DNA from: Fimbriimonadaceae bacterium
Lineage (GTDB): Bacteria > Armatimonadota > Fimbriimonadia > Fimbriimonadales > Fimbriimonadaceae
Assembly: GCA_019454105.1 (NCBI GenBank)
Contig: CP075364.1
Span: 124,001-188,000 of the forward strand
Direction of reading: 5' to 3'
Length of the DNA: 64,000 nucleotides
This document shows positions 1-64,000 of this stretch, one piece after another; position 1 is the first letter of the stretch, and every line of letters begins with the position of its first letter. Under the pieces are notes generated by a model. That model saw nothing but the letters and a program-made list of their open reading frames with translations. It was not told where the DNA came from and did no database searches. The position numbers were made by a program, and so were the translations under genes.

Positions 1-1
1 G

Positions 2-1084
2 CCGAGCGACTCCTTCATGCCGACCCAGATCTTCAACGCGGGCCAACCCGTCGAGCGGGCGGTGCCGATCAACTCCAATCCTGAAGTGACTCCAAGGAGC
101 TCCGTGATCCTGCCTGGCGAGTCGGCCAACCAGGTCGGCGGCGGCGGTGGAGGGCCTGGAGGAGGCGGATTTGGCGGCGGCGGCGGCTTTGGTGGCGGCC
201 AACAGCAGGGCGGAGGCGTGACCGGCCTGACCCCCCAACAAGGAAACCTTGTTCCGCAAGGGATCGAACGGATCCAGTTCGATCCGACCGACAACTCCTT
301 CATCGTCATCGGTACTGACGACGCGATCAATGAGCTGGAACGGCGGATCGAGCAGTTCGACCAACAGCCTCGCCAGGTCACCATCCGCGTCGAGTTTGTC
401 GCCACGACCCAAACGGCCGAGCGGGCCCTTGGAATCGACTGGAACTATGCTCGCGGAACGATCTTCGCCGGTGTCAGACCCGGCGAGTTCGCTCGGTCGG
501 GCGACCCCGTCTTCATCAACTACGCGACAGGGAACATCACGACCCGGTTGCGGACCGTCATGAACAATGGATGGGGCCGAACGGTGAGCGCACCGCTCGT
601 CCGGACTTTGAACAACCAGCCGGCAGCGGTCTTCCAATCGGTCACGACCTACGTCTTCCAGCCGGTCATCAACAACGGACCAAGCGGGACACAAACGGTC
701 TTCCAGCCGATCCCAGTGCCGATCCAGACGTTCCTGGTCGTCAAGCCGCGCATCAACAACGACAACACGATCGCCTTGACCTTGAACCCGCAGATCGCCA
801 ACATCACAGGGTTCTCGGTGAGCCCGGACGGCAACCGGTATCCCAACGTCGTCTCGCAGTCGATCCAGCTTTCGACGATCGTCAAGAACGGGGAGACCAT
901 CGCACTCGCCGGTTTCACCAGCAAGAACGATCGGTACAACGTGAAGCGGATCCCGATCCTCTCTGACATTCCGATCATCGGGCAGTTGTTCCGCGGCCGG
1001 GAGGAGTCCCGCGACTCCAGCGAGCTGATCGTCTTCGTGACGCCGACGATCGTCGGCGAAGACCAGTTCGGTCTCGAGCCCTGA
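2..1084 (+). CDS. Secretin (PilQ/GspD family), C-terminal part; 5' end cut by window
   Basis: Outer-membrane secretin ring subunit of a type IV pilus or type II secretion machine. The frame is open to the window edge, so the N-terminus is missing; an internal Met lies at 17. The visible part holds a glycine-rich stretch (about bases 137-225), a last N-domain-like segment (IRVEFVATTQ) and the secretin core ending with the family signature VKNGETIALAGF, then IPILSDIPIIGQLFRG and SELIVFVTPTIV. aroK and aroB follow directly, an order (pilQ/hofQ-aroK-aroB) known from proteobacteria, which favours a pilus secretin over GspD. The glycine-rich insert is unusual for the family. Confidence 0.88.
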   Translation, partial: PSDSFMPTQIFNAGQPVERAVPINSNPEVTPRSSVILPGESANQVGGGGGGPGGGGFGGGGGFGGGQQQGGGVTGLTPQQGNLVPQGIERIQFDPTDNSFIVIGTDDAINELERRIEQFDQQPRQVTIRVEFVATTQTAERALGIDWNYARGTIFAGVRPGEFARSGDPVFINYATGNITTRLRTVMNNGWGRTVSAPLVRTLNNQPAAVFQSVTTYVFQPVINNGPSGTQTVFQPIPVPIQTFLVVKPRINNDNTIALTLNPQIANITGFSVSPDGNRYPNVVSQSIQLSTIVKNGETIALAGFTSKNDRYNVKRIPILSDIPIIGQLFRGREESRDSSELIVFVTPTIVGEDQFGLEP

Positions 1085-1141
1085 TCGGACTCGAGACGAG
1101 ACTTAGTGGTGGAGGCGACAGCTTCCACCACTTCTGCGTTC

Positions 1142-1642
1142 ATGGTCATCCTAGTCGGCATGATGGGAAGCGGTAAGAGCACCGTTGGCAAACGGCTCGC
1201 TGAACTCATGGATGTCCCTTTCAGCGACACCGACAGAATGCTCGAGCACCTGCTTGGTCGGCAGATCCCAAAGTGGTTCAAAGTCTATGGGGAAGCGGCC
1301 TTCCGTGATCATGAGTCCAATGTGCTCAAGTCTCTCGAACCCGGGCCCGGTGTTCTTGCCACAGGAGGCGGCATCGTTATGCGGCCCCAGAACTGGGACG
1401 AGTTCAGGAGGCTCGGGCGCACAGTCTTCCTTGATGTGGACACTGCCGTCTTGAAGCACCGGCTGACCGTCACCAAACGCAAGCGCCCGTTGCTCGAAGC
1501 TCCGGACTGGGAAGCCCGATTCGACCAAATCTATGCCGAAAGGCACCCGATCTATTGTCAGGCCGACATCTGCTTTCCAGTCAAGGACGAACCTTTGGCC
1601 GACGTGGCCGACCGACTCTACGAGACGTTGACCATCTCATGA
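1142..1642 (+). CDS. aroK: Shikimate kinase
   Basis: Phosphorylates shikimate with ATP, the fifth step of the shikimate pathway to chorismate. The 166-residue protein starts with a Walker A motif (GMMGSGKST), followed by the shikimate-binding Asp of SDTDRML, Arg in EAAFRDHE, and the GGG loop in ATGGGIV. A GTG at 1106 would add 12 residues, but family members begin immediately before the P-loop strand, so ATG 1142 is preferred. The stop overlaps the aroB start as ATGA. Length fits the family. Confidence 0.93.
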   Translation: MVILVGMMGSGKSTVGKRLAELMDVPFSDTDRMLEHLLGRQIPKWFKVYGEAAFRDHESNVLKSLEPGPGVLATGGGIVMRPQNWDEFRRLGRTVFLDVDTAVLKHRLTVTKRKRPLLEAPDWEARFDQIYAERHPIYCQADICFPVKDEPLADVADRLYETLTIS

Positions 1643-2661
1643 TCGTCCGACACTATCGGGGCTCGTACGAAATCGAATTTTGTTTGACGGAGGGAGCCTT
1701 CAAGGAATTCCCGGCAGACAGCTTTGTCATTACCGATGAGAATGTGGCGCGGCTCCATGGTCCTGCCGCTCCCGTATCGAGACCCATATTTGCAGTCGCC
1801 CCAGGGGAACAAAGCAAGTCGTTCCAAGTCGTTGAGCGGCTCGTCGACTGGCTCGCTGAATCGGGAGCGAGCCGCAATTCTACGGTGGTGGCCTGGGGGG
1901 GAGGCGTGATCGGCGATCTCGCCGGGCTCGTTGCGGCCGTGTATATGAGAGGCATCGAGTTCGTCCAAATCCCAACCACGCTCTTGGCGATGGTCGACTC
2001 AAGCGTCGGTGGGAAGGTCGGCATCGACACAGGAAAAGGGAAGAACTTGGTCGGCGCATTCTGGCCCCCGTCTCAAGTTCGGGTCGCCGTCGGGTTCCTC
2101 GACACGCTCGACCCCAGAGACTGGAAAAGCGGCATGGCGGAGGTGATCAAGTATGGGCTGATCATGGACGAGGCCCTCTTCGCTCAATTCGAGGAGATGG
2201 AATGGACTTCTGTCGAGGATTGGAGGCCGATCGTCGAGCGCTGCATCGAACTGAAGCGCCAAGTGGTGGAGCAGGACGAGTTCGAAACCCTGGGTCTGAG
2301 GGCCACCTTGAACTTTGGGCATACGATCGGGCACGCGATCGAGGCCGCGACGAACTATGCCGGTCCGAGTCACGGCGAGGCGGTCGCCATCGGCATGGTC
2401 ATCGAGACTCGGCTCGCTGAGAGGCTTGGCTTCTGCCCCTCTGGCACGGCATCGAGGATCGCCGAATGCCTCGCCCTTCAGGGACTGCCGTACTCAGCGC
2501 CACCGGGCTTGAACCCCGAGTCGCTCGTGGAAATCATGCAACGCGACAAAAAGGCGACAGAACGCCGTTTAGCCTTCAGCCTGTTGACTCGGGTCGGCGA
2601 GTGTAAACTGTTCGGAGGCGTGCCAAGGGAAGAGGTCTTGGCCACTTTAACGAACGGATGA
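1639..2661 (+). CDS. aroB: 3-dehydroquinate synthase
   Basis: Converts DAHP to 3-dehydroquinate, the second shikimate-pathway step, using NAD and a divalent metal. The 340-residue protein shows the NAD-binding segment GGGVIGDLAGL, the conserved IPTTLLAMVDSSVGGK, and the metal-binding NFGHTIGHAIE with the later SHGEAVAIG. ATG 1639 overlaps the aroK stop and gives a normal N-terminus; the frame is open upstream inside aroK, but that extension does not resemble the family. It is translationally coupled to aroK and to the small membrane protein downstream. Confidence 0.95.
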   Translation: MIVRHYRGSYEIEFCLTEGAFKEFPADSFVITDENVARLHGPAAPVSRPIFAVAPGEQSKSFQVVERLVDWLAESGASRNSTVVAWGGGVIGDLAGLVAAVYMRGIEFVQIPTTLLAMVDSSVGGKVGIDTGKGKNLVGAFWPPSQVRVAVGFLDTLDPRDWKSGMAEVIKYGLIMDEALFAQFEEMEWTSVEDWRPIVERCIELKRQVVEQDEFETLGLRATLNFGHTIGHAIEAATNYAGPSHGEAVAIGMVIETRLAERLGFCPSGTASRIAECLALQGLPYSAPPGLNPESLVEIMQRDKKATERRLAFSLLTRVGECKLFGGVPREEVLATLTNG

Positions 2662-2864
2662 AGGCGCTTCGTCTGGCAGTGCTCGCGCTAACGGTCACGT
2701 TGTTGGCCGGTGGGTACTTGGTGAGCACCTTCGCGTACTTCTTTGGCGATCCAGCGGCCTACTCGGCGGCGCTCGACGCGAGTCCGGTTCCCGCGCTATC
2801 GCTCGTCCTCCTGGCCGCGCTGGTTGCTTTGGCCTTCGTTCCGAACCCTGAGGAGCCGACATGA
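2658..2864 (+). CDS. Small two-TM membrane protein of unknown function
   Basis: This 68-residue protein has two hydrophobic segments (about residues 5-28 and 42-61) joined by a short loop containing AYFFGDPAAY, and ends with NPEEPT. It overlaps aroB upstream (ATGA at 2658) and the pseudokinase gene downstream (ATGA at 2861), so it is very probably translated as part of the operon. I do not recognise a family. Its position next to a membrane-anchored PASTA protein may mean the two act together, but that is inference only. Confidence 0.7.
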   Translation: MKALRLAVLALTVTLLAGGYLVSTFAYFFGDPAAYSAALDASPVPALSLVLLAALVALAFVPNPEEPT

Positions 2865-4597
2865 TCGGCACTGTCCTCGCCCTTCGCTACGAGTTGCGCC
2901 AAGAGCTCGATTCCACACCGCTCTACAAGAGCTACTCGGCCCTTGACCGGCAAAGCGGAAAGGAAGTCCGTCTGAGGGTGGTCGACCCGTCGTTTACGGT
3001 GGAGCCAGCCTTTGTGAGGGCTCTCAGGGCCCACGTCGAGAAGATCCAAAGCGTGTCGAGCCCTGGCATTGAACGGGTCTACGGGTTTTATGACGACGAC
3101 GGACAAGTCTTCCTTGTCTCAGACCTCTTCGAGGGCGTCAGCCTAGATGAAAGGATCAGGCGCCTTTCGACCTTTTCAATCCAGTTGGCCGTCGCCACCG
3201 GGATCTCGATCGCAGAAGCCTTGGCGACCGTCCACCAAGCAGGCCTGATTCATGGCGATGTGAGCGGAAGGAACGTCGTCATCTCGCCCGCGGGACAGAC
3301 CAAACTTTGTATGGTCGGCTTTTGGGAGGCCTATCCCAGCAGCACGAGAGCCGGACTCGCCATGTTGAGAGGCATGGCGCCCTATCTCGCGCCTGAGATC
3401 ACGGCGGGAGCGATGCCCAGCGTCAGCTCCGAGGTCTACGCGCTCGGCGTGCTTCTTTACCGGATGTTGTCGGGTCGGTATCCATACCCGGGCGACTCGA
3501 CGGCCGCGGTCGCCACGAAGCACGCCACGGCCCCCTATCCCTCCCTGCGATCGGTGAATCCGTCTGTGCCACAGGCCCTCGACGAGCTGATCGCCAAGTG
3601 CCTCGCAAAGAGCCCGCACGATCGATATGCGACCGTCTCTGCGGTCTTGACCGATCTGCGCCACATTCAAGACGCGTTGAGGTTCGGTCGGCCTTTGACT
3701 TGGCCCATTGGCTCGGACGCGCCCGAGCCTTCTCCAGTGGCCCCAGCCATCGAGGAACCTATTCCGACATCATCCAAGAAACAGAAAGAGAAGAGGACCC
3801 GTCGCCCGGTCGCCCAATCGGACGGCGTGCCCGTTTGGATCGCGGCGATGGTCTACGTCACGACCGCTTTGGCCCTCCTGGCTGTTGGCGGCTGGGTCTT
3901 CTTCAATCTACAGAAGCCCAAACTGATCGACCTGCCCAACATCGTCGCAATGTCCCAGGCGGACGCGCAGGCAACTTTGGACAAGCTTGGCCTCAAGATG
4001 AGCGTCCAGAGCTATCAAGCGAGCGAGAAGTATCCGGCAGGCACCGTCATGGAGCAGACGCCATTGCCGGGCTCTCGCAAGGTAAGGGAGCACAGCTTTG
4101 TCCAAGTCGTCCTGAGCGCTGGAGGGCGTTTTGTCGAAGTTCCAGACCTCAGAGGGAGAAACCAGGAAGAGGCGGTCCGTTTGCTGGAAGCCTTGAACCT
4201 CAAGCTTTCCGATGAGGTCGCCATGGTGAGAGACGACAAACTCGCCGCAGGACTCATCGTGTCTCAGGCCCCCGAGCCGCGAAAGAGAGTGGAGCGGGGA
4301 ACATCGATCAAGGTCAAGGTCAGCAACGGGAATCAGGCCCCTGCCGACGATGACCGCGCGAACCGGTTCAAATACACGCTCTCAGTCACGATGCCTCAAG
4401 GGGCCGTCCCCGTGCAAGTTCGTGTGGACATGACTGATGAGCAGGAGACCAGGACTATTCACGAGGAACAGCACGACCCGGAGAGCACCTTCACGATCGA
4501 GAGCGAAGGCTCTGGCCGCGAGGCCATGTTCCGAGTCTTCTTCGACGGAGAACTTGTACGACAAATCGTCAAACAGGCGGACGGTGCTGGCCAATGA
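2861..4597 (+). CDS. PASTA-domain protein kinase homologue, probably a pseudokinase
   Basis: The 578-residue protein has a PknB-like layout: kinase-fold domain (about 1-275), a Lys/Arg-rich linker, one TM helix (about 323-349), two extracellular PASTA domains (about 354-421 and 422-493) and an unassigned C-terminal domain. PASTA domains in PknB/PrkC bind cell-wall fragments. Several kinase residues are missing: no glycine-rich loop (LDSTPLYKSY where GxGxxG is expected), Arg39 in place of the VAIK Lys, and MVG (151-153) in place of DFG. The catalytic-loop Asp133 and Asn138 (HGDVSGRN) and the APE motif (177-179) remain. Phosphotransfer is therefore unlikely. It overlaps its neighbours by 4 bases on both sides. 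Confidence 0.85.
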   Translation: MIGTVLALRYELRQELDSTPLYKSYSALDRQSGKEVRLRVVDPSFTVEPAFVRALRAHVEKIQSVSSPGIERVYGFYDDDGQVFLVSDLFEGVSLDERIRRLSTFSIQLAVATGISIAEALATVHQAGLIHGDVSGRNVVISPAGQTKLCMVGFWEAYPSSTRAGLAMLRGMAPYLAPEITAGAMPSVSSEVYALGVLLYRMLSGRYPYPGDSTAAVATKHATAPYPSLRSVNPSVPQALDELIAKCLAKSPHDRYATVSAVLTDLRHIQDALRFGRPLTWPIGSDAPEPSPVAPAIEEPIPTSSKKQKEKRTRRPVAQSDGVPVWIAAMVYVTTALALLAVGGWVFFNLQKPKLIDLPNIVAMSQADAQATLDKLGLKMSVQSYQASEKYPAGTVMEQTPLPGSRKVREHSFVQVVLSAGGRFVEVPDLRGRNQEEAVRLLEALNLKLSDEVAMVRDDKLAAGLIVSQAPEPRKRVERGTSIKVKVSNGNQAPADDDRANRFKYTLSVTMPQGAVPVQVRVDMTDEQETRTIHEEQHDPESTFTIESEGSGREAMFRVFFDGELVRQIVKQADGAGQ

Positions 4598-5241
4598 AGC
4601 TCGCTCCTTCGATCTTGTCGTGCGACCCACTTGATTGGCGAGAGGCCGTGGTCCAAATGTCCGAGGCCGGGGTCGACTGGATCCACTTGGACGTCATGGA
4701 CGGGCAGTTCGTCCCGCCGATCACGTTCGGAGACGCGGTCGCGGCCGCATTGTGCCGATCGGTGAAGACGCCGCTGGAGGCACATTTGATGACTCTGACT
4801 CCCGAGCGGCACTTCGAGGCCTTCGTCCGGGCCGGGTGCCGAAGGGTGATCTTTCAAGTCGAATCCACGGCCCATTCTCACAGGCTCGTCCAAGAGATCC
4901 AAAGAGCCGGAGCGGAAGCCGGCGTCGCCATCAACCCTGGGACTCCAGTCGAGGCAGTTCGGCCGCTCCTCCAGGACATCGACCTGGTTCTGGTGATGAC
5001 GGTGAACCCGGGCTGGGGCGGGCAAGAGATGATTCGCTCTTGCCTTGAAAAGGTGCGCGAGGTTCGGAAGTGGTCGCCCGGAGTTGAGATCGAGGTCGAT
5101 GGCGGCGTGGATCCCTTGACCGCTCCGAGGCTCTTGGAGGCAGGTGCGACGACGCTCGTGACTGGGAGCTTCTTGGTCTCGAGCGGCACGATCGCGGAGC
5201 GCATTGCGGAGTTGCGAGAAGCTTGCGGCTCAAAGCTCTGA
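4594..5241 (+). CDS. rpe: Ribulose-phosphate 3-epimerase
   Basis: Interconverts ribulose 5-phosphate and xylulose 5-phosphate in the pentose phosphate pathway. The 215-residue TIM barrel shows LAPSILSCD at the N-terminus, the metal- and acid/base-bearing HLDVMDGQFVPPITFG, EAHLM, the loop VMTVNPGWGGQ and the second catalytic Asp in EVDGGV. Length is normal. ATG 4594 overlaps the pseudokinase stop, so the gene is coupled to the operon. Transketolase, its pathway partner, is encoded elsewhere in this window (37269-39266). Confidence 0.95.
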   Translation: MKLAPSILSCDPLDWREAVVQMSEAGVDWIHLDVMDGQFVPPITFGDAVAAALCRSVKTPLEAHLMTLTPERHFEAFVRAGCRRVIFQVESTAHSHRLVQEIQRAGAEAGVAINPGTPVEAVRPLLQDIDLVLVMTVNPGWGGQEMIRSCLEKVREVRKWSPGVEIEVDGGVDPLTAPRLLEAGATTLVTGSFLVSSGTIAERIAELREACGSKL

Positions 5242-5516
5242 CTACGGCCTGTGTTGTCTTGGGTCTGGGCCTGTTGCTCTCATGGCCATGGACGGTTGGC
5301 CCTCGGCCCCCTGCGGAAGGCTCCGTGAAGTCTCGTGCCGAGTGGGGCGCGCGGGCCCTCGCGCTCTTTGGCGCCACGACGGCTGTCTGGCTCACGGTGG
5401 CCGGGCTGGCGATCCTTGTGGCGAGGCGGGCCCGGCAAGAGTTTCTTGAGCAGAGTCAGGAGAACCTGAAGACCTTGATGGAAGAGAGCCTCAAAGACCA
5501 TGGTCGAGACAGATGA
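5223..5516 (+). CDS. Small membrane protein of unknown function
   Basis: A 97-residue protein beginning at TTG 5223, inside the last 19 bases of rpe, and overlapping ribD by 17 bases. It has two hydrophobic segments (about 7-24 and 45-68) and a charged C-terminal helix (RRARQEFLEQSQENLKTL) that could be a short coiled coil in the cytoplasm. I do not recognise the family. The start codon is uncertain, because no ATG is available in frame near the N-terminus. Overlaps on both sides support translation within the operon. Confidence 0.6.
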   Translation: MRLKALTTACVVLGLGLLLSWPWTVGPRPPAEGSVKSRAEWGARALALFGATTAVWLTVAGLAILVARRARQEFLEQSQENLKTLMEESLKDHGRDR

Positions 5517-6531
5517 CCGCTGGATGGCTCGGGCCGTCCGACTCGCCCGCAAGGGATTTCCTGCCCCAAACCCGCGCGTCGGGTGCGTGATCGTCATGGA
5601 AGGCGAACTCGTCGGCGAGGGGCACCACGACCACGCCGGAGGGCCTCATGCGGAAGCAGTCGCTCTGAAGGTGGCTGGTTCTCGGGCCAAAGGGGCCACT
5701 GTCTACGTGACCTTGGAGCCTTGCCGTCACACCGGTCGGACGCCGCCTTGCGTTCGGGCCCTCATCCATGCCCAGGTCCGCCGCGTCGTCGTCGCGACCC
5801 TTGATCCGAACCCCGTGGCGGCAGGCGGAATCCAGGAGTTGCGCGATGCCGGCGTTCAAGTCGACATCGGCGTCCTCCTGGCCGAAGCCGAAGACGTGAA
5901 CCGGGTGTTTCTTACGGCCCACAGGCTTCAGCGGTCCTACGTGTGCCTGAAGGCCGCCACGAGCCTTGACGGGTTCATGGCCCCCGAGCATGGAGCGAGC
6001 GGCTGGATCACCAGCGAAAGGGCCCGTCGACAAGGTCACAAACTGAGGGCGGAAATGGGCTGCGTGCTCGTTGGCAGGGGTACGGTCGTGTCCGACGATC
6101 CGAGGCTCACAGCCAGGGTTCGGGGCGTCGTCAACCAACCCAAGCGAATCGTGTTGGATCCGTCGCGCCGCTTGTCTGGAAAGGAACAAGTCTTCAGTGG
6201 CCCAGGTTCCGCCGTCCGCGTCGTGGGTTCCGACCGCGGCGCTGTGGACGATTGGGTGTTGCCGTCTCGCTCAGGCCTCTTCAAGCCGTCGGAACTCGCC
6301 CAGTTGGCCTTTTCGAAAGGAATCGTGGGGATGCTCGTCGAGGGAGGTCCTGGGACCTTGGCCGAGTTCCTTCGAGACGGTACGGGCGACCAGATCGAAT
6401 GGTTCGTCAGCCCGAACCTTCTTGGTTCAGGGAAGCGTTTCGACCTGTCGATGTGGACAGGAGAGCCGTGGGCATGGAGGCTTCCTCGGCTGCTTGGAGA
6501 AGACGTGTGGCTCAGGGCTGTTCGAGCCTGA
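5500..6531 (+). CDS. ribD: Bifunctional riboflavin biosynthesis deaminase/reductase
   Basis: Catalyses deamination and then reduction of the pyrimidine intermediate in riboflavin synthesis. The N-terminal deaminase domain (about 1-145) has the zinc-site HAE (GGPHAEAVAL) and the PCxxxxxxPPC pattern (EPCRHTGRTPPC). The C-terminal reductase domain has DGFMAPEHGASGWITS and LVEGGPGTLAEF. The 343-residue length is typical. No other rib genes are adjacent. It is the last gene of the aro operon-like run and is followed by a terminator at 6637. Confidence 0.93.
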   Translation: MVETDDRWMARAVRLARKGFPAPNPRVGCVIVMEGELVGEGHHDHAGGPHAEAVALKVAGSRAKGATVYVTLEPCRHTGRTPPCVRALIHAQVRRVVVATLDPNPVAAGGIQELRDAGVQVDIGVLLAEAEDVNRVFLTAHRLQRSYVCLKAATSLDGFMAPEHGASGWITSERARRQGHKLRAEMGCVLVGRGTVVSDDPRLTARVRGVVNQPKRIVLDPSRRLSGKEQVFSGPGSAVRVVGSDRGAVDDWVLPSRSGLFKPSELAQLAFSKGIVGMLVEGGPGTLAEFLRDGTGDQIEWFVSPNLLGSGKRFDLSMWTGEPWAWRLPRLLGEDVWLRAVRA

Positions 6532-6588
6532 CGCACGAGCGATCAACATTTTTTCTAGACGGCATGGAACAATAGAGCCGTTCGTGCA

Positions 6589-6603
6589 GTCACTAACAGT
6601 GAC
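6589..6603. repeat. Short perfect inverted repeat
   Basis: GTCACT-aac-AGTGAC, a 6-bp stem with a 3-base loop, in the spacer after ribD. It is followed by a weak T-rich run. It could be a minor hairpin in the 3' end of the ribD transcript; the stronger terminator lies at 6637. Confidence 0.45.
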
Positions 6604-6636
6604 TCATCTTCAAGCTTTCATCCTCCCCCGAACCAA

Positions 6637-6679
6637 GCCCCGTCTCCGATGCCCTCCGGAGCGGGGCCCTTAACTTTTT
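6637..6679 (+). terminator. Intrinsic terminator after ribD
   Basis: GCCCCG-t-CTCCG pairs with CGGAG-CGGGGC (one bulged T) around an 8-base loop, giving 11 GC-rich pairs, followed by TTAACTTTTT. It ends the aroK-ribD transcription unit; pdxT converges on it from the other side. Confidence 0.8.
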
Positions 6680-6741
6680 GGCCCCTGCATTTGATTAGAC
6701 ATAGCTGATCTGAGAAGGTTCGCCGGTCCCGGACACAAGTC

Positions 6742-7305
6742 TTACTTTGAGACAAATTCCTGGTGAATTCGCGTGTCCGACGTCAGTTCAGGGTGGAAGG
6801 AGGTTCCTATGATCGTTCCTTGTCGGACTCCGACGATCTGACCTTGATATTGCGCGAACGCTTCCACTTCCGGGCCGTGATCCACCACGACAGGGGCTCT
6901 GATGAAGACTCCGAGGGCTGGCTCCTCCCAACCATCGATTTCGACCGAGTCTTCGAAGCTGTTCACCTGAGAGCCAAACGCGTTCCGGCGAACTTTGACA
7001 TCGAGGAGGCCGAGCGTCCATTGGTCGCGACCCTCGACTTCTCTGGCCAGCAAGATAAGGCCCATACAAGTGCCCCAAACCGGCATGCCCGATCCAGCCC
7101 GGCGGACAATTTCCTCGCCCAGGCCGAACCTCTGGAGCAGGAGCCCGACGGTCGTGCTCTCGCCGCCGGGAATGATGAGCCTGTCCACCTGATCAAGGTC
7201 TTCGACGGTGCGCACTTCTTGGGCCGGCGCCCCGATCCGTCCCAGCACCTCCATGTGCTTGGCGTAGTCACCTTGGACGGCGAGAACGCCGACGACCCGA
7301 CCCAT
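6742..7305 (-). CDS. pdxT: Glutaminase subunit of pyridoxal 5'-phosphate synthase
   Basis: Hydrolyses glutamine and passes ammonia to PdxS in the DXP-independent route to vitamin B6. The 187-residue class I amidotransferase shows GVLAVQGDY at the N-terminus, the PGGEST oxyanion segment, the nucleophilic Cys in WGTCMGL and the His/Glu pair in SFHPEL. Length is normal. pdxS, usually adjacent, is not in this window. The start codon lies 6 bases after a TAAACT hexamer (see the promoter at 7312). Confidence 0.95.
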   Translation of the reverse strand: MGRVVGVLAVQGDYAKHMEVLGRIGAPAQEVRTVEDLDQVDRLIIPGGESTTVGLLLQRFGLGEEIVRRAGSGMPVWGTCMGLILLAREVEGRDQWTLGLLDVKVRRNAFGSQVNSFEDSVEIDGWEEPALGVFIRAPVVVDHGPEVEAFAQYQGQIVGVRQGTIIGTSFHPELTSDTRIHQEFVSK

Positions 7306-7311
7306 TCGGTC

Positions 7312-7317
7312 AGTTTA
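7312..7317 (-). promoter_or_regulatory. Putative -10 element of pdxT (leaderless type)
   Basis: TAAACT on the minus strand, separated by 6 bases (GACCGA) from the pdxT ATG. No Shine-Dalgarno sequence can fit between them, so the mRNA is probably leaderless. Confidence 0.55.
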
Positions 7318-7351
7318 GCGGTCGCGACCAGGCGCGCCCGTCCTGGCCCAG

Positions 7352-7357
7352 TACAAT
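7352..7357 (+). promoter_or_regulatory. Putative -10 element of the arginase gene (leaderless type)
   Basis: TACAAT ends 7 bases before the ATG at 7365. A transcript starting the usual 6-8 bases downstream would begin at or next to the start codon. Confidence 0.55.
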
Positions 7358-7364
7358 CGTCCTC

Positions 7365-8360
7365 ATGTCGGGACTGCGGCCAGAAGTCGTTTGTGTGCCG
7401 TTCGATCTTTGTGGCCCGCACCATGGGAGCCGTCTCGGGCCATTGGCGATCCAGCTCCAAGGATTGGTGGAAGAACTTGGCCGGGCCGGTTATCCATGCG
7501 TTCCCGTCAAGACGGTTTCTGAACTGGACGGCAAACTGCCAGGAACCCGCCAAGAGTGCGACGACACGGCTGTCAAGGTTCTCACTGCCACTCGCGACAT
7601 CGTGGGAGCCGTGATCGACCGCGACGGCCTACCGATCGTGCTCGGCGGCGACCACAGCATCTCGATTGGTTCCATTTCTGGCGCGCTCAGGGCCCGGGCC
7701 GAAGGCCTGGCTGTCTTATGGATCGACGCCCATATGGACCTCAACACGCCATCGACCACGCCGTCTGGAAACATGCACGGCATGCCTTTGGCAGTGCTCT
7801 CGGGCCTCAAGGCCGGTTCAAGGTCGGCATCTGCCGGTGCTACGGAAGCCTGGATCGAGGCGGTCTATGCGGTTTGGCCCCGGCTCGAAGAGATCGTTGG
7901 CCCGCGACGACTGCGAGGCGACCGGCTGGCCTGGGTGGGACTCCGCGAAGTCGATTCAGGCGAGGTTGAGAACCTGAGCCAGCTGCCAGGGGCTCTGGCC
8001 GTGACGATGCAAGACATCGACGTCAGGAGACTGCCCGACCTTGTCTCAGACATCCATCATTGGCTTGTGGCGAGCGGGGCGACCGACCTGTGGGTGAGCT
8101 TCGACGTCGACTCTTTGGACCCTGTTTTCGCACCGGGAACTGGAACGGCAGTCCGGGGTGGCCTCAGCTATCGAGAAGGGCACTTACTGGCCGAGCTCCT
8201 GGCGCAAAGGGTGCTTGATCCCAAGAACCCCTATCGGCTGATCGGGGTCGATTTGGTCGAGGTCAACCCGCTTCGCGACAGAGAGAACGAAACGGCGCGT
8301 ATGGCCGTTGAGTGGCTCTGCTCGCTCTTGGGAAAGACGATCATGAAGGCGGAAGCATGA
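7365..8360 (+). CDS. rocF: Arginase
   Basis: Hydrolyses L-arginine to ornithine and urea with a binuclear Mn site. The 331-residue ureohydrolase contains all the metal motifs: GGDHS, WIDAHMDLN and SFDVDSLDP. The arginase-specific loop TPSTTPSGNMHGMPLA separates it from agmatinases. It has a longer-than-usual variable loop after LSGLKAGSRSASAGATEAW. It overlaps kdsD by ATGA at 8357. Agmatinase is the main alternative but less likely. Confidence 0.88.
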   Translation: MSGLRPEVVCVPFDLCGPHHGSRLGPLAIQLQGLVEELGRAGYPCVPVKTVSELDGKLPGTRQECDDTAVKVLTATRDIVGAVIDRDGLPIVLGGDHSISIGSISGALRARAEGLAVLWIDAHMDLNTPSTTPSGNMHGMPLAVLSGLKAGSRSASAGATEAWIEAVYAVWPRLEEIVGPRRLRGDRLAWVGLREVDSGEVENLSQLPGALAVTMQDIDVRRLPDLVSDIHHWLVASGATDLWVSFDVDSLDPVFAPGTGTAVRGGLSYREGHLLAELLAQRVLDPKNPYRLIGVDLVEVNPLRDRENETARMAVEWLCSLLGKTIMKAEA

Positions 8361-9319
8361 TCCTTGACTCATTGAGGCGAGTCCTGACGCAAGAAGCGGC
8401 CGCTGTCTTGGCTCTTTCAGAGCGGCTCGATTCGACCTTTGTTGTGGTCACTGAGGCCATTCTCGCCAGTCAGGGCCGCGTCGTCTGCTGCGGATTAGGG
8501 AAGTCGGGGCACGTCGCCGCGAAGGCGGCGGCGACGTTCGCGTCGACCGGTAGCCCGGCCTTGTTCCTCCATGCGGCCGAGGCCCTTCACGGGGATCTTG
8601 GAATGGTGGCGTCTGGCGACGTGGCCCTGCTCTTCAGCTACAGTGGCGAGACTGACGAGATCGTCAGGCTCATGCCAGGTTTGGCGGCGCAAGGGGCCAG
8701 GACAGTCATGGTGACGGGGAGGCCGGACTCCAGCGCGGGTCGATTAGCTGAGATCGTCCTCGATGTGTCGGTGGACTCAGAGGCCTGTCCGAACGGCCTG
8801 GCCCCGACGACGTCGACGACGGTCATGCTGGCGGTCTCGGACGCCTTGGCCGTTGCGGTGATGGAGGCGAGGGGATTCAAGGCCGAGGACTTTGCGCGGC
8901 TGCACCCTGCTGGGAGCCTCGGTCGCCGATTGACGCTCAGGGTGAGCGATGTCATGCGGACCGGGGCTGACCTTCCTGTCGTAGCGCCTCAGGCTTCGAT
9001 TCCGGACCTGTTGCGGGTGATCACCCAGGCCGGTGCCGGAGGGGCTTGTGTCGTCGATGGCGAGGGTTCTCTCCTTGGGTTTGTGTCCGACGGTGACCTT
9101 CGCCGGTGGTTCTTGCGTGCGGAAGACCCGAAGTCAGGTTCGGCCCAGGAACTCATGACGCCCAATCCTGCGACCGTGACACCTGAGCTCTTGGCCGTCG
9201 AGGGGCTCGAAGTCATGCAGAACTTTCCTGCCAAGATCGGCGAGTTGCCGGTCGTGGAGGGGAAGCGGCTGATCGGTCTGCTTGTCCTTAAAGACCTGCT
9301 TCGATCAGGGATCGTTTGA
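8357..9319 (+). CDS. kdsD: Arabinose-5-phosphate isomerase
   Basis: Converts ribulose 5-phosphate to arabinose 5-phosphate, the first committed step to KDO for lipopolysaccharide. The 320-residue protein has an N-terminal SIS domain (CGLGKSGHVAAKAAATF, HAAEALHGDLGM, SYSGETDE) and two CBS domains (about 205-262 and 270-320) with VSDVMRTG and ELMTPNP. ATG 8357 overlaps the arginase stop; the frame is open upstream within arginase but that extension is not family-like. Together with lpxA at 58613 it indicates an LPS-bearing outer membrane. Confidence 0.92.
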   Translation: MILDSLRRVLTQEAAAVLALSERLDSTFVVVTEAILASQGRVVCCGLGKSGHVAAKAAATFASTGSPALFLHAAEALHGDLGMVASGDVALLFSYSGETDEIVRLMPGLAAQGARTVMVTGRPDSSAGRLAEIVLDVSVDSEACPNGLAPTTSTTVMLAVSDALAVAVMEARGFKAEDFARLHPAGSLGRRLTLRVSDVMRTGADLPVVAPQASIPDLLRVITQAGAGGACVVDGEGSLLGFVSDGDLRRWFLRAEDPKSGSAQELMTPNPATVTPELLAVEGLEVMQNFPAKIGELPVVEGKRLIGLLVLKDLLRSGIV

Positions 9320-9327
9320 GCGCTCTG

Positions 9328-9591
9328 TCAGCTCGTGACCTGTTCGGCATAGACCGCCACGCGTCGGCGTGAGACCGGTCCTTCGAACTTGACCTGGCCG
9401 GCGATGAGCGCGAAGAGCGTGTGGTCGTTGCCCATACCGACGCCAGGACCGGCATAGAACTTGGTGCCGCGCTGACGGACGAGAATGCTGCCGGCCTTCA
9501 CGATCTGACCGCCGTAGCGCTTGACTCCGAGCCGCTGCGAATTCGAGTCGCGGCCGTTCTTGGTCGAACCTTGTCCTTTCTTATGTGCCAT
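9328..9591 (-). CDS. rpmA: 50S ribosomal protein L27
   Basis: Large-subunit protein whose N-terminal tail reaches the peptidyl-transferase centre. The 87-residue sequence begins [16 protein letters not shown] and has [10 protein letters not shown] and [16 protein letters not shown]. There is no Firmicutes-type cleavable N-terminal extension. It follows rplU by 3 bases on the minus strand. obgE, often next in other genomes, is absent. Confidence 0.97.
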
Positions 9592-9594
9592 CGA

Positions 9595-9912
9595 TCAGCT
9601 CCCTGGAATGACCTCGACCACCTTCAGGTGAGTCTCGGGTTGCCGGTGTCCCCACCGCTTGCGGATGTTCTTCTTCGGCTTATAGTTAAAGCCCACAATC
9701 TTCTTGGCCTTGCCCTGGCGGACAATCTCGGCCCGGACCTTGGCGCCCTTCACATGCGGGCTCCCGAGGGTCACAGCGCCGTCTTTGCAGACCATGATCA
9801 CTTCGTCGAGGACGACCGTCGAACCTGGCTCGCCTTCGAGCTTTTCGACGATCAGGCTCTCGCCCTTTTCGGCTTTATACTGCTTGCCGCCTGTCTTTAC
9901 GATCGCATACAT
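9595..9912 (-). CDS. rplU: 50S ribosomal protein L21
   Basis: Large-subunit protein that binds 23S rRNA. The 105-residue protein starts MYAIVKTGGKQYKAEKG, contains GSTVVLDEVIMV and the RNA-binding GFNYKPKKNIRKRWGHRQP, and ends with a typical L21 tail. ATG 9912 is chosen because the family begins there; an upstream in-frame Met at 9957 adds 15 atypical residues. AAAGGTGA lies about 9 bases upstream and would serve as ribosome-binding site. It is cotranscribed with rpmA. Confidence 0.96.
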   Translation of the reverse strand: MYAIVKTGGKQYKAEKGESLIVEKLEGEPGSTVVLDEVIMVCKDGAVTLGSPHVKGAKVRAEIVRQGKAKKIVGFNYKPKKNIRKRWGHRQPETHLKVVEVIPGS

Positions 9913-10006
9913 GGCCGGGGTCACCTTTGCCTTGCCCAATGGGCTTGAGGCAGACAAGCACTATGGCACAAACGAGTCTGAGCCTTCAATGGTCCGGGCC
10001 TCTTGG

Positions 10007-11938
10007 TCACGCCGCACGGCCCAGATTCTGGGCGATGGCGACAAGTTCCGGGTCAAACTGGTCGGGATCCAAGGCTGTCGCCTTCTGTCCTCGAAGAGCC
10101 ACGGCAGCAATGACGGCCAGGCACCTGGAGAGGAGAGGGATGGTCGGGCCGAGCTTCAAATCGGGGCCGGTGCCGTCGAACCGTTCGTCCAAGTTCTGGA
10201 GGCAAGGCAGTAGCTTTCTCAAAGCGGCGTCGTCGGCCAACTCGCGCGCCAGGGAGCTTTCTCCCGACTCGGCTTCTCTGATCCAACGCGGGAGAAGGAC
10301 CGTCGAAGCCAGAAGCACGGCCGCCTGTGAGTCCGAAAGCTGCAGTTTTGTCTGGAACCGCTCGACGAGGGGATCGGCCACGGCCCGAACCTGTGAAACA
10401 ATTGGGAAGCCCGCTGGGCCGACCTTTTCCAGGGCACGCTGGACGAGGTTCTCGGTGGTCGGGCGGTCTCCCAGATATCGGCCTTCGAAAGCCACGGCTT
10501 GGTTCCGTCCACTGTTCTTAGCCTCATAAAGGGCGATGTCCGCGGCTTTGAGGAGCCCAGTCGAGTCCGAGGCCGAATCAGGATAGACCGCGCACCCGAA
10601 GCTCGCGGTCACGGAGCGGGTCTCGCCCGATTCTCCGACAAACTCCAGCCTTTCGATCTGCTTGCGGATCCTTTCAGCGACGACCACAGTCGACTCGAGC
10701 GTGCTCCCGGGCAGAACAAGCGTGAACTCCTCGCCCCCATAACGGGCGGCCAGGTCGAAGGGACGGATCATCGCCTTGAGCACGTCCGTCACGAGCTTGA
10801 GGACGAGATCGCCGGCGTCGTGGCCCTCCTCCTCATTGAAGCGGCGGAAGTGGTCCACATCGAGCATCACGACCCCGATCGGCTCGCCTGACCTCCGGCT
10901 CTCGTTCAGCCGTCCTTCCAGGAACTCGTGGAGAGTGCGCAGGTTGGCCGCACCCGTCAAAGGATCGAAGGCGGCCAGCCGCTCTGCGGCCTCAAAGTTC
11001 ACCGCCGAATTGACGGCCAAAGCAAGGTGCTCGGCGATCGTGTTGAAGAGATCTTGGCACTCGAAGAACTCCTCGTCCTCCTCGCGGCCAATGACCTCGA
11101 GAAGGCCCAAAAGGCGTCCGGAAATGACGAGCGGGAACGCCATGAGCCCACCGACCGGCGAGTAGCAGAACCGTCCCTCAAGCTCGGCGGTGACTGGGTC
11201 AGTGTTGATCCGGCGCAGATGGACTGGCCTTCTCCTGGCCGCGGCTTGCTCGGCCGCGCACGTTGGATTGTCCAAGTCGAGGGTGTGAACGGCGGAGCTG
11301 CCCGTCCGACTGACCCCGACATGGGCCACCAACTCCAGGGGGCCGTCCTCAGCCACAGTCGCCCACAGCAGGACGGCTGCGGCCTCGACCGACGAACTGA
11401 TTGCGTGGACCGCGGCCACCGCCAGAGGGAGCAAGGTCTGATGCATCGTCAGCGCCTTGCCCACACGCTTCAGTGTGTCCGCTTTCCGGCGGTTCAGGGC
11501 TGAGATCCTCAAGGCTTCGGCTTCCTCCTCCGCATGAAAGACCAGTACCACCGTCCTTTCGCCGGCCTGTGTCGGCATCGGGGCCAAAAAGAACCTGAAT
11601 CCGTCGAGATGCAAGGTCATCGGTTTGCGGCCTGGAGTCGCAAGGAAGTCTGCCAGCTCGCACTCGGCCAACTTGCGGGGGTCGGCCAGGTGAGGGCAAG
11701 CGGCCGCGAGCCCCCAAAGCCGGAGGGCATGACCCGTCTCGTCGAACAAAGCGCACCCGAGGGTTTTAGGGTTGAACACTTCGAGGGGGCCTGGGGATTC
11801 AGTCCCCAAGTACCAGCCTGGCATACCGGGCAACGGGGCAGGGAACCCGTCCGTCAAGGCCGGATCCGGGGCCGGGTTGCCAAAGCCGAGAGTGGCCAAG
11901 GCAGCCAGGGTCTCTAGTGGCAGGCCTGGGGTGGACAC
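10007..11938 (-). CDS. GAF-GGDEF diguanylate cyclase with degenerate HD-GYP-like C-terminus
   Basis: The 643-residue protein (GTG start) is predicted to make cyclic di-GMP. Residues 1-145 are unassigned, a GAF-like domain spans about 160-315, and the GGDEF domain (about 320-480) has FDPLTGAANLR, the metal Asp of MLDVDHF and the active-site motif GGEEF at 401-405. An inhibitory site RxxD (RPFD, 392-395) sits five residues before it. The last 165 residues resemble the end of HD-GYP domains (ERFDGTG followed by IPLLSRCLAVIAAV) but lack the catalytic His/Asp ligands and the YP of GYP. It has no TM segment, so it should be cytoplasmic. Confidence 0.88.
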   Translation of the reverse strand: MSTPGLPLETLAALATLGFGNPAPDPALTDGFPAPLPGMPGWYLGTESPGPLEVFNPKTLGCALFDETGHALRLWGLAAACPHLADPRKLAECELADFLATPGRKPMTLHLDGFRFFLAPMPTQAGERTVVLVFHAEEEAEALRISALNRRKADTLKRVGKALTMHQTLLPLAVAAVHAISSSVEAAAVLLWATVAEDGPLELVAHVGVSRTGSSAVHTLDLDNPTCAAEQAAARRRPVHLRRINTDPVTAELEGRFCYSPVGGLMAFPLVISGRLLGLLEVIGREEDEEFFECQDLFNTIAEHLALAVNSAVNFEAAERLAAFDPLTGAANLRTLHEFLEGRLNESRRSGEPIGVVMLDVDHFRRFNEEEGHDAGDLVLKLVTDVLKAMIRPFDLAARYGGEEFTLVLPGSTLESTVVVAERIRKQIERLEFVGESGETRSVTASFGCAVYPDSASDSTGLLKAADIALYEAKNSGRNQAVAFEGRYLGDRPTTENLVQRALEKVGPAGFPIVSQVRAVADPLVERFQTKLQLSDSQAAVLLASTVLLPRWIREAESGESSLARELADDAALRKLLPCLQNLDERFDGTGPDLKLGPTIPLLSRCLAVIAAVALRGQKATALDPDQFDPELVAIAQNLGRAA

Positions 11939-12024
11939 GCTGTATCCTTATCTTCGGTCGAACGATCCGACAAAATGACCCAGTGGGAGGACGACAACTG
12001 CCAACTTTGAGGCGTCTTTCAACC

Positions 12025-13839
12025 ATGAGCCGCCTCGTTTTGGTCGTCGGTTTGCTGTTTTCTTGGGGATGCGGCGGATCAGGCGGCTCCTCTGGCCCAG
12101 CTGGATCCAGGGCAGTCGGCGACCAATGCCCCGGGGGATCGATCCCTGTCACTGTCGAATACGGCACGTCTTGGGGCCCGAACGTTCCTCTTCAGGCATC
12201 GCAAGTCGTGCAGTTGCTCGACGGTGACGGGAACATCGTCAGAACTGACTCCTTGAACCGGAACGGCCAATCGTCATCCACGATCATCATCCCGGGAGTC
12301 GGTTCGGAGGTCTATGAGGTTCTCGTCAGCCAATATGCGGCGGCCGACGCGGGCGGGCAAATGATCGGACAAGTCCGAGCCGTCGCCGACCTCTGCGTCG
12401 CTCCTGGCGGCGTCGTCCGACTCAGGACGACCTCGGCCCAGCCCATGGTGGGACTTGAGGTCAGTCCGGGCTCGGCGACCGTCGTCCAGCAGGGGACCCG
12501 GCAGTTTCTCGCCACGCCCGTCAGTTCGGGGGGCGTCCCCGTCCTTTTGCCGGCAAGTTCGATCACTTGGTCGGCGTCGGGGGGGGTCGGCACGGTGAAC
12601 CAGGCTGGTCAGTTCAAAGCCACCAAGCCTGGGAAGGGCGCGATCGTCGCAAGAGGCCCGGGCGGGACGACTGCGCGCGCGACGGTCCAGGTCGAACCTG
12701 TCGCGATCAGAAAGACACAGTGGACGGTGCTGGTCTTTATGAACGCGGCCAGCGACCTCTACCCGTTCAGCGACCTAAACATGAACCAGATGGAGTCGGT
12801 CGCCCAGAACCCCGAGGTCAGGTTCGTCGTGCAGTGGAAGCAAGCCAAGTCGGTCTATCCGGGATCGTCGTTCGACGGCGTGCGGCGGTATCTCGTCCAG
12901 CCGGACACCGACATGGGCCGGATTCGAAGCCAAATTGTCCAGAACGGACTTGTCGACGCTTCGGGCCAGCCCCTCGACATGGGCGACCCGAGGACGCTCA
13001 AAGACTTCCTGGATTGGGGGAAGACGTATTTTCCCGCCGAGAGGACGGTCTTGGTCCTCTGGAACCACGGTAACGGATGGATGAGACGGCCGGACGCCGA
13101 CAAGGGCCGAGCATTCAGTTATGACGACCAGTACGGGTCGGCCATCCAGACCTGGGAGTTCAACCAAGCCTTTGCCGGACATCGGTTCGACATCATCGCC
13201 TGGGACTGTAGCCTGATGCAGATGCTCGAGGTGGCCTATGAGCTTCGGCCGTTTGCGGGGCTGGTCGCGGGAAGCGAAGAAAGCCCGCCTGGGGAGGGGT
13301 ACCCCTATGACGCGATCTTCCGGAGGTTTCGGGACAATCCTGGGCTACCGACCCGTGACCTCTCCAAGTCGTTCGTCGACGGTATGGTGAACGACCCTCG
13401 GTACACGGGCCGAAAGATCACACAGAGCGTGGTTGATACGACCAAGCTGCCAGCGTTGGCCCAAGGGGTGGACAAGCTCGGCCGGTCTTTGTTCGCTGCC
13501 AAGGACGTCATGGCCGACGATATCCGCGAGGTCAGGCAGACGGCGCAGGCCTACAGCCCCACTCGGAGCCGCACTTATCGCGATTTGATCGACGTCTGCC
13601 GTCTCCTGGGGGCGTCGCCCTCGGCTCCGACGTCCGTCCGGACGGCGGCGGGGGAAGCTTCGGCGCTGGCGCAAGCGGCCGTGGTCTGGGAAGGGCACAA
13701 CCAGAACTCGCCCAACAGCCGTGGACTCAGTATCGACTTTTCCTCAGGCCTTGATTTTCTTCAGTTCCAACCTGACTATTCGCGACTGGCCCTGGCTAGG
13801 GCTACCTTTTGGGACGAGTGGCTAGCGGCGGCCCCGTAG
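12025..13839 (+). CDS. Clostripain-like cysteine peptidase (family C11), secreted lipoprotein
   Basis: The 604-residue protein begins with a hydrophobic signal ending in FSWGC, a weak lipobox with Cys16. Next come an Ig-like segment, a Big-2-like domain (ASSITWSASGGVGTV) and the C11 peptidase domain starting at WTVLVFMNAASDL. The catalytic dyad is visible as the His of LWNHGNGW (about base 13065) and the Cys of AWDCSLMQM (about 13205), with the downstream SEESPPGEGYPYD segment. ATG 12025 is preferred because it starts the signal peptide; earlier in-frame codons give no signal. It probably acts at the cell surface on Arg-containing substrates; the specificity is from family knowledge. Confidence 0.88.
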   Translation: MSRLVLVVGLLFSWGCGGSGGSSGPAGSRAVGDQCPGGSIPVTVEYGTSWGPNVPLQASQVVQLLDGDGNIVRTDSLNRNGQSSSTIIIPGVGSEVYEVLVSQYAAADAGGQMIGQVRAVADLCVAPGGVVRLRTTSAQPMVGLEVSPGSATVVQQGTRQFLATPVSSGGVPVLLPASSITWSASGGVGTVNQAGQFKATKPGKGAIVARGPGGTTARATVQVEPVAIRKTQWTVLVFMNAASDLYPFSDLNMNQMESVAQNPEVRFVVQWKQAKSVYPGSSFDGVRRYLVQPDTDMGRIRSQIVQNGLVDASGQPLDMGDPRTLKDFLDWGKTYFPAERTVLVLWNHGNGWMRRPDADKGRAFSYDDQYGSAIQTWEFNQAFAGHRFDIIAWDCSLMQMLEVAYELRPFAGLVAGSEESPPGEGYPYDAIFRRFRDNPGLPTRDLSKSFVDGMVNDPRYTGRKITQSVVDTTKLPALAQGVDKLGRSLFAAKDVMADDIREVRQTAQAYSPTRSRTYRDLIDVCRLLGASPSAPTSVRTAAGEASALAQAAVVWEGHNQNSPNSRGLSIDFSSGLDFLQFQPDYSRLALARATFWDEWLAAAP

Positions 13840-13867
13840 CCTGGTCGTCAAACCAGTCAACCGATCA

Positions 13868-13909
13868 AGATTCTGGACAAGCACAGGGTTCAGGTGCGAT
13901 TCAGAATCT
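13868..13909. repeat. Inverted repeat before the DUF454 gene
   Basis: AGATTCTG and CAGAATCT, a perfect 8-bp inverted repeat with a 26-base loop. The right arm ends 4 bases before the GTG start at 13914. It could form a hairpin over the translation start or end the upstream message; there is no T-run. Confidence 0.5.
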
Positions 13910-13913
13910 GGCT

Positions 13914-14408
13914 GTGAAGCTTCCGCGTTGGTTCTGGGCGTCGCTTGGATTCTTCTGCGTGGGCTTGGGCTTTGTCGGAATGGTCGTTCCTGGCCTACCG
14001 ACGACGGTCTTCATGATCCTCGGTCTTTACTGCTTCAAGAGGGGCAGCAAGCGGTTCGAGGTTTGGCTTCTGAGCCACAAATGGTTTGGCCCGGCCCTCA
14101 GGAACTGGGAGCGGACCGGGAGCATCCCTCGAAGGGCCAAGTTGGTCTCCGTCTCAATGCTGAGCTTTTTTGTCCTTGGTTCTACGGCGTTACTGCTCAG
14201 CAAGCCCTGGGTCGCCGGGCTCATCCTGGCGGTGGGCGCGTTCGGCGCATGGTACATCTTGTCCCGCCCGACCACTGAGGATCTATCGTGCTCCAGGTGG
14301 CAGGGGGCGGCTGGCCCAGTCGAGACGGTCGGCCCAAACGAATCGCCAGAGCTTGTCGTCACCGTGGCCCGGCCGGAGCCCGATCCTCGGGCCTTTCAAC
14401 AGGTCTGA
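13914..14408 (+). CDS. DUF454 (YbaN-like) inner-membrane protein
   Basis: The 164-residue product shows the DUF454 pattern: an N-terminal TM helix with GFFCVGLGFVGMVVPGLPTT, then LYCFKRGSKRFEVWLL and HKWFGPALRNWERTGSIPRRAK, then two more hydrophobic helices. Function is unknown across the family. The start is uncertain: GTG 13914 fits the family best, but an upstream TTG at 13809 inside the C11 gene is also in frame. The last 40 residues look unstructured and overlap the 3' end of mpg on the other strand. Confidence 0.75.
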   Translation: MKLPRWFWASLGFFCVGLGFVGMVVPGLPTTVFMILGLYCFKRGSKRFEVWLLSHKWFGPALRNWERTGSIPRRAKLVSVSMLSFFVLGSTALLLSKPWVAGLILAVGAFGAWYILSRPTTEDLSCSRWQGAAGPVETVGPNESPELVVTVARPEPDPRAFQQV

Positions 14409-14882
14409 GACGGGAGGCCCCGGTTCGATCCTGACAATCGAGTCGGAATCGAAGAGGTTGGTGCCATAGTGCGCCCCGTTCAGGGCCATGGCTTGGGTGA
14501 GCTTGCCGGGACCGGAGAGTAGGTCGCGCTCAGAGTTGGCCCGGGGCCGGTTGGCTCGCATCGCTTGATGGCCTTCGAGGGGGCGGCAGGCCCGGATCAG
14601 CAACGCGCCTGGAGCGCCTTCGGGCCGACAAACGACGTTGGCCATCCAGTGGTTGCCGTAGGTGAAGTACATGTAGAGCCGGCCCGGAGGGCCGAACATG
14701 ACCTGGTTGCGAGGAGTGGGGCCCCGGTGGGCGTGGCTCCCTGGGTCCTCAGCGCCTGTGTAGGCCTCGACTTCGACGATCTCGGCGCGGCAGGGCCCCA
14801 CGAGCAGACAGCATCCGATGAGCCGACGGGCGGCGGTCAAGGGGTCGTCTTGGGCCAGTGTGTGGAAAAGTTCTTCCCGCAT
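14283..14882 (-). CDS. mpg: 3-methyladenine DNA glycosylase (AAG/MPG family)
   Basis: Excises alkylated purines in base-excision repair. The 199-residue protein has IVEVEAYTGAEDPGSHAHRG with the catalytic Glu and DNA-intercalation region, GRLYMYFTYGNHWMANVV, and RACRPLEG and LLSGPGKLTQAM. ATG 14882 is chosen: an upstream ATG at 14924 would nearly abut the divergent imuB start at 14927 and leave no room for promoters. It diverges from the imuB-dnaE2 pair, so the two units may share DNA-damage control. Confidence 0.93.
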   Translation of the reverse strand: MREELFHTLAQDDPLTAARRLIGCCLLVGPCRAEIVEVEAYTGAEDPGSHAHRGPTPRNQVMFGPPGRLYMYFTYGNHWMANVVCRPEGAPGALLIRACRPLEGHQAMRANRPRANSERDLLSGPGKLTQAMALNGAHYGTNLFDSDSIVRIEPGPPVSDLLKGPRIGLRPGHGDDKLWRFVWADRLDWASRPLPPGAR

Positions 14883-14908
14883 GGATACAGATTTCGGGTT
14901 TTTCTGCG

Positions 14909-14914
14909 TATAAT
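14909..14914 (+). promoter_or_regulatory. Putative -10 element of imuB-dnaE2
   Basis: A perfect TATAAT in the 44-base AT-rich gap between mpg and imuB, ending 12 bases before the imuB ATG. No Shine-Dalgarno is visible (AGTAGACAAAT precedes the ATG), so the leader is at most a few bases. I could not identify a LexA box. Confidence 0.5.
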
Positions 14915-14926
14915 TAGTAGACAAAT

Positions 14927-16117
14927 ATGGACTCTGTCCTTTACGTCCGACTGGACGGATTCTACACCTCGGTGGTCGTCCGCGCTGAGGGGGCTTGGGT
15001 GGTCCACCACAAGGGACGCGTGCTGGACGGGGACGCGACCGCGCTGGCGAGACAGGTCCGCCCGGGGACGCTCCTCACTGAGGCCAAGGCGGTCTTGCAG
15101 GGTCTGGGGCGGTTCGTGGAGTACCGTGAAGAGGCTTTCTTGGAGGCACGGAACGCTTGGTTGGACGTGTGCCTGGAGTTTTCGGGTGCGGTGGAACCGG
15201 GCTTAGCTGGCGAGGCGTGGATCGACCTGAGCCCGCATCCCGATCCGGTCGGTACGGCGCACGAACTGGCCGCGCGGCTCATGGAGACGACGGGGTTGAC
15301 GGTCCAGGCGGGGCTGGCTCCGGCCAAGTGGGTGGCTCGGCTGGCCACGGCAGTGTGCGACCCGCGGGCCGTCAGGATGGGCGCGCCGGTGATCGAGCCC
15401 GTTCGGAACGCAGAGGCCTGGCTCGCTCCTTTGCAGACGGGGCTCTTGGAGCCGGTCGATCCCGTTCATCGGGAGAGGCTGGTCTTTTTGGGCTATCGAC
15501 GGATCGGGCAGGTGGCGACCGCACCTTCAGTCGGGCTGCGGGAACAGTTCGGCGATGCGGCTTTCACGATCAGGCGGGCGGCTGAGGGGAATCATCCTGA
15601 TCCCGTGCGGGCCAGTTATCCCGTCGAATCGTTCTTCGAACGGATCCAGTTCGGTCACCCGCTTGAGGACCGCTTTGCCCTGGAGGCTGGGCTCGACGAA
15701 CTGGCGTTGCGGCTCGCGGCGCGGCTGTGCGCGTCGGATCGGGTGGCCGGAGCGTTGCAGCTCAGCTTGGAGTTCGAGGAAGGGCCGCCCGCTGTGTGCC
15801 GCCGTGCCTTGGCGAAGCCTTGGCAGGCGTCGTCGCCGTTGCGCACGGCCCTGGGGGTCATGTTGGCGGGAATCAAGCATGCTCGTCCTCCGGTGGCGGC
15901 CCAAGTCCTCGCTCGCGACCTGCGCCGCGCCGACCGGAGACAAGAAGCCTTCGTGGCTATGCCCGACCCGGACGGGGCACGGCGATGCGTAGAAGCGGCG
16001 GCGCGGAGACTGGGGGCGGTCTACGGTGAGGACACAGTGGCGCGGGCGAGCGGTCTGTCGGTGCCTAGGCGCGTGGAGGTGCTGCGTGAGTGGCGGCGGG
16101 CGACCGGTTGGCGGTGA
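14927..16117 (+). CDS. imuB: ImuB-like Y-family polymerase homologue, probably non-catalytic
   Basis: The 396-residue protein aligns with DNA polymerase Y-family proteins through LDGFYTSVV, AWIDLSPHPD, AGLAPAKWVARLAT and the HhH-like VFLGYRRIGQVATAP. The catalytic carboxylates are largely gone: RLDGF replaces DMDAF, so the first Asp is Arg8, and the DE pair is Asp100-Leu101. ImuB proteins of the ImuA-ImuB-DnaE2 mutasome are known to be inactive adaptors linking DnaE2 to the beta clamp. The dnaE2 gene overlaps it by 32 bases. No imuA or lexA gene is next to it. Confidence 0.85.
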   Translation: MDSVLYVRLDGFYTSVVVRAEGAWVVHHKGRVLDGDATALARQVRPGTLLTEAKAVLQGLGRFVEYREEAFLEARNAWLDVCLEFSGAVEPGLAGEAWIDLSPHPDPVGTAHELAARLMETTGLTVQAGLAPAKWVARLATAVCDPRAVRMGAPVIEPVRNAEAWLAPLQTGLLEPVDPVHRERLVFLGYRRIGQVATAPSVGLREQFGDAAFTIRRAAEGNHPDPVRASYPVESFFERIQFGHPLEDRFALEAGLDELALRLAARLCASDRVAGALQLSLEFEEGPPAVCRRALAKPWQASSPLRTALGVMLAGIKHARPPVAAQVLARDLRRADRRQEAFVAMPDPDGARRCVEAAARRLGAVYGEDTVARASGLSVPRRVEVLREWRRATGWR

Positions 16118-19100
16118 GCGGCTCGCGCTTTGGCGCGAGGTCGGGGCGTGGTGGGCGGGGGAGCCTGGGCGCGAGTTCGTCCAATGGCGGGACGCCCGCG
16201 GCGTCCGCCGCGAGAAGACACGGACGCTGCCTGGGCACGAGAAGCCCTATGAACCCGTGGCGTATCACGAGGACCTGAGCACCGAGATCACCCTGCGCCC
16301 CCGCAAGACCCGGGACGAGAAGGTGGCCCTGGCCTGTGGCGCGACGGACCCACCTGGTCCGCGAACCTCCGGAGCCCGGCACGGTCACGCTGCCTTGCGC
16401 TTGGTCTCGGGGTACAGCTTTGGGAGGAGCGTGCTCTTGGCCCGCGAACTGCCGAGACGGTGCGCGGCCGCCGGCATCGCTGCGGCGGCGATCACCGACC
16501 ACTTCGCCCTCACCGGGGCGGTGGAGTTCGTGCGCGAGGCGAAGGAGTGCGGCGTCCGTGCTTTGGTCGGGGCTAGCTTTGAGATGGACGTCGGCGGGGA
16601 GGTCGTGCTCTTGGCCCGCGACAAGACAGGCTATTCGAACCTGTCGCAGCTTGTCTCGCGTTGCCACTTGGAGGAGCCGCGCCTCTTTCCGCTCTGCACC
16701 CGGGCCCGGCTGGAGGCGCACAGCGAGGGATTGTTGTGCCTGACTGGGGGCGACAACGGCAGACTCGACCAGCTGCTTCTGAGAGGCCAGTTCGAGGAGG
16801 CGGCCCGATGGCTCGACTTTCTGATCGGGCTCTACGGGCGCGGTCAAGTGTTCGTGGAGGTGGAGCGGTCGTTCCTGCCGTGGGGGCTGACGGTCGAGAG
16901 GCGGCTGGTGGCCTTGGCCGAGTCGCGGGGGGTGCGGCTGGTGGCGGGGGGGGCCGTGCTCCATGCCCGTCCGGAAGACTTCCCGGCTCAGGACGTCGCC
17001 CTGTGCGCGCAGACCCTGTGCACGGTGGAGGAGGTGCTTGGCCGCAAGCCGCTCCGCCATCCCGACCAGCCCAGCGTGCCCGCCCGGCCCCAGCGGTCGC
17101 TGAACGCGGAGAGGCACCTCCGCACCCCGGCCGAAGCGGCCGAGCTTTTCCGTGACAGGCCGGAGTGGCTGGACGCGACTTGGGCGGTGGTGGACCGGTG
17201 CGACGAGGAGGTACTGCCGGGGCGCACGCGGCTGCCACAGCTCTTCGGCGATCCTGGACAGGCCCTGGCCGAGGCGGTGAGCGCGGGCGCCAGCAAGGCG
17301 TACGGTAAACCCACGCGGGCGGTACTGCTCCGGATCGACACCGAGCTGGACCGGATCTTGCGCCTGGGCTTCGCCGACCACTTTTTGGCGGCGTGGGACA
17401 TGTGCCGTTGGGCGCGGGAGCAGGGCATCCTCTATTCGGGCCGGGGCTCTGTGGTCGACTCCGTGGTGTCGTTCTGCCTCGGGTTCAGCAGGATCGACGC
17501 CCACCGCCACCAGCTTCACTTCGACCGGTTCTTGCCTGAGGACGGGAGCAAGAGGCCCGACATTGACATCGACTTCGAGGCCAGGCGGCGGGACGACGTG
17601 AGGAACTACCTTGTGTCGCGCTATGGAGTCGAGAGGGTGGCGACGGTCGCCGCGATCGGGGCTTACAACACGCGGGGGATCGTGCGGGAGGTCGGGAAAG
17701 CTCTGGGGCTAACGCCGGAGGCGCTGGGTTTTTTGAGCAAACGGCTACACGGCGGCGTCACGCCCGAACAACTTGAGTCGGCCCTTGACAAGCGTCCGGA
17801 ACTGCGCGGAGCAGGGATCGATCGTGAGCGGCTGGTGTGGCTGTTCCGACTGGCCCGCGACCTGGCCGACGTGCCCCGGAACATGCGGGCGCACTCCTCG
17901 GGGGTCGTGGTGTCGGACCGACCCCTGGCCGAGACAGTGCCGGTGATGTGGGGCGCGACCGACGCGGCGGGTCATCCGGGCCGCGGCCTGGGCGGGCCCG
18001 AGCGCGAGGAACCGGGGCCAGAAGGACACCTTCGGATCATCCAGTGGGACAAGCGCAGCGCGAAGCACTACTTCGACAAGTTCGACATCCTTTGCCTGCG
18101 GGGGCAGGACGTGCTCGCGGGCACTCAGGCGCGGGTGCGCCGGCAGCAGACCCTTTTCGACGTGGAGAAGGCCCCGGTAGACGACGAAGAGACCTATCGG
18201 GCAATGCGGAGCGGCGAGCTGATCGGCATTCCCCAGTCGGCTTCCCCAGCGATGAGACAGGCGCACGTCCGGGTGCAGACCGCGAACTTGGCCGACGCGA
18301 GCCTGGTGCAGGCGGGCATCCGGCCTGGGGTCGGCGGCGCGGTGAAGATCAACGAACTTATCGCCCGGCGGCGCGGCAAGCCGTACGACACCGTCCACCC
18401 AGAGTTGGAGAAGATCCTCGGGCACACGTATGGGATCGTCGTGTTCCAGGAGCAGATCGACCAGTTGCTCCAGGTGTTCGCCGGGTATTCGAGCGGCGAG
18501 GCGGAGGACATCCGCGACGCAGTGCACAAACGGCGGAAGGAGGACTATGGGCGCACGATCCGGGAGGAGGTGACGGCGAGGATCCTTGCCCATGGCTTTG
18601 GGGCCGACATCGCGGAACATGTTTTCGACCTTATTGCTGGGTTCAAGGGGTACGGCTTTGCCCAAGGTCACGCGCTGGCCTTTGCCGAGATCTCGATCCG
18701 GTCGATCTATTGCCAACAGAACTTTCCGGCCGAGTACTTCGCAGCCCTGCTCGACGCCCAGCCGGCGGGCTACTACGGCCCCTGCACTTTAGTGAACGAG
18801 GCGCGGTCGCGCGGGGTGGCGGTGCTGCCGGTCGACGTGGGCCGCTCGGGCCTGACCCATGCAGTGGAGGACGTGCTCGCATCCGAGGAGCCGCACCTAC
18901 TGGTTCCGAACGGAGGGATCAGGCTGCCGCTCCGGATCGTGAAGGGGCTCTCCAAGGAGACCGTCCAGCGGACGGTGGAGCGGCGCGGGGCGGGCTATGA
19001 AGGCTTCCACGACTATGTGCGCCGGGTGAGGCCCCAACGCGACGAGCTTGAGGCGCTGGTCTTGTGCGGGGCGTTCGACCGGTGGTGCCCGAACCGGCGG

Positions 19101-19658
19101 GCTTTGCTTTGGGCGGCGCCGTCCGCGCTGGCGTGGGCGTCGGCTTGCGAGGGACTCTTGTCCGGATCCGGAGACGCGCCCCCGATCGATCTAACGGTCA
19201 CCGATTTCACCGAGGCGGAGAAGCGGGTCCGCGAGCGGAGTGTGTTGGGGCTGGACATCGAACGACACTTGATGGCCTTCGAGCGGGAGCGGGTGGCCGC
19301 GCGCGGGGGGATCACGACGGCTGAAGCGCGCCGGTTGTCGCCGGGCCGCCGGGCGGTAGTGGTAGGGAACCCGATCCGGCTCCGATTCCCGCCGACACCG
19401 AGCGGGAAGCGGGTGGTGTTCTTCGACCTTGAGGACGAGACGGGGTTGCTCAACGTGACTTGCTTCGACCGGGTCTACCAGCGGGACGGGCACGCGATCG
19501 TGTGCTCGCCGTATCTGACCTTGATCGGGGTCGCGCAGTGGCGGGACGGGCACACCGCATTCCTCACCCAGCGGGCGTTTCCTTACAGCCCGGTCGTCAG
19601 CCGGCTTGCCGAGGCGGCCGAGCCTGTGGTGGCCACGGCCGACTTTCTCGTAGGGTAA
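16086..19658 (+). CDS. dnaE2: Error-prone DNA polymerase DnaE2 with N-terminal extension
   Basis: C-family polymerase for mutagenic translesion synthesis, about 1190 residues from GTG 16086. The PHP domain begins near residue 100 and is degenerate (RLVSGYSF where HCHS-type metal ligands are expected; ITDH kept). The palm has the catalytic PDIDIDF at 491-497. The fingers/beta-binding part has HTYGIVVFQEQI and GYGFAQGHALAFA, and an OB domain closes the protein (VVFFDLEDETGLLNVTCF). The first 100 residues (ALWREVGAWW, GREFVQWRDARGV) resemble the small DUF6504-type module usually found with ImuB. The start is uncertain because no ATG precedes the PHP domain. It is coupled to imuB by overlap. Confidence 0.88.
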   Translation: MSGGGRPVGGERLALWREVGAWWAGEPGREFVQWRDARGVRREKTRTLPGHEKPYEPVAYHEDLSTEITLRPRKTRDEKVALACGATDPPGPRTSGARHGHAALRLVSGYSFGRSVLLARELPRRCAAAGIAAAAITDHFALTGAVEFVREAKECGVRALVGASFEMDVGGEVVLLARDKTGYSNLSQLVSRCHLEEPRLFPLCTRARLEAHSEGLLCLTGGDNGRLDQLLLRGQFEEAARWLDFLIGLYGRGQVFVEVERSFLPWGLTVERRLVALAESRGVRLVAGGAVLHARPEDFPAQDVALCAQTLCTVEEVLGRKPLRHPDQPSVPARPQRSLNAERHLRTPAEAAELFRDRPEWLDATWAVVDRCDEEVLPGRTRLPQLFGDPGQALAEAVSAGASKAYGKPTRAVLLRIDTELDRILRLGFADHFLAAWDMCRWAREQGILYSGRGSVVDSVVSFCLGFSRIDAHRHQLHFDRFLPEDGSKRPDIDIDFEARRRDDVRNYLVSRYGVERVATVAAIGAYNTRGIVREVGKALGLTPEALGFLSKRLHGGVTPEQLESALDKRPELRGAGIDRERLVWLFRLARDLADVPRNMRAHSSGVVVSDRPLAETVPVMWGATDAAGHPGRGLGGPEREEPGPEGHLRIIQWDKRSAKHYFDKFDILCLRGQDVLAGTQARVRRQQTLFDVEKAPVDDEETYRAMRSGELIGIPQSASPAMRQAHVRVQTANLADASLVQAGIRPGVGGAVKINELIARRRGKPYDTVHPELEKILGHTYGIVVFQEQIDQLLQVFAGYSSGEAEDIRDAVHKRRKEDYGRTIREEVTARILAHGFGADIAEHVFDLIAGFKGYGFAQGHALAFAEISIRSIYCQQNFPAEYFAALLDAQPAGYYGPCTLVNEARSRGVAVLPVDVGRSGLTHAVEDVLASEEPHLLVPNGGIRLPLRIVKGLSKETVQRTVERRGAGYEGFHDYVRRVRPQRDELEALVLCGAFDRWCPNRRALLWAAPSALAWASACEGLLSGSGDAPPIDLTVTDFTEAEKRVRERSVLGLDIERHLMAFERERVAARGGITTAEARRLSPGRRAVVVGNPIRLRFPPTPSGKRVVFFDLEDETGLLNVTCFDRVYQRDGHAIVCSPYLTLIGVAQWRDGHTAFLTQRAFPYSPVVSRLAEAAEPVVATADFLVG

Positions 19659-19676
19659 GGGGCGGGACGACTCTGA

Positions 19677-19692
19677 CCGGACTGAAATCCGG
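19677..19692. repeat. Small hairpin downstream of dnaE2
   Basis: CCGGA-ctgaaa-TCCGG, a perfect 5-bp stem 19 bases after the dnaE2 stop. There is no T-run, so it is only a weak terminator candidate. Confidence 0.35.
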
Positions 19693-19714
19693 CCATTCAA
19701 AGGCGATTTGGATC

Positions 19715-19733
19715 GGGCCCACAGTCTGGGCCC
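19715..19733. repeat. GGGCCC inverted repeat before the M42 peptidase gene
   Basis: GGGCCC-acagtct-GGGCCC; the right copy lies within the palindrome CTGGGCCCAG. It ends 18 bases before the ATG at 19752 and could be a terminator remnant or an operator. Confidence 0.35.
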
Positions 19734-19751
19734 AGGGTAAAACGGCTGGCT

Positions 19752-20807
19752 ATGAACCTCGACCTCTTGCGCGAGCTCACCGAGGCACACGGCGTTCCGG
19801 GCTCCGAAGACGCGATTCGGAAGATCGTGAGGCGCGAACTGCAGGGCTTGTGCGATTTCAAGACCGACCTCATGGGCAACCTCATCTGCCACCGTCCGCC
19901 CACAAGCGGCGACACGCAGGCCAAGAAGCTCATGCTGGCCGCGCACATGGACGAGATCGGCTTCGCGGTTAAACACGTGAGCGACAAGGGTTTTCTCCGA
20001 ATCGCCCCGCTCGGCGGTTGGGATCCGCGCCAAATGGCGAGCCAACGGGTGAAAGTTCACACCAAGGGCGGGATGCTCGACGGGGTCCTCATGGAGAGCC
20101 GGAAGCCCAAGCACATGCTCCAGCCTGGAGAAGGGGCCAAGGAACCGACGATCGATGACTACTTCATCGACCTCGGACTTTCGGGCGAGCAGGCCAAGGC
20201 CACGGTTCAGATCGGAGACCCGGTGACGATGAACCGGACCTTTCAAACCATGGGCGAGCTTTGCACCTGCAAGGCGATGGACGACCGGGTCGCGGTGTTC
20301 GTCATGATCGAGGCAGTCAAGGCAGCGCGCTCTCACAACGTGGAGCTCTTCGCGGTAGCGACGGTGCAGGAAGAGGTCGGCCTGCGCGGGGCCACCGCTA
20401 GCGGCTGGAGCCTCAATCCAGACGTCGTGGTCGCGATCGACATCACGCTCGCTAACGATATCCCGGGGTTGCCCGACGAACTGGCCGTGACGAGACTCGG
20501 CGAGGGAACGGCGATCAAGGTTCTCGACAGCTCGCTCATCTGTCACCCGAAGGTGGTCAGGCACTTCCGCGACCTGGCCGAGCGGCACGACATCAAGCAC
20601 CAAATCGAGTTGTTGCCGATGGGAGGCACCGACGCGGGTGGCGTCCAACGGCTTCATGGCGGGATTCCGGCCTTCACGCTGTCGGTGCCCTGTCGCTATG
20701 TCCACACGGTCAATGAGACCGTGCACCAGGGCGACGTCCGGGCCTCCATCGACCTGCTGGCGAGGTACATCGAAGACGCCCACAATGGGAACTATTCTTA
20801 CGACTGA
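19752..20807 (+). CDS. M42 family metallo-aminopeptidase (FrvX/PepA-like)
   Basis: Cytoplasmic, usually dodecameric aminopeptidase with two metal ions. The 351-residue protein shows the expected ligands: His of AAHMDEIGF, Asp of CKAMDDR, the catalytic and ligand Glu pair in QEEVGLRGA, Asp of VAIDITL and His of PCRYVHTVNE. The GGTDAG segment is also conserved. It stands alone, 93 bases after dnaE2 and 54 bases before the HMA lipoprotein gene. Substrate preference (glutamyl, lysyl or general) cannot be read from the sequence. Confidence 0.92.
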   Translation: MNLDLLRELTEAHGVPGSEDAIRKIVRRELQGLCDFKTDLMGNLICHRPPTSGDTQAKKLMLAAHMDEIGFAVKHVSDKGFLRIAPLGGWDPRQMASQRVKVHTKGGMLDGVLMESRKPKHMLQPGEGAKEPTIDDYFIDLGLSGEQAKATVQIGDPVTMNRTFQTMGELCTCKAMDDRVAVFVMIEAVKAARSHNVELFAVATVQEEVGLRGATASGWSLNPDVVVAIDITLANDIPGLPDELAVTRLGEGTAIKVLDSSLICHPKVVRHFRDLAERHDIKHQIELLPMGGTDAGGVQRLHGGIPAFTLSVPCRYVHTVNETVHQGDVRASIDLLARYIEDAHNGNYSYD

Positions 20808-20861
20808 GATGGGAGGGCCCGGCGCCCTGGTTCGAATCGGACGTAGAGTAAGGGAGAAGAG

Positions 20862-21278
20862 ATGAGACTGAACTTCCTGATTTTCGTCGCGCTCGTCGTT
20901 GGGTTCGGGCTGACCGGTTGTGAGAACAAGGACCTCTCCGCCCCCGGCCCGGACAAGCAGATCCAGATCGACGACTCGCCCCGGCCCATGTCGAAAGCCG
21001 AGCCAGCGGCCGAGGTTCAGCACGTTGCGAAGACGGATCAGGCTCCGTCGGGCCTCAAAACCGCAGTCCTCAGCGTTCCGGGCATGACTTGCGGCTCCTG
21101 CCCCGAGATCGTGAAGGAGATCATCGCGAAGATGGACGGCGTGCAGAAGGTCGGGACCGACCAGAAGACGTTGACGGCGACTGTCCAGTTCGACCCGAAG
21201 AAGACGGACGCGAACAAGATCGCCGAACAGCTCGGCAAGGCCAACTCGCACTATAAGGCGACGATCAAAGCCTCTTAA
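20862..21278 (+). CDS. Lipoprotein with heavy-metal-associated (HMA) domain
   Basis: The 138-residue protein has a signal peptide ending in the lipobox LTGC (Cys20), a roughly 45-residue linker, and an HMA domain with the metal-binding motif GMTCGSC in a typical betaalphabeta context (VPGMTCGSCPEIVKEII). HMA domains normally occur in cytoplasmic copper chaperones, P-type ATPases or periplasmic MerP. Here lipidation would tether the domain to a membrane facing the periplasm. AAGGGAG precedes the ATG as ribosome-binding site. No copper transporter gene is adjacent. It converges on the VOC gene with 3 bases between stops. Confidence 0.85.
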   Translation: MRLNFLIFVALVVGFGLTGCENKDLSAPGPDKQIQIDDSPRPMSKAEPAAEVQHVAKTDQAPSGLKTAVLSVPGMTCGSCPEIVKEIIAKMDGVQKVGTDQKTLTATVQFDPKKTDANKIAEQLGKANSHYKATIKAS

Positions 21279-21281
21279 GTC

Positions 21282-21650
21282 TCAGGGCGTCCATCGGGGA
21301 TCGAGGAACCTTTGGACTTCGACCCGGTGGCCGTCCGGGTCTTCGGCGAAAAAGTGGTAGATCCCGAACTTCGGGTTTTCTCGGGGTCGGCCGTCGGTCA
21401 AGACCCCGCGGATCGTGAGTCTCTCATGCCAAGCATCGACATCGTCCACGACCCAAGTCAAGATCACTCTCGCGGGTTCTGAAAGCGTTGCGGACTCGCA
21501 CAGCCCAAGGAACACGCCAGGACTGACCCTCAGAATTTGGCACGATCCCTGGTCGAGGGCCAGCGTCAAGCCCATTTTGTCGCGGTAGTACTGGCTGGAT
21601 CTCGCGAGGTCTCGGACTGGCAGGAAGGTGATGAACGCGTCTGGCTGCAT
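21282..21650 (-). CDS. VOC (glyoxalase/bleomycin-resistance fold) protein
   Basis: The 122-residue single-module VOC protein has ITFLPVRDLARSSQYYRDKMGL at the start, VDDVDAWHERL in the middle, and the closing HFFAEDPDGHRVEVQRF with the last-strand Glu. Family members bind a metal and act on small molecules or sequester drugs; the substrate here is unknown. ATG 21650 is chosen because the longer frame from 21710 would overlap the divergent sucC start and its extension is not family-like. Confidence 0.82.
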   Translation of the reverse strand: MQPDAFITFLPVRDLARSSQYYRDKMGLTLALDQGSCQILRVSPGVFLGLCESATLSEPARVILTWVVDDVDAWHERLTIRGVLTDGRPRENPKFGIYHFFAEDPDGHRVEVQRFLDPRWTP

Positions 21651-21694
21651 CTCGCGAGTGAACCCGGGCCTGGGAGCGAGGCGCCCGGAGCCAG

Positions 21695-21700
21695 TATCCT
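21695..21700 (+). promoter_or_regulatory. Putative -10 element of sucC
   Basis: TATCCT ends 8 bases (GAGCGGCC) before the sucC ATG, consistent with a leaderless or nearly leaderless transcript. Confidence 0.45.
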
Positions 21701-21708
21701 GAGCGGCC

Positions 21709-22869
21709 ATGAAGCTTCACGAATATCAGTCTAAAGAGCTGCTCGAAAGGTACGGAGTCGCGGTTCCGAGGGGAACTGTCGCGACAGACGGCCCGTCGGC
21801 CCATCAGGCGGCCGAGCAGTTCGGCGGCAAGGTCGTCGTGAAGGCCCAGGTGCTGATGGGGGGCAGAGGCAAGGCTGGTGGGGTGAAGCTTTTCGACTCG
21901 GCGGACGAAGCGGGGAAGTTCGCAGGGGAGTTGATCGGCAAACGGTTGGTCTCGATCCAAAACCCGACTGGGCTGGTGGTCGAGAAGGTCTTGGTGGGCG
22001 AGCTCATCGATATCGCTGAGGAGTACTACCTTTCCGTGCTTCTTGATCGAGCCGAGCAACGGCTGGTCGTCATGGTGAGCCAGGAAGGGGGCATGGACAT
22101 CGAAGAGGTCGCCGCAACCCATCCGGCGGCGATCGTCCGTCTTTATGTCGACCCGGCATGGGGCCTGGCCGACTTCGAAGTCCGCGATGCGGTCGCGAAG
22201 GCGAACATCCCGGCGAAGGCCCAGCGGCAAATGGTGTCGATGATCAAGGCTCTGGTGAAGACTTATATCGAGTCAGATGCCGACCTTGTCGAGATCAATC
22301 CGGTCGCTTGGACATCGGACGAAAAACTGATCGCGGCTGACGCGAAGGTCAGCATTGACGACAATGCGCTGTTCCGACATCCCGAATACCAGGCGACGAA
22401 GGACGACGCGGCGGAAGACCCCATTGAGGCCGAGGCTTCGCGGCGCGACATCGCCTATGTCCGGCTTGGCGGCGACATCGGCATCATCGGCAATGGGGCC
22501 GGGCTCGTCATGTGCTCGATGGACGAGGTCAAGGCGGCGGGAGGCAATCCAGCGAACTTCTTGGATGTTGGTGGGGGCGCCCAGGCTGAGAGGGTCCAAC
22601 AGTGTGTGGAACTCGTTCTGATGGACGAGAACGTCCGAGGTCTTTTGATCAACATCTTCGGAGGCATCACAAGAGGCGACGAGGTCGCGAAGGGGATCCT
22701 GGAGGCGTTCGGCAAGATCGACGTGAAGATCCCGGTGGTGGCCCGTATCGAGGGCACGGCCTCGGACGAGGCGATCCGGATGCTGGAAGGGACACAGATC
22801 GTGGGGGCGGTGACGATGCAGGAAGCGGCGGCGAAGATCGTGGCGCTGGCTCAATCTAGTACCGGCTGA
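21709..22869 (+). CDS. sucC: Succinyl-CoA ligase (ADP-forming) beta subunit
   Basis: Forms succinyl-CoA or yields ATP from it in the TCA cycle, together with SucD. The 386-residue protein begins MKLHEYQSKELLERYGV, has the ATP-grasp elements VVKAQVLMGGRGKAGG and VEINPVAW, and the CoA-ligase part NFLDVGGGA and FGGITRGDEVAKG. Length is normal. sucD, usually directly downstream, is not here; the next gene encodes a TPR membrane protein. Confidence 0.96.
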   Translation: MKLHEYQSKELLERYGVAVPRGTVATDGPSAHQAAEQFGGKVVVKAQVLMGGRGKAGGVKLFDSADEAGKFAGELIGKRLVSIQNPTGLVVEKVLVGELIDIAEEYYLSVLLDRAEQRLVVMVSQEGGMDIEEVAATHPAAIVRLYVDPAWGLADFEVRDAVAKANIPAKAQRQMVSMIKALVKTYIESDADLVEINPVAWTSDEKLIAADAKVSIDDNALFRHPEYQATKDDAAEDPIEAEASRRDIAYVRLGGDIGIIGNGAGLVMCSMDEVKAAGGNPANFLDVGGGAQAERVQQCVELVLMDENVRGLLINIFGGITRGDEVAKGILEAFGKIDVKIPVVARIEGTASDEAIRMLEGTQIVGAVTMQEAAAKIVALAQSSTG

Positions 22870-22939
22870 ATCGCCAGAATGTGGCCAACGCACTTGACGT
22901 AAACCTCAAACTGTGAGCCACAATCGACCCGAGGGTTCA

Positions 22940-24058
22940 ATGTCTGGCACTTTTGTTCAAGAGGCTTATAAGAGTGGCAACGAGGCCTACTCCCGAGCGG
23001 ACTATGAGGCGGCTAGGGCGAGCTTTTTGGAGGTCACCCGAGCCAATCCGACCTGGGGCGACGGGTGGCGCATGCTGGGCTTTTCCCACTATGGCCTTCA
23101 AGCCTATGCCGCGGCCAGGGAGGCCTTCACGACGGCCGTGGGGCTGGATCCGAGCAACGGCGAAACCCACTACGGGCTCGGACTCGCCGTCTGGGGCGAG
23201 GGCGACCTTGAGGCTTCCGCCCGCCACTTTGATGAAGCCCTGCTCTTGCGGCCCGATCATGCCGGAGCCAAGCAAGCCTTGGTCACTTTGCTGATCGCCA
23301 AGGGGAAGGCCCACTTGCAGAACGACGAGGCGCCTCGGGGGGAGGCCGACCTCGAGAGGGCGGTCAAGATCGATCGCAAGAACCCCGAGCCAGTGACGGT
23401 GCTCGCCAAGCACTACTACGTGACCGGGCAGAAGCCTCGTGCCACCAAGCTGATTCAAGGGGCGCTCGAGGAACTGGCGCACGACCCCCAAATCAAAGCC
23501 ATGGCCGAGCACTTGGGGGTCAAGGCCGACCAAGCGGCCGTCAAGGACGCGGCCAAGAAGGACGCCGTTGTCCAGAGCCAGAAAACGCAGTGTCCAGTCT
23601 GCAAGCGCGAAGTCATGAATTGGGCGGCGATCTGCCCCACCTGCGGGGCCCAGCTCAGGGCCGTGGTTTCGCAGTTCGCGTCGAACAACCCCGTTCCCAA
23701 GGCCACTTGGCAAGAGGTGGCCTATAAGATCATCGCCGGACTCTGGATTTTGAACGGTTCGTACTTGGCCTTTCAGGGAGTGCAGAGGATCGGCAAGGAG
23801 GGCTACATGCCCGGCCTGGAGGCCTTCGAGGTGATCATGGGGGCGATCAACATTGGCGTCGGCATCGGGCTGTTCTTCGAGAACGAGGTCGTCCAGTTCA
23901 TCGCCAAGCTGATGTGCTATCTGGTGATGTTCCGGGCAGGCCTGTCCCTGATCCTGTCGCTGGGCATGGGGTTCACGGTCGATGCGGCGATCAATGCTGC
24001 GATGATCGCCTTGGCCGGTTTCCAGCTCTATATCCTGGCGCAGATTGGGGACGTTTGA
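22940..24058 (+). CDS. TPR protein with zinc ribbon and C-terminal membrane segments
   Basis: The 372-residue protein carries TPR-like repeats over about residues 5-185 (YSRADYEAARASFLEVTRAN, AYAAAREAFTTAVGLDPSNG, EASARHFDEALLLRPDH), a four-Cys zinc ribbon (CPVCKREVMNWAAICPTCG), and three to four hydrophobic helices in the last 110 residues. ATG 22940 is preferred over an in-frame GTG at 22913 because the TPR region follows at once. The TPR part should be cytoplasmic. No family-level function is recognised. A second zinc-ribbon membrane protein is encoded at 62589. Confidence 0.75.
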   Translation: MSGTFVQEAYKSGNEAYSRADYEAARASFLEVTRANPTWGDGWRMLGFSHYGLQAYAAAREAFTTAVGLDPSNGETHYGLGLAVWGEGDLEASARHFDEALLLRPDHAGAKQALVTLLIAKGKAHLQNDEAPRGEADLERAVKIDRKNPEPVTVLAKHYYVTGQKPRATKLIQGALEELAHDPQIKAMAEHLGVKADQAAVKDAAKKDAVVQSQKTQCPVCKREVMNWAAICPTCGAQLRAVVSQFASNNPVPKATWQEVAYKIIAGLWILNGSYLAFQGVQRIGKEGYMPGLEAFEVIMGAINIGVGIGLFFENEVVQFIAKLMCYLVMFRAGLSLILSLGMGFTVDAAINAAMIALAGFQLYILAQIGDV

Positions 24059-24069
24059 GTCCCTCTGTG

Positions 24070-24075
24070 TAAACT
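24070..24075 (+). promoter_or_regulatory. Putative -10 element of the prolyl oligopeptidase gene
   Basis: TAAACT, in the context GTGTAAACT shared with the rimB-like gene, ends 6 bases before the ATG at 24082. It indicates a leaderless transcript. Confidence 0.55.
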
Positions 24076-24081
24076 GCGGGC

Positions 24082-26187
24082 ATGCTGTTGCCCTTGGTCG
24101 TCGCGGCGATCGAGCCCGAGACTTCTGGACTCACGTACCCGGTCACTCGAAAGGTCACCCATGTCGACTCGTACCATGGCGTCTCGGTAAGCGACCCATA
24201 CCGCTGGCTCGAGGAGCCGATTTCGACTCCGGAAGTGAAAGCTTGGGTGGACGCTCAGAACAGGGTCACCTTCGGCTATTTGTCGAAGATCGAAGGGCGC
24301 GAGCGGATGCTCAAGGAAATGCTTCGGCGGGTGAACTTCGAGAGGTTCACGGTGCCGTTCAGCCAGGGCGGCCGGTACTTCTGGACGCGGAACGACGGGC
24401 TGCAGAACCAGGACGTCGTCTACGTGTCCAAAAGCTTGAGCGGGGAGGGAGAGGTCTTAATCGACCCCAACACCTTCAGCGAGGACGGCACGGTCTCGCT
24501 TGCTGGGCTGGACGTGAGCCTGGACGGCAAGCGGGCCCTCTTCGCTAAGTCTTCGGCGGGATCGGACTGGAACGAGTGGTACGTGTTGGACATCGAGACC
24601 AGGAAGGTGATCGAGGGCCCGGTCAAGTGGTCGAAGTTCGGTGTGGGGTCGCTCGACAAGACGGGAGAGGGGTTCTACTTCCTTCGGTTCCCCGCGCCGA
24701 AGGAGGGCGAGGCGTTCACTCAGATGAACCGGGAGCCGAAGGTGATGTATCACAAGATCGGCGACCCACTGGACGAGAGCCGGCTGGTCTTCGAATTGAA
24801 GGAGCATCCGGACTGGTTCGTGTGGCCGAGCCTAGATGAGGCCCGTGAGACGATGTACCTCTATGTGACCACTCCGGGGACAGTGAACAACCGGCTTTGG
24901 GCGATCGATCTTGGGGCTCCGGAGCGTGGCGTGACGAAGCTCTTCGACGAGAACGACGCGGACTATGTGCCAGTTTTCAGGCAGGGTTCAGAGCACTTTG
25001 TGGTCTCGACCCATGAGGCTCCGAACGGCAAGGTGATGGTCATCGACACGGTGCGCCGGATCGCTCCCCGCATCCTCATTCCGGAGTCGAAGGATCCGAT
25101 TCAGGCGGTGACATTCGTCGGCGGCCAGTTCCTGGTTTCGGTTCTGCGTGACGCCAAGTCGGCGGTCAAGAGATATGCCATGACGGGAGAACTGCTCGGG
25201 GAACTAGAGCTACCGGGTCCAGGGACGGTCGGCGGGCTTGGTGGCAAGTCCACGGACGAGGAGACTTTCTATTCCTATGTCTCGATGGACAAGCCGAGCA
25301 CGATCTACCGCTACGACCTCAAATCAGACAAGAGCACGGTCTATCGGTCGCCGAAGCTACCGTTCGACTCGTCGCGATATGAGTCGAAGCAGGTCTTCGT
25401 GACAAGCCCAGACGGCACCCGGTTTCCCATGTTCATCGCCCATAAGAAGGGGCTCAAACTCGACGGCTCGAACCCGACGATCCTCTATGGATACGGCGGG
25501 TTTGGCGTATCCCAACAACCGTGGTTCTCGACCAGCCGGACGGTCTGGATGGACATGGGCGGGGTGTTCGCCTTGGCTTGTATCCGAGGTGGAGGCGAGT
25601 ACGGGAAGGAGTGGCACGAGTCCGCGACGAAGTTGAGGCGACAGAACGCTTATGACGATTTCATCGCGGCGGCCGAGTGGCTGGTCACGAGTAAGTACAC
25701 TGACTCCAAGAGGCTTGCTGTCCAAGGCGGGTCGAACGGGGGACTGTTGGTCGGGGCCGTCACAAACCAGAGGCCCGACCTGTTCGCGGTGGCGCTCCCT
25801 GGCGTCGGGGTCATGGACATGCTCCGGTTCAACCAGTTCACCATCGGCCGGGCTTGGGAAGGCGACTATGGCTCTCCCACGAACGCAGACGAGTTCTTCG
25901 CCCTCTGGCGCATCTCGCCCTACCACAACCTGAAGCCCGGGACAAAGTTTCCGGCCGTCCTGGTGACGACGGCCGACACTGACGACCGGGTCGTGCCTGC
26001 GCACTCGTTCAAGTACGCGGCTCGACTGCAGGAGTGCCAGGCAGGGACTGCCCCAGTCCTTATCCGGGTCGAGACCTCGGCTGGACATGGAGGAGGGACA
26101 CCAGTCACGAAGGCCCTTGAAGAGCTTTCGGACACCTACGCCTTCACTCTCAAGAATATGGGAAAGAAGATCCCCAGGCGGTTCTAG
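24082..26187 (+). CDS. Prolyl oligopeptidase (S9A)
   Basis: Serine peptidase that cleaves short peptides after proline. The 701-residue protein has an N-terminal beta-propeller (about 70-410) and a C-terminal alpha/beta-hydrolase domain. The catalytic Ser is in GGSNGG (about base 25735), the Asp in TDDRVVPAHS, and the His in SAGHGGG. The N-terminus starts MLLPLVVAAIEPETSG, which may be a short signal peptide, but many family members are cytoplasmic. The stop overlaps that of the convergent GNAT gene. Confidence 0.93.
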   Translation: MLLPLVVAAIEPETSGLTYPVTRKVTHVDSYHGVSVSDPYRWLEEPISTPEVKAWVDAQNRVTFGYLSKIEGRERMLKEMLRRVNFERFTVPFSQGGRYFWTRNDGLQNQDVVYVSKSLSGEGEVLIDPNTFSEDGTVSLAGLDVSLDGKRALFAKSSAGSDWNEWYVLDIETRKVIEGPVKWSKFGVGSLDKTGEGFYFLRFPAPKEGEAFTQMNREPKVMYHKIGDPLDESRLVFELKEHPDWFVWPSLDEARETMYLYVTTPGTVNNRLWAIDLGAPERGVTKLFDENDADYVPVFRQGSEHFVVSTHEAPNGKVMVIDTVRRIAPRILIPESKDPIQAVTFVGGQFLVSVLRDAKSAVKRYAMTGELLGELELPGPGTVGGLGGKSTDEETFYSYVSMDKPSTIYRYDLKSDKSTVYRSPKLPFDSSRYESKQVFVTSPDGTRFPMFIAHKKGLKLDGSNPTILYGYGGFGVSQQPWFSTSRTVWMDMGGVFALACIRGGGEYGKEWHESATKLRRQNAYDDFIAAAEWLVTSKYTDSKRLAVQGGSNGGLLVGAVTNQRPDLFAVALPGVGVMDMLRFNQFTIGRAWEGDYGSPTNADEFFALWRISPYHNLKPGTKFPAVLVTTADTDDRVVPAHSFKYAARLQECQAGTAPVLIRVETSAGHGGGTPVTKALEELSDTYAFTLKNMGKKIPRRF

Positions 26188-27128
26188 GCGGTCAGATCTT
26201 TCGTCAAGGTCAAGTAGCGACGGGTCGGGACGAACCCGTGGCGCCCGTAGAAGTCCTCCAAGGTCGTCCAGTCGATGATCGTCCGGCGGGATCCTCGATG
26301 GGCCAGAGTCTGGAGGGTGGATGCGAGAAGGGCGTCGCCCAATCCCTTGCCTCGTGCCTGCTCGGCGATGCCGATCGGGCCGAGGGCACCCCAAGACGGG
26401 CCCAGAGACCTCCTCCAAATGGCCCCTCCGATGGGTCGTCGCGCGCCTTCGCGCTGTGTGAAGGCAAACCCCTGGATATCGCCTTCGATCCTGAGCAGTA
26501 AGATGTCGCCCGCCTCTCGGTCTTCGACGACCTTCCTCATCGTGTCGTGCCGCCATCGTCCAGGGAAGGACCGGGCAAGAAACGAGTCGAGGGCTTCAGC
26601 GTCGTCCTGAGCAGCTGGTTGGACCGTCGCTCGGTGCTGCGCCAGGAGGTCGCGACACGACTCTGGGGCCTGGAACCCGCACAAGTCGCGCTCAAGATCG
26701 CAGTGGTCGCTCCCGACCTGAAAGCCTGCCATGACCATCTGGGCGAGACGGTCGTCGTCCTTGGGAAAGCCGGGCCAGATATGGTCGTGGTCCATCCCAA
26801 AGACGAGGTTCCGAAAGCCCATCGCGGCGCAGGCGGCGAAGACCTCTTCGAGGGTTTCTTCGACGCCCACGCACGCGGCCAAGTGACACCGATCAGGAGG
26901 CGCCCCGGGATAGGCGGTCGCTGGGGACTTGACTGCCACGAAGCGGTCGTTCCCGTCCCACCAGGAAGCGTCTTCGAGCAGGAGCACGGAACCGGCGGTC
27001 CGCAGCCAAAGATCCTGAGGATCGACGGACCAGACAGGCGCCAAGGCGCGGTCCCAAGCCTGGGACAGGCGGTCCGGAGTCGACGCAGAAAGAGGGAGCC
27101 TCAAGCCACGCCGGCCGTGGAGCCGCAA
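26184..27128 (-). CDS. GNAT-family N-acetyltransferase
   Basis: The 314-residue protein has its clear GNAT motif A near the C-terminus (GPIGIAEQARGKGLGDALL), followed by FYGRHGFVPTRRYL. The N-terminal half looks like a second, decayed GNAT fold (ACVGVEETLEEVFAACAAMGFRNL). The acceptor substrate is unknown. The TTG start at 27128 lies inside the preceding gene (28-base overlap), so the start is uncertain but coupling with the upstream gene is likely. It ends within the stop of the convergent peptidase gene. Confidence 0.82.
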   Translation of the reverse strand: MRLHGRRGLRLPLSASTPDRLSQAWDRALAPVWSVDPQDLWLRTAGSVLLLEDASWWDGNDRFVAVKSPATAYPGAPPDRCHLAACVGVEETLEEVFAACAAMGFRNLVFGMDHDHIWPGFPKDDDRLAQMVMAGFQVGSDHCDLERDLCGFQAPESCRDLLAQHRATVQPAAQDDAEALDSFLARSFPGRWRHDTMRKVVEDREAGDILLLRIEGDIQGFAFTQREGARRPIGGAIWRRSLGPSWGALGPIGIAEQARGKGLGDALLASTLQTLAHRGSRRTIIDWTTLEDFYGRHGFVPTRRYLTLTKDLTA

Positions 27129-27436
27129 ATGACAATTGCGCGGTTCAACTGCTCGAGCCTTTGGGCCACTTCAGCGGTCTCGCGCAGGAGAAGTCGGTCA
27201 AGTGTCGGGTGGGAGAGGAGCCATTCGACCGGATCCCAGGGCCGATGAAAGCCAGCCGGCCCCGGGGCGTCAAAGTGCTCTTGGAACGTGCTTCGGAACT
27301 GGGGGTAATGGCTCTGGAGCTCGCTGCGATACCGTCGATACTCTTCTTGGAGGCCCCACGACGGGCCATAGCGAAAGGCGTCCGTGACGGTCGCCTCGAA
27401 ACGCACTTGAACCTCGCGAAACTCGGCGAAGGTCAT
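27101..27436 (-). CDS. Hypothetical protein
   Basis: A 111-residue, largely helical, charged protein (EEYRRYRSELQSHYPQFRSTF) with several aromatic residues and no signal or TM segment. Its ATG overlaps the DUF1844 stop by 4 bases, and its end overlaps the GNAT start. I recognise no family. The tight arrangement on both sides supports it being a real gene of a three-gene minus-strand unit. Confidence 0.6.
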   Translation of the reverse strand: MTFAEFREVQVRFEATVTDAFRYGPSWGLQEEYRRYRSELQSHYPQFRSTFQEHFDAPGPAGFHRPWDPVEWLLSHPTLDRLLLRETAEVAQRLEQLNRAIVICGSTAGVA

Positions 27437-27708
27437 GATGTCCTCTCGACGAAATTGATCTTCAGGTCGCGGACCAGGTTCTGCATCCGGCGGCGATCCT
27501 CGTCGTCCAACCGCGGCTCTATCAAGGCGGCCAGGGCTGCCGTGGCATCGACAGCGACCTTGGCTTGGTCGAGGTCTCTGGCGATCTCACCCGTCACGAA
27601 GTCGGGCTGAAGCCCCATTTTCTGCCATGCCAGGGCCGACGTTTGGTCGATCACGACGGCGAGGAACTCGAAGACGTCCACCGGCGCCTTGGCTTCTTGG
27701 TCGCTCAT
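27433..27708 (-). CDS. DUF1844 protein
   Basis: A 91-residue cytoplasmic helical protein that matches the DUF1844 pattern: an acidic MSDQE start, VDVFEFLAVVIDQTSALAWQKMGL, DLDQAKVAVDATAALAALIEPRL, and a closing RMQNLVRDLKINFVE. The family has no known role. ATG 27708 is chosen; an in-frame TTG two codons upstream is possible, with GGAG immediately before the ATG. It diverges from the BTAD-TIR-AAA gene. Confidence 0.8.
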   Translation of the reverse strand: MSDQEAKAPVDVFEFLAVVIDQTSALAWQKMGLQPDFVTGEIARDLDQAKVAVDATAALAALIEPRLDDEDRRRMQNLVRDLKINFVERTS

Positions 27709-27764
27709 CTCCAATAAGAGTGACGCTGAGGGTGGGCAGAAGGCACCGAGGGTTTGGGCCCGAG

Positions 27765-27770
27765 TATTGT
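27765..27770 (+). promoter_or_regulatory. Possible -10 element of the BTAD-TIR-AAA gene
   Basis: TATTGT lies 13 bases before ATG 27784, in the divergent gap to the DUF1844 gene. It is the best TANNNT match there; no -35 is evident. Confidence 0.35.
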
Positions 27771-27783
27771 AGTGACCAAGAAC

Positions 27784-30081
27784 ATGATGTCAGGGCCCCA
27801 CTCTTCGGGCGCATGGCCTTTAGACGACGACATCTGGGCGTTCCGGATGCTTGGACGGTTCGAAGGCACAAGACGAGGGGCTTCAATGCCCCGACTCCGT
27901 TCGCGGTCGGCGGCTTCCGTGCTCGCGTTCCTGGCTCTGCACCGTGGCCGAGAGTTCTCGCGCGCAGAACTCGGCGAGACGATTTGGCCGGACGGCGAAC
28001 CCGAGAAGCAAATGCAAAACCTTCGTCGTACTCTCTCAGACATCCGTGACGCGCTCGAATCGGATGGTCTTGAGGGAGTCGTTCTCGAAGCTGGAAGGAA
28101 CTACGCCCGTCTTTCGCCAGACCACTTCACGACCGACTGCGAGCGCCTGACGGCGCTTGCCGAGAGCGCCGAGCGAACCGGGGACGACCAGGCTCAAGCC
28201 CAGATTTGGGGCGAGATCATGGGACTTTACCAAGGGCCGTTGCTTTCACCGCTCTACGATTCATGGATCACACCGTTCCGTCTTGAGTTCGAGGAGAGCT
28301 ATGTCGGAGCCGTACGGGGGCTTATCGGCTTACTGATCTCCGCCGGGCAGAGCCGGGACGCGGTGAAAATCGGACGAAGGGCGGTCACCGTCGCGCCCCT
28401 CCGTGAGGACACTCATGTGGCCTTGATCCGGGCCTATGCCAGTGCTGGACTCGGAAGCGAGGCGGTGCGGCAGTTCGAGGAGCTCGAGCGGATACTGGAC
28501 GACAATTGGGGCGAATCGCCGTCGCATGAGGCAGTCGAAGCGCTCGAGTCTGGGCCTGTCGCGGTTCCGAGGCGCCGGCCAGGGCCAACCACGCCAACGA
28601 CGAAGCCGAGCAACGACCTGGTGTCGCCGTCCGACATCGTTTTGCTTTTCGACAGGACTAACGAGTTGGCCTCCAAGAGAGTTTCCGAGCTTCGCGATGC
28701 GCTAGGCGAGGCCGGACTGAGCGCCTTTTTCGACAGGCACACGAGCCCTGATCTGACCTGGGGCAAGACCATCGAGAGCAAAGTCCGGAAGGCCAAAGTG
28801 GTCGCCGCGCTGGTCTCTGAAGGATCGGATCAGAACGAGATGATGACGGCCGAGCTCGAGATCGCCGACTCGGAAAGCCTTGACGACGGGACGCCGAGGA
28901 TCTTCTCGCTCAAACTTGACGGCGCTTGGCCGCTTGCCGGGGTGATGGGGGGTGTTCTCAACTCCCGACCGTCGTTCGATTGGCCGTCCGAGGCCGATGT
29001 CGAGACCGCAGTGGGATACATCAAGGACGCTCACTGGCGCGAGAAGGCTCCGTTGGTTGCGATCGAGCCGGACCATCCCGGTGGCGCGGTGCCTCTCGAT
29101 TCGAAGTTCTACATCGACCGACCGACCGATCACCTAGTCAAGCGGGCGATAGAGACCTGCGACAGCATCGTCTTGGTCAAAGCACCGAGGCAGACCGGCA
29201 AGACTTCGCTGCTCGCCCGTGCGGCCCAGTTCGCGAGAGCGGGGGAGCGCCGTCTGGTGCTCTCGGACTTTCAGACGATGAGCGCGTCCCAGCTGCACTC
29301 GGAGGAGACGCTTTACAAGGGGCTGGCGTCCGGATTGGCGACCCAGCTCGGGTCTCAAGTCGACCTCAAGGAACTTTGGAACGATTGGCTGGGAGCCAAC
29401 TCGAACTTGGACGCGGCCGTGGTCGCGGTGCTGGAAGAGACTGAGGGGCCAGTGGTCTGGTGCTTTGACGAAGTCGACCGCTTGTTCGGGCATCCCTACA
29501 GCACCGACTTCTTTGGCCTGGTGCGGAGCTGGCACAACCGGCGTGCGTTGGAGCCGGGCAGCGTTTGGCAGCGGTTGACTGTGGTGATCACGTTCGCCAC
29601 GGAGGCCCACTTGTTCATCAGGGACCTCAACCAGTCGCCTTTCAATGTCGGCACACGGCTTGAGCTGGCCGACTTTGACGAGGCGCAGATGCTCGACCTT
29701 GTTCGGCGGTACGGCTCGCCCTTGACGAGCGACGAGGACGTCGCACGATTGCGAGAACTGGTGGGCGGGCAGCCGTTCTTGGTTCGACGGGCCTTAGACC
29801 GGATCGCCACAGACCGTGCCAGTCTTGAGGACATCGAGGCCGACGCGCTCAGGGATGACGGTCCGTTCGGCGACCATCTCTCTCGACTCTGGTTCTCGCT
29901 CTCGCGTGACGAGTCCACCATGACTGAAGTCGGCAACTTGTTGGAGGGAAAGCCGTTCCAGAGGCCAGAGACCTTCTATCGACTTCGGGCGGGCGGCCTG
30001 ATCGTCGGTTCACCAGATGAACCACGGTTTCGGTGCGGAGCCTATGGCCGTTACTTGGCCTATCGGCGAGGGCCGAACTGA
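27784..30081 (+). CDS. SARP/BTAD-TIR-AAA fusion protein (STAND-like)
   Basis: A protein of about 765 residues with four parts. First is an OmpR-type winged helix as in SARP regulators (FRMLGRFEG to LRRTLSDIRDAL). Second is a bacterial transcriptional activator domain of TPR type (about residues 120-255). Third is a TIR-like domain (about 280-400: DIVLLFDRTNELASKRV, GLSAFFDRHT, a Glu in MMTAELEIA). Last is an AAA/STAND-like ATPase (about 435 to the end) of the AAA_35 type, with GGAVPLDSKFYIDRP, Walker A PRQTGKTS and Walker B VVWCFDEVD. The DNA-binding part suggests transcription control; TIR plus ATPase suggests regulated signalling or NADase activity. A TTG at 27754 could add 10 residues. It converges on a paralogous AAA gene, overlapping by 22 bases. 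Confidence 0.82.
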   Translation: MMSGPHSSGAWPLDDDIWAFRMLGRFEGTRRGASMPRLRSRSAASVLAFLALHRGREFSRAELGETIWPDGEPEKQMQNLRRTLSDIRDALESDGLEGVVLEAGRNYARLSPDHFTTDCERLTALAESAERTGDDQAQAQIWGEIMGLYQGPLLSPLYDSWITPFRLEFEESYVGAVRGLIGLLISAGQSRDAVKIGRRAVTVAPLREDTHVALIRAYASAGLGSEAVRQFEELERILDDNWGESPSHEAVEALESGPVAVPRRRPGPTTPTTKPSNDLVSPSDIVLLFDRTNELASKRVSELRDALGEAGLSAFFDRHTSPDLTWGKTIESKVRKAKVVAALVSEGSDQNEMMTAELEIADSESLDDGTPRIFSLKLDGAWPLAGVMGGVLNSRPSFDWPSEADVETAVGYIKDAHWREKAPLVAIEPDHPGGAVPLDSKFYIDRPTDHLVKRAIETCDSIVLVKAPRQTGKTSLLARAAQFARAGERRLVLSDFQTMSASQLHSEETLYKGLASGLATQLGSQVDLKELWNDWLGANSNLDAAVVAVLEETEGPVVWCFDEVDRLFGHPYSTDFFGLVRSWHNRRALEPGSVWQRLTVVITFATEAHLFIRDLNQSPFNVGTRLELADFDEAQMLDLVRRYGSPLTSDEDVARLRELVGGQPFLVRRALDRIATDRASLEDIEADALRDDGPFGDHLSRLWFSLSRDESTMTEVGNLLEGKPFQRPETFYRLRAGGLIVGSPDEPRFRCGAYGRYLAYRRGPN

Positions 30082-33000
30082 GGGGGTGGACCATGGAAGA
30101 TTTGGACCGTGCCGTCGCTCGAGACGGTGGCGACCTTTGATCGGTCGCCGCACATCCTGGCCGCGAAAACGGTAAGGCTGTGGCCCAGGAACTCCATGAC
30201 CGGTTGCCCGGTCTCGGTGTCCGAAAGCCGAGCGGTCTTGTCGGCTGAGGCCGTCAAGATTCGGTTCCCGTCCGGCGTGAACTCGGCGGTGGGCACCCAG
30301 CTCTGGTGACGGATTCGTCCGATCTCCTGGCCCTTGGCCGCATCCCAGATGCGGGCGCTACCATCGAAAGACCAAGTCAGGATGCGGGACTCGTCCCCGT
30401 TCCAGATCGCGTTGAAGAGACGCGCACGGTGTCCCGAGAGGGTCAGAATCGATGACGCTAGGTCGGAAGACAGCACCCGGGCGGTGCCGTCCATGCAAGA
30501 CACGAGGATCCGCCCGCCGTCCATGGAGAAACGGGCTGACCGCAGCGGAGAAGGCACGGAGGTTCTGGCGACGACACGGGCCTCAGGGATGTCCCAAATC
30601 CTTAAAGTCTTCCCGCTGCTCGACACCAGCTTCAAGTTGTCGCTAGAAAAGCCGAGAGCCTGGATTCTCGTTTCATGACCTTGGATCGGAATCTCCTTCA
30701 TCGAGGGTCGAACCTGGTAAAGCTTGAGGTCGCCGCTGATTGAGCCCGCTGCGAGGAACTCCCCCGACGGAGAGAACTTGGCAGTCACGACCTTCCCTTC
30801 GAGCTTCTTGAGTGAAAAAGGATTCCCAGTCCGGTCGATGATGGACAGCGTCCCGTCCTCACCTCCTAAAGCCACCAATCTGCCTCGGGGATCGACCGCA
30901 ATGGGGAACGGTGGGTCGCCCTGGCCAAGGTGCACTTTCGCCTTGATCTTCCCAGTCAGCGTGTCGAGCAGAATCCCTTTGCCGTCGGTGCCGACCGTGA
31001 CCAAGTGCCGACTGTCGTGCAGCCACGCACAGTCGAAGACTTCGCGATCATGCAGCTTGTACTTCTCGACAGCAGGATGTTGTTGAACCGGCCAGACGCG
31101 GACCGTCCTGTCGCGGCTGCCCGTGAAAATCTTCTGGCCATCAAGCGAAATATTCGCAAAGGTCAACCAGTCTCGGCTACCGACATACTGCTGGAGCATG
31201 CGGCCCGTTTCTGCTTCCCAGATCGCCGCTGTGCCGTCGGCGCTCGCGGTCAGGAGACGCCGGCTGTCCGGGAGCCAGCGGACATACTGGACGCTCGAAC
31301 CGTGGCCGATAAGGTTTCGAAGGTGACGCCCGGTCTCAGAATCGATGATCGAGACGAACGGGCTTTGCTGACCCATCGCGAGGAGTCTGCCGTCTCGGGA
31401 AAGAGAGACCGCGTCTGGATTCCGAAAGTCTTCATGTTCGACCGCATAGATTGTTTCAAGACCAGGTAGCCGGCACGCCCTCAAGGTACCTGGGCCTCTT
31501 TGGTCGGATTCGACGACGTAGATTCTTGAGCCTTCGTGGTCGACAACCGCGCGGTGAACTCTGGCTGGCCATGGCTTAGAAAACATTCTTTCGGGTCGGT
31601 TCGGTCCCAGCTGATAGGCGCAGAGCCTCTCGCCATTGGAACTCGCATTGACCTCCGTGCCGGCCAAGAAACTCGATTCTTGGAGACGACCATTGACGAT
31701 GATGGGGACTGGCCATGAGGTGGTCGAAAGCTTGCCGTCTTTGATCGCGGCAATCTGGAGTTCGATGGCTTCGGTGTCTTCCGGCCGGCAAAAGCCAAAG
31801 TATCGAGCCGAATCTAAGAAGACGGGCCCACGATCGACGAGGTTCTGGAGCAACAATGGGGTCACAGACCCTTCAAAGATCCGGTACAGCCCCCCCGAGG
31901 TTGCGACCATCAAGGCTCCGTCGGGGCCAATCTCTCCATCCTCCACCGGATGGTCGAAAGTGTGGAGGATCTGTCCGCGCCCAAGATAGTTTGACCAATA
32001 ATCCCATTCCCATCCTTTGTCTGGAGATCCCTTCTGCCGGTCGATCATCTCTCCAATGCCAATCCAGTTCTTGCGCTCGACTTCCAATCGGAGAGACAAC
32101 ATATCGCGGAAGTAGTTGGTGCGTTCTGCGGATCGGCGCATCGCCTGGGCTTCGTTGGTGGCTGCCTGAAGACGCTGCACCATTCGGGCGTTCTGTACAG
32201 CGAAGTAAGCAACGACGCCGAGGACAACGGCCGCCACGCTGGCCGTTCGCAAGGCGGCCTGGCGTGCCGCTGCCTGCTGTCGCCTCTGTTCGGCCTTGGG
32301 GAGGTTCGCCCGGATCCAATTGTGATCGAAGACTTGACGATAGATTCGGTTTCTTGGGACGAGTCTGCCGTCAAGCGAGCCACAAGCCCCGGAGAGCCGC
32401 AGGGTCGCTAGCACGGGGTTGGAGTCATCGGCCATGACGGGCTTGCGCTTGAGGATATTCGCATAGGTGGAGAGCACACGGGTCAACCGCTCTTCAGGAC
32501 CGAGGAGGGGGTCTCGCGTCTCGAGCATGCGCCTCTCGGTGTCGGCCAAGTTGGCGTCTTCATCAAGGGCTGTCTTTCCGAAGTAGACATGCCTGACGAG
32601 GGAATCCACGTCGCTCGCATTGACGATCGACAGATCGTCCATGGCTTTCTGACAAAGGAACTGGGTGAGGTAAGGGTGGCCATGGGTCCAGTGAAAGACC
32701 CTTCGGACGAGTTGAAGGCCCGACTTTCTGCCCTCAAGGAGAGCAGCACCGTACCGCTCCACATCGCTCAAAGTGAGGTCAGTGAGTTCGATCGCCGTAC
32801 CGATGTTAAACGGGGTGACTTCCACGTTCTTGACCAATTGATCGGGCGTCGCCACTCCGACGAGACAAAACGATAGGCGTCCGAGGCGCGGGTCCTGCGA
32901 CCTCGCATTGAAGAGTCCGCGGATCCCGGAAAAGAACTCGTCCGTGGAGAACGGAAGCGACCGCACAAAGTCGATTTCATCGATAAAGACCGTCACGGGC

Positions 33001-33419
33001 CCACTTACGAGTTCAAGAACGACGTTCTGAACGGCACTCACCCACCTGGACAGCGGCCCCACCATTTGGTTGTTTTTCCAATAGTCGAAGAGCTGTTTTT
33101 GGCAACCGAGGTCTTGGCCCAAGGTATTCAGCAAGCCGGCGTACCACTGCTCGGCCGAGAGGTTGGAACCTAATCTCTGCAGGTCGATGCGGGCGATTCG
33201 ATGGTTCAGCTGGGCCAGCTTGACGGCTGTTCGGGCGACGAGGGAGGACTTACCCTTTTGGCGCGAGTCAAGGACGTAAACATACTCGCCGCGGAGAAGC
33301 GCGGTTAGGATGGCTCGGTCGGCTGGCCGCTCGACATAGCTTGGCGAGTCGGGTGGGAGCGTTCCTCCCGCCTGGAAGAACGGTTTTCGGTCGAAAGAGG
33401 TGGACTCGGTCCGTACCAA
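30060..33419 (-). CDS. AAA_35-type ATPase with TM helix and WD40 repeats
   Basis: The 1119-residue protein opens with an AAA/STAND-like ATPase (PPDSPSYVERPADRAI, Walker A DSRQKGKSS at 52-59, Walker B VTVFIDEID near 147). A winged-helix-like region follows, then one TM helix (about 392-409), a helical linker and a WD40 propeller region from about residue 670 to the end (GHGSSVQYVRWLPDSRRLLTAS, GSRDRTVRVW, SFDGSARIWD). This layout is typical of ligand-sensing STAND proteins, with the propeller as sensor. The start is TTG 33419, with no better codon in frame. The gene looks somewhat less GC-rich by eye than its neighbours. Confidence 0.85.
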   Translation of the reverse strand: MVRTESTSFDRKPFFQAGGTLPPDSPSYVERPADRAILTALLRGEYVYVLDSRQKGKSSLVARTAVKLAQLNHRIARIDLQRLGSNLSAEQWYAGLLNTLGQDLGCQKQLFDYWKNNQMVGPLSRWVSAVQNVVLELVSGPVTVFIDEIDFVRSLPFSTDEFFSGIRGLFNARSQDPRLGRLSFCLVGVATPDQLVKNVEVTPFNIGTAIELTDLTLSDVERYGAALLEGRKSGLQLVRRVFHWTHGHPYLTQFLCQKAMDDLSIVNASDVDSLVRHVYFGKTALDEDANLADTERRMLETRDPLLGPEERLTRVLSTYANILKRKPVMADDSNPVLATLRLSGACGSLDGRLVPRNRIYRQVFDHNWIRANLPKAEQRRQQAAARQAALRTASVAAVVLGVVAYFAVQNARMVQRLQAATNEAQAMRRSAERTNYFRDMLSLRLEVERKNWIGIGEMIDRQKGSPDKGWEWDYWSNYLGRGQILHTFDHPVEDGEIGPDGALMVATSGGLYRIFEGSVTPLLLQNLVDRGPVFLDSARYFGFCRPEDTEAIELQIAAIKDGKLSTTSWPVPIIVNGRLQESSFLAGTEVNASSNGERLCAYQLGPNRPERMFSKPWPARVHRAVVDHEGSRIYVVESDQRGPGTLRACRLPGLETIYAVEHEDFRNPDAVSLSRDGRLLAMGQQSPFVSIIDSETGRHLRNLIGHGSSVQYVRWLPDSRRLLTASADGTAAIWEAETGRMLQQYVGSRDWLTFANISLDGQKIFTGSRDRTVRVWPVQQHPAVEKYKLHDREVFDCAWLHDSRHLVTVGTDGKGILLDTLTGKIKAKVHLGQGDPPFPIAVDPRGRLVALGGEDGTLSIIDRTGNPFSLKKLEGKVVTAKFSPSGEFLAAGSISGDLKLYQVRPSMKEIPIQGHETRIQALGFSSDNLKLVSSSGKTLRIWDIPEARVVARTSVPSPLRSARFSMDGGRILVSCMDGTARVLSSDLASSILTLSGHRARLFNAIWNGDESRILTWSFDGSARIWDAAKGQEIGRIRHQSWVPTAEFTPDGNRILTASADKTARLSDTETGQPVMEFLGHSLTVFAARMCGDRSKVATVSSDGTVQIFHGPPPQFGPRR

Positions 33420-33484
33420 AGGTGTCTCTGCATTGTGGCAGGCCGTTCGCCGGGTAGTCCAGCCTGACTCGTTCAGTCAAGGGC

Positions 33485-33490
33485 TAAACT
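33485..33490 (+). promoter_or_regulatory. Putative -10 element of proS
   Basis: TAAACT, preceded by GGC as at pdxT's GC, ends 9 bases (CGGTCTCGA) before the proS ATG in the 80-base divergent gap. Confidence 0.5.
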
Positions 33491-33499
33491 CGGTCTCGA

Positions 33500-35011
33500 A
33501 TGGCGAAAGACCTCGGGATCACTTCTCGCTCGGAAAACTACTCCGAGTGGTACAACGAGTTGGTCAAGCGTGCCGACTTGGCCGAGAACTCCGTTGTCCG
33601 TGGCTGCATGGTGGTCAAACCAAATGGTTATGCCATTTGGGAGCTGATGCGCGACGCTTTGGACGGCATGTTCAAGGCTACGGGACACGTCAACGCCGCG
33701 TTCCCGATGCTGATCCCTAAGTCGTTCTTCGAGAAAGAGGCGGAGCACGTCGAAGGGTTCGCCAAAGAGTGCGCCATTGTCACCCACCATCGCCTGACGA
33801 CAGGGCCGGATGGGAAGGGCCTCGTCCCAGACCCGGATGCGGAACTTGAGGAGCCCTTGGTGATTCGGCCGACGAGCGAGACCATCATTTGGCACAGCTT
33901 CAAGAACTGGATCCAGAGCTGGCGCGACTTGCCGATTCTGATCAACCAATGGGCGAACGTGATGCGGTGGGAACTCCGGCCCCGCCTTTTCCTTCGCACC
34001 GCAGAGTTCTTCTGGCAAGAAGGGCACACGGCCCACGCGACGTATGACGAAGCTGAGGAAGAGGCCCTCAAGATTCTTGAGATCTACCGACGGTTCTCCG
34101 AAGAGTGGATGGCCGTCCCTGTCTTGACAGGAGTCAAAAGCGACGGGGAGAAGTTCGCCGGGGCCGACCACACTTACACGATCGAGGCGATGACGCAGGA
34201 CGGCCGGGCGATCCAAGCCGGGACTTCCCACCATCTGGGGCAGAACTTCGCGAAAGCCTTCGATGTCCGATATCAGTCGCCGGAAGGCAAGGAGGAACTC
34301 GTTTGGGCCACTTCATGGGGGGTCTCGACTCGCCTCATTGGAACCATGATCATGGTGCACAGCGATGATCGCGGGCTGGTTTGCCCGCCCCGGCTCGCAC
34401 CTCACCAAGTGGTTATTGTTCCTATCGCCAAAGGCGACGACCGCGACCGGGTCAACGCCGCAGCAGACCGAATGGCTGAGACGCTGAGGGAAACCTTGTG
34501 GAACGGTGCCCCGATCAGGGTCAAAGTCGACTATCGCGACAATCTGTCGCCAGGCTTCAAGTTCAACGATTGGGAGCTCAAAGGGGCTTGTGTCCGTATC
34601 GAACTCGGACCGAGAGACTTGGACGCGGAACAAGCTGTGGTCGCCCGACGAGACATGGGTGACAAGTCGCCGGTCGGTTTCTCCCTCTTGTCGGACGCGG
34701 TCACGTCGGCCCTGTCAGGGATGCACGACAATCTGTTCGAGCGCGCCTTGCGGTTCCGAGAGCAGAACACGAGGCGCGTTGACTCTTGGGAGGAGTTCAA
34801 AGAGGCCTTTGAAGGCGACGGCGGGGGCGGGTTCGTGCTGGCCCACTGGGACGGCACCCAAGAGACCGAAGACAGGATCAAAGCTGAGACCAAAGCCACG
34901 ATCCGGTGCATCTTGCGCACGCCGTTAGATCCTGCCGACGAGCAGCCCGGCCAGTGCGTCGTCAGTGGGAGGCCTAGTGCGCGCCGCGTGGTTTTCGCCA
35001 AAGCCTACTGA
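33500..35011 (+). CDS. proS: Prolyl-tRNA synthetase, archaeal/eukaryotic type
   Basis: Charges tRNA-Pro. The 503-residue class II enzyme lacks the large insertion domain of the common bacterial ProRS and has the signatures of the eukaryote/archaea-like form: motif 1 [13 protein letters not shown], the TSETIIW loop, motif 2 [24 protein letters not shown], and motif 3 around [10 protein letters not shown]. The C-terminus has the zinc-binding-like domain of this type, ending [10 protein letters not shown], although cysteines are few. Such ProRS occur in several bacterial phyla. Confidence 0.95.
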
Positions 35012-35024
35012 GCGCTCCCGGCAG

Positions 35025-35058
35025 TTATCCACGGAGCATGTGGAAACGCGGTGGAGAA
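35025..35058. other. Cluster of DnaA-box-like 9-mers
   Basis: Directly after proS lie TTATCCACG (35025-35033, plus, 8/9 to TTATCCACA), TGTGGAAAC (35039-35047, minus-strand box, 7/9) and GGTGGAGAA (35050-35058, minus-strand box, 7/9). The spacing is tight. It could be a DnaA binding site; no dnaA or dnaN gene is nearby. Confidence 0.35.
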
Positions 35059-35309
35059 AAGCGGGCGAAAGTTCTTGGATTTTCGGAGAACATGACGCAT
35101 AGTGATGGTGTCGAGAGGCTTGGCCCGAAAGCCAAAGGGAAACCGGAGGACGAGGGCCGACGCAAGCCACTCACGAAGTGACAGGTCGGAACGGCTGAGG
35201 CGCCAAGGGAGTCCTGCGGGGCTCAGGCGGCCCGAGGGTCGGGAAGGCCCTCACAATCTGGACGACTTTGACCATGCGCCCACAAGGCTTGGGGCACTAC
35301 GGTCAGGCT

Positions 35310-35336
35310 CTCGGAGACGCAAGCCCGTTCTCCGAG
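35310..35336. repeat. Inverted repeat in the proS-BMP gap
   Basis: CTCGGAGA and TCTCCGAG, a perfect 8-bp stem with an 11-base loop, within the possible pseudogene. Confidence 0.45.
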
Positions 35337-35485
35337 GCGCCCGTCCAGTCGGCCTGAGCGCCACCAAGGCGTCGGTCTGACGACCGGGGTTCGGGGTGCT
35401 CGGGCCAAACCCTTCTCTGGGCCAGGCGCACCGAGGTGCGTAGGCCACAGCGAACGTAGAGGTTCAGGTCGGACTCGAAGGTAGC

Positions 35486-35500
35486 CCTCACTCCGTGAGG
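35486..35500. repeat. Inverted repeat in the proS-BMP gap
   Basis: CCTCAC-tcc-GTGAGG, a perfect 6-bp stem with a 3-base loop. Confidence 0.4.
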
Positions 35501-35532
35501 ATTCGGGTCAGGGCATGGGCACAGCAGAGGGC

Positions 35533-35567
35533 AGCGGCACGCCGGGCAATCACCACGGGGTGCCGCT
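35533..35567 (-). terminator. Hairpin after the BMP lipoprotein gene, possible terminator
   Basis: AGCGGCAC and GTGCCGCT, a perfect 8-bp stem with a 19-base loop, 18 bases beyond the stop of the minus-strand gene ending at 35586. There is no T-run, so intrinsic termination is doubtful. Confidence 0.4.
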
Positions 35568-35585
35568 CTCTGTTCTCTGCGCCGC

Positions 35586-36644
35586 TCATTTTTGCGCGCC
35601 GGACAGGAACTCGCCGTACGCTTTTTCTGTGGTCGGAGGCTTGATCTCGCCGGACTCCAGCTTGGCTTTGACCTGTTCGAGCTTAGCGACGTTCTCGTCG
35701 CCGATCTTCTCCTTCGTGTTTCGAAAGTCGGTCGTTCCGACGCCGTCAGCTTTGAGGTCGTAAATGACCGCTCCGGGTGTCCATTTGTTCTCGCTGAAGT
35801 CCTTCAGGGTCAGGTAGACGCCTTCGTCCACCCGCTTGATCATGCTCGTCAAAACGTGACCAGGGGCGATGTCGTCTTGGTCGCTGTCCACGCCGATGGC
35901 GAAAAGCCCCTTCTCCTTGGCAGCGGCGATCACACCGAGGCCGGCTCGCCCTGCTGCGTGGTAAACAATGTCGGCGCCTTCCCCAAAAAGCACGTTGGCG
36001 GCGACCTTGGCCGTGTCTTGGTTGTCCCAACTTCCAGTGTACTTGGCAGGAAGGATCGTGACGGCCGGGTTCGCGGTCTTCGCCCCGGCCATGTAACCGT
36101 ATTGGAACTTGTGGATCAGGGGAAGCTCCTGGCCACCGACGAAGCCGATCTTTCCGGTCTTGGTGACAAGCCCGGCCAGATAGCCGACGAGGAAGCTGCC
36201 TTCCTCCTCCTTGAATTGGATCGTTCGAACGTTGGGGGAGCCCTCGATCGGTTCGCCATCGATGCTCACGAACTTCACGTCCGGATACTGCGGAGCGACT
36301 TGTTGGAGCGCTGGCCGCATGTTGATGCCGACCGCGACCACGACCTTGCACCCTTGGTCTGCCAGGGCCGAAAGGTTGGAAGGATAGTCGCTTTCGGCTT
36401 TGCTCTCGACCTTGAGCACCTTGAAACCGAACTCTTGCTCCGCTCGCTGCATCCCACGCCAGGCGCTGTCGTTGAACGACTTGTCGCCAAGGCCCCCAGT
36501 GTCGAAGACGATCCCGATCTGGGTCTGTTGTTGGGTCTTGGCCGAGCCGTTTACGGCCGCTCCGCCGCCCGATTCGGCTTGAGGGGAGCAGCCGACCAGC
36601 GCGGCCATGACCGCTACGACGACGAAGAGAAGGGTGTGTCTCAT
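35586..36644 (-). CDS. BMP-family substrate-binding lipoprotein (PnrA/TmpC-like)
   Basis: The 352-residue protein has a lipoprotein signal ending in ALVGC (Cys19) and the BMP fold: IGIVFDTGGLGDKSFNDSAW, DQGCKVVVAVG, VKFVSIDGEP, GSFLVGYLAGLVTKTGKIGFVGG, and VDSDQDDIAPGHVLTSM. Family members bind nucleosides or simple ligands for ABC transporters. No permease or ATPase gene is adjacent, so its transporter must be elsewhere or it acts as a sensor. GAGG lies 11 bases before the ATG. It diverges from the hypothetical gene at 36722 across an elaborate inverted repeat. Confidence 0.92.
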   Translation of the reverse strand: MRHTLLFVVVAVMAALVGCSPQAESGGGAAVNGSAKTQQQTQIGIVFDTGGLGDKSFNDSAWRGMQRAEQEFGFKVLKVESKAESDYPSNLSALADQGCKVVVAVGINMRPALQQVAPQYPDVKFVSIDGEPIEGSPNVRTIQFKEEEGSFLVGYLAGLVTKTGKIGFVGGQELPLIHKFQYGYMAGAKTANPAVTILPAKYTGSWDNQDTAKVAANVLFGEGADIVYHAAGRAGLGVIAAAKEKGLFAIGVDSDQDDIAPGHVLTSMIKRVDEGVYLTLKDFSENKWTPGAVIYDLKADGVGTTDFRNTKEKIGDENVAKLEQVKAKLESGEIKPPTTEKAYGEFLSGAQK

Positions 36645-36662
36645 CCTTGATCCGACCTCAAA

Positions 36663-36718
36663 GGTACAATGAGCGATTATGACCCCACTTCTCTCCTGGG
36701 GGTCATGAGGCCCGTACC
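36663..36718. promoter_or_regulatory. Nested inverted repeats between divergent genes
   Basis: Outer arms GGTAC (36663-36667) and GTACC (36714-36718) enclose inner arms ATGACCCC (36679-36686) and GGGGTCAT (36699-36706), all perfect. The structure fills most of the 77-base gap between the BMP gene and the TTG start at 36722. TACAAT at 36665 could be a -10 for the plus strand. An operator or a 5' hairpin are both possible. Confidence 0.5.
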
Positions 36719-36721
36719 ACT

Positions 36722-37279
36722 TTGATCACCATCAACCTTACCAAGCCTGAACTCACGTTCGACGCTATCAGAAAGAGCTACAAGGATCTCAAGCCGACCG
36801 ACGTCGCCTTGATCGCAACCGCCCTGATCGAGTCGGGCCGGTTCGCCGTCGCCAAGCACGATGGCCAGGAGTACGCTTGGAACTCAGACGATTACGAAGG
36901 GATGACCCGATCGTTGTTCGCTGAAGTGGCTCAAGTCCAAGAAGCGACCGACGTCGAAAAGAAGAAGACGGCCAAGACCGAGGAACCCGAGGCGGTGACC
37001 CTGAGCGTCCATCTCAAGCCGAGCCTCCCAGCCGGCGAGGCGGTGCTCGGCGACCGAGAAGACTTGAAGACTCTGCTCTCCGACATTCTGGAAGAGGGAG
37101 TCGAGTTCCTCTTCTCGCCGACCGACATCGGATGGCATTGGACTCTTGAGCGGGTCAACTGGGCGACCCTCTCTGGAGGCGACCTGAAGCGGCGCGTCAA
37201 GTTCAAACCCGTCTTCGAGGAAGGGGCCGTGGCTGTCGAACTTGGTCCGGGCGGGAAGCGAAAAGCGACTAAGAAGTAA
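36722..37279 (+). CDS. Hypothetical protein
   Basis: The 185-residue soluble protein starts at TTG 36722. Its N-terminal part (about 1-75) is mixed alpha/beta ([25 protein letters not shown]); a Lys/Glu-rich linker follows, then a second domain (about 95-170) containing [27 protein letters not shown] and a lysine-rich tail. I do not recognise the family. The gene is preceded by a nested inverted repeat and converges on tkt with an 11-base overlap. Codon use looks like its neighbours. Confidence 0.6.
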
Positions 37280-39266
37280 CGGCGACCTCTACGAGACTGC
37301 GGGCCTCGTTCACGATGGCCTGGACCGTGAGTCCTAGGTTCTCGTAGACCACCCCGCCTGGGGCCGATTCTCCGAAACGATCCAGTCCGATCGGGGCATT
37401 GGCGTACCTGTACCACCCCAGGGTTGCTCCCGCCTCGACCGAAACAGTCGGCACCCCTGGCGGAAGCACAGAGGCCCGGTATTCAGCGGACTGCTTCTCA
37501 AAAAGGAACCAAGAGGGCATGGAGACGACGCGAGTCGGTATGTCCTCTCTGTCCAGCATCTCGCCAGCTTCGACAGCCAGAGCGACCTCGCTCCCTGTGG
37601 CAACAATGACGAGCAAGGGATGGCCGCCGGAAGCCTCCCTCAAGACATAGGCCCCCTTCTCGGCCGGGTGCGAGCGCACCATCGCCGGTGTCAGAAGCGG
37701 GACAGTCTGTCGGGTCAGGACGATGACGCTGGGCGCTGTGGTCGCCTCTAAGGCCACTTTCCAGCAAGCCGCCGTCTCGTGACCGTCGGCTGGGCGCATC
37801 ACGTTCAGATTTGGAATCGCCCGCAGGCTCATGAGTTGCTCGACCGGCTGGTGGGTGGGGCCGTCCTCGCCAAGTTGGACCGAATCATGGGAGAAGACGA
37901 AGATGGAAGGGCAATGCATCAGGGCCGCGAGCCGGATCGCGGGGCGGCAATAATCGCTGAAGATCAAGAAGGTTCCGCCAGACGCTTTGACGCCACCGTG
38001 CAGGGTCATGCCGTTGACGGCGGCGGCCATGGCGTGCTCACGGACCCCGAAGGCGATGTTCCTCCCTAAAGGCTTGGTCCGGGACATCACCGGCTCGCCC
38101 TCAATCGTCGTTTTGACGCTCTCGGCCAGGTCGGCGCACCCGGAGAAGAAGGTCGGTAGAAATGGAGCAACTCCATTGATGACCTTTTGGCTTTGAGCCC
38201 TGGTGGCTTCTGGCTTGTCGAAGCTAGGCAAGCCTTGGAGCCACTCGCGACCGAAGTCGCCAACCATCAGGCGCCGGAGTTCGGCCTCGAGTTCAGGATG
38301 GTCCGTGCGATAGCTTGCGAGGCGTTCTTCCCATTCCTTCTGGGCGGCCTCGCCTGTCTGTACGGCCCGAAGGTAAAAGTCGCGGACTTCGTCCGGCACC
38401 CAAAAGCTTTCTTCGGGGGGCAGTCCCAGGGCTTCTTTGGCCAGGGCGACCTCGTCCGGGCCGAGCGGGGCGCCGTGAGAGGACGAGCGTCCTTGCTTGT
38501 TCGGGCTACCGTACCCGATCACCGTTCGGCAAACGACAAGGCTTGGACGGTCAAGGTCTCGCCGGGCCTCGGTGATCCAACGGTCGACGGCGTCCGGATC
38601 CAGCCCGTCGCACTTCCAGACCCCCCAGCCCATTGCCTGGAACCTGGCTTCCACATCTTCTGTGAAGGCGAGCTCGGTCGACCCGTCGATCGTGATCTTG
38701 TTGTCGTCGTAGAGGACGACGAGCTTTCCAAGACCCTGGTGTCCGGCGAGCGAGCAGGCCTCTTGCGAGATTCCTTCCATGAGGTCGCCGTCCGAAGCGA
38801 CGACATAGGTGAAGTGGTCGATCACGTTGTGACCCGGACGGTTGAACCGGGCCGCCAAAGCCCGTTCGGCCATGGCCATCCCTACGGCGGTTGCGATTCC
38901 TTGGCCGAGGGGCCCAGTCGCCATTTCGACCCCAGGAGTCAGTCCGCGCTCTGGGTGTCCCGGTGTTCGGCTGCCCCATTGTCGGAACGACTTGAGATCG
39001 TCGAGCGTCAGATCGTAACCGGTCAGATGCAACAGAGCATAAAGGAGCATCGACCCATGGCCAGCGGAAAGCACGAAGCGGTCGCGGTCGAACCAAGCTG
39101 GGTTCTTCGGATTGTGGCGGAGGTGACGGGTCCAGAGCGCATGAGCCATCGGAGCCGCTCCCATCGGCATGCCCGGATGCCCAGAGTTCGCTTTCTGAAC
39201 CGCGTCCATCGCGAGCCCACGCACAACATTGATACAGAGCGACTCAATGGGTTGGGTGGGAGGCAT
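37269..39266 (-). CDS. tkt: Transketolase
   Basis: Thiamine diphosphate enzyme of the pentose phosphate pathway. The 665-residue protein has [16 protein letters not shown], the TPP motif [34 protein letters not shown] split over about residues 150-190, the catalytic-base region [14 protein letters not shown], and [20 protein letters not shown]. Length is typical. Some substitutions occur in the C-terminal domain, but all main motifs are intact. It works in the same pathway as rpe (4594-5241). Its 3' end overlaps the hypothetical gene by 11 bases. Confidence 0.95.
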
Positions 39267-39328
39267 TTGGGGAATTTACCAGGGGTTGGAAAGTCGCCCG
39301 GGAGGAGCCCTGTCCTAGGCAGATTCGG

Positions 39329-39334
39329 TAGGCT
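39329..39334 (+). promoter_or_regulatory. Putative -10 element of the secreted unknown protein gene
   Basis: TAGGCT ends 6 bases before the ATG at 39341. The 15 bases before the ATG (CGGTAGGCTCGCGAC) match those at 57652-57666 in 14 positions. Confidence 0.5.
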
Positions 39335-39340
39335 CGCGAC

Positions 39341-41671
39341 ATGACGAGCCTGTTGCTCGGACTCCTGGCCTTTGGGCCGACGGCATGGTCTGTCAACGCA
39401 AACAGGAGCTTGATTTGGGACGGTGACCCGTACATGCCTCTCGGAGCTCGGGTCGAAGGGCGCCCAGAGACGATCAAACAAGCTCGGGACGAGGGCGTCA
39501 CCGACTTCATGATCGAGCTCCCTCCAGACGGGCAAGGATGGACGGCGGCGATCGACGCTGCGAGAGGGGTTCGCTATTGTGTCGCTTTGACCGGCGACCC
39601 GCCGACGGACGATGTCGTTGCCGTCGCCCCGGAGTCTTACCGTGTTCCTGGGATCACGAAGAGACGAACGGTGCAGCTTGAACTTCCTGGCGTCAAAGAG
39701 GCCCTGGTCGTGTTCGCCTCGCAACGGGACGCCAAGGTGCGATGGAGCCAGAGTGTGGTCGTGTCCGACGGCACAGCGAGCGTCGACACGCGTGAGGACC
39801 AGCCCATGGAGCATGTTCTCTTGTGCTATCCGACGCTCCGTGATCGCCGATATCCCGACTTCTTTTCGTCGTTCGACGCCTGGCGAGACGCGCTCGTCCT
39901 AGCTGTCCAAGACCATGACTTCGGTTCAGGCCTGCGGGGTTTCGTGGACCTCTTCGGGCCGAGCTGGGCCGTGCCCAAACGCGACATGTTCTTTGTGCCT
40001 CGCTCCGTGGCGTTCCAGTCGGAGCTGGCTTTGGCCCTTTCGCAGAGCTACGGACAGGTGGCGACGGCTGCCAGAGCCTGGGGGCTCGGCACGAACGACC
40101 TCACGACTTTCGAAGACATGGCGAGACTGGTGCCGCTATGGTCGGAATCAAGGGGGGTCGGGCAATGCTGGGATCCGTCGACGGGCAAGTTGTACTCGGT
40201 CGACAACCAAAGGTCGAGCGCTTGGCGGGACATCCGAGGGTTGGTGAGGACCGCGGCTGCCCGGCGTGTCTCCAGGTTGACGGCATCGATCGAGAAAGCC
40301 ACAGGCGTTCCCGTCATGGCCTCCGCGGACTCGGTGCCCGATCCGACCGAGGGATTGGCCCTCAGCTTTCCGGTCTTGACGGCCCAGACCTCGGCACGAA
40401 CCATCCCAGAAGCGATCGACGCGGTCGCGCTGGCAGCGGGGCAGACGCTGCGCCAGGCGTCTCCCAGCGTTCTCTGGGTGGACTCACTATCCTGGGAGCC
40501 AGGAGGAGTCTCTCTCGAGGATCTGATCGCCGAACTTGAGTCGATCGGGTGCCGCGGGTTTTTCGTCCGAACGGAGAACTACCGAGAAGTGGCCCGGCTG
40601 TCTCAAGCCCGGGCTCAAGACCAGTCTGCGGCAGAGTGGGGCGTCAGCGCGATGTACTATCCGCTGGAAGCTCGCAACCCGACTGCGCCCGTTCGGCACC
40701 CTGGCGGCGTCTGGTGGCTTCCGGCTCCGGTTCCTGGAGCGAGGCATCAGTTCGGCCAGGGCATTGACGGGGTGACGTTCGGGACCGGCGATAAGGCCGT
40801 CCACGCCTTGTGGGCCGACGAGGGCCCTCTGCCGGTTCGACTGAAGATCAAAGACCCGTCAAAAGTGGAAGTGACGTCGCTTGATGGCACATCGGTCTCT
40901 AGAAGGAACCGCCGCAACGAGATCGAAGTGCAACTCGGGCCGGTTCCAATCCTCTTCAAAGGCTCGTCCGAGGTGCCTGTGCCAATGGCGGCGATGCAAG
41001 AGGTCACGGCGATGCTGACGGTGCTCCTGGGCCAGACCGACACGAAGGTCGATCCTGCAGGGGGCGAGTTCTTTGCCTTTGGGGGCGCCGTCAAGGCTTT
41101 CGACGTTTCGCCAGGCCCGAGTTATGCACTGTTGAGGTCCATGCTACGGCGGCTGGCTCCGAAGGTCGCTCCTTATGTGTGGCTGTCGGCCGCTCGCTCT
41201 CCCAAGCACAATTTCAGCGAGACGGTCAGAGCGACCGGCTCGGCCTCTGAGGCCGTTCTGGCTCTTGAACCGGGCCTGCGGCCGGAAGCCGGGGTCTATT
41301 TTGCCGAGTATCCGGTGTCGCTCAGGTCGTCGGGCCAGCACGAGGTCTGGATAGCGGCGCGCATTTCCGAGGAGGTCAGGAGCTCGGTCTCGGCCGCCAT
41401 TGACGGAAGGCCATTGTCCATTCAGGGCCCCCCCGTGAGCCTTTATGGCGACGGGTTCGGTTGGTACCGACTCGGGGAGTTCACACCTGAAGGAGCCAAC
41501 CACAACCTTGTGGTGCGGTTGCCCGGGGACTTCCGGGGCCGACTCAGCCTTGACGTCGTGATGATCCATCCGGGACGATTTGTCCCCAACGGCCCCGAGC
41601 CACCTGTCGAGTTCATCAAGGCGTTGCCGATGCCCAAGCAACCCGGTCGCCAGGACAAGCCGCCAGGTTGA
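39341..41671 (+). CDS. Secreted protein of unknown function, possibly glycosidase-like
   Basis: The 776-residue protein has a short signal peptide (MTSLLLGLLAFGPTAWSVNA). The mature start, RSLIWDGDPYMPLGARVEG, recalls the opening of glycoside-hydrolase TIM-barrel proteins (a target strand followed by PYxPLG), and residues 390-420 (LIAELESIGCRGFFVRTENY) could be a barrel strand. The C-terminal 150 residues look beta-rich (VYFAEYPVSLRSSGQHEVWIA), like a carbohydrate-binding or jelly-roll module. No catalytic pair can be assigned. It is monocistronic and shares a promoter-like sequence with the Gfo/Idh/MocA gene at 57667. Confidence 0.6.
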   Translation: MTSLLLGLLAFGPTAWSVNANRSLIWDGDPYMPLGARVEGRPETIKQARDEGVTDFMIELPPDGQGWTAAIDAARGVRYCVALTGDPPTDDVVAVAPESYRVPGITKRRTVQLELPGVKEALVVFASQRDAKVRWSQSVVVSDGTASVDTREDQPMEHVLLCYPTLRDRRYPDFFSSFDAWRDALVLAVQDHDFGSGLRGFVDLFGPSWAVPKRDMFFVPRSVAFQSELALALSQSYGQVATAARAWGLGTNDLTTFEDMARLVPLWSESRGVGQCWDPSTGKLYSVDNQRSSAWRDIRGLVRTAAARRVSRLTASIEKATGVPVMASADSVPDPTEGLALSFPVLTAQTSARTIPEAIDAVALAAGQTLRQASPSVLWVDSLSWEPGGVSLEDLIAELESIGCRGFFVRTENYREVARLSQARAQDQSAAEWGVSAMYYPLEARNPTAPVRHPGGVWWLPAPVPGARHQFGQGIDGVTFGTGDKAVHALWADEGPLPVRLKIKDPSKVEVTSLDGTSVSRRNRRNEIEVQLGPVPILFKGSSEVPVPMAAMQEVTAMLTVLLGQTDTKVDPAGGEFFAFGGAVKAFDVSPGPSYALLRSMLRRLAPKVAPYVWLSAARSPKHNFSETVRATGSASEAVLALEPGLRPEAGVYFAEYPVSLRSSGQHEVWIAARISEEVRSSVSAAIDGRPLSIQGPPVSLYGDGFGWYRLGEFTPEGANHNLVVRLPGDFRGRLSLDVVMIHPGRFVPNGPEPPVEFIKALPMPKQPGRQDKPPG

Positions 41672-41686
41672 CCGTCGTTAAGCAGG

Positions 41687-41851
41687 TCAACGCGGCGGCT
41701 TGAGGCGTTCCGCCTCTTCAGGCGTATACATCTCATCTTGCTCCTTGGCCTTTTCAGCCTCGGTGAGCTTGGGATCGTTTGGGCCGGGCTCCAGAGAGCA
41801 ACCTCCGAGAAACGCCAGCAGGGCGATCACAACGATCAGTCGTTTGTCCAA
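41687..41851 (-). CDS. Small lipoprotein
   Basis: A 54-residue protein from TTG 41851 with a signal peptide and lipobox (LLAFLGGC, Cys18), then a short acidic, Lys-rich tail (LTEAEKAKEQDEMYTPEEAE) ending in KPPR. It overlaps the end of the pseudopilin gene by 16 bases, so the two are probably cotranslated. The frame is open further upstream (to 42091), but that part is antisense-like and lacks a signal peptide. Function unknown. Confidence 0.6.
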   Translation of the reverse strand: MDKRLIVVIALLAFLGGCSLEPGPNDPKLTEAEKAKEQDEMYTPEEAERLKPPR

Positions 41852-42666
41852 CCCCGGCCCCAGAAATCCCAAAGATCCTTCTCTGTCATCTTCGCGCACC
41901 ATTCGCGGTAGTTTCGGGCCTCGCTTTGGCTCGCGTCGGCAAACCGGCCCACGAACTTCTCTCGGCCGAACTTGGCGGCATGGCCGTCGGCGAACCCACC
42001 GACGAGTCGGGCGTTCGGATATTGCCGACGGGCGTCCCAGACGAGTTGCTTCCAGTCCCAACCGGCCGCGTACCTGTCGATGCGCGGCCATGCAGCCTCA
42101 TACGCATAAAACCTCATCCAAGCGAAAGGGAGGTCCGCATAGCGGATGGGAGTGACGGCGAGCCGTTTGGCCGGGTCGGCGAACGCGCCAATGATCTTCG
42201 AACCGCGCTCGACGTTGGGGGCGAGGGTCTCACAGCTCGAACCGCCAAGATTGACCGAATAGCCGTCGACATTGACGCTGAAGTGCGTGACCCAAGTCCA
42301 CGCGTACCAGTCGTTGTAAAAGGGGTCGAAGTAAAGGTCTCTGTTGTCGCCCTTGGGTTCGGGCAGAGTCGGATCGAAGAAGATCGACCGGTTCTTCACG
42401 TAGGGCAGGATGTCGGCCACCCATGTCGTGTTCTGAGTGTAGTCGACCCGTCCTTGGGGGGTGTCGCCATAGTGGTAGACAGCGGTGTCGTCGTAGTCTC
42501 CCGAGTAGATATGGAACCCGAGGGCCACCTGCTTCATTCCGCTGGTGGACGCGGTCACTTTGGCGCTGGTCTTGGCCTGGGCGAACACAGGGAAGAGGAT
42601 CGCCGCCAAGATCGCGATGATCGCGATAACGACAAGAAGCTCGATCAGGGTGAACGCCCGCCTCAT
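41836..42666 (-). CDS. Type IV pilin-like (prepilin) protein of DUF1559-like type
   Basis: The 276-residue protein begins MRRAFTLIELLVVIAIIAIL, a class III prepilin signal with cleavage after the Ala of RRA, before Phe5, continuing AAILFPVFAQAK. The rest is a globular domain with many aromatic residues, including GFHIYSGDYDD and VGGFADGHAAKFG, similar to the H-x-DG end of such proteins. Armatimonadota and planctomycetes encode many of these pseudopilins. It is probably processed by PilD-like peptidase; its role is unknown. It may use the secretin machinery, whose gene begins this window. Confidence 0.88.
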   Translation of the reverse strand: MRRAFTLIELLVVIAIIAILAAILFPVFAQAKTSAKVTASTSGMKQVALGFHIYSGDYDDTAVYHYGDTPQGRVDYTQNTTWVADILPYVKNRSIFFDPTLPEPKGDNRDLYFDPFYNDWYAWTWVTHFSVNVDGYSVNLGGSSCETLAPNVERGSKIIGAFADPAKRLAVTPIRYADLPFAWMRFYAYEAAWPRIDRYAAGWDWKQLVWDARRQYPNARLVGGFADGHAAKFGREKFVGRFADASQSEARNYREWCAKMTEKDLWDFWGRGWTND

Positions 42667-42744
42667 GATCTCAATCTTGACCGGCCTATGTTACGGCTTC
42701 GTTAAGCTTTGTGGCGGCTGGGCACGAAGGGTCTGGGTCGCGTG

Positions 42745-42750
42745 TAAACT
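42745..42750 (+). promoter_or_regulatory. Putative -10 element of rimB-rimK
   Basis: TAAACT in the context GTGTAAACT, identical to that before the prolyl oligopeptidase gene, ends 6 bases before the GTG start at 42757. Confidence 0.55.
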
Positions 42751-42756
42751 CACCAT

Positions 42757-43182
42757 GTGGCCAAGACCGTCGTCGGTTGGCGTGAGTACGTTTCGTTACC
42801 TGATTGGGGGATCTTTGATCTCCACGCCAAGATTGACACCGGTGCCCGCACGAGCGCCGTCCACGTGGAGGGGCTGGAATTGGTCAGTCCAGGGGTCATC
42901 CGCTTCGATGTCGTGCTCGACCGACGGCATAGGCACACCAAGGTGGCCGTAGAGGAGCCAGTGGTGAGAATGAGCCACGTCAAAAGCAGCAATGGCCAGC
43001 GGCTCGAGCGGTACTTCGTGAAGACGACCTTGGTGCTGGGATCGGTCAGCAAAGTGATCGAGATCAGTTTGGTGAACCGGGACAACATGACGGTCAGGAT
43101 GTTGATTGGGAGGACGGCCTTGGGGGACAACTTCCTCGTAGACGCCCACGCGCAGAACCTTCTCGGGAAGCCGGCCCAGTGA
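42757..43182 (+). CDS. RimB-like retropepsin-fold putative ATP-dependent zinc protease
   Basis: The 141-residue protein has the retropepsin-like signature AKIDTGARTSAVHV near the N-terminus and a closing MLIGRTALGDNFLVD, as in the PF05618 family. In Pseudomonas, RimB works with RimK and RimA in modifying ribosomal protein S6. GTG 42757 is used; an ATG two bases upstream is out of frame. It overlaps the rimK start by 4 bases (GTGA), which supports a shared pathway. Confidence 0.85.
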   Translation: MAKTVVGWREYVSLPDWGIFDLHAKIDTGARTSAVHVEGLELVSPGVIRFDVVLDRRHRHTKVAVEEPVVRMSHVKSSNGQRLERYFVKTTLVLGSVSKVIEISLVNRDNMTVRMLIGRTALGDNFLVDAHAQNLLGKPAQ

Positions 43183-44360
43183 GGATCGCCATTCTTTCTC
43201 GGGCTCCCCGGTGCTATAGCACGACCCGGCTCCGGGCAGCCGCCAAAGAAAGGGGGCACGACGTCCAAGTGCTCGACACTCTCGCGTTCTCCCTGTTGCT
43301 CGAAGAAGGCCACCCTTCGATGTACTACCGAGGTCGGCGACTCCGTTCGTTTGACGCGGTCGTGCCCCGGATCGGGTCGAGCATCACCCACTTCGGGACG
43401 AGCGTCGTCCGGCAATTCCAACAAATGGGGGTGTTCGTGGCGAACACGGCCAACGCGATCGGAAACGCTCGAGACAAGCTGCGGTCTCTTCAAATGCTGA
43501 GCCGATACGACATCGGCATCGCGCCCACTTCCTTCGCGAGAGGCCGGTCCGATATTCTGCCGGCGATCGAACGCGTCGGCGGGGCTCCGGTCATCATCAA
43601 GCTCTTGGAGGGCACTCAGGGCGTCGGGGTGATCCTGGCTGAGACTCGGACGGTGGCCGAGGCGATCATCGAGACCATGCAAGGGGCCAAGCAGAACGTT
43701 CTGATTCAAAAGTTCGTCGCAGAGAGCAAGGGGAAGGACATTCGGGCCATTGTGGTCGGCGACCAAGTGGTGGCGGGCATGAGGCGGATCGCGCAAGGAC
43801 AAGAGTTCCGAGCCAACATCCACCGCGGTGGCAAGGCTGAGCCTGTCCAACTGGACCCTCGGTTCGAGAGGGCGGCGGTGAGGTCGGCCCAGATCCTTGG
43901 GTTGCGCGTCGCCGGTGTCGACATGCTGGAGACCTCGAGCGGGCCCCAAGTGATCGAGGTCAATTCATCTCCTGGGCTGAAAGGGATCGAGTCAGCGACT
44001 GGCATGGACATCGCTGGGATCATCGTTGACTATATTGCTGAACAGGTGATGTTCCCTGAACTTGATGTCAGAGAAAGGTTGACCGTCACAAAAGGCTATG
44101 GCGTGGCCGAAGTCACGGTTTCAACCGATTCCCCACTGGCGGGGAAGGCGATCGCTGACTCGGGGCTTCGGGAAGAGGACATCGTCGTCTTGAAGCTGGA
44201 GAACCCTGGCCATGTGGTCCCGAACCCAGACCCGTCGGTGGTCCTGTGCCCAGGGGACAAGCTGTTGTGCTTCGGCAAGCTCGCGGGGATCAAGTCGCTC
44301 TTACCAGTCAAGAACGCCCGCCGCCGCCGATCCACAAAGAGAGCCACCGCCGCTCCGTAA
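43179..44360 (+). CDS. rimK: RimK-type glutamate ligase fused to an RCK_C (TrkA-C) domain
   Basis: ATP-grasp ligase that adds glutamate to the C-terminus of ribosomal protein S6. Residues 1-295 match RimK: RIAILSRAPRCYSTTRL, VVPRIGSSITHFGTSVVRQF, IIKLLEGTQGVGV, FVAESKGKDIRAIVVG, and GVDMLETSSGPQVIEVNSSPGLKGIE with the metal-binding Glu/Asn. About 80 further residues form an RCK_C-like domain (AEVTVSTDSPLAGKAIADSG, CPGDKLLCFG), a ligand-binding module normally found in K+ channels and transporters. The tail is Arg/Lys-rich. GTG start overlaps rimB. Confidence 0.9.
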   Translation: MRIAILSRAPRCYSTTRLRAAAKERGHDVQVLDTLAFSLLLEEGHPSMYYRGRRLRSFDAVVPRIGSSITHFGTSVVRQFQQMGVFVANTANAIGNARDKLRSLQMLSRYDIGIAPTSFARGRSDILPAIERVGGAPVIIKLLEGTQGVGVILAETRTVAEAIIETMQGAKQNVLIQKFVAESKGKDIRAIVVGDQVVAGMRRIAQGQEFRANIHRGGKAEPVQLDPRFERAAVRSAQILGLRVAGVDMLETSSGPQVIEVNSSPGLKGIESATGMDIAGIIVDYIAEQVMFPELDVRERLTVTKGYGVAEVTVSTDSPLAGKAIADSGLREEDIVVLKLENPGHVVPNPDPSVVLCPGDKLLCFGKLAGIKSLLPVKNARRRRSTKRATAAP

Positions 44361-44413
44361 CTTGGCTTTTCGAGCCTGAGAGCCGACCATTATCACTAAT
44401 GGAGCGGAGCGCG

Positions 44414-45562
44414 ATGCCCGCCAAGCTGGACTGGCTTGGGTTGTTTGACCTTGGATCGCTTGGTGAGCTTGGCTTGGAGTCCTGGCTCAAGGATGTCACG
44501 CACCGGATCGCTGAGTTGTTCGAGGCTTCGGGCGTGAGCCTTTTCGTAGAAGCCGGGCCCGGCCTCTACCGCCTCCGGGCCAAGTCGGGGGCCGAGAGCA
44601 CAGTCCCCGACGACGCCCAGTTCTATCTCGGCGAAGGGCTGGCCGGAGCGGCTCTCCTTACCGGCGAGCCCAGGATGGTCGACACCGCTTCGGAGTCCAA
44701 AGGCCCCCCCAGTTCCATGATCGTGCCGTTGATCGCGCCTGACGGGGTACCGGTGGGAGTTCTGAACCTTTCCCGGACGAAAAGCAGGCGAAAGTTCGGA
44801 AACCAGGATTTGAAGCTGGCGAGCACGATTGGCTCGTTCGTCGGCTTGGCGATCGCGAACGCGCAAACAGTCGACAGGCTCCAAGCGGCCCTGGGCCGCC
44901 AAGCCGAGGACGCGAGGACCGCTCGGCTCGCGGAGATCGGGCAGATGGCGGCTTCCGTGGCCCACGAGTTCAGAAACCCACTCACAGGGATTCGGGGTGC
45001 GGCTCAAATGATCCGGGAGAAGCCCTCGTCAGCACCGGAGTTCATCGGCATGATCGAGGAGGAGGCCCTTAAGCTCGAGGCTCTTTGCGAGGACTTCTTG
45101 GAACTTGCCAGACCGATCAACATTCGGCTCGTCCCGTCGAGGCTTGGAGACATCGCGAGGTCTGTGGCCTCGAGCTGGCGACCGGCGTTCGATGAAAAGG
45201 AGGTCAGCCTGGCTGTTCAGGCAAGGGACGATGAACCCGTGCTCCGAGTCGATCCGCGACGGATCGAACAGGTCCTTCACAACCTGGTGCGCAACGCACT
45301 GGAATCGACCGATCCCGGGGGGTCGGTGACGATCAGCGTCTTCGGCGGTGGTCTTGTGGTGGAAGACACCGGACAAGGGATGGACGAGAACGTCCTTGAG
45401 AGGCTCTTCATCCCCTTCTTCACGACCAAATCGTATGGTTCAGGACTCGGTCTCTGCAACGTGCGCCGCATCGTCGAGGCTCACGACGGAGAGATCGAAG
45501 TCGTTTCCCGACCTGGCGAAGGCACAAGGTTCGAGCTGTTCTTGGATCGGAGGGCTTCATGA
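44414..45562 (+). CDS. Soluble GAF-domain histidine kinase
   Basis: The 382-residue sensor has a GAF domain (about 20-170), a HisKA dimerisation segment with the phosphoacceptor His in VAHEFRNPLTGI, and an HATPase domain with N-box NLVRNALEST, G1 VEDTGQGM and G2 GSGLGLCNVRRIV. No TM segment is seen, so it senses a cytoplasmic signal. ATG 44414 has GGAG 8 bases upstream and is preferred; an in-frame ATG at 44399 adds five residues. The stop overlaps the response-regulator start by ATGA, so the two form a two-component pair. Confidence 0.92.
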   Translation: MPAKLDWLGLFDLGSLGELGLESWLKDVTHRIAELFEASGVSLFVEAGPGLYRLRAKSGAESTVPDDAQFYLGEGLAGAALLTGEPRMVDTASESKGPPSSMIVPLIAPDGVPVGVLNLSRTKSRRKFGNQDLKLASTIGSFVGLAIANAQTVDRLQAALGRQAEDARTARLAEIGQMAASVAHEFRNPLTGIRGAAQMIREKPSSAPEFIGMIEEEALKLEALCEDFLELARPINIRLVPSRLGDIARSVASSWRPAFDEKEVSLAVQARDDEPVLRVDPRRIEQVLHNLVRNALESTDPGGSVTISVFGGGLVVEDTGQGMDENVLERLFIPFFTTKSYGSGLGLCNVRRIVEAHDGEIEVVSRPGEGTRFELFLDRRAS

Positions 45563-46731
45563 ACAAGAAGCACATCCTGGTCGTCGACGACGAGCCGAAC
45601 ATTCGGAAAATCCTGGAGGCCTCGTTCGATCGTAGCGGCTGGAGCACGACAGCCGTGGGATCAGCCGAGGAAGGGCTGGCGGCTTTGGAACAGGCGACCT
45701 TCGACTGCGTCCTCACAGATGTGACGATGCCTGGCATGGACGGTATCGCGTTTCAGGCTCAAGTTGCGAAGCTCTGGCCTGAGGTTCCTGTGGTCGTGAT
45801 GACGGCATATGGAACGATCCCTCAGGCAGTCGGCGCGATCCGGGAGGGGGCTTTTGACTACATCACCAAGCCGTTCGACCTTGACGGGCTCAAAAAGCTC
45901 CTTATGGCCGCGATGTCCGATGGAGGGTCGTCTCCAGCCAAGAAGGCCCCCAAGCGAAAGCTCAAGACCCGGTTTATCGCCGAGTCTCCTCTCATGATGG
46001 AGGTACTCGAGACCGTACGGCAAGTGGCCGACTCACGGGCGACAGTTCTGGTCACGGGTGAAAGCGGGACAGGCAAGGAGGTCGTGGCCAAGCTCATCCA
46101 TGAACTCTCGCCTAGGTCGCAGGAAGCCTTTGTCGCGGTTTCGTGCGCTGCGTTGCCAGAATCATTGCTCGAAAGCGAGCTCTTTGGATATGAGAAGGGA
46201 GCCTTTACTGGAGCGACCGGGTCCAAGCTGGGTCGGTTTGAGCTTGCCGACAAAGGGACGCTGTTCTTGGACGAGATCGGTGAAGTCCCAATTCCGATCC
46301 AGATCAAGTTGCTCCGAGTCTTGCAGGAGAGAGAGTTCGAGCGGCTCGGGGCAACAAAGCCGACACGAGTGGACGTTCGGCTTGTGACCGCCACGAACCG
46401 CGATCTCCAAGTGGCCGTCGACGAGGGCGTCTTCCGATTGGACCTCTTGTACCGCCTTCAGGTGGTGGAGGTGCACTTGCCGCCTTTGAGAGAGCGTCAG
46501 GAGGACATCCTGCCGCTGGCCAAGCACTTTTTGGCCAGATCCAGCCAAGAGAACGGGCGTCAATTGACCGAGATCGCTCCTGCCGCCCTTGAAATCTTGC
46601 AGGGATACGGCTGGCCGGGGAACGTCCGGGAGTTGGAGAACACGATCGAGCGGGCAGTCGCGCTAGCCTCCCGCGACGAAACTGTCTTGACCGAAAAGCT
46701 CTTGCCAAAGTCGTTCCGTTCGGCCGCTTGA
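45559..46731 (+). CDS. NtrC-family sigma-54 response regulator lacking a DNA-binding domain
   Basis: The 390-residue protein has a receiver domain (phosphoacceptor Asp54 in LTDVTMPGMDG) and an AAA+ domain with Walker A GESGTGKE, the sigma-54-contacting GAFTGA loop and Walker B TLFLDEIGEV. It ends with the AAA lid (GYGWPGNVRELENTIERAV) plus about 20 residues. The Fis-type helix-turn-helix is absent, as in FlgR of Helicobacter. It should activate RNA polymerase-sigma-54 from solution after phosphorylation by the kinase encoded just upstream. Confidence 0.93.
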   Translation: MNKKHILVVDDEPNIRKILEASFDRSGWSTTAVGSAEEGLAALEQATFDCVLTDVTMPGMDGIAFQAQVAKLWPEVPVVVMTAYGTIPQAVGAIREGAFDYITKPFDLDGLKKLLMAAMSDGGSSPAKKAPKRKLKTRFIAESPLMMEVLETVRQVADSRATVLVTGESGTGKEVVAKLIHELSPRSQEAFVAVSCAALPESLLESELFGYEKGAFTGATGSKLGRFELADKGTLFLDEIGEVPIPIQIKLLRVLQEREFERLGATKPTRVDVRLVTATNRDLQVAVDEGVFRLDLLYRLQVVEVHLPPLRERQEDILPLAKHFLARSSQENGRQLTEIAPAALEILQGYGWPGNVRELENTIERAVALASRDETVLTEKLLPKSFRSAA

Positions 46732-46795
46732 GCCAGGCCACCCGTCCGTGTCAAATCAAGGGCCCCGATCATCATTGAAATTCCTGACCAAATAG

Positions 46796-46817
46796 TGACT
46801 TTTTATAATGAAAGTCA
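46796..46817. promoter_or_regulatory. Inverted repeat straddling a TATAAT
   Basis: TGACTTT-ttataatg-AAAGTCA, perfect 7-bp arms with a perfect TATAAT (46804-46809) at the loop. It lies in a locally AT-rich part of the 249-base gap before gatB, and looks like an operator covering a -10 element. The start codon is still 165 bases away. Confidence 0.5.
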
Positions 46818-46928
46818 TCAATTGGTTACCCTAATGAGCTAACATCGAGGTGCTCTCGTGTCTTTTGTGATGAATCGCAGAGATCGCGGTCCGGGTCATC
46901 GCCAGAAAGGACAAGTCTGTCCCTCTCG

Positions 46929-46951
46929 CTGTGCGATCTTGGACTGTGCGA
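46929..46951. repeat. 8-base direct repeat with 15-base period
   Basis: CTGTGCGA occurs at 46929-46936 and 46944-46951, upstream of gatB, each followed by a TTGG. Significance is uncertain. Confidence 0.35.
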
Positions 46952-46980
46952 CTTGGTCGCGAGGCGAGTAGCATCGGTCC

Positions 46981-48426
46981 ATGGGGTCGGGTTACGAAGC
47001 CTCAGTCGGCATGGAGGTCCACGTCGAACTGGCCACGAAGACCAAGATGTTCTGCCGATGCCCAACCGGGTTTGGCGGCGAGCCCAACACGCGCGTCTGT
47101 CCGGTCTGCCTCGGTCATCCCGGAACCTTGCCCGTGCCGAACCGCGAGGCGGTCGAAATGGTCGTCAAGACAGCCCTGGCCCTGAACTGTCAGGTGCCGA
47201 CCGACAGCGTCTTTCACCGAAAGAACTACTTCTATCCCGACCTGCCCAAAGGATATCAGGTGAGCCAGTACGGAGAGACGAATCCAATCGGATATCACGG
47301 ATGGCTCGAGATTCGTCCAAAGGGGCGCGAGCCCAAACGGGTGAAGATCCGCCGGGTCCATCTTGAGGAGGACACGGGAAAGCTGATCCATACGGCCGAA
47401 GGGGGCTCGGGGGTCGACTACAACCGCGCTGGTGTGCCGTTGATGGAGATCGTCACTGATTTTCCTCCCGATATCACCGACCCCGAAGAAGCGAAGGAGT
47501 ATCTGGTGCAGCTCCGGTTGCTCTTGCTCTATCTAGGTGTCACTGACGGCAAGATGGAAGAAGGCAGCCTGAGGTGCGAGCCCAATATTTCGGTCAGGCC
47601 CCTTGGGGCCGCGACATACGGCACCAAGACCGAACTCAAGAACTTGAACAGCTTCAAGAGCGTTCAACTTGGGATCGAGTACGAGGTCGGACGGCAGATC
47701 CAGGCCCTCGAGCGAGGGGAGGCCGTGCTTCAAGAAACCCGGGGTTGGAACGAGTCAACTCTGATCAGCTACCCGATGAGGACCAAGGAAACCGAGTCGG
47801 ACTACCGATACTTTGCCTGCCCGGACTTGGCTCCCATGAGATTCACGGCGGAGACGGTCGAGAGAGTCCGTGAAGACTTGCCCGAATCGCCTAGGGCGAG
47901 ATTCGACAGGTATCGCCGGGACCTTGGATTGAGCGACTATGACGCCGGGGTACTCACGTCGGAGATCGAATGGGCCGAGTTCTTTGAATCGGCCCTGGGC
48001 CAGGGCGTCGATCCGAAGCTCCTGTGCAACTGGCTGACGGGCGACACGGCGAGGATGCTCAACGAGTCGGGCTTGGCGATTCGGGACTCTCAGCTCACAC
48101 CGTCCCACCTTGCGGACCTCGTCCGAATGATCGAGAGCGGAGAGATCAATTCCAAAGTGGCGAAAGAGGTTCTGGAGGAAGCGTTCAAGTCTGGAGCCAT
48201 GCCGAGCGAGACTGTCCGATCGCAGGGATTAGCGCAGATCTCCGACGACGGCTTCATCGTTGAAGAAGTGGCTCGCGTCATCGCCGAGAACCCTGGTCCG
48301 TCCGAGCAGTTCAGGTCAGGGAAGGAGCAAGTGATCGGGTTTCTCGTCGGACAAGTCATGAAAGCGACTCAAGGGCGCGCCAACCCGGCTAAAGTACAGG
48401 AAGAGATGAGGAGGCAATTGGGATGA
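46981..48426 (+). CDS. gatB: Aspartyl/glutamyl-tRNA amidotransferase subunit B
   Basis: Kinase/amidase-coupling subunit of GatCAB, which converts Glu-tRNA-Gln or Asp-tRNA-Asn to the correct amide. The 481-residue protein shows [46 protein letters not shown] and the C-terminal YqeY-like domain with [10 protein letters not shown]. Cysteines of the zinc site (CRCP and CPVC) are present. gatA and gatC are not in this window. The start has only a weak distant ribosome-binding site. It overlaps the next gene by ATGA. Confidence 0.96.
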
Positions 48427-48971
48427 AGACAGTCCTCGCCTTTTCGATGTTGCTTCTGGCCATGCTCGCGCCTGGACAATCGAACCCAGTGCTTGAGGCC
48501 GCTCGGAACCAGATGGTCGAGCAAAACGACGAATGGTACGAAGACGGCGAGTACTTGATCGTCATCCAGAACCTGAGGATCCTCTGCGAAGAGGATCCTA
48601 CGGACGAGGACCGGTGGAGCGATCTGATCTGGATGCTTGGGAACGTCGAGGCCTATGCCGACCAGATCGCGGCTTGTTATCGTTATCGCGACCTCAATCC
48701 GGAAAAGCTTGACGGCAGCTACTATCTGGCCCAGTTCTTCTTCATGCGCCGAGCCTATGCCCGGGTACCAGAATTGATGGAGCCGGTCATCCAAACGGAG
48801 CCTCCGCCCCACCCGAACTGCTTTCGGTTCCTCACAAACTCTTATCAACGGATGGGTTACTTCGAAGAGGCGCTCAGGGTGGTCGAGGCGCACATCAAGG
48901 CATACCCTGAAGACCAGTCGGCGCAAGCCAAGCGAGACGGGATCCGACGCCAGCTGGCCGAGAAACGGTGA
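48423..48971 (+). CDS. Secreted TPR-like protein
   Basis: The 182-residue protein starts with a signal peptide ([20 protein letters not shown]) and continues as helical repeats resembling TPRs ([47 protein letters not shown] split across about residues 75-170). It lacks a lipobox. It overlaps gatB by 4 bases, although no functional link to tRNA amidation is apparent. Family-level function unknown. Confidence 0.72.
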
Positions 48972-49004
48972 CCCCTCATAACTAAATGCAAGGCGCCGCT
49001 CGTC

Positions 49005-49010
49005 TAAACT
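49005..49010 (+). promoter_or_regulatory. Possible -10 element of divIVA
   Basis: TAAACT, the same hexamer seen before four other genes, but 38 bases from the start codon; the transcript would begin just before the hairpin at 49018. Confidence 0.35.
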
Positions 49011-49017
49011 TAGCGGG

Positions 49018-49037
49018 ACAGGGCACGGATGCCCTGT
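49018..49037. repeat. Hairpin in the divIVA leader
   Basis: ACAGGGC-acggat-GCCCTGT, a perfect 7-bp stem 11 bases before the divIVA ATG at 49049. It may sit at the 5' end of the mRNA or end the upstream transcript; no T-run follows. Confidence 0.5.
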
Positions 49038-49048
49038 GAAAATCAGCC

Positions 49049-49534
49049 ATGGAACGCGTCACGCCGCAAGACTTGGAAAGGTCGCAGTTGCCCAAATCGC
49101 TCAGGGGATATCAGCCGGAGGCTGTCGACAGACTCTTAGCTTCTGTCTCGACGCAAATGGAATCGCAATTGGTGGAGATCCGCAGGCTCCAGCAGTCGCT
49201 TCGTGACTGTGAAAGAGAACTCGACCGGTTTCGAAGCCAAGAAACCCTCATGAAAGAAGCCCTGATGTTGGCCAACCGGGCCGCGGAAGAGACGAGGACG
49301 CTGGCCCAGCGAGAGGCCGAAACGATCGTCCAGGCCGCGCGCCAGGAAGCCGCCGAGATCAAGAGGTCGGCCAAGGAATCCGTGCTGGCCCTGCAGCTGG
49401 AGTCCGAGCGGCTTTCTGAGCAGAAGAGAGCGTTTGAGTTCGGCTTCCGGGCGCTCCTGCGCGAGCACTTAGACCGACTGGGTTCGACAATGGCCGTGGT
49501 CGCGAGCCATGAGTCAGAAGCCACCGCCAGCTGA
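49049..49534 (+). CDS. divIVA: DivIVA-domain protein
   Basis: The 161-residue coiled-coil protein has the DivIVA N-terminal pattern (RVTPQDLERSQLPKSLRGYQPEAVDRLL) followed by a long heptad-rich region rich in Gln, Glu and Arg (about residues 28-150). DivIVA proteins bind curved membrane and organise division sites or poles. yggU follows with a 26-base overlap, as in division gene clusters of Gram-positive bacteria. No ftsZ or sepF is in the window. Confidence 0.85.
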   Translation: MERVTPQDLERSQLPKSLRGYQPEAVDRLLASVSTQMESQLVEIRRLQQSLRDCERELDRFRSQETLMKEALMLANRAAEETRTLAQREAETIVQAARQEAAEIKRSAKESVLALQLESERLSEQKRAFEFGFRALLREHLDRLGSTMAVVASHESEATAS

Positions 49535-49787
49535 GATCGTCGTTCGAGTGACGGCCCGAAGTTCGCAGAGTCGAGTCGAGCCAGGCGATCCAGTTCGGGT
49601 CTTCGTGACGGCATCGCCGGTCGATGGGCAAGCGAACCAGGCGGTTTGCGAACTTGTGGCCCGTTACCTGGGCGTCTCGAAGTCTCGAGTCTGGCTTTTG
49701 AAAGGCGCTAAGTCAAGGGACAAAACGCTGGTGGTCGACGGCATGGGCCTGCAGGATCTGGAAGCCGCTCTCAGGAAACTTGGTTAA
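49509..49787 (+). CDS. yggU: YggU family (DUF167) protein
   Basis: A 92-residue protein with the DUF167 pattern: VVRVTARSSQSRVE at the N-terminus, VFVTASPVDGQANQAVCELVARYLGVSKSRVWLLKG split over residues 32-65, and the closing SRDKTLVV. The biochemical role is unknown. It overlaps divIVA upstream and converges on the DUF1289 gene with a 17-base overlap. Confidence 0.88.
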   Translation: MSQKPPPAEIVVRVTARSSQSRVEPGDPVRVFVTASPVDGQANQAVCELVARYLGVSKSRVWLLKGAKSRDKTLVVDGMGLQDLEAALRKLG

Positions 49788-49956
49788 GGGCCGCTATCCG
49801 CTCGGCAGCCTGACGGCAGATTTCGGCACGTTCGGCCTCGCTGATGAAAGGCCAGTCACATATTTCTTCGATGTGCCGCCCGCATCCGATGCACATCTGT
49901 TCTTCATTGAGCCGACATACCCGAGTGCAGGGTGAGGAGACAGGCGGTGGATCCAT
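49771..49956 (-). CDS. DUF1289 cysteine-rich small protein
   Basis: The 61-residue protein matches DUF1289: SPCTRVCRLNEEQMCIGCGR with four cysteines, then EEICDWPFISEAERAEICRQ. The cysteines probably bind zinc or an Fe-S cluster. ATG 49956 is preferred; an upstream Met at 49998 adds 14 residues that are not part of the family. Function unknown. Confidence 0.82.
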   Translation of the reverse strand: MDPPPVSSPCTRVCRLNEEQMCIGCGRHIEEICDWPFISEAERAEICRQAAERIAALNQVS

Positions 49957-50093
49957 TTCTAGCCGATGATCGATTTTACCTAGAGGCGATGGGTTCATGA
50001 CCGGAGTCGACGCTCTGGAACCGCGGCCGAAGAGGGTCCCAATGTGGAAACTAGCGTCGTGTTTAATCGTTTTCTAGAGAAGGTCGAATCTCG

Positions 50094-50951
50094 ATGAACA
50101 ACCTTAAAGTCGGATTGATGCTGGTCGTCCTGACGACGCTCCTTGTTTGGGCCGGGTACGCCCTGGGTGGAGCGGCCGGAGCCGGAGTGGCCTTTGTCTT
50201 GGCTCTGGCCATGAACTTCGGGACTTACTGGTTCAGCGACAAGCTCGTGATCAAGATGACGGGCGCCCAGCCAGTGGCCGAGAGCCAGGCTCCGGAGCTC
50301 TACGCGATGGTGCGTTCGCTTTCGTCTCGGGCGGGCCTCCCGATGCCTGCCCTCTACATCGTGCCGGATCCCTCGCCAAACGCGTTCGCGACTGGGCGCT
50401 CGCCAGAGCGTGGTGTCGTCGCGGTCAACGAAGGGTTGCTCAATTTGCTCGACCGGCAAGAACTCGAGGGCGTCATCGCCCACGAGCTCGCCCACATCAA
50501 GCACAGGGACACCCTGACGATGGCGATCGTCGCCTCGATCGCTGGCGGCATCTCGATGATTGCCGGCATCTTTCGGTTCGCGGCTATCTTCGGCGGGAAC
50601 GACGAGGAGGGCGGCGGGCTCGGCGCGCTGGTCTTCGCCCTGGTCGCCCCGATCGCAGCGATGCTCATCCAATTCAGCATCAGCCGGGCCCGGGAATATG
50701 AGGCCGACCGAATGGCGGCAGAACTCGTTGGCACGGGTCGTGGGCTCAAGAGCGCCCTTCTTAAGTTGCATCGAGGGGTCGCCGTCCAACCGGGTCACAT
50801 GCCGCCGCAGGCCGCTCACCTTTGCATCGTCAATCCGTTCAGCGGCGTTCAGGGCCTCGTCGCTCTCTTCAGCACACACCCGCCGATGGAGCAGCGAGTC
50901 GCCAAGCTTGATGCTCTAGAGGGACGATTGATCGGGGCGGTGGCGCGGTGA
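50094..50951 (+). CDS. htpX: Membrane zinc metalloprotease HtpX
   Basis: M48 protease for quality control of inner-membrane proteins. The 285-residue protein has two N-terminal TM helices, PSPNAFATGRSPERGVVAV, the zinc site HELAHIKH (His-Glu-x-x-His), two further TM helices, and the third zinc ligand Glu in REYEADRMAAEL. The closing STHPPMEQRVAKL is typical. AGAAGG lies about 10 bases before the ATG. It overlaps the small zinc-finger gene by 4 bases. Confidence 0.95.
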   Translation: MNNLKVGLMLVVLTTLLVWAGYALGGAAGAGVAFVLALAMNFGTYWFSDKLVIKMTGAQPVAESQAPELYAMVRSLSSRAGLPMPALYIVPDPSPNAFATGRSPERGVVAVNEGLLNLLDRQELEGVIAHELAHIKHRDTLTMAIVASIAGGISMIAGIFRFAAIFGGNDEEGGGLGALVFALVAPIAAMLIQFSISRAREYEADRMAAELVGTGRGLKSALLKLHRGVAVQPGHMPPQAAHLCIVNPFSGVQGLVALFSTHPPMEQRVAKLDALEGRLIGAVAR

Positions 50952-51211
50952 AGTGCCCCATCGACCCTGACGTCGATCTCGTGATCGCCGACCGGAACGG
51001 GATTGAGGTCGATTATTGTCCGAAGTGCCGCGGCGTTTGGCTTGATCGCGGAGAATTGGACAAGATCATCGAGCGATCCCTCCAACTCACACCGCCGGCC
51101 CGAGGCGCCGTGCCGCCTTACAACGAGCCGGAGCCGCAGTACGATTACCGCTATCAGGACAAACGGCGGAAGAAACGCGGCTTTTTGGGCGAGCTCTTCG
51201 ACTTCGACTGA
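50948..51211 (+). CDS. Small TFIIB-type zinc-finger protein
   Basis: An 87-residue protein with the zf-TFIIB pattern: MKCPIDPDVDLVIADRNG, then VDYCPKCRGVWLDRGELDKI. Only three cysteines of the expected four are obvious, because CPID has one where CPxC is usual. The C-terminus is charged (QDKRRKKRGFLGELFDFD). Such proteins are often encoded beside membrane proteases but lack a defined role. It is coupled to htpX by ATGA-type overlap. Confidence 0.82.
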   Translation: MKCPIDPDVDLVIADRNGIEVDYCPKCRGVWLDRGELDKIIERSLQLTPPARGAVPPYNEPEPQYDYRYQDKRRKKRGFLGELFDFD

Positions 51212-51261
51212 GGCGGCTTCCTCTCCTATGGTGTTTGACTACGGAATTGCCCCGGGAAACT

Positions 51262-51324
51262 TGGTGGGTCTCAGTTGAATAGTTTTAGGTCTTGCCAGGA
51301 CGGCGAGCAGACCATGGTGGGTCT
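51262..51324 (+). promoter_or_regulatory. Structured leader before terC: direct repeats and hairpin
   Basis: TGGTGGGTCT occurs twice (51262-51271 and 51315-51324). Between them, GGTCTTGCC (51288-51296) can pair with GGCGAGCAGACC (51302-51313), interrupted by small bulges. The right repeat ends 6 bases before the TTG start of terC. terC-type genes elsewhere are often under Mn riboswitches, but I do not see that consensus here. Confidence 0.4.
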
Positions 51325-51330
51325 TAAAGG

Positions 51331-52302
51331 TTGGAGCTAGCCGGAATCTGGATCGGTTGGTGGGGGGTTTTCCTCGGGTTCGTCCTTGGGATGCTCGCGC
51401 TTGACCTTGGGGTGTTTCACAAAGAGGCCCATGAAGTCAAGATCAAAGAAGCTCTCGGTTGGAGCGCGTTTTGGGTGGCGCTTGCGCTGATCTTCAATGT
51501 TATCCTTTACTTCAGTTGGGAGAGTCTTCAGCCTAAGAGCCCCCTGTCTCCTTCAGAGGCAGGGATGTCATTCTTGGCTGGCTACTTGGTCGAAAAGGCT
51601 CTGAGCGTCGACAACATCTTTGTCTTCCTCATTGTCTTCAGCTATTTTCAGGTTCCAGCCAAATACCAGCACAGGGTGTTGTTCTGGGGAATCGTCGGGG
51701 CGCTTGTGTTCCGAGCCTTGTTCATTGCGATCGGAGCGACCGTGCTTGAAAAGTGGCACTGGATGATGATCGTCTTCGGGCTCTTCCTGATCTACACGGG
51801 CATCAAGATGCTCTTGGTCCATGACAAGAAAATGGATCCAGGCAAGAACCCGCTTGTCTTGGCTTTTCGCAGGATCATGCCAGTGACAAGCGACTATCAC
51901 GGGCAAAAGTTCTTCACCCGCATTGACGGCAAGCTTTGGGCGACACCCCTGTTTGTGACGCTTTTGGTCATTGAATTCACGGACATCGTCTTCGCCGTTG
52001 ACTCGATCCCTGCGATCTTTGCCATCACCAAAGATCCCTTTATTGTGTTCACTTCCAACGTTTTTGCCATCCTGGGGCTCCGCGCGCTTTTCTTTGCTTT
52101 GGCGGGCCTTATGCAGCTCTTCCATTATCTGTCATATGGACTCGCGATCGTCCTGATGTTCGTCGGTGGAAAGATGCTCTACGGCTACTTCATTGGTAAG
52201 TTCCCGGTCGGTCTGTCGCTCACGATCATCCTTGCCATCCTGGCCCTGTCCATCGTTCTTTCATTGGTGCGGCCACCCAAGAAGCCGGAACAACCAGGTT
52301 AG
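51331..52302 (+). CDS. TerC-family integral membrane protein
   Basis: The 323-residue protein has about eight to nine TM helices and TerC signatures: LALDLGVFHKEAHEV, FLAGYLVEKALSVDNIFVF, and IEFTDIVFAVDSIPAIFAIT with the intramembrane acidic residues. Family members export manganese or load it into secreted enzymes. TTG 51331 must be the start: the in-frame codon two before it is a stop and the first TM helix begins at once. AAAGG abuts the TTG, which is too close for a normal ribosome-binding site. Confidence 0.92.
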   Translation: MELAGIWIGWWGVFLGFVLGMLALDLGVFHKEAHEVKIKEALGWSAFWVALALIFNVILYFSWESLQPKSPLSPSEAGMSFLAGYLVEKALSVDNIFVFLIVFSYFQVPAKYQHRVLFWGIVGALVFRALFIAIGATVLEKWHWMMIVFGLFLIYTGIKMLLVHDKKMDPGKNPLVLAFRRIMPVTSDYHGQKFFTRIDGKLWATPLFVTLLVIEFTDIVFAVDSIPAIFAITKDPFIVFTSNVFAILGLRALFFALAGLMQLFHYLSYGLAIVLMFVGGKMLYGYFIGKFPVGLSLTIILAILALSIVLSLVRPPKKPEQPG

Positions 52303-52348
52303 GGCAGCGGCACCGCGTTCCCTCCGTTCGGTGACCCGGGCAGGTTCG

Positions 52349-52369
52349 CGGGAGCTTGGTACACTCCCG
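52349..52369. terminator. Hairpin between terC and tig, possible terminator
   Basis: CGGGAG-cttggtaca-CTCCCG followed by TTTCTT, 46 bases after the terC stop and 12 bases before the tig ATG. TACACT in the loop could equally be a -10 element for tig. Either use is possible. Confidence 0.45.
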
Positions 52370-52381
52370 TTTCTTACCGCC

Positions 52382-53743
52382 ATGAGTCCGTCCACCCAGT
52401 CGAACTTTCAATTCAAGCGACAGGACTTGAATCCGTGCACTGTCCAGCTAGACGTCGTCTGCGACCCGGACCAAGTTGAAGCTGGGTTTAATCAGACAGC
52501 CAAGCAGTACGCCAAGCGGATGAAAGTACCCGGGTTCCGACCTGGTACAGCTCCTCGCTCGGTCGTCGAGCGCATGGTGAATCCGGACGAGTATCTGAAC
52601 GCGGTCGTGGAGGCCGTGGTGGGACAGACGCTCAAACAGGCCCTGGACGCCGAAGCTTTGACGGCCGACAAGCCGCCGGCGGTCACGGTCACCAAGTTCG
52701 AGCCGAACGAGAAGTCTCTTGAGTATTCGGCGAAGGTGCCGCTCCCGCCCGTCGTCAAGCTGGGCGATTACAAAGGGATCGAAGTCTTCCGGAACGCGAT
52801 CGAGGTCACTGAGGACGAGATCGAGAAGCAGATCGAAGACCTTCGCAACCGGAGGGGTCAGCGAGAAGCCGTGGTCGGTGGCGTCCAGCCTGGGGACAAC
52901 GCGGTGGTGAACATCCGCCTCGCCTCGGAGGAGGGCGAAGGGAGAACTTTCATGGTCATCGCCGGGCAGACCTTCCCGACGCTTGACGCGGCCCTCACCG
53001 GAATGGTTCCCGAGGAACTCAAGAGCACAAAGCTCGAGTTTCCCAAAAGTTTCCAAGAAGCGGACTGGGCGGGCAAGAGCCACGACGTGATCTTGACGGT
53101 CCGCAGCGCGACGACCGTCCGAGCCCCGATGCTTGATGACGAGTTCGCCAAGAGCCTCGACGCTGGGAACGTGGAGGAACTCCGGGAAAAGGTCCGCGAA
53201 GGACTCCGACTCGCGAAGGAGTCGATTTCCCAGGAGATGGTCAACGAGCAGCTCTTCGACAAGGTCGTCGCCGCCAGCGAGATCCATGTGCCTGACACGG
53301 CGTGGGAATCGGTGGCCACTCAGCGACTCAGAGAGCAAGCGGCCGAGCTCCAGCAGGCAGGCAAGACGTTGGAGGACTACGCAAAGGAGAACGGGATGAC
53401 CCTTGACGAACTCGTTCAGGCTCAGCAGAACGAGGCGAAGATGCACGTCCAGCGAGCTGTCTTGATCGAACACATCTTCAAGGCCGAGGACATGCAGTTC
53501 ACGAACGAGGAGGTCAACCGGCAGTTCTTACAGATCGCCTATGAGAACCGCGTGCCCAAGAGCGAACTGCGGCGCTTTGCGAAGAAGTATGGCGGGGCGG
53601 TGAAGGACGAGATCCTTTTCCGCTCGATGTACCAACAGGTCGTTGGGTTGTTGAACCAGCATGCCAAGTTCTTAGGCGGTGAGGCGGCTCCTCAGGCCCC
53701 AGCCCCCAAGAAACCGGCTGCCAAGAAGAAGAAAGCCGAGTAG
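52382..53743 (+). CDS. tig: Trigger factor
   Basis: Ribosome-associated chaperone. The 453-residue protein has the ribosome-binding domain with the signature loop MKVPGFRPGTAPRSVVE (close to GFRxGK of E. coli, but Thr-Ala replaces the Lys), a FKBP-like PPIase domain (about 150-245) and the helical C-terminal chaperone domain. The tail is Ala/Pro/Lys-rich (APAPKKPAAKKKKAE). ATG 52382 is chosen; the frame is open further upstream in terC but without family similarity. clpP/clpX, often downstream, are absent. Confidence 0.95.
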   Translation: MSPSTQSNFQFKRQDLNPCTVQLDVVCDPDQVEAGFNQTAKQYAKRMKVPGFRPGTAPRSVVERMVNPDEYLNAVVEAVVGQTLKQALDAEALTADKPPAVTVTKFEPNEKSLEYSAKVPLPPVVKLGDYKGIEVFRNAIEVTEDEIEKQIEDLRNRRGQREAVVGGVQPGDNAVVNIRLASEEGEGRTFMVIAGQTFPTLDAALTGMVPEELKSTKLEFPKSFQEADWAGKSHDVILTVRSATTVRAPMLDDEFAKSLDAGNVEELREKVREGLRLAKESISQEMVNEQLFDKVVAASEIHVPDTAWESVATQRLREQAAELQQAGKTLEDYAKENGMTLDELVQAQQNEAKMHVQRAVLIEHIFKAEDMQFTNEEVNRQFLQIAYENRVPKSELRRFAKKYGGAVKDEILFRSMYQQVVGLLNQHAKFLGGEAAPQAPAPKKPAAKKKKAE

Positions 53744-53752
53744 GAAAGGGCC

Positions 53753-54154
53753 TTGGGCCAGGTCGAGTGGCTTCCGATGTCCCACGGTCGGTTCATCGCC
53801 GTCCGCATAGCTGGAGACATCAAGAAAGACTCCTGGGACGAGTTCGACCAACGCTTGGCGGCGACCATTGAGCGAGAGAGGCTTGTTAGGCTCATGGTTT
53901 TGACCGAGGATGCGGTCTTGCCCAAACCAGGAGCCGTCCTGAGGGGACTTGCTTTCACCTGGACGCACAGCGAGGCGATCGAGCGGATCGCGTTCGTGGG
54001 AGGTTGGGGTGCTGGGGTCCGGGCCCTGGCAACGGAGCTGTTCAGCCGGTCGGTCGTGAAGGGATTTCCCAAGAACCAGTCCGCCGAAGCGTGGATCTGG
54101 CTTCATCAAGACGATCCTGGGATTTACCGCCCGGTTCCGTTGCAAGCAGGCTAG
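53753..54154 (+). CDS. SpoIIAA-like (STAS/SEC14-fold) protein
   Basis: The 133-residue protein begins at TTG 53753, with AGGAAAGG 3 bases upstream. It has the SpoIIAA-like pattern: GRFIAVRIAGDIKKDSWDEF, LVRLMVLTEDA, then AIERIAFVGGWGAGVRALATELF split over residues 74-97, and AEAWIWL near the end. Members of this family are small cytoplasmic proteins of unknown role. It sits 9 bases after tig and converges on the glycosyltransferase gene with a 4-base overlap. Confidence 0.68.
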   Translation: MGQVEWLPMSHGRFIAVRIAGDIKKDSWDEFDQRLAATIERERLVRLMVLTEDAVLPKPGAVLRGLAFTWTHSEAIERIAFVGGWGAGVRALATELFSRSVVKGFPKNQSAEAWIWLHQDDPGIYRPVPLQAG

Positions 54155-55077
54155 AGGGTGCGGCGGAAGACCGAGCGGGGCAAGAAAGTGGCGGCCCACC
54201 GCAACAACGACTTGAATCGTCTTCGGTCGGCCTGCCACGACCGCACATAGGCCTCGCGTCCTCTGGCCGGGTCGCCATTGAGAGTTCGAACGGTGCCGAG
54301 ACAAGCCCAATTGTGAGAGACGGCTGCCTTCAGGTCGGGCTCCGGGAAACGACCCGAGTAGGTTTCTGCCCTCTTGGCGATCCACTCCCGGAGCCGTTGG
54401 TCGTCTTGCCAGATTCGATCGAGCTTGTGCGAGGCGTTTTCGCCGTGGACGCGGTAGTAAGTCAGCGGCTCGTCGACAAAGCCGACGTGCCACCTTTCGG
54501 CGATCCTCAACCACATTTCCCAGTCTCCAGAGCCAAAGTAGTTCTCGTTGAACTTGCCGACCTCCGCGACGCAGCTGGCGCGGAAGAGGGCGGCGCTGGC
54601 GATGATTTTGTTGGCCCGCATCAGGGCGAGAACGACATCGCCGGTCTCGGTTCGGGGGAACTCAAACCCGAGCGGGGAGCCTTGCACCGGGCGGCCGTCA
54701 CCGTCGATGAACCCTCCATCGGTGTGGACCAATCCGACTTCGGGGTGAGAGTCCATGAAGGCGACTTGCCGCTCGAGCTTGGTCGGGGCCCACAGGTCGT
54801 CGTCGTTGAAGACGGCGACGAATTCGCCCTGGGCGAGTTCGAGGCCCACGTTCAAAGAACCGTATGTGCCTAGGTTCCGCTCATTGAAGACGAGTCGCCA
54901 AGGCTCGCCTTGGCCGGCTGTCCGGAGCCAGTCACGCGTGCCGTCGGTCGATCCGTCATCGATCACGACCGCCTCCCAACTGTCGAACGATTGTGCGCTC
55001 AGCGATTCGAGGCAAGCGGGGAGGTACTTGATGTGGTTGTAGCAGGTCACCAACACGGAGACCCGGGGGGCCGTCAC
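54151..55077 (-). CDS. Family 2 glycosyltransferase
   Basis: The 308-residue protein has the GT-A fold markers VSVLVTCYNHIKYL, VVIDDGSTDGT, and the metal-binding FNDDDLW (DxD). A later SGDWEMWLRIAE segment is typical of GT2 enzymes that process polysaccharide or LPS chains. The last helix, FKSLLRWAATFLPRSVFRR, may bind membrane peripherally. Donor and acceptor sugars are unknown. GTG start overlaps the cinA stop by 4 bases. Confidence 0.9.
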   Translation of the reverse strand: MTAPRVSVLVTCYNHIKYLPACLESLSAQSFDSWEAVVIDDGSTDGTRDWLRTAGQGEPWRLVFNERNLGTYGSLNVGLELAQGEFVAVFNDDDLWAPTKLERQVAFMDSHPEVGLVHTDGGFIDGDGRPVQGSPLGFEFPRTETGDVVLALMRANKIIASAALFRASCVAEVGKFNENYFGSGDWEMWLRIAERWHVGFVDEPLTYYRVHGENASHKLDRIWQDDQRLREWIAKRAETYSGRFPEPDLKAAVSHNWACLGTVRTLNGDPARGREAYVRSWQADRRRFKSLLRWAATFLPRSVFRRTL

Positions 55078-56315
55078 AGGTCGAGCACCCGGTTACGGAG
55101 GTGGAACAGGGCCATCTGAGTGCTCCGAAGGCGCACGGTTTCTCGGAGGCCGGTGAACAGGTGCCGATGGGCCTCGATCGATTTCGGCGAAGCCACACCG
55201 ATGTAGACCAGTCCCACGGGCTTGTCCTCGCTGCCTCCGCCGGGGCCAGCCACGCCTGTCACGCTGACCGAGAAGTCCGAGCCCAGTCTTTCCCGCGCGC
55301 CGAGGGCCATTTCTTCGGCGACCTCGGCCGACACAGCCCCGTGAGCTTCGAGCGTTTCTGGTTTCACCCCGACAAGTTGCTGTTTGAGTCGGTTGGAGTA
55401 GGTCACGACGCCTCCCACAAAGCAATCAGATGAGCCCGGCACCGAAGTGAGCCGAGCCCCAATCCATCCGCCCGTGCAGCTTTCGGCGGTCGAGACCGTC
55501 GCTTCTCGGCGTTTGAGAAGCGAGACCACAGCCGATTCAAGAGTCTCGTCATCGACCCCATAGACCGCGTCGCCCAATCGGCGCCTGATCTCCGCCTCCA
55601 AAGGATCGAGGGCTTGGTCGGCTGAGCCTCGGTCATTGGCGAGTTTCGTGAGCCGAAGGTGCACCTCTCCCGTCTTGGCGTAAGGGGCCAGGGTCGGATC
55701 GGAACCGGCCATGAGATCTTTAAGCCGGTCTTCGACGACGCTCTCGCCAATCCCGATGACCCGAAGAACGCGCGACCTGATGACTTGGCCGCCACCCAAC
55801 TGGAGGAAAACTTCGCGAACGGGCCCTTCGAGCAAAGGGACGAACTCGCCGCGCGGTCCTGGTAGGGCGATAACGGTCTTGCCGTCTTTCTGACAGACCA
55901 AACCCGGGGCAGTGCCGTTCCGGTTGATCAGCGGCCTGGCGCAACTTGGCCTTTGGGCTTGCCGAAGCTGGCTGTCGAGCCAGGGAAGGCGGCGCGCCTC
56001 GAAGACTGAGCGCAAGTGGGCTTCAATGGCAGGGTCGTGAACGAGGCTGTCGCCCAGGGCCTCGGCGATGCCCTCGCGGGTCAGGTCGTCCTCGGTCGGC
56101 CCGAGGCCCCCAACGGTGAGGACGATCTCGGCCCGGCTCAAAGCCAACTTGAGGGCCTGCACAAGCCGGGGGAAGTTGTCGCCCACCGTCTGACGGTGGG
56201 TGTGGGCGATGCCGCACTCAGCGAGGACGCGGCCTGCCTCAGACGCGTTCGTGTCCACGATTTGGCCCAATAGGAGCTCGGTACCGATCGAAACGGTTTC
56301 GGCGACGGGTGTCAC
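55074..56315 (-). CDS. cinA: CinA-family NMN deamidase / competence-damage protein
   Basis: The 413-residue protein has both CinA parts: an N-terminal MoCF-like COG1058 domain (SIGTELLLGQIVDTNA, VGGLGPTEDDLTR, ALPGPRGEFVPL) and the C-terminal amidohydrolase domain (STAESCTGGWIGARLTSVPG, VTGVAGPGGGSEDKPVGLVYIG) that deamidates nicotinamide mononucleotide. Both look intact. GTG start overlaps the mtaB stop, and its stop overlaps the glycosyltransferase start, so the three form one minus-strand unit. Confidence 0.94.
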   Translation of the reverse strand: MTPVAETVSIGTELLLGQIVDTNASEAGRVLAECGIAHTHRQTVGDNFPRLVQALKLALSRAEIVLTVGGLGPTEDDLTREGIAEALGDSLVHDPAIEAHLRSVFEARRLPWLDSQLRQAQRPSCARPLINRNGTAPGLVCQKDGKTVIALPGPRGEFVPLLEGPVREVFLQLGGGQVIRSRVLRVIGIGESVVEDRLKDLMAGSDPTLAPYAKTGEVHLRLTKLANDRGSADQALDPLEAEIRRRLGDAVYGVDDETLESAVVSLLKRREATVSTAESCTGGWIGARLTSVPGSSDCFVGGVVTYSNRLKQQLVGVKPETLEAHGAVSAEVAEEMALGARERLGSDFSVSVTGVAGPGGGSEDKPVGLVYIGVASPKSIEAHRHLFTGLRETVRLRSTQMALFHLRNRVLDL

Positions 56316-57613
56316 AAGGCCACCCTGAGACTGGGCTTGGCGACGATCTCGCCGTAGGCACGGCCGCTCCGTTCTTCGTCGATCCTAACCCACTGGAACG
56401 TTCGCTGGACACTCTTGGGGCCGGCCATGCGCACAGTGATCCAATGGTCGGTCAAGCCCTCCAGCAACCCGTCCGATCCAACCTTGGTCTCGACGAGCAC
56501 CCTCACCGTGCGCCCCACCCACTGGCGGACGCGCTCGCGCCCGGTCTGCTCGGTCAGGTTCGAAAGGCGCCGGGCCCGTTCTTGCTTAACCTCTGGGGTC
56601 ACTGGGTCTCCCCATTGGTCGGCCCTGGTTCCCCAACGAGGGCTGAATCGGAACACGTGGCCCTTGAGGAAGCGAACGCGTCGGGCCACATCAAGGGTCG
56701 ACTCGAATCGCTCCTCGGATTCGGTCGGGAAGCCGACCATGATGTCGGTGGTGATGGAGACGTCAGGCACCCTTTGTTCGAGCCGCTCGCAAAGGGACAA
56801 GAACTCACTACGGGAGTACCGGCGGTTCATGTCGCGGAGGACGTGGTCGTCGCCACTTTGAAGAGGGATGTGAAAATGGGGCGCGACAAGGCCTTGCGCG
56901 GCCAAGTCCATCAGTCGCGGGGAGACATGGTGGGCCTCGATGCTGCTGATGCGGATGCGGGCAAGGCCGCTCTCGCGGGAGAGTGTCTCGACCATCGTCT
57001 CGAAGTCCAGCCCGCCGCTCCCGGTCTCGGGGCCATAGGCTCCGATGAGGACGCCGGTCAAGACCGCCTCCCGGTAGCCTGCCTCGGCCAACTTCTGGGC
57101 TTCGGTCAGGACATCCGGCCAGGGTCGGCTTGTCATGCCGGGCCTGGTGAACGGGATGGAGCAATAGCTGCAGAAGACGTTGCACCCGTCTTGAAGCTTG
57201 AGCGTGGCGCGCGTGCGGCTTTGAGCCGCCGATTGGCGCGAGGGCCGCGCCCTGGCCAACTCGACCAACGAAGCAAATTGGGCAGAGAACCGGTCGAAAG
57301 TCTCGAGTTTTTCGGGATTGGGAACGACGAGATCGGCCAAGGGGTCGGGATTCCCAGAGTTCAGGCCCATTTGGGCCGCGCATCCGGTCACGACGACGAG
57401 GCCCTTGGGGTTCGACCGTCGGGCCCGTCGGACGGTGTAATGGCTCTTCGACTCCGCCTGGCTGGTCACGCTGCACGTGTTGACGACGTACACGTCGGCG
57501 GAGCTGTCGAACGGGACGACCTCAAACCCGGCGGATTCGAAAGAGTCGAGGATCCGCTGGGTCTCGTATTGATTGACCTTGCAACCAAGGGTCGTGAAGG
57601 CGGCGGTCGGCAT
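56312..57613 (-). CDS. mtaB: tRNA N6-threonylcarbamoyladenosine methylthiotransferase
   Basis: Radical-SAM enzyme that makes ms2t6A37 in tRNAs decoding ANN codons. The 433-residue protein has the N-terminal UPF0004 domain with three cluster cysteines (TTLGCKVNQYET, VNTCSVT, VVTGCAAQ), the SAM motif CNVFCSYC, and HFHIPLQSGDDHVL and TTDIMVGFPTE, ending in a TRAM-like domain. The LGCKVNQYE form is characteristic of MtaB rather than MiaB or RimO. It is the first gene of the minus-strand unit with cinA and the glycosyltransferase. Confidence 0.93.
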   Translation of the reverse strand: MPTAAFTTLGCKVNQYETQRILDSFESAGFEVVPFDSSADVYVVNTCSVTSQAESKSHYTVRRARRSNPKGLVVVTGCAAQMGLNSGNPDPLADLVVPNPEKLETFDRFSAQFASLVELARARPSRQSAAQSRTRATLKLQDGCNVFCSYCSIPFTRPGMTSRPWPDVLTEAQKLAEAGYREAVLTGVLIGAYGPETGSGGLDFETMVETLSRESGLARIRISSIEAHHVSPRLMDLAAQGLVAPHFHIPLQSGDDHVLRDMNRRYSRSEFLSLCERLEQRVPDVSITTDIMVGFPTESEERFESTLDVARRVRFLKGHVFRFSPRWGTRADQWGDPVTPEVKQERARRLSNLTEQTGRERVRQWVGRTVRVLVETKVGSDGLLEGLTDHWITVRMAGPKSVQRTFQWVRIDEERSGRAYGEIVAKPSLRVAL

Positions 57614-57654
57614 CCTTTGGCCTGGGTGAAGGTTACCGGATCCGGTCGATCCGG

Positions 57655-57660
57655 TAGGCT
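57655..57660 (+). promoter_or_regulatory. Putative -10 element of the Gfo/Idh/MocA gene
   Basis: TAGGCT ends 6 bases before the ATG at 57667; the preceding 15 bases nearly equal those at 39326-39340. Confidence 0.5.
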
Positions 57661-57666
57661 CGCGCC

Positions 57667-58611
57667 ATGTTGCGGGCCGCGATTCTTGGTGTCGCCCACG
57701 TTCACGCCCCTAGTTACGCCCGATGCTTGTCCGCGAGCTGTCGGGCTAGGCTTGCTTGCGTCTGGGACAATGATCCGGCCCGGGCCGAAGCGTTCGGTTC
57801 CTCATGGGGAGTCCCGGCGGCAAGGAGCCGAGAGGAAGCATTGGCCCAGTGCGACGTCGCTGTCATTGCGGGAGAGAACCTTGGCCACGGCGACGCGATA
57901 GAAGCCTGTCTGGAATCGGGGGTCCCGGTGATTTGCGAGAAGCCCCTCGCGGCCAGTTGGGACGAGCATGATCGGATCGCGGGGCTAGTGAGCCAGTCGC
58001 CGACCCTTGTGGCGACAGCGTTTCCTTGCCCGCATTCACCGGTCTTCAAGAGCCTCCTCTCCAGGGTTCAGGCAGGTGATTTGGGAGAGATCCTGGCTGT
58101 CTCGGGGACGAATCGGGGTCAGTGCCCGTTCGACTGGTTTGTCGATCCCGCCCGTTCGGGGGGCGGGGCGATGATTGACCATGTCGTCCATTTGGCCGAC
58201 CTCTATTGGAGGCTCTTGGGAAAGGAGCCGGAGAAGGTAACGGCGTCAGTGGGCCACAACATGCACCGCCTTGCATGCGAGGACACGGCCCACGTGATGC
58301 TTCGATATGGCGAGGGCCTGTTTGCGACGATCGATTCAAGCTGGTCGCGTTCAAAGAGCTTTGAGACATGGGGCGACGTGACGTTGCGGGTGGTAGGAGA
58401 GACGGGCGTGGCCGAGGCTGACTTGTTCGGTCAGGGTGTGCGCGTGCTGACCGACCGGACTCGTCTTCGAGGAACTGGCAGCGACCTTGATGGTCCAATG
58501 CTGGAGGACTTCCTGAGTTCGGTCCAAGAGGGGAGGCCCCCAATGTCGACGGCCGAAGATGGGTTGAGGGCCTCGCGAGTGGCCCTGGCCGGATACGGCC
58601 AACGTTCTTGA
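57667..58611 (+). CDS. Gfo/Idh/MocA-family oxidoreductase
   Basis: NAD(P)-dependent dehydrogenase of sugars or cyclitols. The 314-residue protein has a Rossmann N-terminus (AAILGVAHVHAPSYA in place of the usual GxGxxG, with only one Gly), the EKPLA motif at about residue 97, and the catalytic-region GGAMIDHVVHLADLYWRLLG, where His replaces the usual DxxxH spacing partner. The substrate is unknown. It is monocistronic and shares its promoter-like sequence with the secreted protein at 39341. Confidence 0.85.
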   Translation: MLRAAILGVAHVHAPSYARCLSASCRARLACVWDNDPARAEAFGSSWGVPAARSREEALAQCDVAVIAGENLGHGDAIEACLESGVPVICEKPLAASWDEHDRIAGLVSQSPTLVATAFPCPHSPVFKSLLSRVQAGDLGEILAVSGTNRGQCPFDWFVDPARSGGGAMIDHVVHLADLYWRLLGKEPEKVTASVGHNMHRLACEDTAHVMLRYGEGLFATIDSSWSRSKSFETWGDVTLRVVGETGVAEADLFGQGVRVLTDRTRLRGTGSDLDGPMLEDFLSSVQEGRPPMSTAEDGLRASRVALAGYGQRS

Positions 58612-58612
58612 A

Positions 58613-59446
58613 TCAGACCGGCGACGTCGGTTGGAGCGGGGGAGGGGGATGGGGCTCCGTGTTTTGGTCACCGCGTCCGTTCTTTCCTCTGAAGAGCCTT
58701 TCGAGAAACCACAGCAGATACTGCATCTCGTAGCAATCCTTGACCTCGCGACGGACGATCTCGATCGCGTTTGAAAGACCGAGCTGCGACTTAAAGAGCA
58801 GTTTGCAGGCTTTGTGGAGGGCAAGTCGCGACTCTTGGGTCACGCCGATCCGCCGAAGCCCGACCGCGTTAATGTCGTGGACGGTCTGCTCCAGGCCCTC
58901 CACGAGCATGAAGGGAGGGACATCGCGGACGATCCGTGACATGCCACCGATCATGGCCACCTTGCCGATGCGGACGAACTGGTGGATCCCAGTCATGCCG
59001 CCAATGGTGACGAGCTCTTCGATCGTCACATGGCCGCTGACCCCAACCGAGTTCGCGATGGTCACGTCGTCATGTACCGTGACGTTGTGGCCGAGGTGGA
59101 CGAAGGCCATCAGGTAGTTGCGGTCGCCGACCGTCGTCGCGTTCCCTTCGCCAGAGGCCCTATGGATGGTGACGTACTCGCGGATCGCGTTGTCGTCTCC
59201 AATGACCAGATAGGTGGGCTCGCCGGCGAACTTCCGATCCTGGGGATCACCTCCGAGTACCGATCCTTGGGCCACGATGTTTCGCTTGCCTATCGTCGTG
59301 TTGGTCTTGATCGTGACATGAGACTCGAGCCGTGTGCCCTCACCGATCTCGACTCCCGACTCTACGATGCAATAGGGACCGATCTGGACTCGGTCGCCCA
59401 GTCTCGCGCCCTTATCGACCACGGCCGTCGGATGAATCTCGGTCAC
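58613..59446 (-). CDS. lpxA: UDP-N-acetylglucosamine acyltransferase
   Basis: First step of lipid A synthesis. The 277-residue protein is a left-handed beta-helix with hexapeptide repeats (IHPTAVVDKGARLGDRVQIG and following) and the LpxA helical C-terminus (LVEGLEQTVHDINAVGLRRIG). The catalytic His is in LMAFVHLGHN. The tail is Pro-rich (EPHPPPPLQPTSPV), an extension beyond typical LpxA. GTG 59446 is chosen: it overlaps the fabZ stop as TAGTG and gives a normal N-terminus. Confidence 0.93.
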   Translation of the reverse strand: MTEIHPTAVVDKGARLGDRVQIGPYCIVESGVEIGEGTRLESHVTIKTNTTIGKRNIVAQGSVLGGDPQDRKFAGEPTYLVIGDDNAIREYVTIHRASGEGNATTVGDRNYLMAFVHLGHNVTVHDDVTIANSVGVSGHVTIEELVTIGGMTGIHQFVRIGKVAMIGGMSRIVRDVPPFMLVEGLEQTVHDINAVGLRRIGVTQESRLALHKACKLLFKSQLGLSNAIEIVRREVKDCYEMQYLLWFLERLFRGKNGRGDQNTEPHPPPPLQPTSPV

Positions 59447-59880
59447 TACTCGGTTCCCTGGGACACCAACTTGAATGTGAGCTCCATTTGGGCGGCTATT
59501 TGCCCGTCCACGGTGCCGACCGCTTTGATCTTTCCGATGCCGGACTTGTACCAAAGCAACTCGACTTCTGAGACCAGCGTGTCCCCAGGGCCGACTTGCC
59601 GACGGAACTTGACGTTGTCGATCGCACCTATGATCGGGATTTGTCCCGAGAACTCGTCGGAGCTCAAGAGAATCATCGCCCCGGCTTGGGCCATCGCCTC
59701 GACGATCAGCACTCCCGGCATCACGGGCATCCCGGGATAATGGCCGACAAAGAAGGCCTCGTTGATCGTGACGTTCTTGACCCCTTTGACCCTCTTTCCT
59801 GGCTCAAGCTCGATCAATCGGTCTACGAGCAACATCGGATAGCGGTGCGGTAGCACCTCCATGATTTTCTGAATGGTCAT
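59446..59880 (-). CDS. fabZ: 3-hydroxyacyl-ACP dehydratase FabZ
   Basis: Dehydrates 3-hydroxyacyl-ACP in fatty acid synthesis. The 144-residue hot-dog protein shows IMEVLPHRYPMLLVDR, the catalytic His of VGHYPGMPVMPGVLIVEAMAQ (split at GVL), and KFRRQVGPGD. In many diderms fabZ lies beside lpxA and lpxC, because all draw on 3-hydroxyacyl-ACP; only lpxA is here, overlapping by 1 base. dedA ends 4 bases upstream-side at 59884. Confidence 0.95.
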   Translation of the reverse strand: MTIQKIMEVLPHRYPMLLVDRLIELEPGKRVKGVKNVTINEAFFVGHYPGMPVMPGVLIVEAMAQAGAMILLSSDEFSGQIPIIGAIDNVKFRRQVGPGDTLVSEVELLWYKSGIGKIKAVGTVDGQIAAQMELTFKLVSQGTE

Positions 59881-59883
59881 TGG

Positions 59884-60594
59884 TCAGCCTTGGCTCGTAT
59901 CTTGTGCGCCCAGTGTATCCCCTTCTCCCGGGCCGCTCCGGGCGCGCTGTGCCGCCTCCTCCCGCTTGGACCGAACCACTTCAAGAACGATCACGAGGAC
60001 AGTGAGGGAGAGCACGCCGAGAATGACAAGTTCAAAGTTCTCTCGGACGATCGGGATCTGGCCCAGAAAATAGCCCGCTAGAGTGCACGAGAGCACCCAG
60101 ACGAAGGCGCTCACGACAGACATTCTCAGGAACCGGTGATAGGGCATGGCGTCCATTCCAGCGACAAAGGGCACGAGTGTCCTGGCGAAGGCGAGGAACT
60201 TGCCGATGATGATGGCCTTGTCTCCATGGGCTGTGTAGAACTCTCTCGCCTTCACTAGGGTGGCCGGCTTGAAGAAGCGCGATTCTTCGTTTCGAAACAG
60301 CCTTCGGCCAAAGTATCGGCCGATCCAAAAGTTGGTGTTGTCTCCGAGAATGGAGGCCGAGATCAAAAGCGAGCACAGGAGCCAGATGTTCAGTTGCCCG
60401 TGCTCCGGGTTGGCGAAGAGCCCTGCCGCGAGCAAGAGCGTGTCGCCTGGCAAAAACGGCATGACGACCAGTCCGGTCTCGCAGAAGATCAGTGAGAACA
60501 AAAGGAGATACGTCCACCCTTGATACTGGGCGATCACGTTGCCAAGGTGCTTATCGAGGTGGAGGACGATCTCAACAAACGACTGACCGTCCAT
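59884..60594 (-). CDS. DedA-family membrane protein
   Basis: The 236-residue protein has the DedA/VTT pattern: an N-terminal segment with LIFCETGLVVMPFLPGDTLL, DNTNFWIGRYFGRRL, and the amphipathic GKFLAFARTLVPFVAGMDAMPYHRF (split across residues 128-152), plus C-terminal TM helices. DedA proteins are proton-dependent transporters or lipid scramblases for undecaprenyl phosphate and phospholipids. GAGAGG precedes the ATG. It lies 18 bases after the sigma-factor stop and 3 bases before fabZ. Confidence 0.92.
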   Translation of the reverse strand: MDGQSFVEIVLHLDKHLGNVIAQYQGWTYLLLFSLIFCETGLVVMPFLPGDTLLLAAGLFANPEHGQLNIWLLCSLLISASILGDNTNFWIGRYFGRRLFRNEESRFFKPATLVKAREFYTAHGDKAIIIGKFLAFARTLVPFVAGMDAMPYHRFLRMSVVSAFVWVLSCTLAGYFLGQIPIVRENFELVILGVLSLTVLVIVLEVVRSKREEAAQRARSGPGEGDTLGAQDTSQG

Positions 60595-60612
60595 GCGCCT
60601 CTCAGTGATACC

Positions 60613-61470
60613 TCAGGGGTTCAAGAGCTCACGGAGCTTGTGCTTTTGGGCGAGGCGACGAAGCTTCTTGATGGCTTGGACTTCGATTTGGCGGATGCGC
60701 TCTCGGCTCAAGTTCAATTCAGCAGACAAGTCCTCGCGGCGTTCTGCCATCTCTTCGTCGCTCAATTGGAGCCGGTGCGAGATGACGATACGTTCGCGCT
60801 CGCTGAGTTCCTCCATGACGCCTTGGAGCTCTTGCAGGAGTTCCTCGCTCATGACGCTCTCTTCAGCGTCGACGCAGGTCTCGTCCGGAATGAGACTGCC
60901 GAGGGTCGTTTGGTCGTCACCTATGTTGGTGTCGAGGCTCACGGTACTCCTCGCGGCCTGCGTCAGTCTTTCGAGCTGGCGGGTGGAAATGCCGAGGGTT
61001 TCGGCGACTTGCTCCTCCGTTGGTTCCCTCCCCAATTGCATCGCAAGGACAGATCTGGCCCGCTCGATCTTGCGGAGCGTTTGACTTACGTAGCTGGGCA
61101 GTCGAATGGCCTTGGCCTTACCGTCCATCGCCCGACCGATCGTTTGTCGGATCCAGTGGGTGGCGTAAGTGGAGAATCGGAAGCCTCGCTCAGGATCGAA
61201 GCGCTTGACCGCGTCCATCAGTCCGATGGCTCCTTCCTGGATCAGGTCTTCGAAAGGGATCTGAGGGCTGGAGTAGTGCCGGGCGATGCTGACGACCAGG
61301 CGCATGTTCGATTCGATCAGGCGCTTTCGCGAGGCTTCGCATCCTGCCTGCGCTTGCCGAGTCAGTTCGATCTCCTCTTCGGCGGTTAGCAACGGGGCTT
61401 GCGTGAGCCTTCCCAGATAACTGGGCACGCTCTCATTTCCGTCGTAATCGTCCCTTGTGATCGAAGACAT
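60613..61470 (-). CDS. Compact sigma-70 family RNA polymerase sigma factor
   Basis: The 285-residue factor has regions 1.2 (YLGRLTQAPLLTAEEEIEL), 2 (NMRLVVSIARHY, FEDLIQEGAIGLMDAVKRFDP, FSTYATHWIRQTIGRAM), 3 and 4 (EELSERERIV, LSRERIRQIEVQAIKKLR), but no region 1.1. It could be the principal sigma factor in short form or a group 2 paralogue; sequence alone does not decide. ATG 61470 is chosen; an in-frame TTG 10 codons upstream is possible. It heads the dedA-fabZ-lpxA strand run. Confidence 0.92.
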   Translation of the reverse strand: MSSITRDDYDGNESVPSYLGRLTQAPLLTAEEEIELTRQAQAGCEASRKRLIESNMRLVVSIARHYSSPQIPFEDLIQEGAIGLMDAVKRFDPERGFRFSTYATHWIRQTIGRAMDGKAKAIRLPSYVSQTLRKIERARSVLAMQLGREPTEEQVAETLGISTRQLERLTQAARSTVSLDTNIGDDQTTLGSLIPDETCVDAEESVMSEELLQELQGVMEELSERERIVISHRLQLSDEEMAERREDLSAELNLSRERIRQIEVQAIKKLRRLAQKHKLRELLNP

Positions 61471-61645
61471 CTGCCGGTCTTGACGAGCCGTCCACCCCAA
61501 TTCTGCCCACGACCTTTGGCTTGGCTGAGGCGCGCGCTGCTCTTACCCATACGCCCGCGCTCGCACAAGGGATGCGCTCGTCTGTTCCTAGTCTGCCAAG
61601 CGGTATTGTACTGGGTAGCCGCCCTGGGCGCGCGCCAGATCTGGA

Positions 61646-62617
61646 ATGGACGAAGAAGGGATCCTCAAGAAACGGGCGAACGGTTGGGAGCGGCTCCAGC
61701 ATCTGTGCGAGCTTTCGGAGCAAAGGGTCGACCGGCTCAGTGGCGAAGAGATCACCGAGTTCGTCCGGCTTTATCGCCAAGCGTCCGCGGATCTGGCCCT
61801 CATGATGTCGCAGACTGCCAACACGGAGGTCATCGACTACCTGAACGGCCTGGTCCTCCGAGCCTATGGGCAAATTTACCGAAGGCCGTCCCGGCCCTTG
61901 AAGGAGTCAATTCGGGAGGCGGTCGTCTTGTCGGCCCAAGTGATCCGAAAGCAGGGATGGGCCATCCTTCTGGCGGCGGCGCTCTTCTTCGGCGGGGCGA
62001 TGTCGGCTGGATCGATCATAGCGGCGCGACCGGATCTTCGGTCCTTCTTCGTGCCGTCAGAAATGGAACCGCTCTTTGAGCATTGGACGACCGGCAAGTT
62101 CGACAAGAAGCAAGGAGGCGAGAGCATCGCCATGACCGCGTTTTATGCCTCGAACAACCCTCGTGTCGGTATCATCGCCCACTCCCTTGGTGTCGCGACA
62201 TTTGGAGTCATGACGGCCTACATCTCCTGGACGAACGGCGTCTTGGTCGGGGCCCTGGGACACGATATGGCCAGGGTGGGCAAGCTCGGCTTCCTCTTGA
62301 CGTCGATCTTGCCGCACGGTGTCAGCGAGATCGGCGGTCTCTTTGTCAGCGGTGCGGGCGGGTTTGTCCTCGGGTGGGCCTTGATCAGGCCCGGTCGTCT
62401 GACTCGCGGCGAGGCGGTTCGCAGAGCGGGCCGCGACGCTTTCGTCTTGCTTGTGACCGGTCTCGCCATGATCCTGATCGCAGCGCCGATCGAGGGGTTC
62501 TTCAGCTTCAATCCAGCCGTGCCCCAACCGGTCAAGCTTGTCTTCGGGCTGGCGACTCTTCTCGTTTGGTGGTTCTTTTTTGCAGGTTATGCCCGCACCG
62601 AGGACCGCCGTGCCTGA
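61646..62617 (+). CDS. SpoIIM-family membrane protein
   Basis: The 323-residue protein matches the stage II sporulation protein M family: a helical N-terminal cytoplasmic part (WERLQHLCELSEQRVDRLSG, EFVRLYRQASADLALM), then about five TM helices with FYASNNPRVGIIAHSLGVATFG and LLTSILPHGVSEIGGLFVSG. In non-sporulating bacteria these proteins have no known role. The 175-base divergent gap to the sigma-factor gene contains a TATTGT and the palindrome GGCGCGCGCC but nothing more definite. Confidence 0.85.
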   Translation: MDEEGILKKRANGWERLQHLCELSEQRVDRLSGEEITEFVRLYRQASADLALMMSQTANTEVIDYLNGLVLRAYGQIYRRPSRPLKESIREAVVLSAQVIRKQGWAILLAAALFFGGAMSAGSIIAARPDLRSFFVPSEMEPLFEHWTTGKFDKKQGGESIAMTAFYASNNPRVGIIAHSLGVATFGVMTAYISWTNGVLVGALGHDMARVGKLGFLLTSILPHGVSEIGGLFVSGAGGFVLGWALIRPGRLTRGEAVRRAGRDAFVLLVTGLAMILIAAPIEGFFSFNPAVPQPVKLVFGLATLLVWWFFFAGYARTEDRRA

Positions 62618-63419
62618 CGTTGTCTCCTTCTTAACCACCTTGGCTCTCATTCCGATCATGGGGGCGGCCGCTCTTTGGCTCCTGTTCAAGGCGTTGCAGG
62701 GTGAGATTGGTCTTGTGGCGGCACTGGCTGGCTTCTTGACCCTCGTGGCGCTCTATGCCCTCGCGGTTTGGTCGAAGTCGATCGTCGTGGCGGGAAGCGT
62801 CGTGACCGCACTCGTGGCCGGAATGGCGTTCTTCCCGTTCGCTGCAAGTCAAGTGGAGAGATCGCAACTTGAAGAGATCGACGTCGACCGAGTCGACAAG
62901 GCCCACCAAGCTGTGAGCGAACGCCCGGACAATTGGTCGGCATGGTTCGAATTGTCGCGCGCGCTGCACGACTTTGGATTGGTCGCCCATGCGGTGGCGA
63001 TAGCCGAATCGGCTTTATCCCGGTTGTCGACCGAGCGAGACCCGTTCACCCAGCGTTCGACCTTGGACCTCTTCTCGGCCGAACAACGCGAAGTGGCCAA
63101 GTGGCGGCGTGAGACGAAGCCCGGTCAACTGCCCAGGGCCAAATGCTGGCAGTGCGGCCACGAAAACTCGCCAGGCGAGATTGCCTGTGGACGGTGCAAG
63201 GGGCCGTACTTGCTGGAATTGGCCAGGCGTGCGAAGGTCCGGCCGCTCGTGTACGGCAAGATCGCCATCGGTTACGCGGCAGTGGCGTTCGCCGTCGCAG
63301 CCTCTGCATGGGCCGGAGTCTCGTTCGAATGGCCGGCCAGCGTCGGGGCGATCCTGGGAGTCTTGGCTCTGGCCGGCATTGTGATTGCCGTCCTCTTTCG
63401 GCCCAAGCCGACATATTGA
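62589..63419 (+). CDS. Membrane protein with zinc ribbon
   Basis: The 276-residue protein has two N-terminal TM helices (about 10-33 and 38-80), a helical TPR-like segment (VDKAHQAVSERPDNWSAWFE), a four-Cys zinc ribbon (CWQCGHENSPGEIACGRC) and two C-terminal TM helices. ATG 62589 overlaps the SpoIIM gene by 29 bases. I recognise no family. The combination of TPR-like helices, zinc ribbon and TM segments resembles the protein at 22940, with a different order. Confidence 0.7.
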   Translation: MPAPRTAVPDVVSFLTTLALIPIMGAAALWLLFKALQGEIGLVAALAGFLTLVALYALAVWSKSIVVAGSVVTALVAGMAFFPFAASQVERSQLEEIDVDRVDKAHQAVSERPDNWSAWFELSRALHDFGLVAHAVAIAESALSRLSTERDPFTQRSTLDLFSAEQREVAKWRRETKPGQLPRAKCWQCGHENSPGEIACGRCKGPYLLELARRAKVRPLVYGKIAIGYAAVAFAVAASAWAGVSFEWPASVGAILGVLALAGIVIAVLFRPKPTY

Positions 63420-63446
63420 ATCAGCCTCGACTCTGGAAGCGTCGGC

Positions 63447-63452
63447 TACAAT
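63447..63452 (+). promoter_or_regulatory. Possible -10 element of the holin-like gene
   Basis: TACAAT lies 12 bases before the ATG at 63465, in the context GCTACAAT. Confidence 0.4.
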
Positions 63453-63464
63453 GAAGTCCAGTCA

Positions 63465-63845
63465 ATGAAGGGTCTGCTCCTCCGATGGGTCGTGCTGGCT
63501 GTTTCAATCGTGGTCGCCTCGATGCTGGTGGGGCTTGTGTTGCCGGGAGACTTCGTGGTCAAGCTCGGGACGGTTCCCGACCTGCTCGTTCTTCTTCTCG
63601 GCGCGGCGGTCTTCGCCGTCGTGAACGGGACTCTGGGCTCGATGATCAAACTTGTGACCCTGCCCCTCAACTGCCTGACTTTGGGGTTGGTCTCGATCTT
63701 GGTGAACGCGGCGATGCTCTTCTTGGTCGGACAGCTTGGGCTCGGTTTCCAGATCAAGACGTTTTGGGCGGCCCTCCTTGGCAGTCTGTTGTTGTCGGCC
63801 TGCATGGCGGTCCTGTCGTCGTTCGTCAAAGAAAAGGATGAGTAG
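63465..63845 (+). CDS. Phage-holin-family (4-TM) membrane protein
   Basis: The 126-residue protein has four hydrophobic helices and the PF04020-type core: VVNGTLGSMIKLVTLPLNCLTLGL (split across residues 53-77), with conserved Asn and Pro. Despite the name, these proteins are widespread chromosomal membrane proteins and their role is not established. The tail is charged (KEKDE). It overlaps the next gene by 8 bases. Confidence 0.85.
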   Translation: MKGLLLRWVVLAVSIVVASMLVGLVLPGDFVVKLGTVPDLLVLLLGAAVFAVVNGTLGSMIKLVTLPLNCLTLGLVSILVNAAMLFLVGQLGLGFQIKTFWAALLGSLLLSACMAVLSSFVKEKDE

Positions 63846-64000
63846 GCCAAGGTACAGCGGTTACCGGCTTCGAAAATTGCTTGCCCCGGCCTACGGGCTC
63901 AGGCGGTACGTCTTTCTTTCGTTCTTCAGCTTCTTGGTGCTGCTGGCCGGGATCGCTCTTGGCTTCAAAATCCTCTTTGAGCCGTTGGCGGTCGGCCTGA
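63838..64000 (+). CDS. N-terminal fragment, probable YvcK/CofD-like protein; 3' end cut by window
   Basis: From ATG 63838 the frame stays open to the window end (54 codons). The sequence is basic at first (RPRYSGYRLRKLLAPAYGL), then a TM helix (VFLSFFSFLVLLAGIALGF). This resembles the membrane-anchored N-terminus of YvcK-type gluconeogenesis factors (a LxPGLxVKRW-like segment before a TM helix), but the diagnostic CofD domain is outside the window. It is coupled to the holin-like gene by overlap. Confidence 0.5.
   Translation, partial: MSRPRYSGYRLRKLLAPAYGLRRYVFLSFFSFLVLLAGIALGFKILFEPLAVGL

What the first reader, a model, noticed from the sequence alone, without database searches (positions are those of the whole stretch)
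27784..33419. SARP/BTAD-TIR-AAA protein converging on an AAA-TM-WD40 protein
Two neighbouring genes carry the same AAA_35-like ATPase module in different settings. One has a DNA-binding winged helix, a BTAD TPR domain and a TIR domain in front. The other is membrane-anchored with a WD40 propeller behind. Their 3' ends overlap by 22 bases. TIR and WD40 with STAND-type ATPases are typical of bacterial signalling and anti-phage sensors, but a TIR domain between a SARP-type activator and the ATPase is unusual. The pair could be a sensor (WD40) and a transcriptional or NADase output (BTAD-TIR), or two unrelated paralogues from a local duplication.
Basis: partly seen in the sequence, partly recalled or inferred. 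Interest (0 to 1): 0.65.

Follow-up and report, generated by a model that had tools for sequence, protein, structure and literature searches.

The report
Paired membrane-sensor and TIR-regulator ATPases
Two neighbouring genes encode a membrane protein that looks like a sensor and a DNA-binding protein that looks like its output, both built on the same switch-type ATPase; relatives of the pair recur, with the output module swapped, in at least nine bacterial phyla, so this is probably a two-protein signalling or defence system that seems not to have been described.

Summary
Both proteins are as described. The + gene is winged helix-BTAD-TIR-AAA_35; the - gene is AAA_35-TM-WD40; their 3' ends overlap by 22 bases. 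They are not chance neighbours. AAA_35 proteins split cleanly into an effector type (E) and a TM/sensor type (S). In the host's family 29 of 85 genomes carry AAA_35; 28 have both types, and the exception holds only broken fragments. The pair lies in unrelated gene neighbourhoods. E and S trees agree (r = 0.92). Convergent orientation arises essentially once. Relatives in at least nine phyla share one plan, usually codirectional: [kinase, CHAT, protease, cyclase or SARP]-TIR-AAA_35 next to AAA_35-TM-[WD40, TPR, YARHG]. The window's SARP-TIR protein is one version; most convergent relatives lack the TIR and keep the SARP part. Models match CED-4/TIR-NLR and Apaf-1 (ATPase, WD40) and AfsR/EmbR (DNA-binding part). 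Most likely a membrane sensor gates ATP-driven assembly of a cytoplasmic STAND transcription factor that keeps a possibly active TIR. Pairing is well supported; the signal, the E-S contact and TIR activity are inferred. The TIR fold rests on sequence profiles, because that part of the structure model failed for lack of aligned sequences.

The parts
27784..30081 (+). E gene: winged helix-BTAD-TIR-AAA_35 protein, 765 aa
27910..28077 (+). winged-helix DNA-binding domain (Trans_reg_C, residues 43-98)
   Evidence: model matches AfsR/EmbR, Z 18-19
28138..28533 (+). BTAD domain (residues 119-250)
   Evidence: E 6.5e-19
28633..29001 (+). TIR domain (about residues 284-406); the putative catalytic Glu, in AELEIA, is kept
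   Evidence: structure model uninformative here
29077..30057 (+). AAA_35 STAND-like ATPase with C-terminal winged helix (residues 432-758); Walker A APRQTGKTS, Walker B region WCFDEVDRLF
30060..33419 (-). S gene: AAA_35-TM-WD40 protein, 1119 aa, TTG start
32658..33365 (-). AAA_35 ATPase of the S protein (Pfam match residues 19-254); SRQKGKSS and FIDEIDFV motifs
32196..32252 (-). predicted transmembrane segment (residues 390-408); Lys/Arg excess on its N-terminal side
30063..31977 (-). WD40 propeller region (strands from about residue 482 to 1109)
30060..30081 (.). 22-base overlap of the convergent 3' ends

Best explanation
A two-protein sensor-executor system built on two STAND-like ATPases of the AAA_35 family. 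The S protein sits in the inner membrane by one TM helix, ATPase inside and WD40 propellers outside. When the propellers bind their ligand, the S ATPase changes state and, by direct ATPase-ATPase contact, triggers ATP-dependent assembly of the E protein. In this locus the assembled E protein acts first as a transcription activator through its SARP-type winged helix-BTAD part; its TIR either adds an NADase output or serves as a self-association surface. Shown: the domains, the conserved pairing, the co-divergence, and the swapping of the N-terminal output module. Inferred: the topology, the contact between E and S, oligomerisation, the ligand, the target genes and TIR activity.
For: Pairing: 28 of the 29 family genomes that have AAA_35 have both types, including two where E and S are far apart (G031) or partly on different contigs (G112). 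89 of 123 E genes lie beside an S gene. E and S tree distances correlate at r = 0.92 over 84 pairs and 0.96 over 23 convergent pairs, 0 of 5000 permutations as high; in 8 of 9 genomes with two pairs the true partners fit best. Unrelated flanks mean the two genes move as a unit. Topology: 83 of 94 S proteins have a TM-like segment just after AAA_35, with 5.1 Lys/Arg before and 3.6 after on average; E proteins rarely have one (6 of 127). Transcriptional output: convergent relatives without the TIR (linker 8-29 aa against 149-166 aa) keep the SARP part; in the other convergent branch, where a cyclase-like domain replaces the SARP part, a cNMP-binding protein (CRP-like where tested) lies next to all five pairs. 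Folds: E ATPase like archaeal STAND-type ATPases, CED-4 and TIR-NLRs (Z 16-22), E N-terminus like AfsR/EmbR (Z 18-19), S like full-length Apaf-1.
Against: No experiment and no modelled E-S interface exist. The positive-inside signal is moderate: 9 of 83 S proteins point the other way, and 11 of 94 have no clear TM segment. Co-divergence partly follows shared ancestry of genomes; the within-genome test is small. The window TIR keeps the putative catalytic Glu, but the nearest relative (L046) has lost it, so its function is uncertain. No consistent SARP-like direct repeats were found upstream of the pairs. The S P-loop lacks the usual first Gly, so its ATPase activity is unsure. Several E genes, mostly from Verrucomicrobiota, have no S nearby.
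Confidence: 0.5

Rival explanations
1. An anti-phage or abortive-infection system. The WD40 protein senses infection or envelope damage, E oligomerises, and the TIR depletes NAD+; the SARP part is an accessory or an autoregulator.
For: Patchy distribution (29 of 85 genomes) and unrelated flanks; a phage-type integrase beside two relatives; relatives carry modules typical of conflict systems: CHAT, trypsin, kinase, TIR, EAD7 (compare PMC7159879); putative catalytic Glu kept in the window and L064.
Against: In the convergent branch most members lack a TIR, and one of the three hybrids has lost the Glu. PADLOC gives only weak or partial matches to the window pair. No defence genes were recognised in the flanks.
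Confidence: 0.25
2. S is a keeper, not a sensor: it holds E inactive at the membrane by forming mixed ATPase complexes, as an antitoxin would.
For: Obligate pairing and co-divergence fit an inhibitor as well as a sensor; S has a degenerate first P-loop position.
Against: The swapped C-terminal domains of S (WD40, TPR, YARHG) look like ligand-binding parts, which a simple inhibitor would not need to vary.
Confidence: 0.12
3. Two unrelated AAA_35 paralogues from a local duplication, with no joint function.
For: Both belong to the same Pfam family.
Against: Only two AAA_35 in the genome and they are adjacent; E and S are distinct subfamilies across phyla; 28 of 29 genomes have both; trees agree.
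Confidence: 0.03
4. WD40 faces the cytoplasm and S is a membrane-tethered scaffold that responds to an internal signal.
For: WD40 domains are cytoplasmic in known STAND proteins such as Apaf-1 (general knowledge); 11 of 94 S proteins have no clear TM segment.
Against: Lys/Arg excess before the TM in 62 of 83 S proteins; Cys is rarer after the TM (0.70 against 1.28 per 100 aa).
Confidence: 0.1

Closest known systems
SARP regulators of the AfsR type (SARP-STAND-TPR) and EmbR
   Same: Winged helix plus BTAD in front of a regulatory part; structural match Z 18-19 to AfsR and EmbR; NCBIfam AfsR model matches residues 15-250
   Different: Here a TIR and an AAA_35 ATPase follow, with no TPR tail, and a membrane partner is encoded next door
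Apaf-1 / CED-4 and plant TIR-NLRs
   Same: TIR-STAND order in E, STAND-WD40 order in S; folds match. A sensor and an executor on separate chains recalls sensor-helper NLR pairs of plants
   Different: S is predicted to span the membrane; E carries a DNA-binding SARP part; sequence identity is low, so this is likeness of design, not shown descent
STAND and CHAT/TIR/trypsin conflict systems of multicellular prokaryotes (Kaur et al. 2020, PMC7159879)
   Same: Similar repertoire of output modules (CHAT, trypsin, TIR, kinase, an effector-associated domain) on an NTPase
   Different: A dedicated pair of two AAA_35 proteins; AAA_35, SARP and BTAD do not occur in that paper's main text
Pycsar and Thoeris
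   Same: Relatives join a cyclase-like domain with a TIR; TIRs of relatives score weakly against ThsB/ThcB4 models
   Different: Window protein has no cyclase; no ThsA-type partner; PADLOC gives only weak or partial matches

Membership tests
SARP family (E protein) | OmpR-type winged helix followed by BTAD | tested here: met
   Trans_reg_C at its cut-off, BTAD E 6.5e-19, AfsR/EmbR Z 18-19 over residues 10-261
SARP family (E protein) | binds direct-repeat promoter sites and activates transcription | tested here: inconclusive
   no consistent repeat spacing upstream of 17 E and 17 S genes; binding itself not testable here
TIR domain | sequence match to TIR profiles | tested here: met
   above Pfam cut-off; hhalign probability 99.1; the family profile finds solved TIRs, E 1.6e-7
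TIR domain | TIR fold | tested here: inconclusive
   pLDDT mostly under 50 because the alignment had at most 2 sequences over most of that stretch
TIR NADase | catalytic Glu | tested here: met
   Glu of AELEIA in register with the conserved Glu; L046 has Ala there. Its catalytic role is by analogy with SARM1
TIR NADase | NAD+ cleavage | not testable with these tools
   needs enzyme assay
STAND NTPase | P-loop ATPase with helical and winged-helix domains | tested here: met
   winged helix after the ATPase in both models; top matches include archaeal STAND-type ATPases and CED-4
STAND NTPase | signal-driven oligomerisation | not testable with these tools
   no complex modelling available
Pycsar | cyclase component | tested here: not met
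   no cyclase domain in either window protein
Thoeris | ThsA partner next to TIR protein | tested here: not met
   partner is AAA_35-TM-WD40; no Thoeris model matches
VMAP ternary systems | MoxR ATPase plus vWA protein | tested here: not met
   neither domain in the pair

The most novel reading that the evidence does not exclude
A widespread bacterial sensor-executor pair of STAND ATPases in which a membrane-spanning STAND protein passes an outside signal to a cytoplasmic TIR-STAND protein with an exchangeable output (transcription factor, kinase, protease or cyclase): a bacterial counterpart of paired NLRs that works across the membrane, caught in this lineage while it changed from a TIR to a transcriptional output.
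Probability: 0.4. Interest if true: 0.85.

Novelty: new variant of a known kind. Interest (0 to 1): 0.62.

Why it matters
Bacterial STAND sensors described so far are mostly single proteins that carry sensor and effector together. Here the two roles appear to be split over two related ATPases, one in the membrane, with the output module swapped freely. If true, it offers a tractable model for how STAND proteins signal to each other and across a membrane, links NLR-type switches to SARP transcription control, and gives a test to a large set of AAA_35 proteins on which the open literature searched here says almost nothing.

Tried and rejected
Local duplication: rejected. TIR decay in the cyclase branch: the 124-aa linker of L083 looked like a worn TIR, but profile comparison gave 0.3% probability; not claimed. 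SARP binding repeats upstream: no consistent signal; a GAGGGT repeat 20 bases apart lies upstream of the window E gene but is unsupported elsewhere. Mobile-element ends around the window pair: no tRNA near it and no convincing flanking repeats. Empty site: flank genes in the nearest relatives lie apart, so no clean empty site could be shown. Viral contigs: no relative found. PADLOC on the window pair: only weak or partial matches. Papers naming AAA_35: only a passing mention in cyanobacterial sigma factors; most subscription papers and preprints were not searched.

Full report
The window carries a 765-residue protein at 27784-30081 (+) and a 1119-residue protein at 30060-33419 (-) whose 3' ends overlap by 22 bases. 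Pfam reads the first as winged helix, BTAD, TIR_2 and AAA_35, and the second as AAA_35 followed by WD40 repeats; a hydrophobic segment begins at residue 390 of the second. The genome is a single 2.74 Mb contig and has no other AAA_35 protein.

The pair is conserved. In 85 genomes of the same family, 29 carry AAA_35. After fetching the loci, 28 of the 29 have both an effector-type (E) and a sensor-type (S) protein. The exception, G117, holds only broken fragments. G040, which seemed to lack S, has the WD40 end of an S gene next to its E gene at the end of the contig. The script was given 29 of 29; the figure to use is 28 of 29, which does not change the conclusion. In G031, and for one E and one S gene of G112, the two genes are apart, yet both are present.

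E and S are two subfamilies. Profiles built from each kind separate 241 AAA_35 ORFs with none within 30 bits of the border. That count holds some contigs twice, because two collections were searched; the pair table was deduplicated. Of 123 distinct E genes, 89 lie beside an S gene; some of the rest are at contig ends, others, mainly from Verrucomicrobiota, have room and no S. Named relatives come from Armatimonadota, Acidobacteriota, Verrucomicrobiota, Planctomycetota, Chloroflexota, Cyanobacteria, KSB1, Aminicenantes, a Thioploca and a Desulfonema.

The architecture is a frame with swapped parts. In E the AAA_35 is usually preceded by a TIR and, before that, by a variable module. Besides SARP, 29 further N-terminal parts hold a protein kinase (16), CHAT (4), trypsin (2), and single cases of an alpha/beta hydrolase, a second TIR and EAD7. 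In many Armatimonadota the module resembles a class III cyclase (weak Pfam and NCBIfam matches; the GDG metal-binding motif is visible in nearly all and the first Asp motif in about half). In S the part after the TM is WD40 in 14 of 34 scanned proteins, elsewhere TPR or other; one has YARHG. The window's SARP-TIR order is therefore one filling of a common frame. A distant Chloroflexi protein (L180) has the same order.

Evolution within the host family. On the S tree the convergent pairs form one group (support 93) and orientation changes once in the tree count; one further convergent pair (L049) lies just outside it. Convergent pairs with SARP but no TIR form a supported subgroup (95), and the window and two other SARP-TIR pairs (L046, L064) fall outside it. 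This suggests, but with an unrooted tree does not prove, that the TIR was lost. Of 24 convergent pairs, 20 overlap at their 3' ends by 4-71 bases and four do not, so adjacency is kept, the exact overlap is not. Linkers between BTAD and AAA_35 are 8-29 residues without a TIR and 149-166 with one.

Co-divergence. Tree distances of E and S correlate at 0.92 over 84 pairs, 0.96 over 23 convergent pairs and 0.71 over the 14 SARP-only convergent pairs, with no permutation of 5000 as high. Part of this is shared genome history. A stricter test uses genomes with several pairs: among nine with two pairs scored, true partners fit best in eight (p = 0.02, where the ninth, JAIBAN, was tied to three decimals); the genomes with three or four pairs had the true assignment at rank 2 of 6, 3 of 24 and 5 of 24. 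Flanking genes are mostly unrelated between loci except in near relatives, so the two genes move together. Integrase genes lie beside the pairs in G060 and G057.

Mechanism. The E model matches archaeal STAND-type ATPases, CED-4 and plant TIR-NLRs over its ATPase (Z 16-22) and AfsR/EmbR over its N-terminus (Z 18-19). The S model's best match is full-length Apaf-1 (the global TM-score is low because the domains are placed differently). S proteins mostly have a TM-like segment after the ATPase with more Lys/Arg before it than after, which predicts the ATPase inside and the propellers outside. From this I infer a membrane sensor that gates assembly of a cytoplasmic executor. For the output in this branch, transcription is favoured: the SARP part is kept where the TIR is absent, and where a cyclase-like domain replaces SARP, a cNMP-binding protein stands next to all five pairs (Pfam-tested in one of the five, the others by homology). 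Those five loci come from two related lineages, so they are not five independent cases, and the p-value is not corrected for that.

The TIR. It passes Pfam's cut-off and aligns with its relatives by profile, whose own profile finds solved TIRs including SARM1 and a bacterial NADase. The putative catalytic Glu is present in the window and L064, and replaced by Ala in L046. Structure prediction failed over this stretch because the alignment held almost no TIR sequences in register. TIR activity is therefore open.

Place among known systems. It works like an NLR-type switch divided over two proteins. It is not Pycsar, Thoeris or a VMAP ternary system, whose defining partners are absent. E meets the sequence definition of a SARP regulator. 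In the library searched, AAA_35 turned up in one relevant paper, in passing, and related searches found no description of the pair. That library lacks preprints and most subscription journals, so 'undescribed' is provisional. I file it as a new variant of STAND-based signalling or conflict systems.

Noticed in passing
L083, L084, L085, L088, L089 (upstream of S): A cNMP-binding protein (CRP-like, with a Crp-type helix-turn-helix in L085) lies divergently next to the S gene of all five convergent cyclase-AAA_35 pairs; short cNMP-binding proteins also lie beside L053 and L058. None was found beside SARP pairs.
   Followed up: partly
L052:3673-7257: A 1194-aa protein with SARP, AAA_35 and then a second STAND-like NTPase (AAA_16/NACHT/NB-ARC matches) and no S gene nearby.
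   Followed up: no
L049:3507-5582 and L065:4670-6685: S-type proteins with no WD40; L049 carries a YARHG domain after the TM and L065 looks alike by eye.
   Followed up: partly
L054 and L056 (G112): An E and an S gene lie on different contigs; the S copy keeps the same neighbouring genes as the intact pair in L068, so the E gene seems to have moved away.
   Followed up: partly
L041 (G031) and L040 (G008): In G031 the E gene adjoins proS, and in G008 the S gene adjoins the GNAT-like gene; both are also neighbours of the pair in the window. Chance or a remnant of shared location.
   Followed up: partly
L064:7021-9235: The SARP-TIR E gene of G013 is split into two overlapping frames; pseudogene or sequencing error not decided.
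   Followed up: no
L067:8914-10083 and L045:1895-3070: Phage-type integrase genes close to the pair in two genomes.
   Followed up: partly
window 27728-27753: GAGGGT occurs twice, 20 bases apart, just upstream of the E gene and of a TATTGT sequence; possible SARP site, not supported in relatives.
   Followed up: partly
L115, L120, L128 and others (Acidobacteriota): Many relatives outside the host phylum carry an N-terminal protein kinase in front of the TIR and AAA_35 (16 of 29 N-terminal parts scanned; L115 seen directly).
   Followed up: partly
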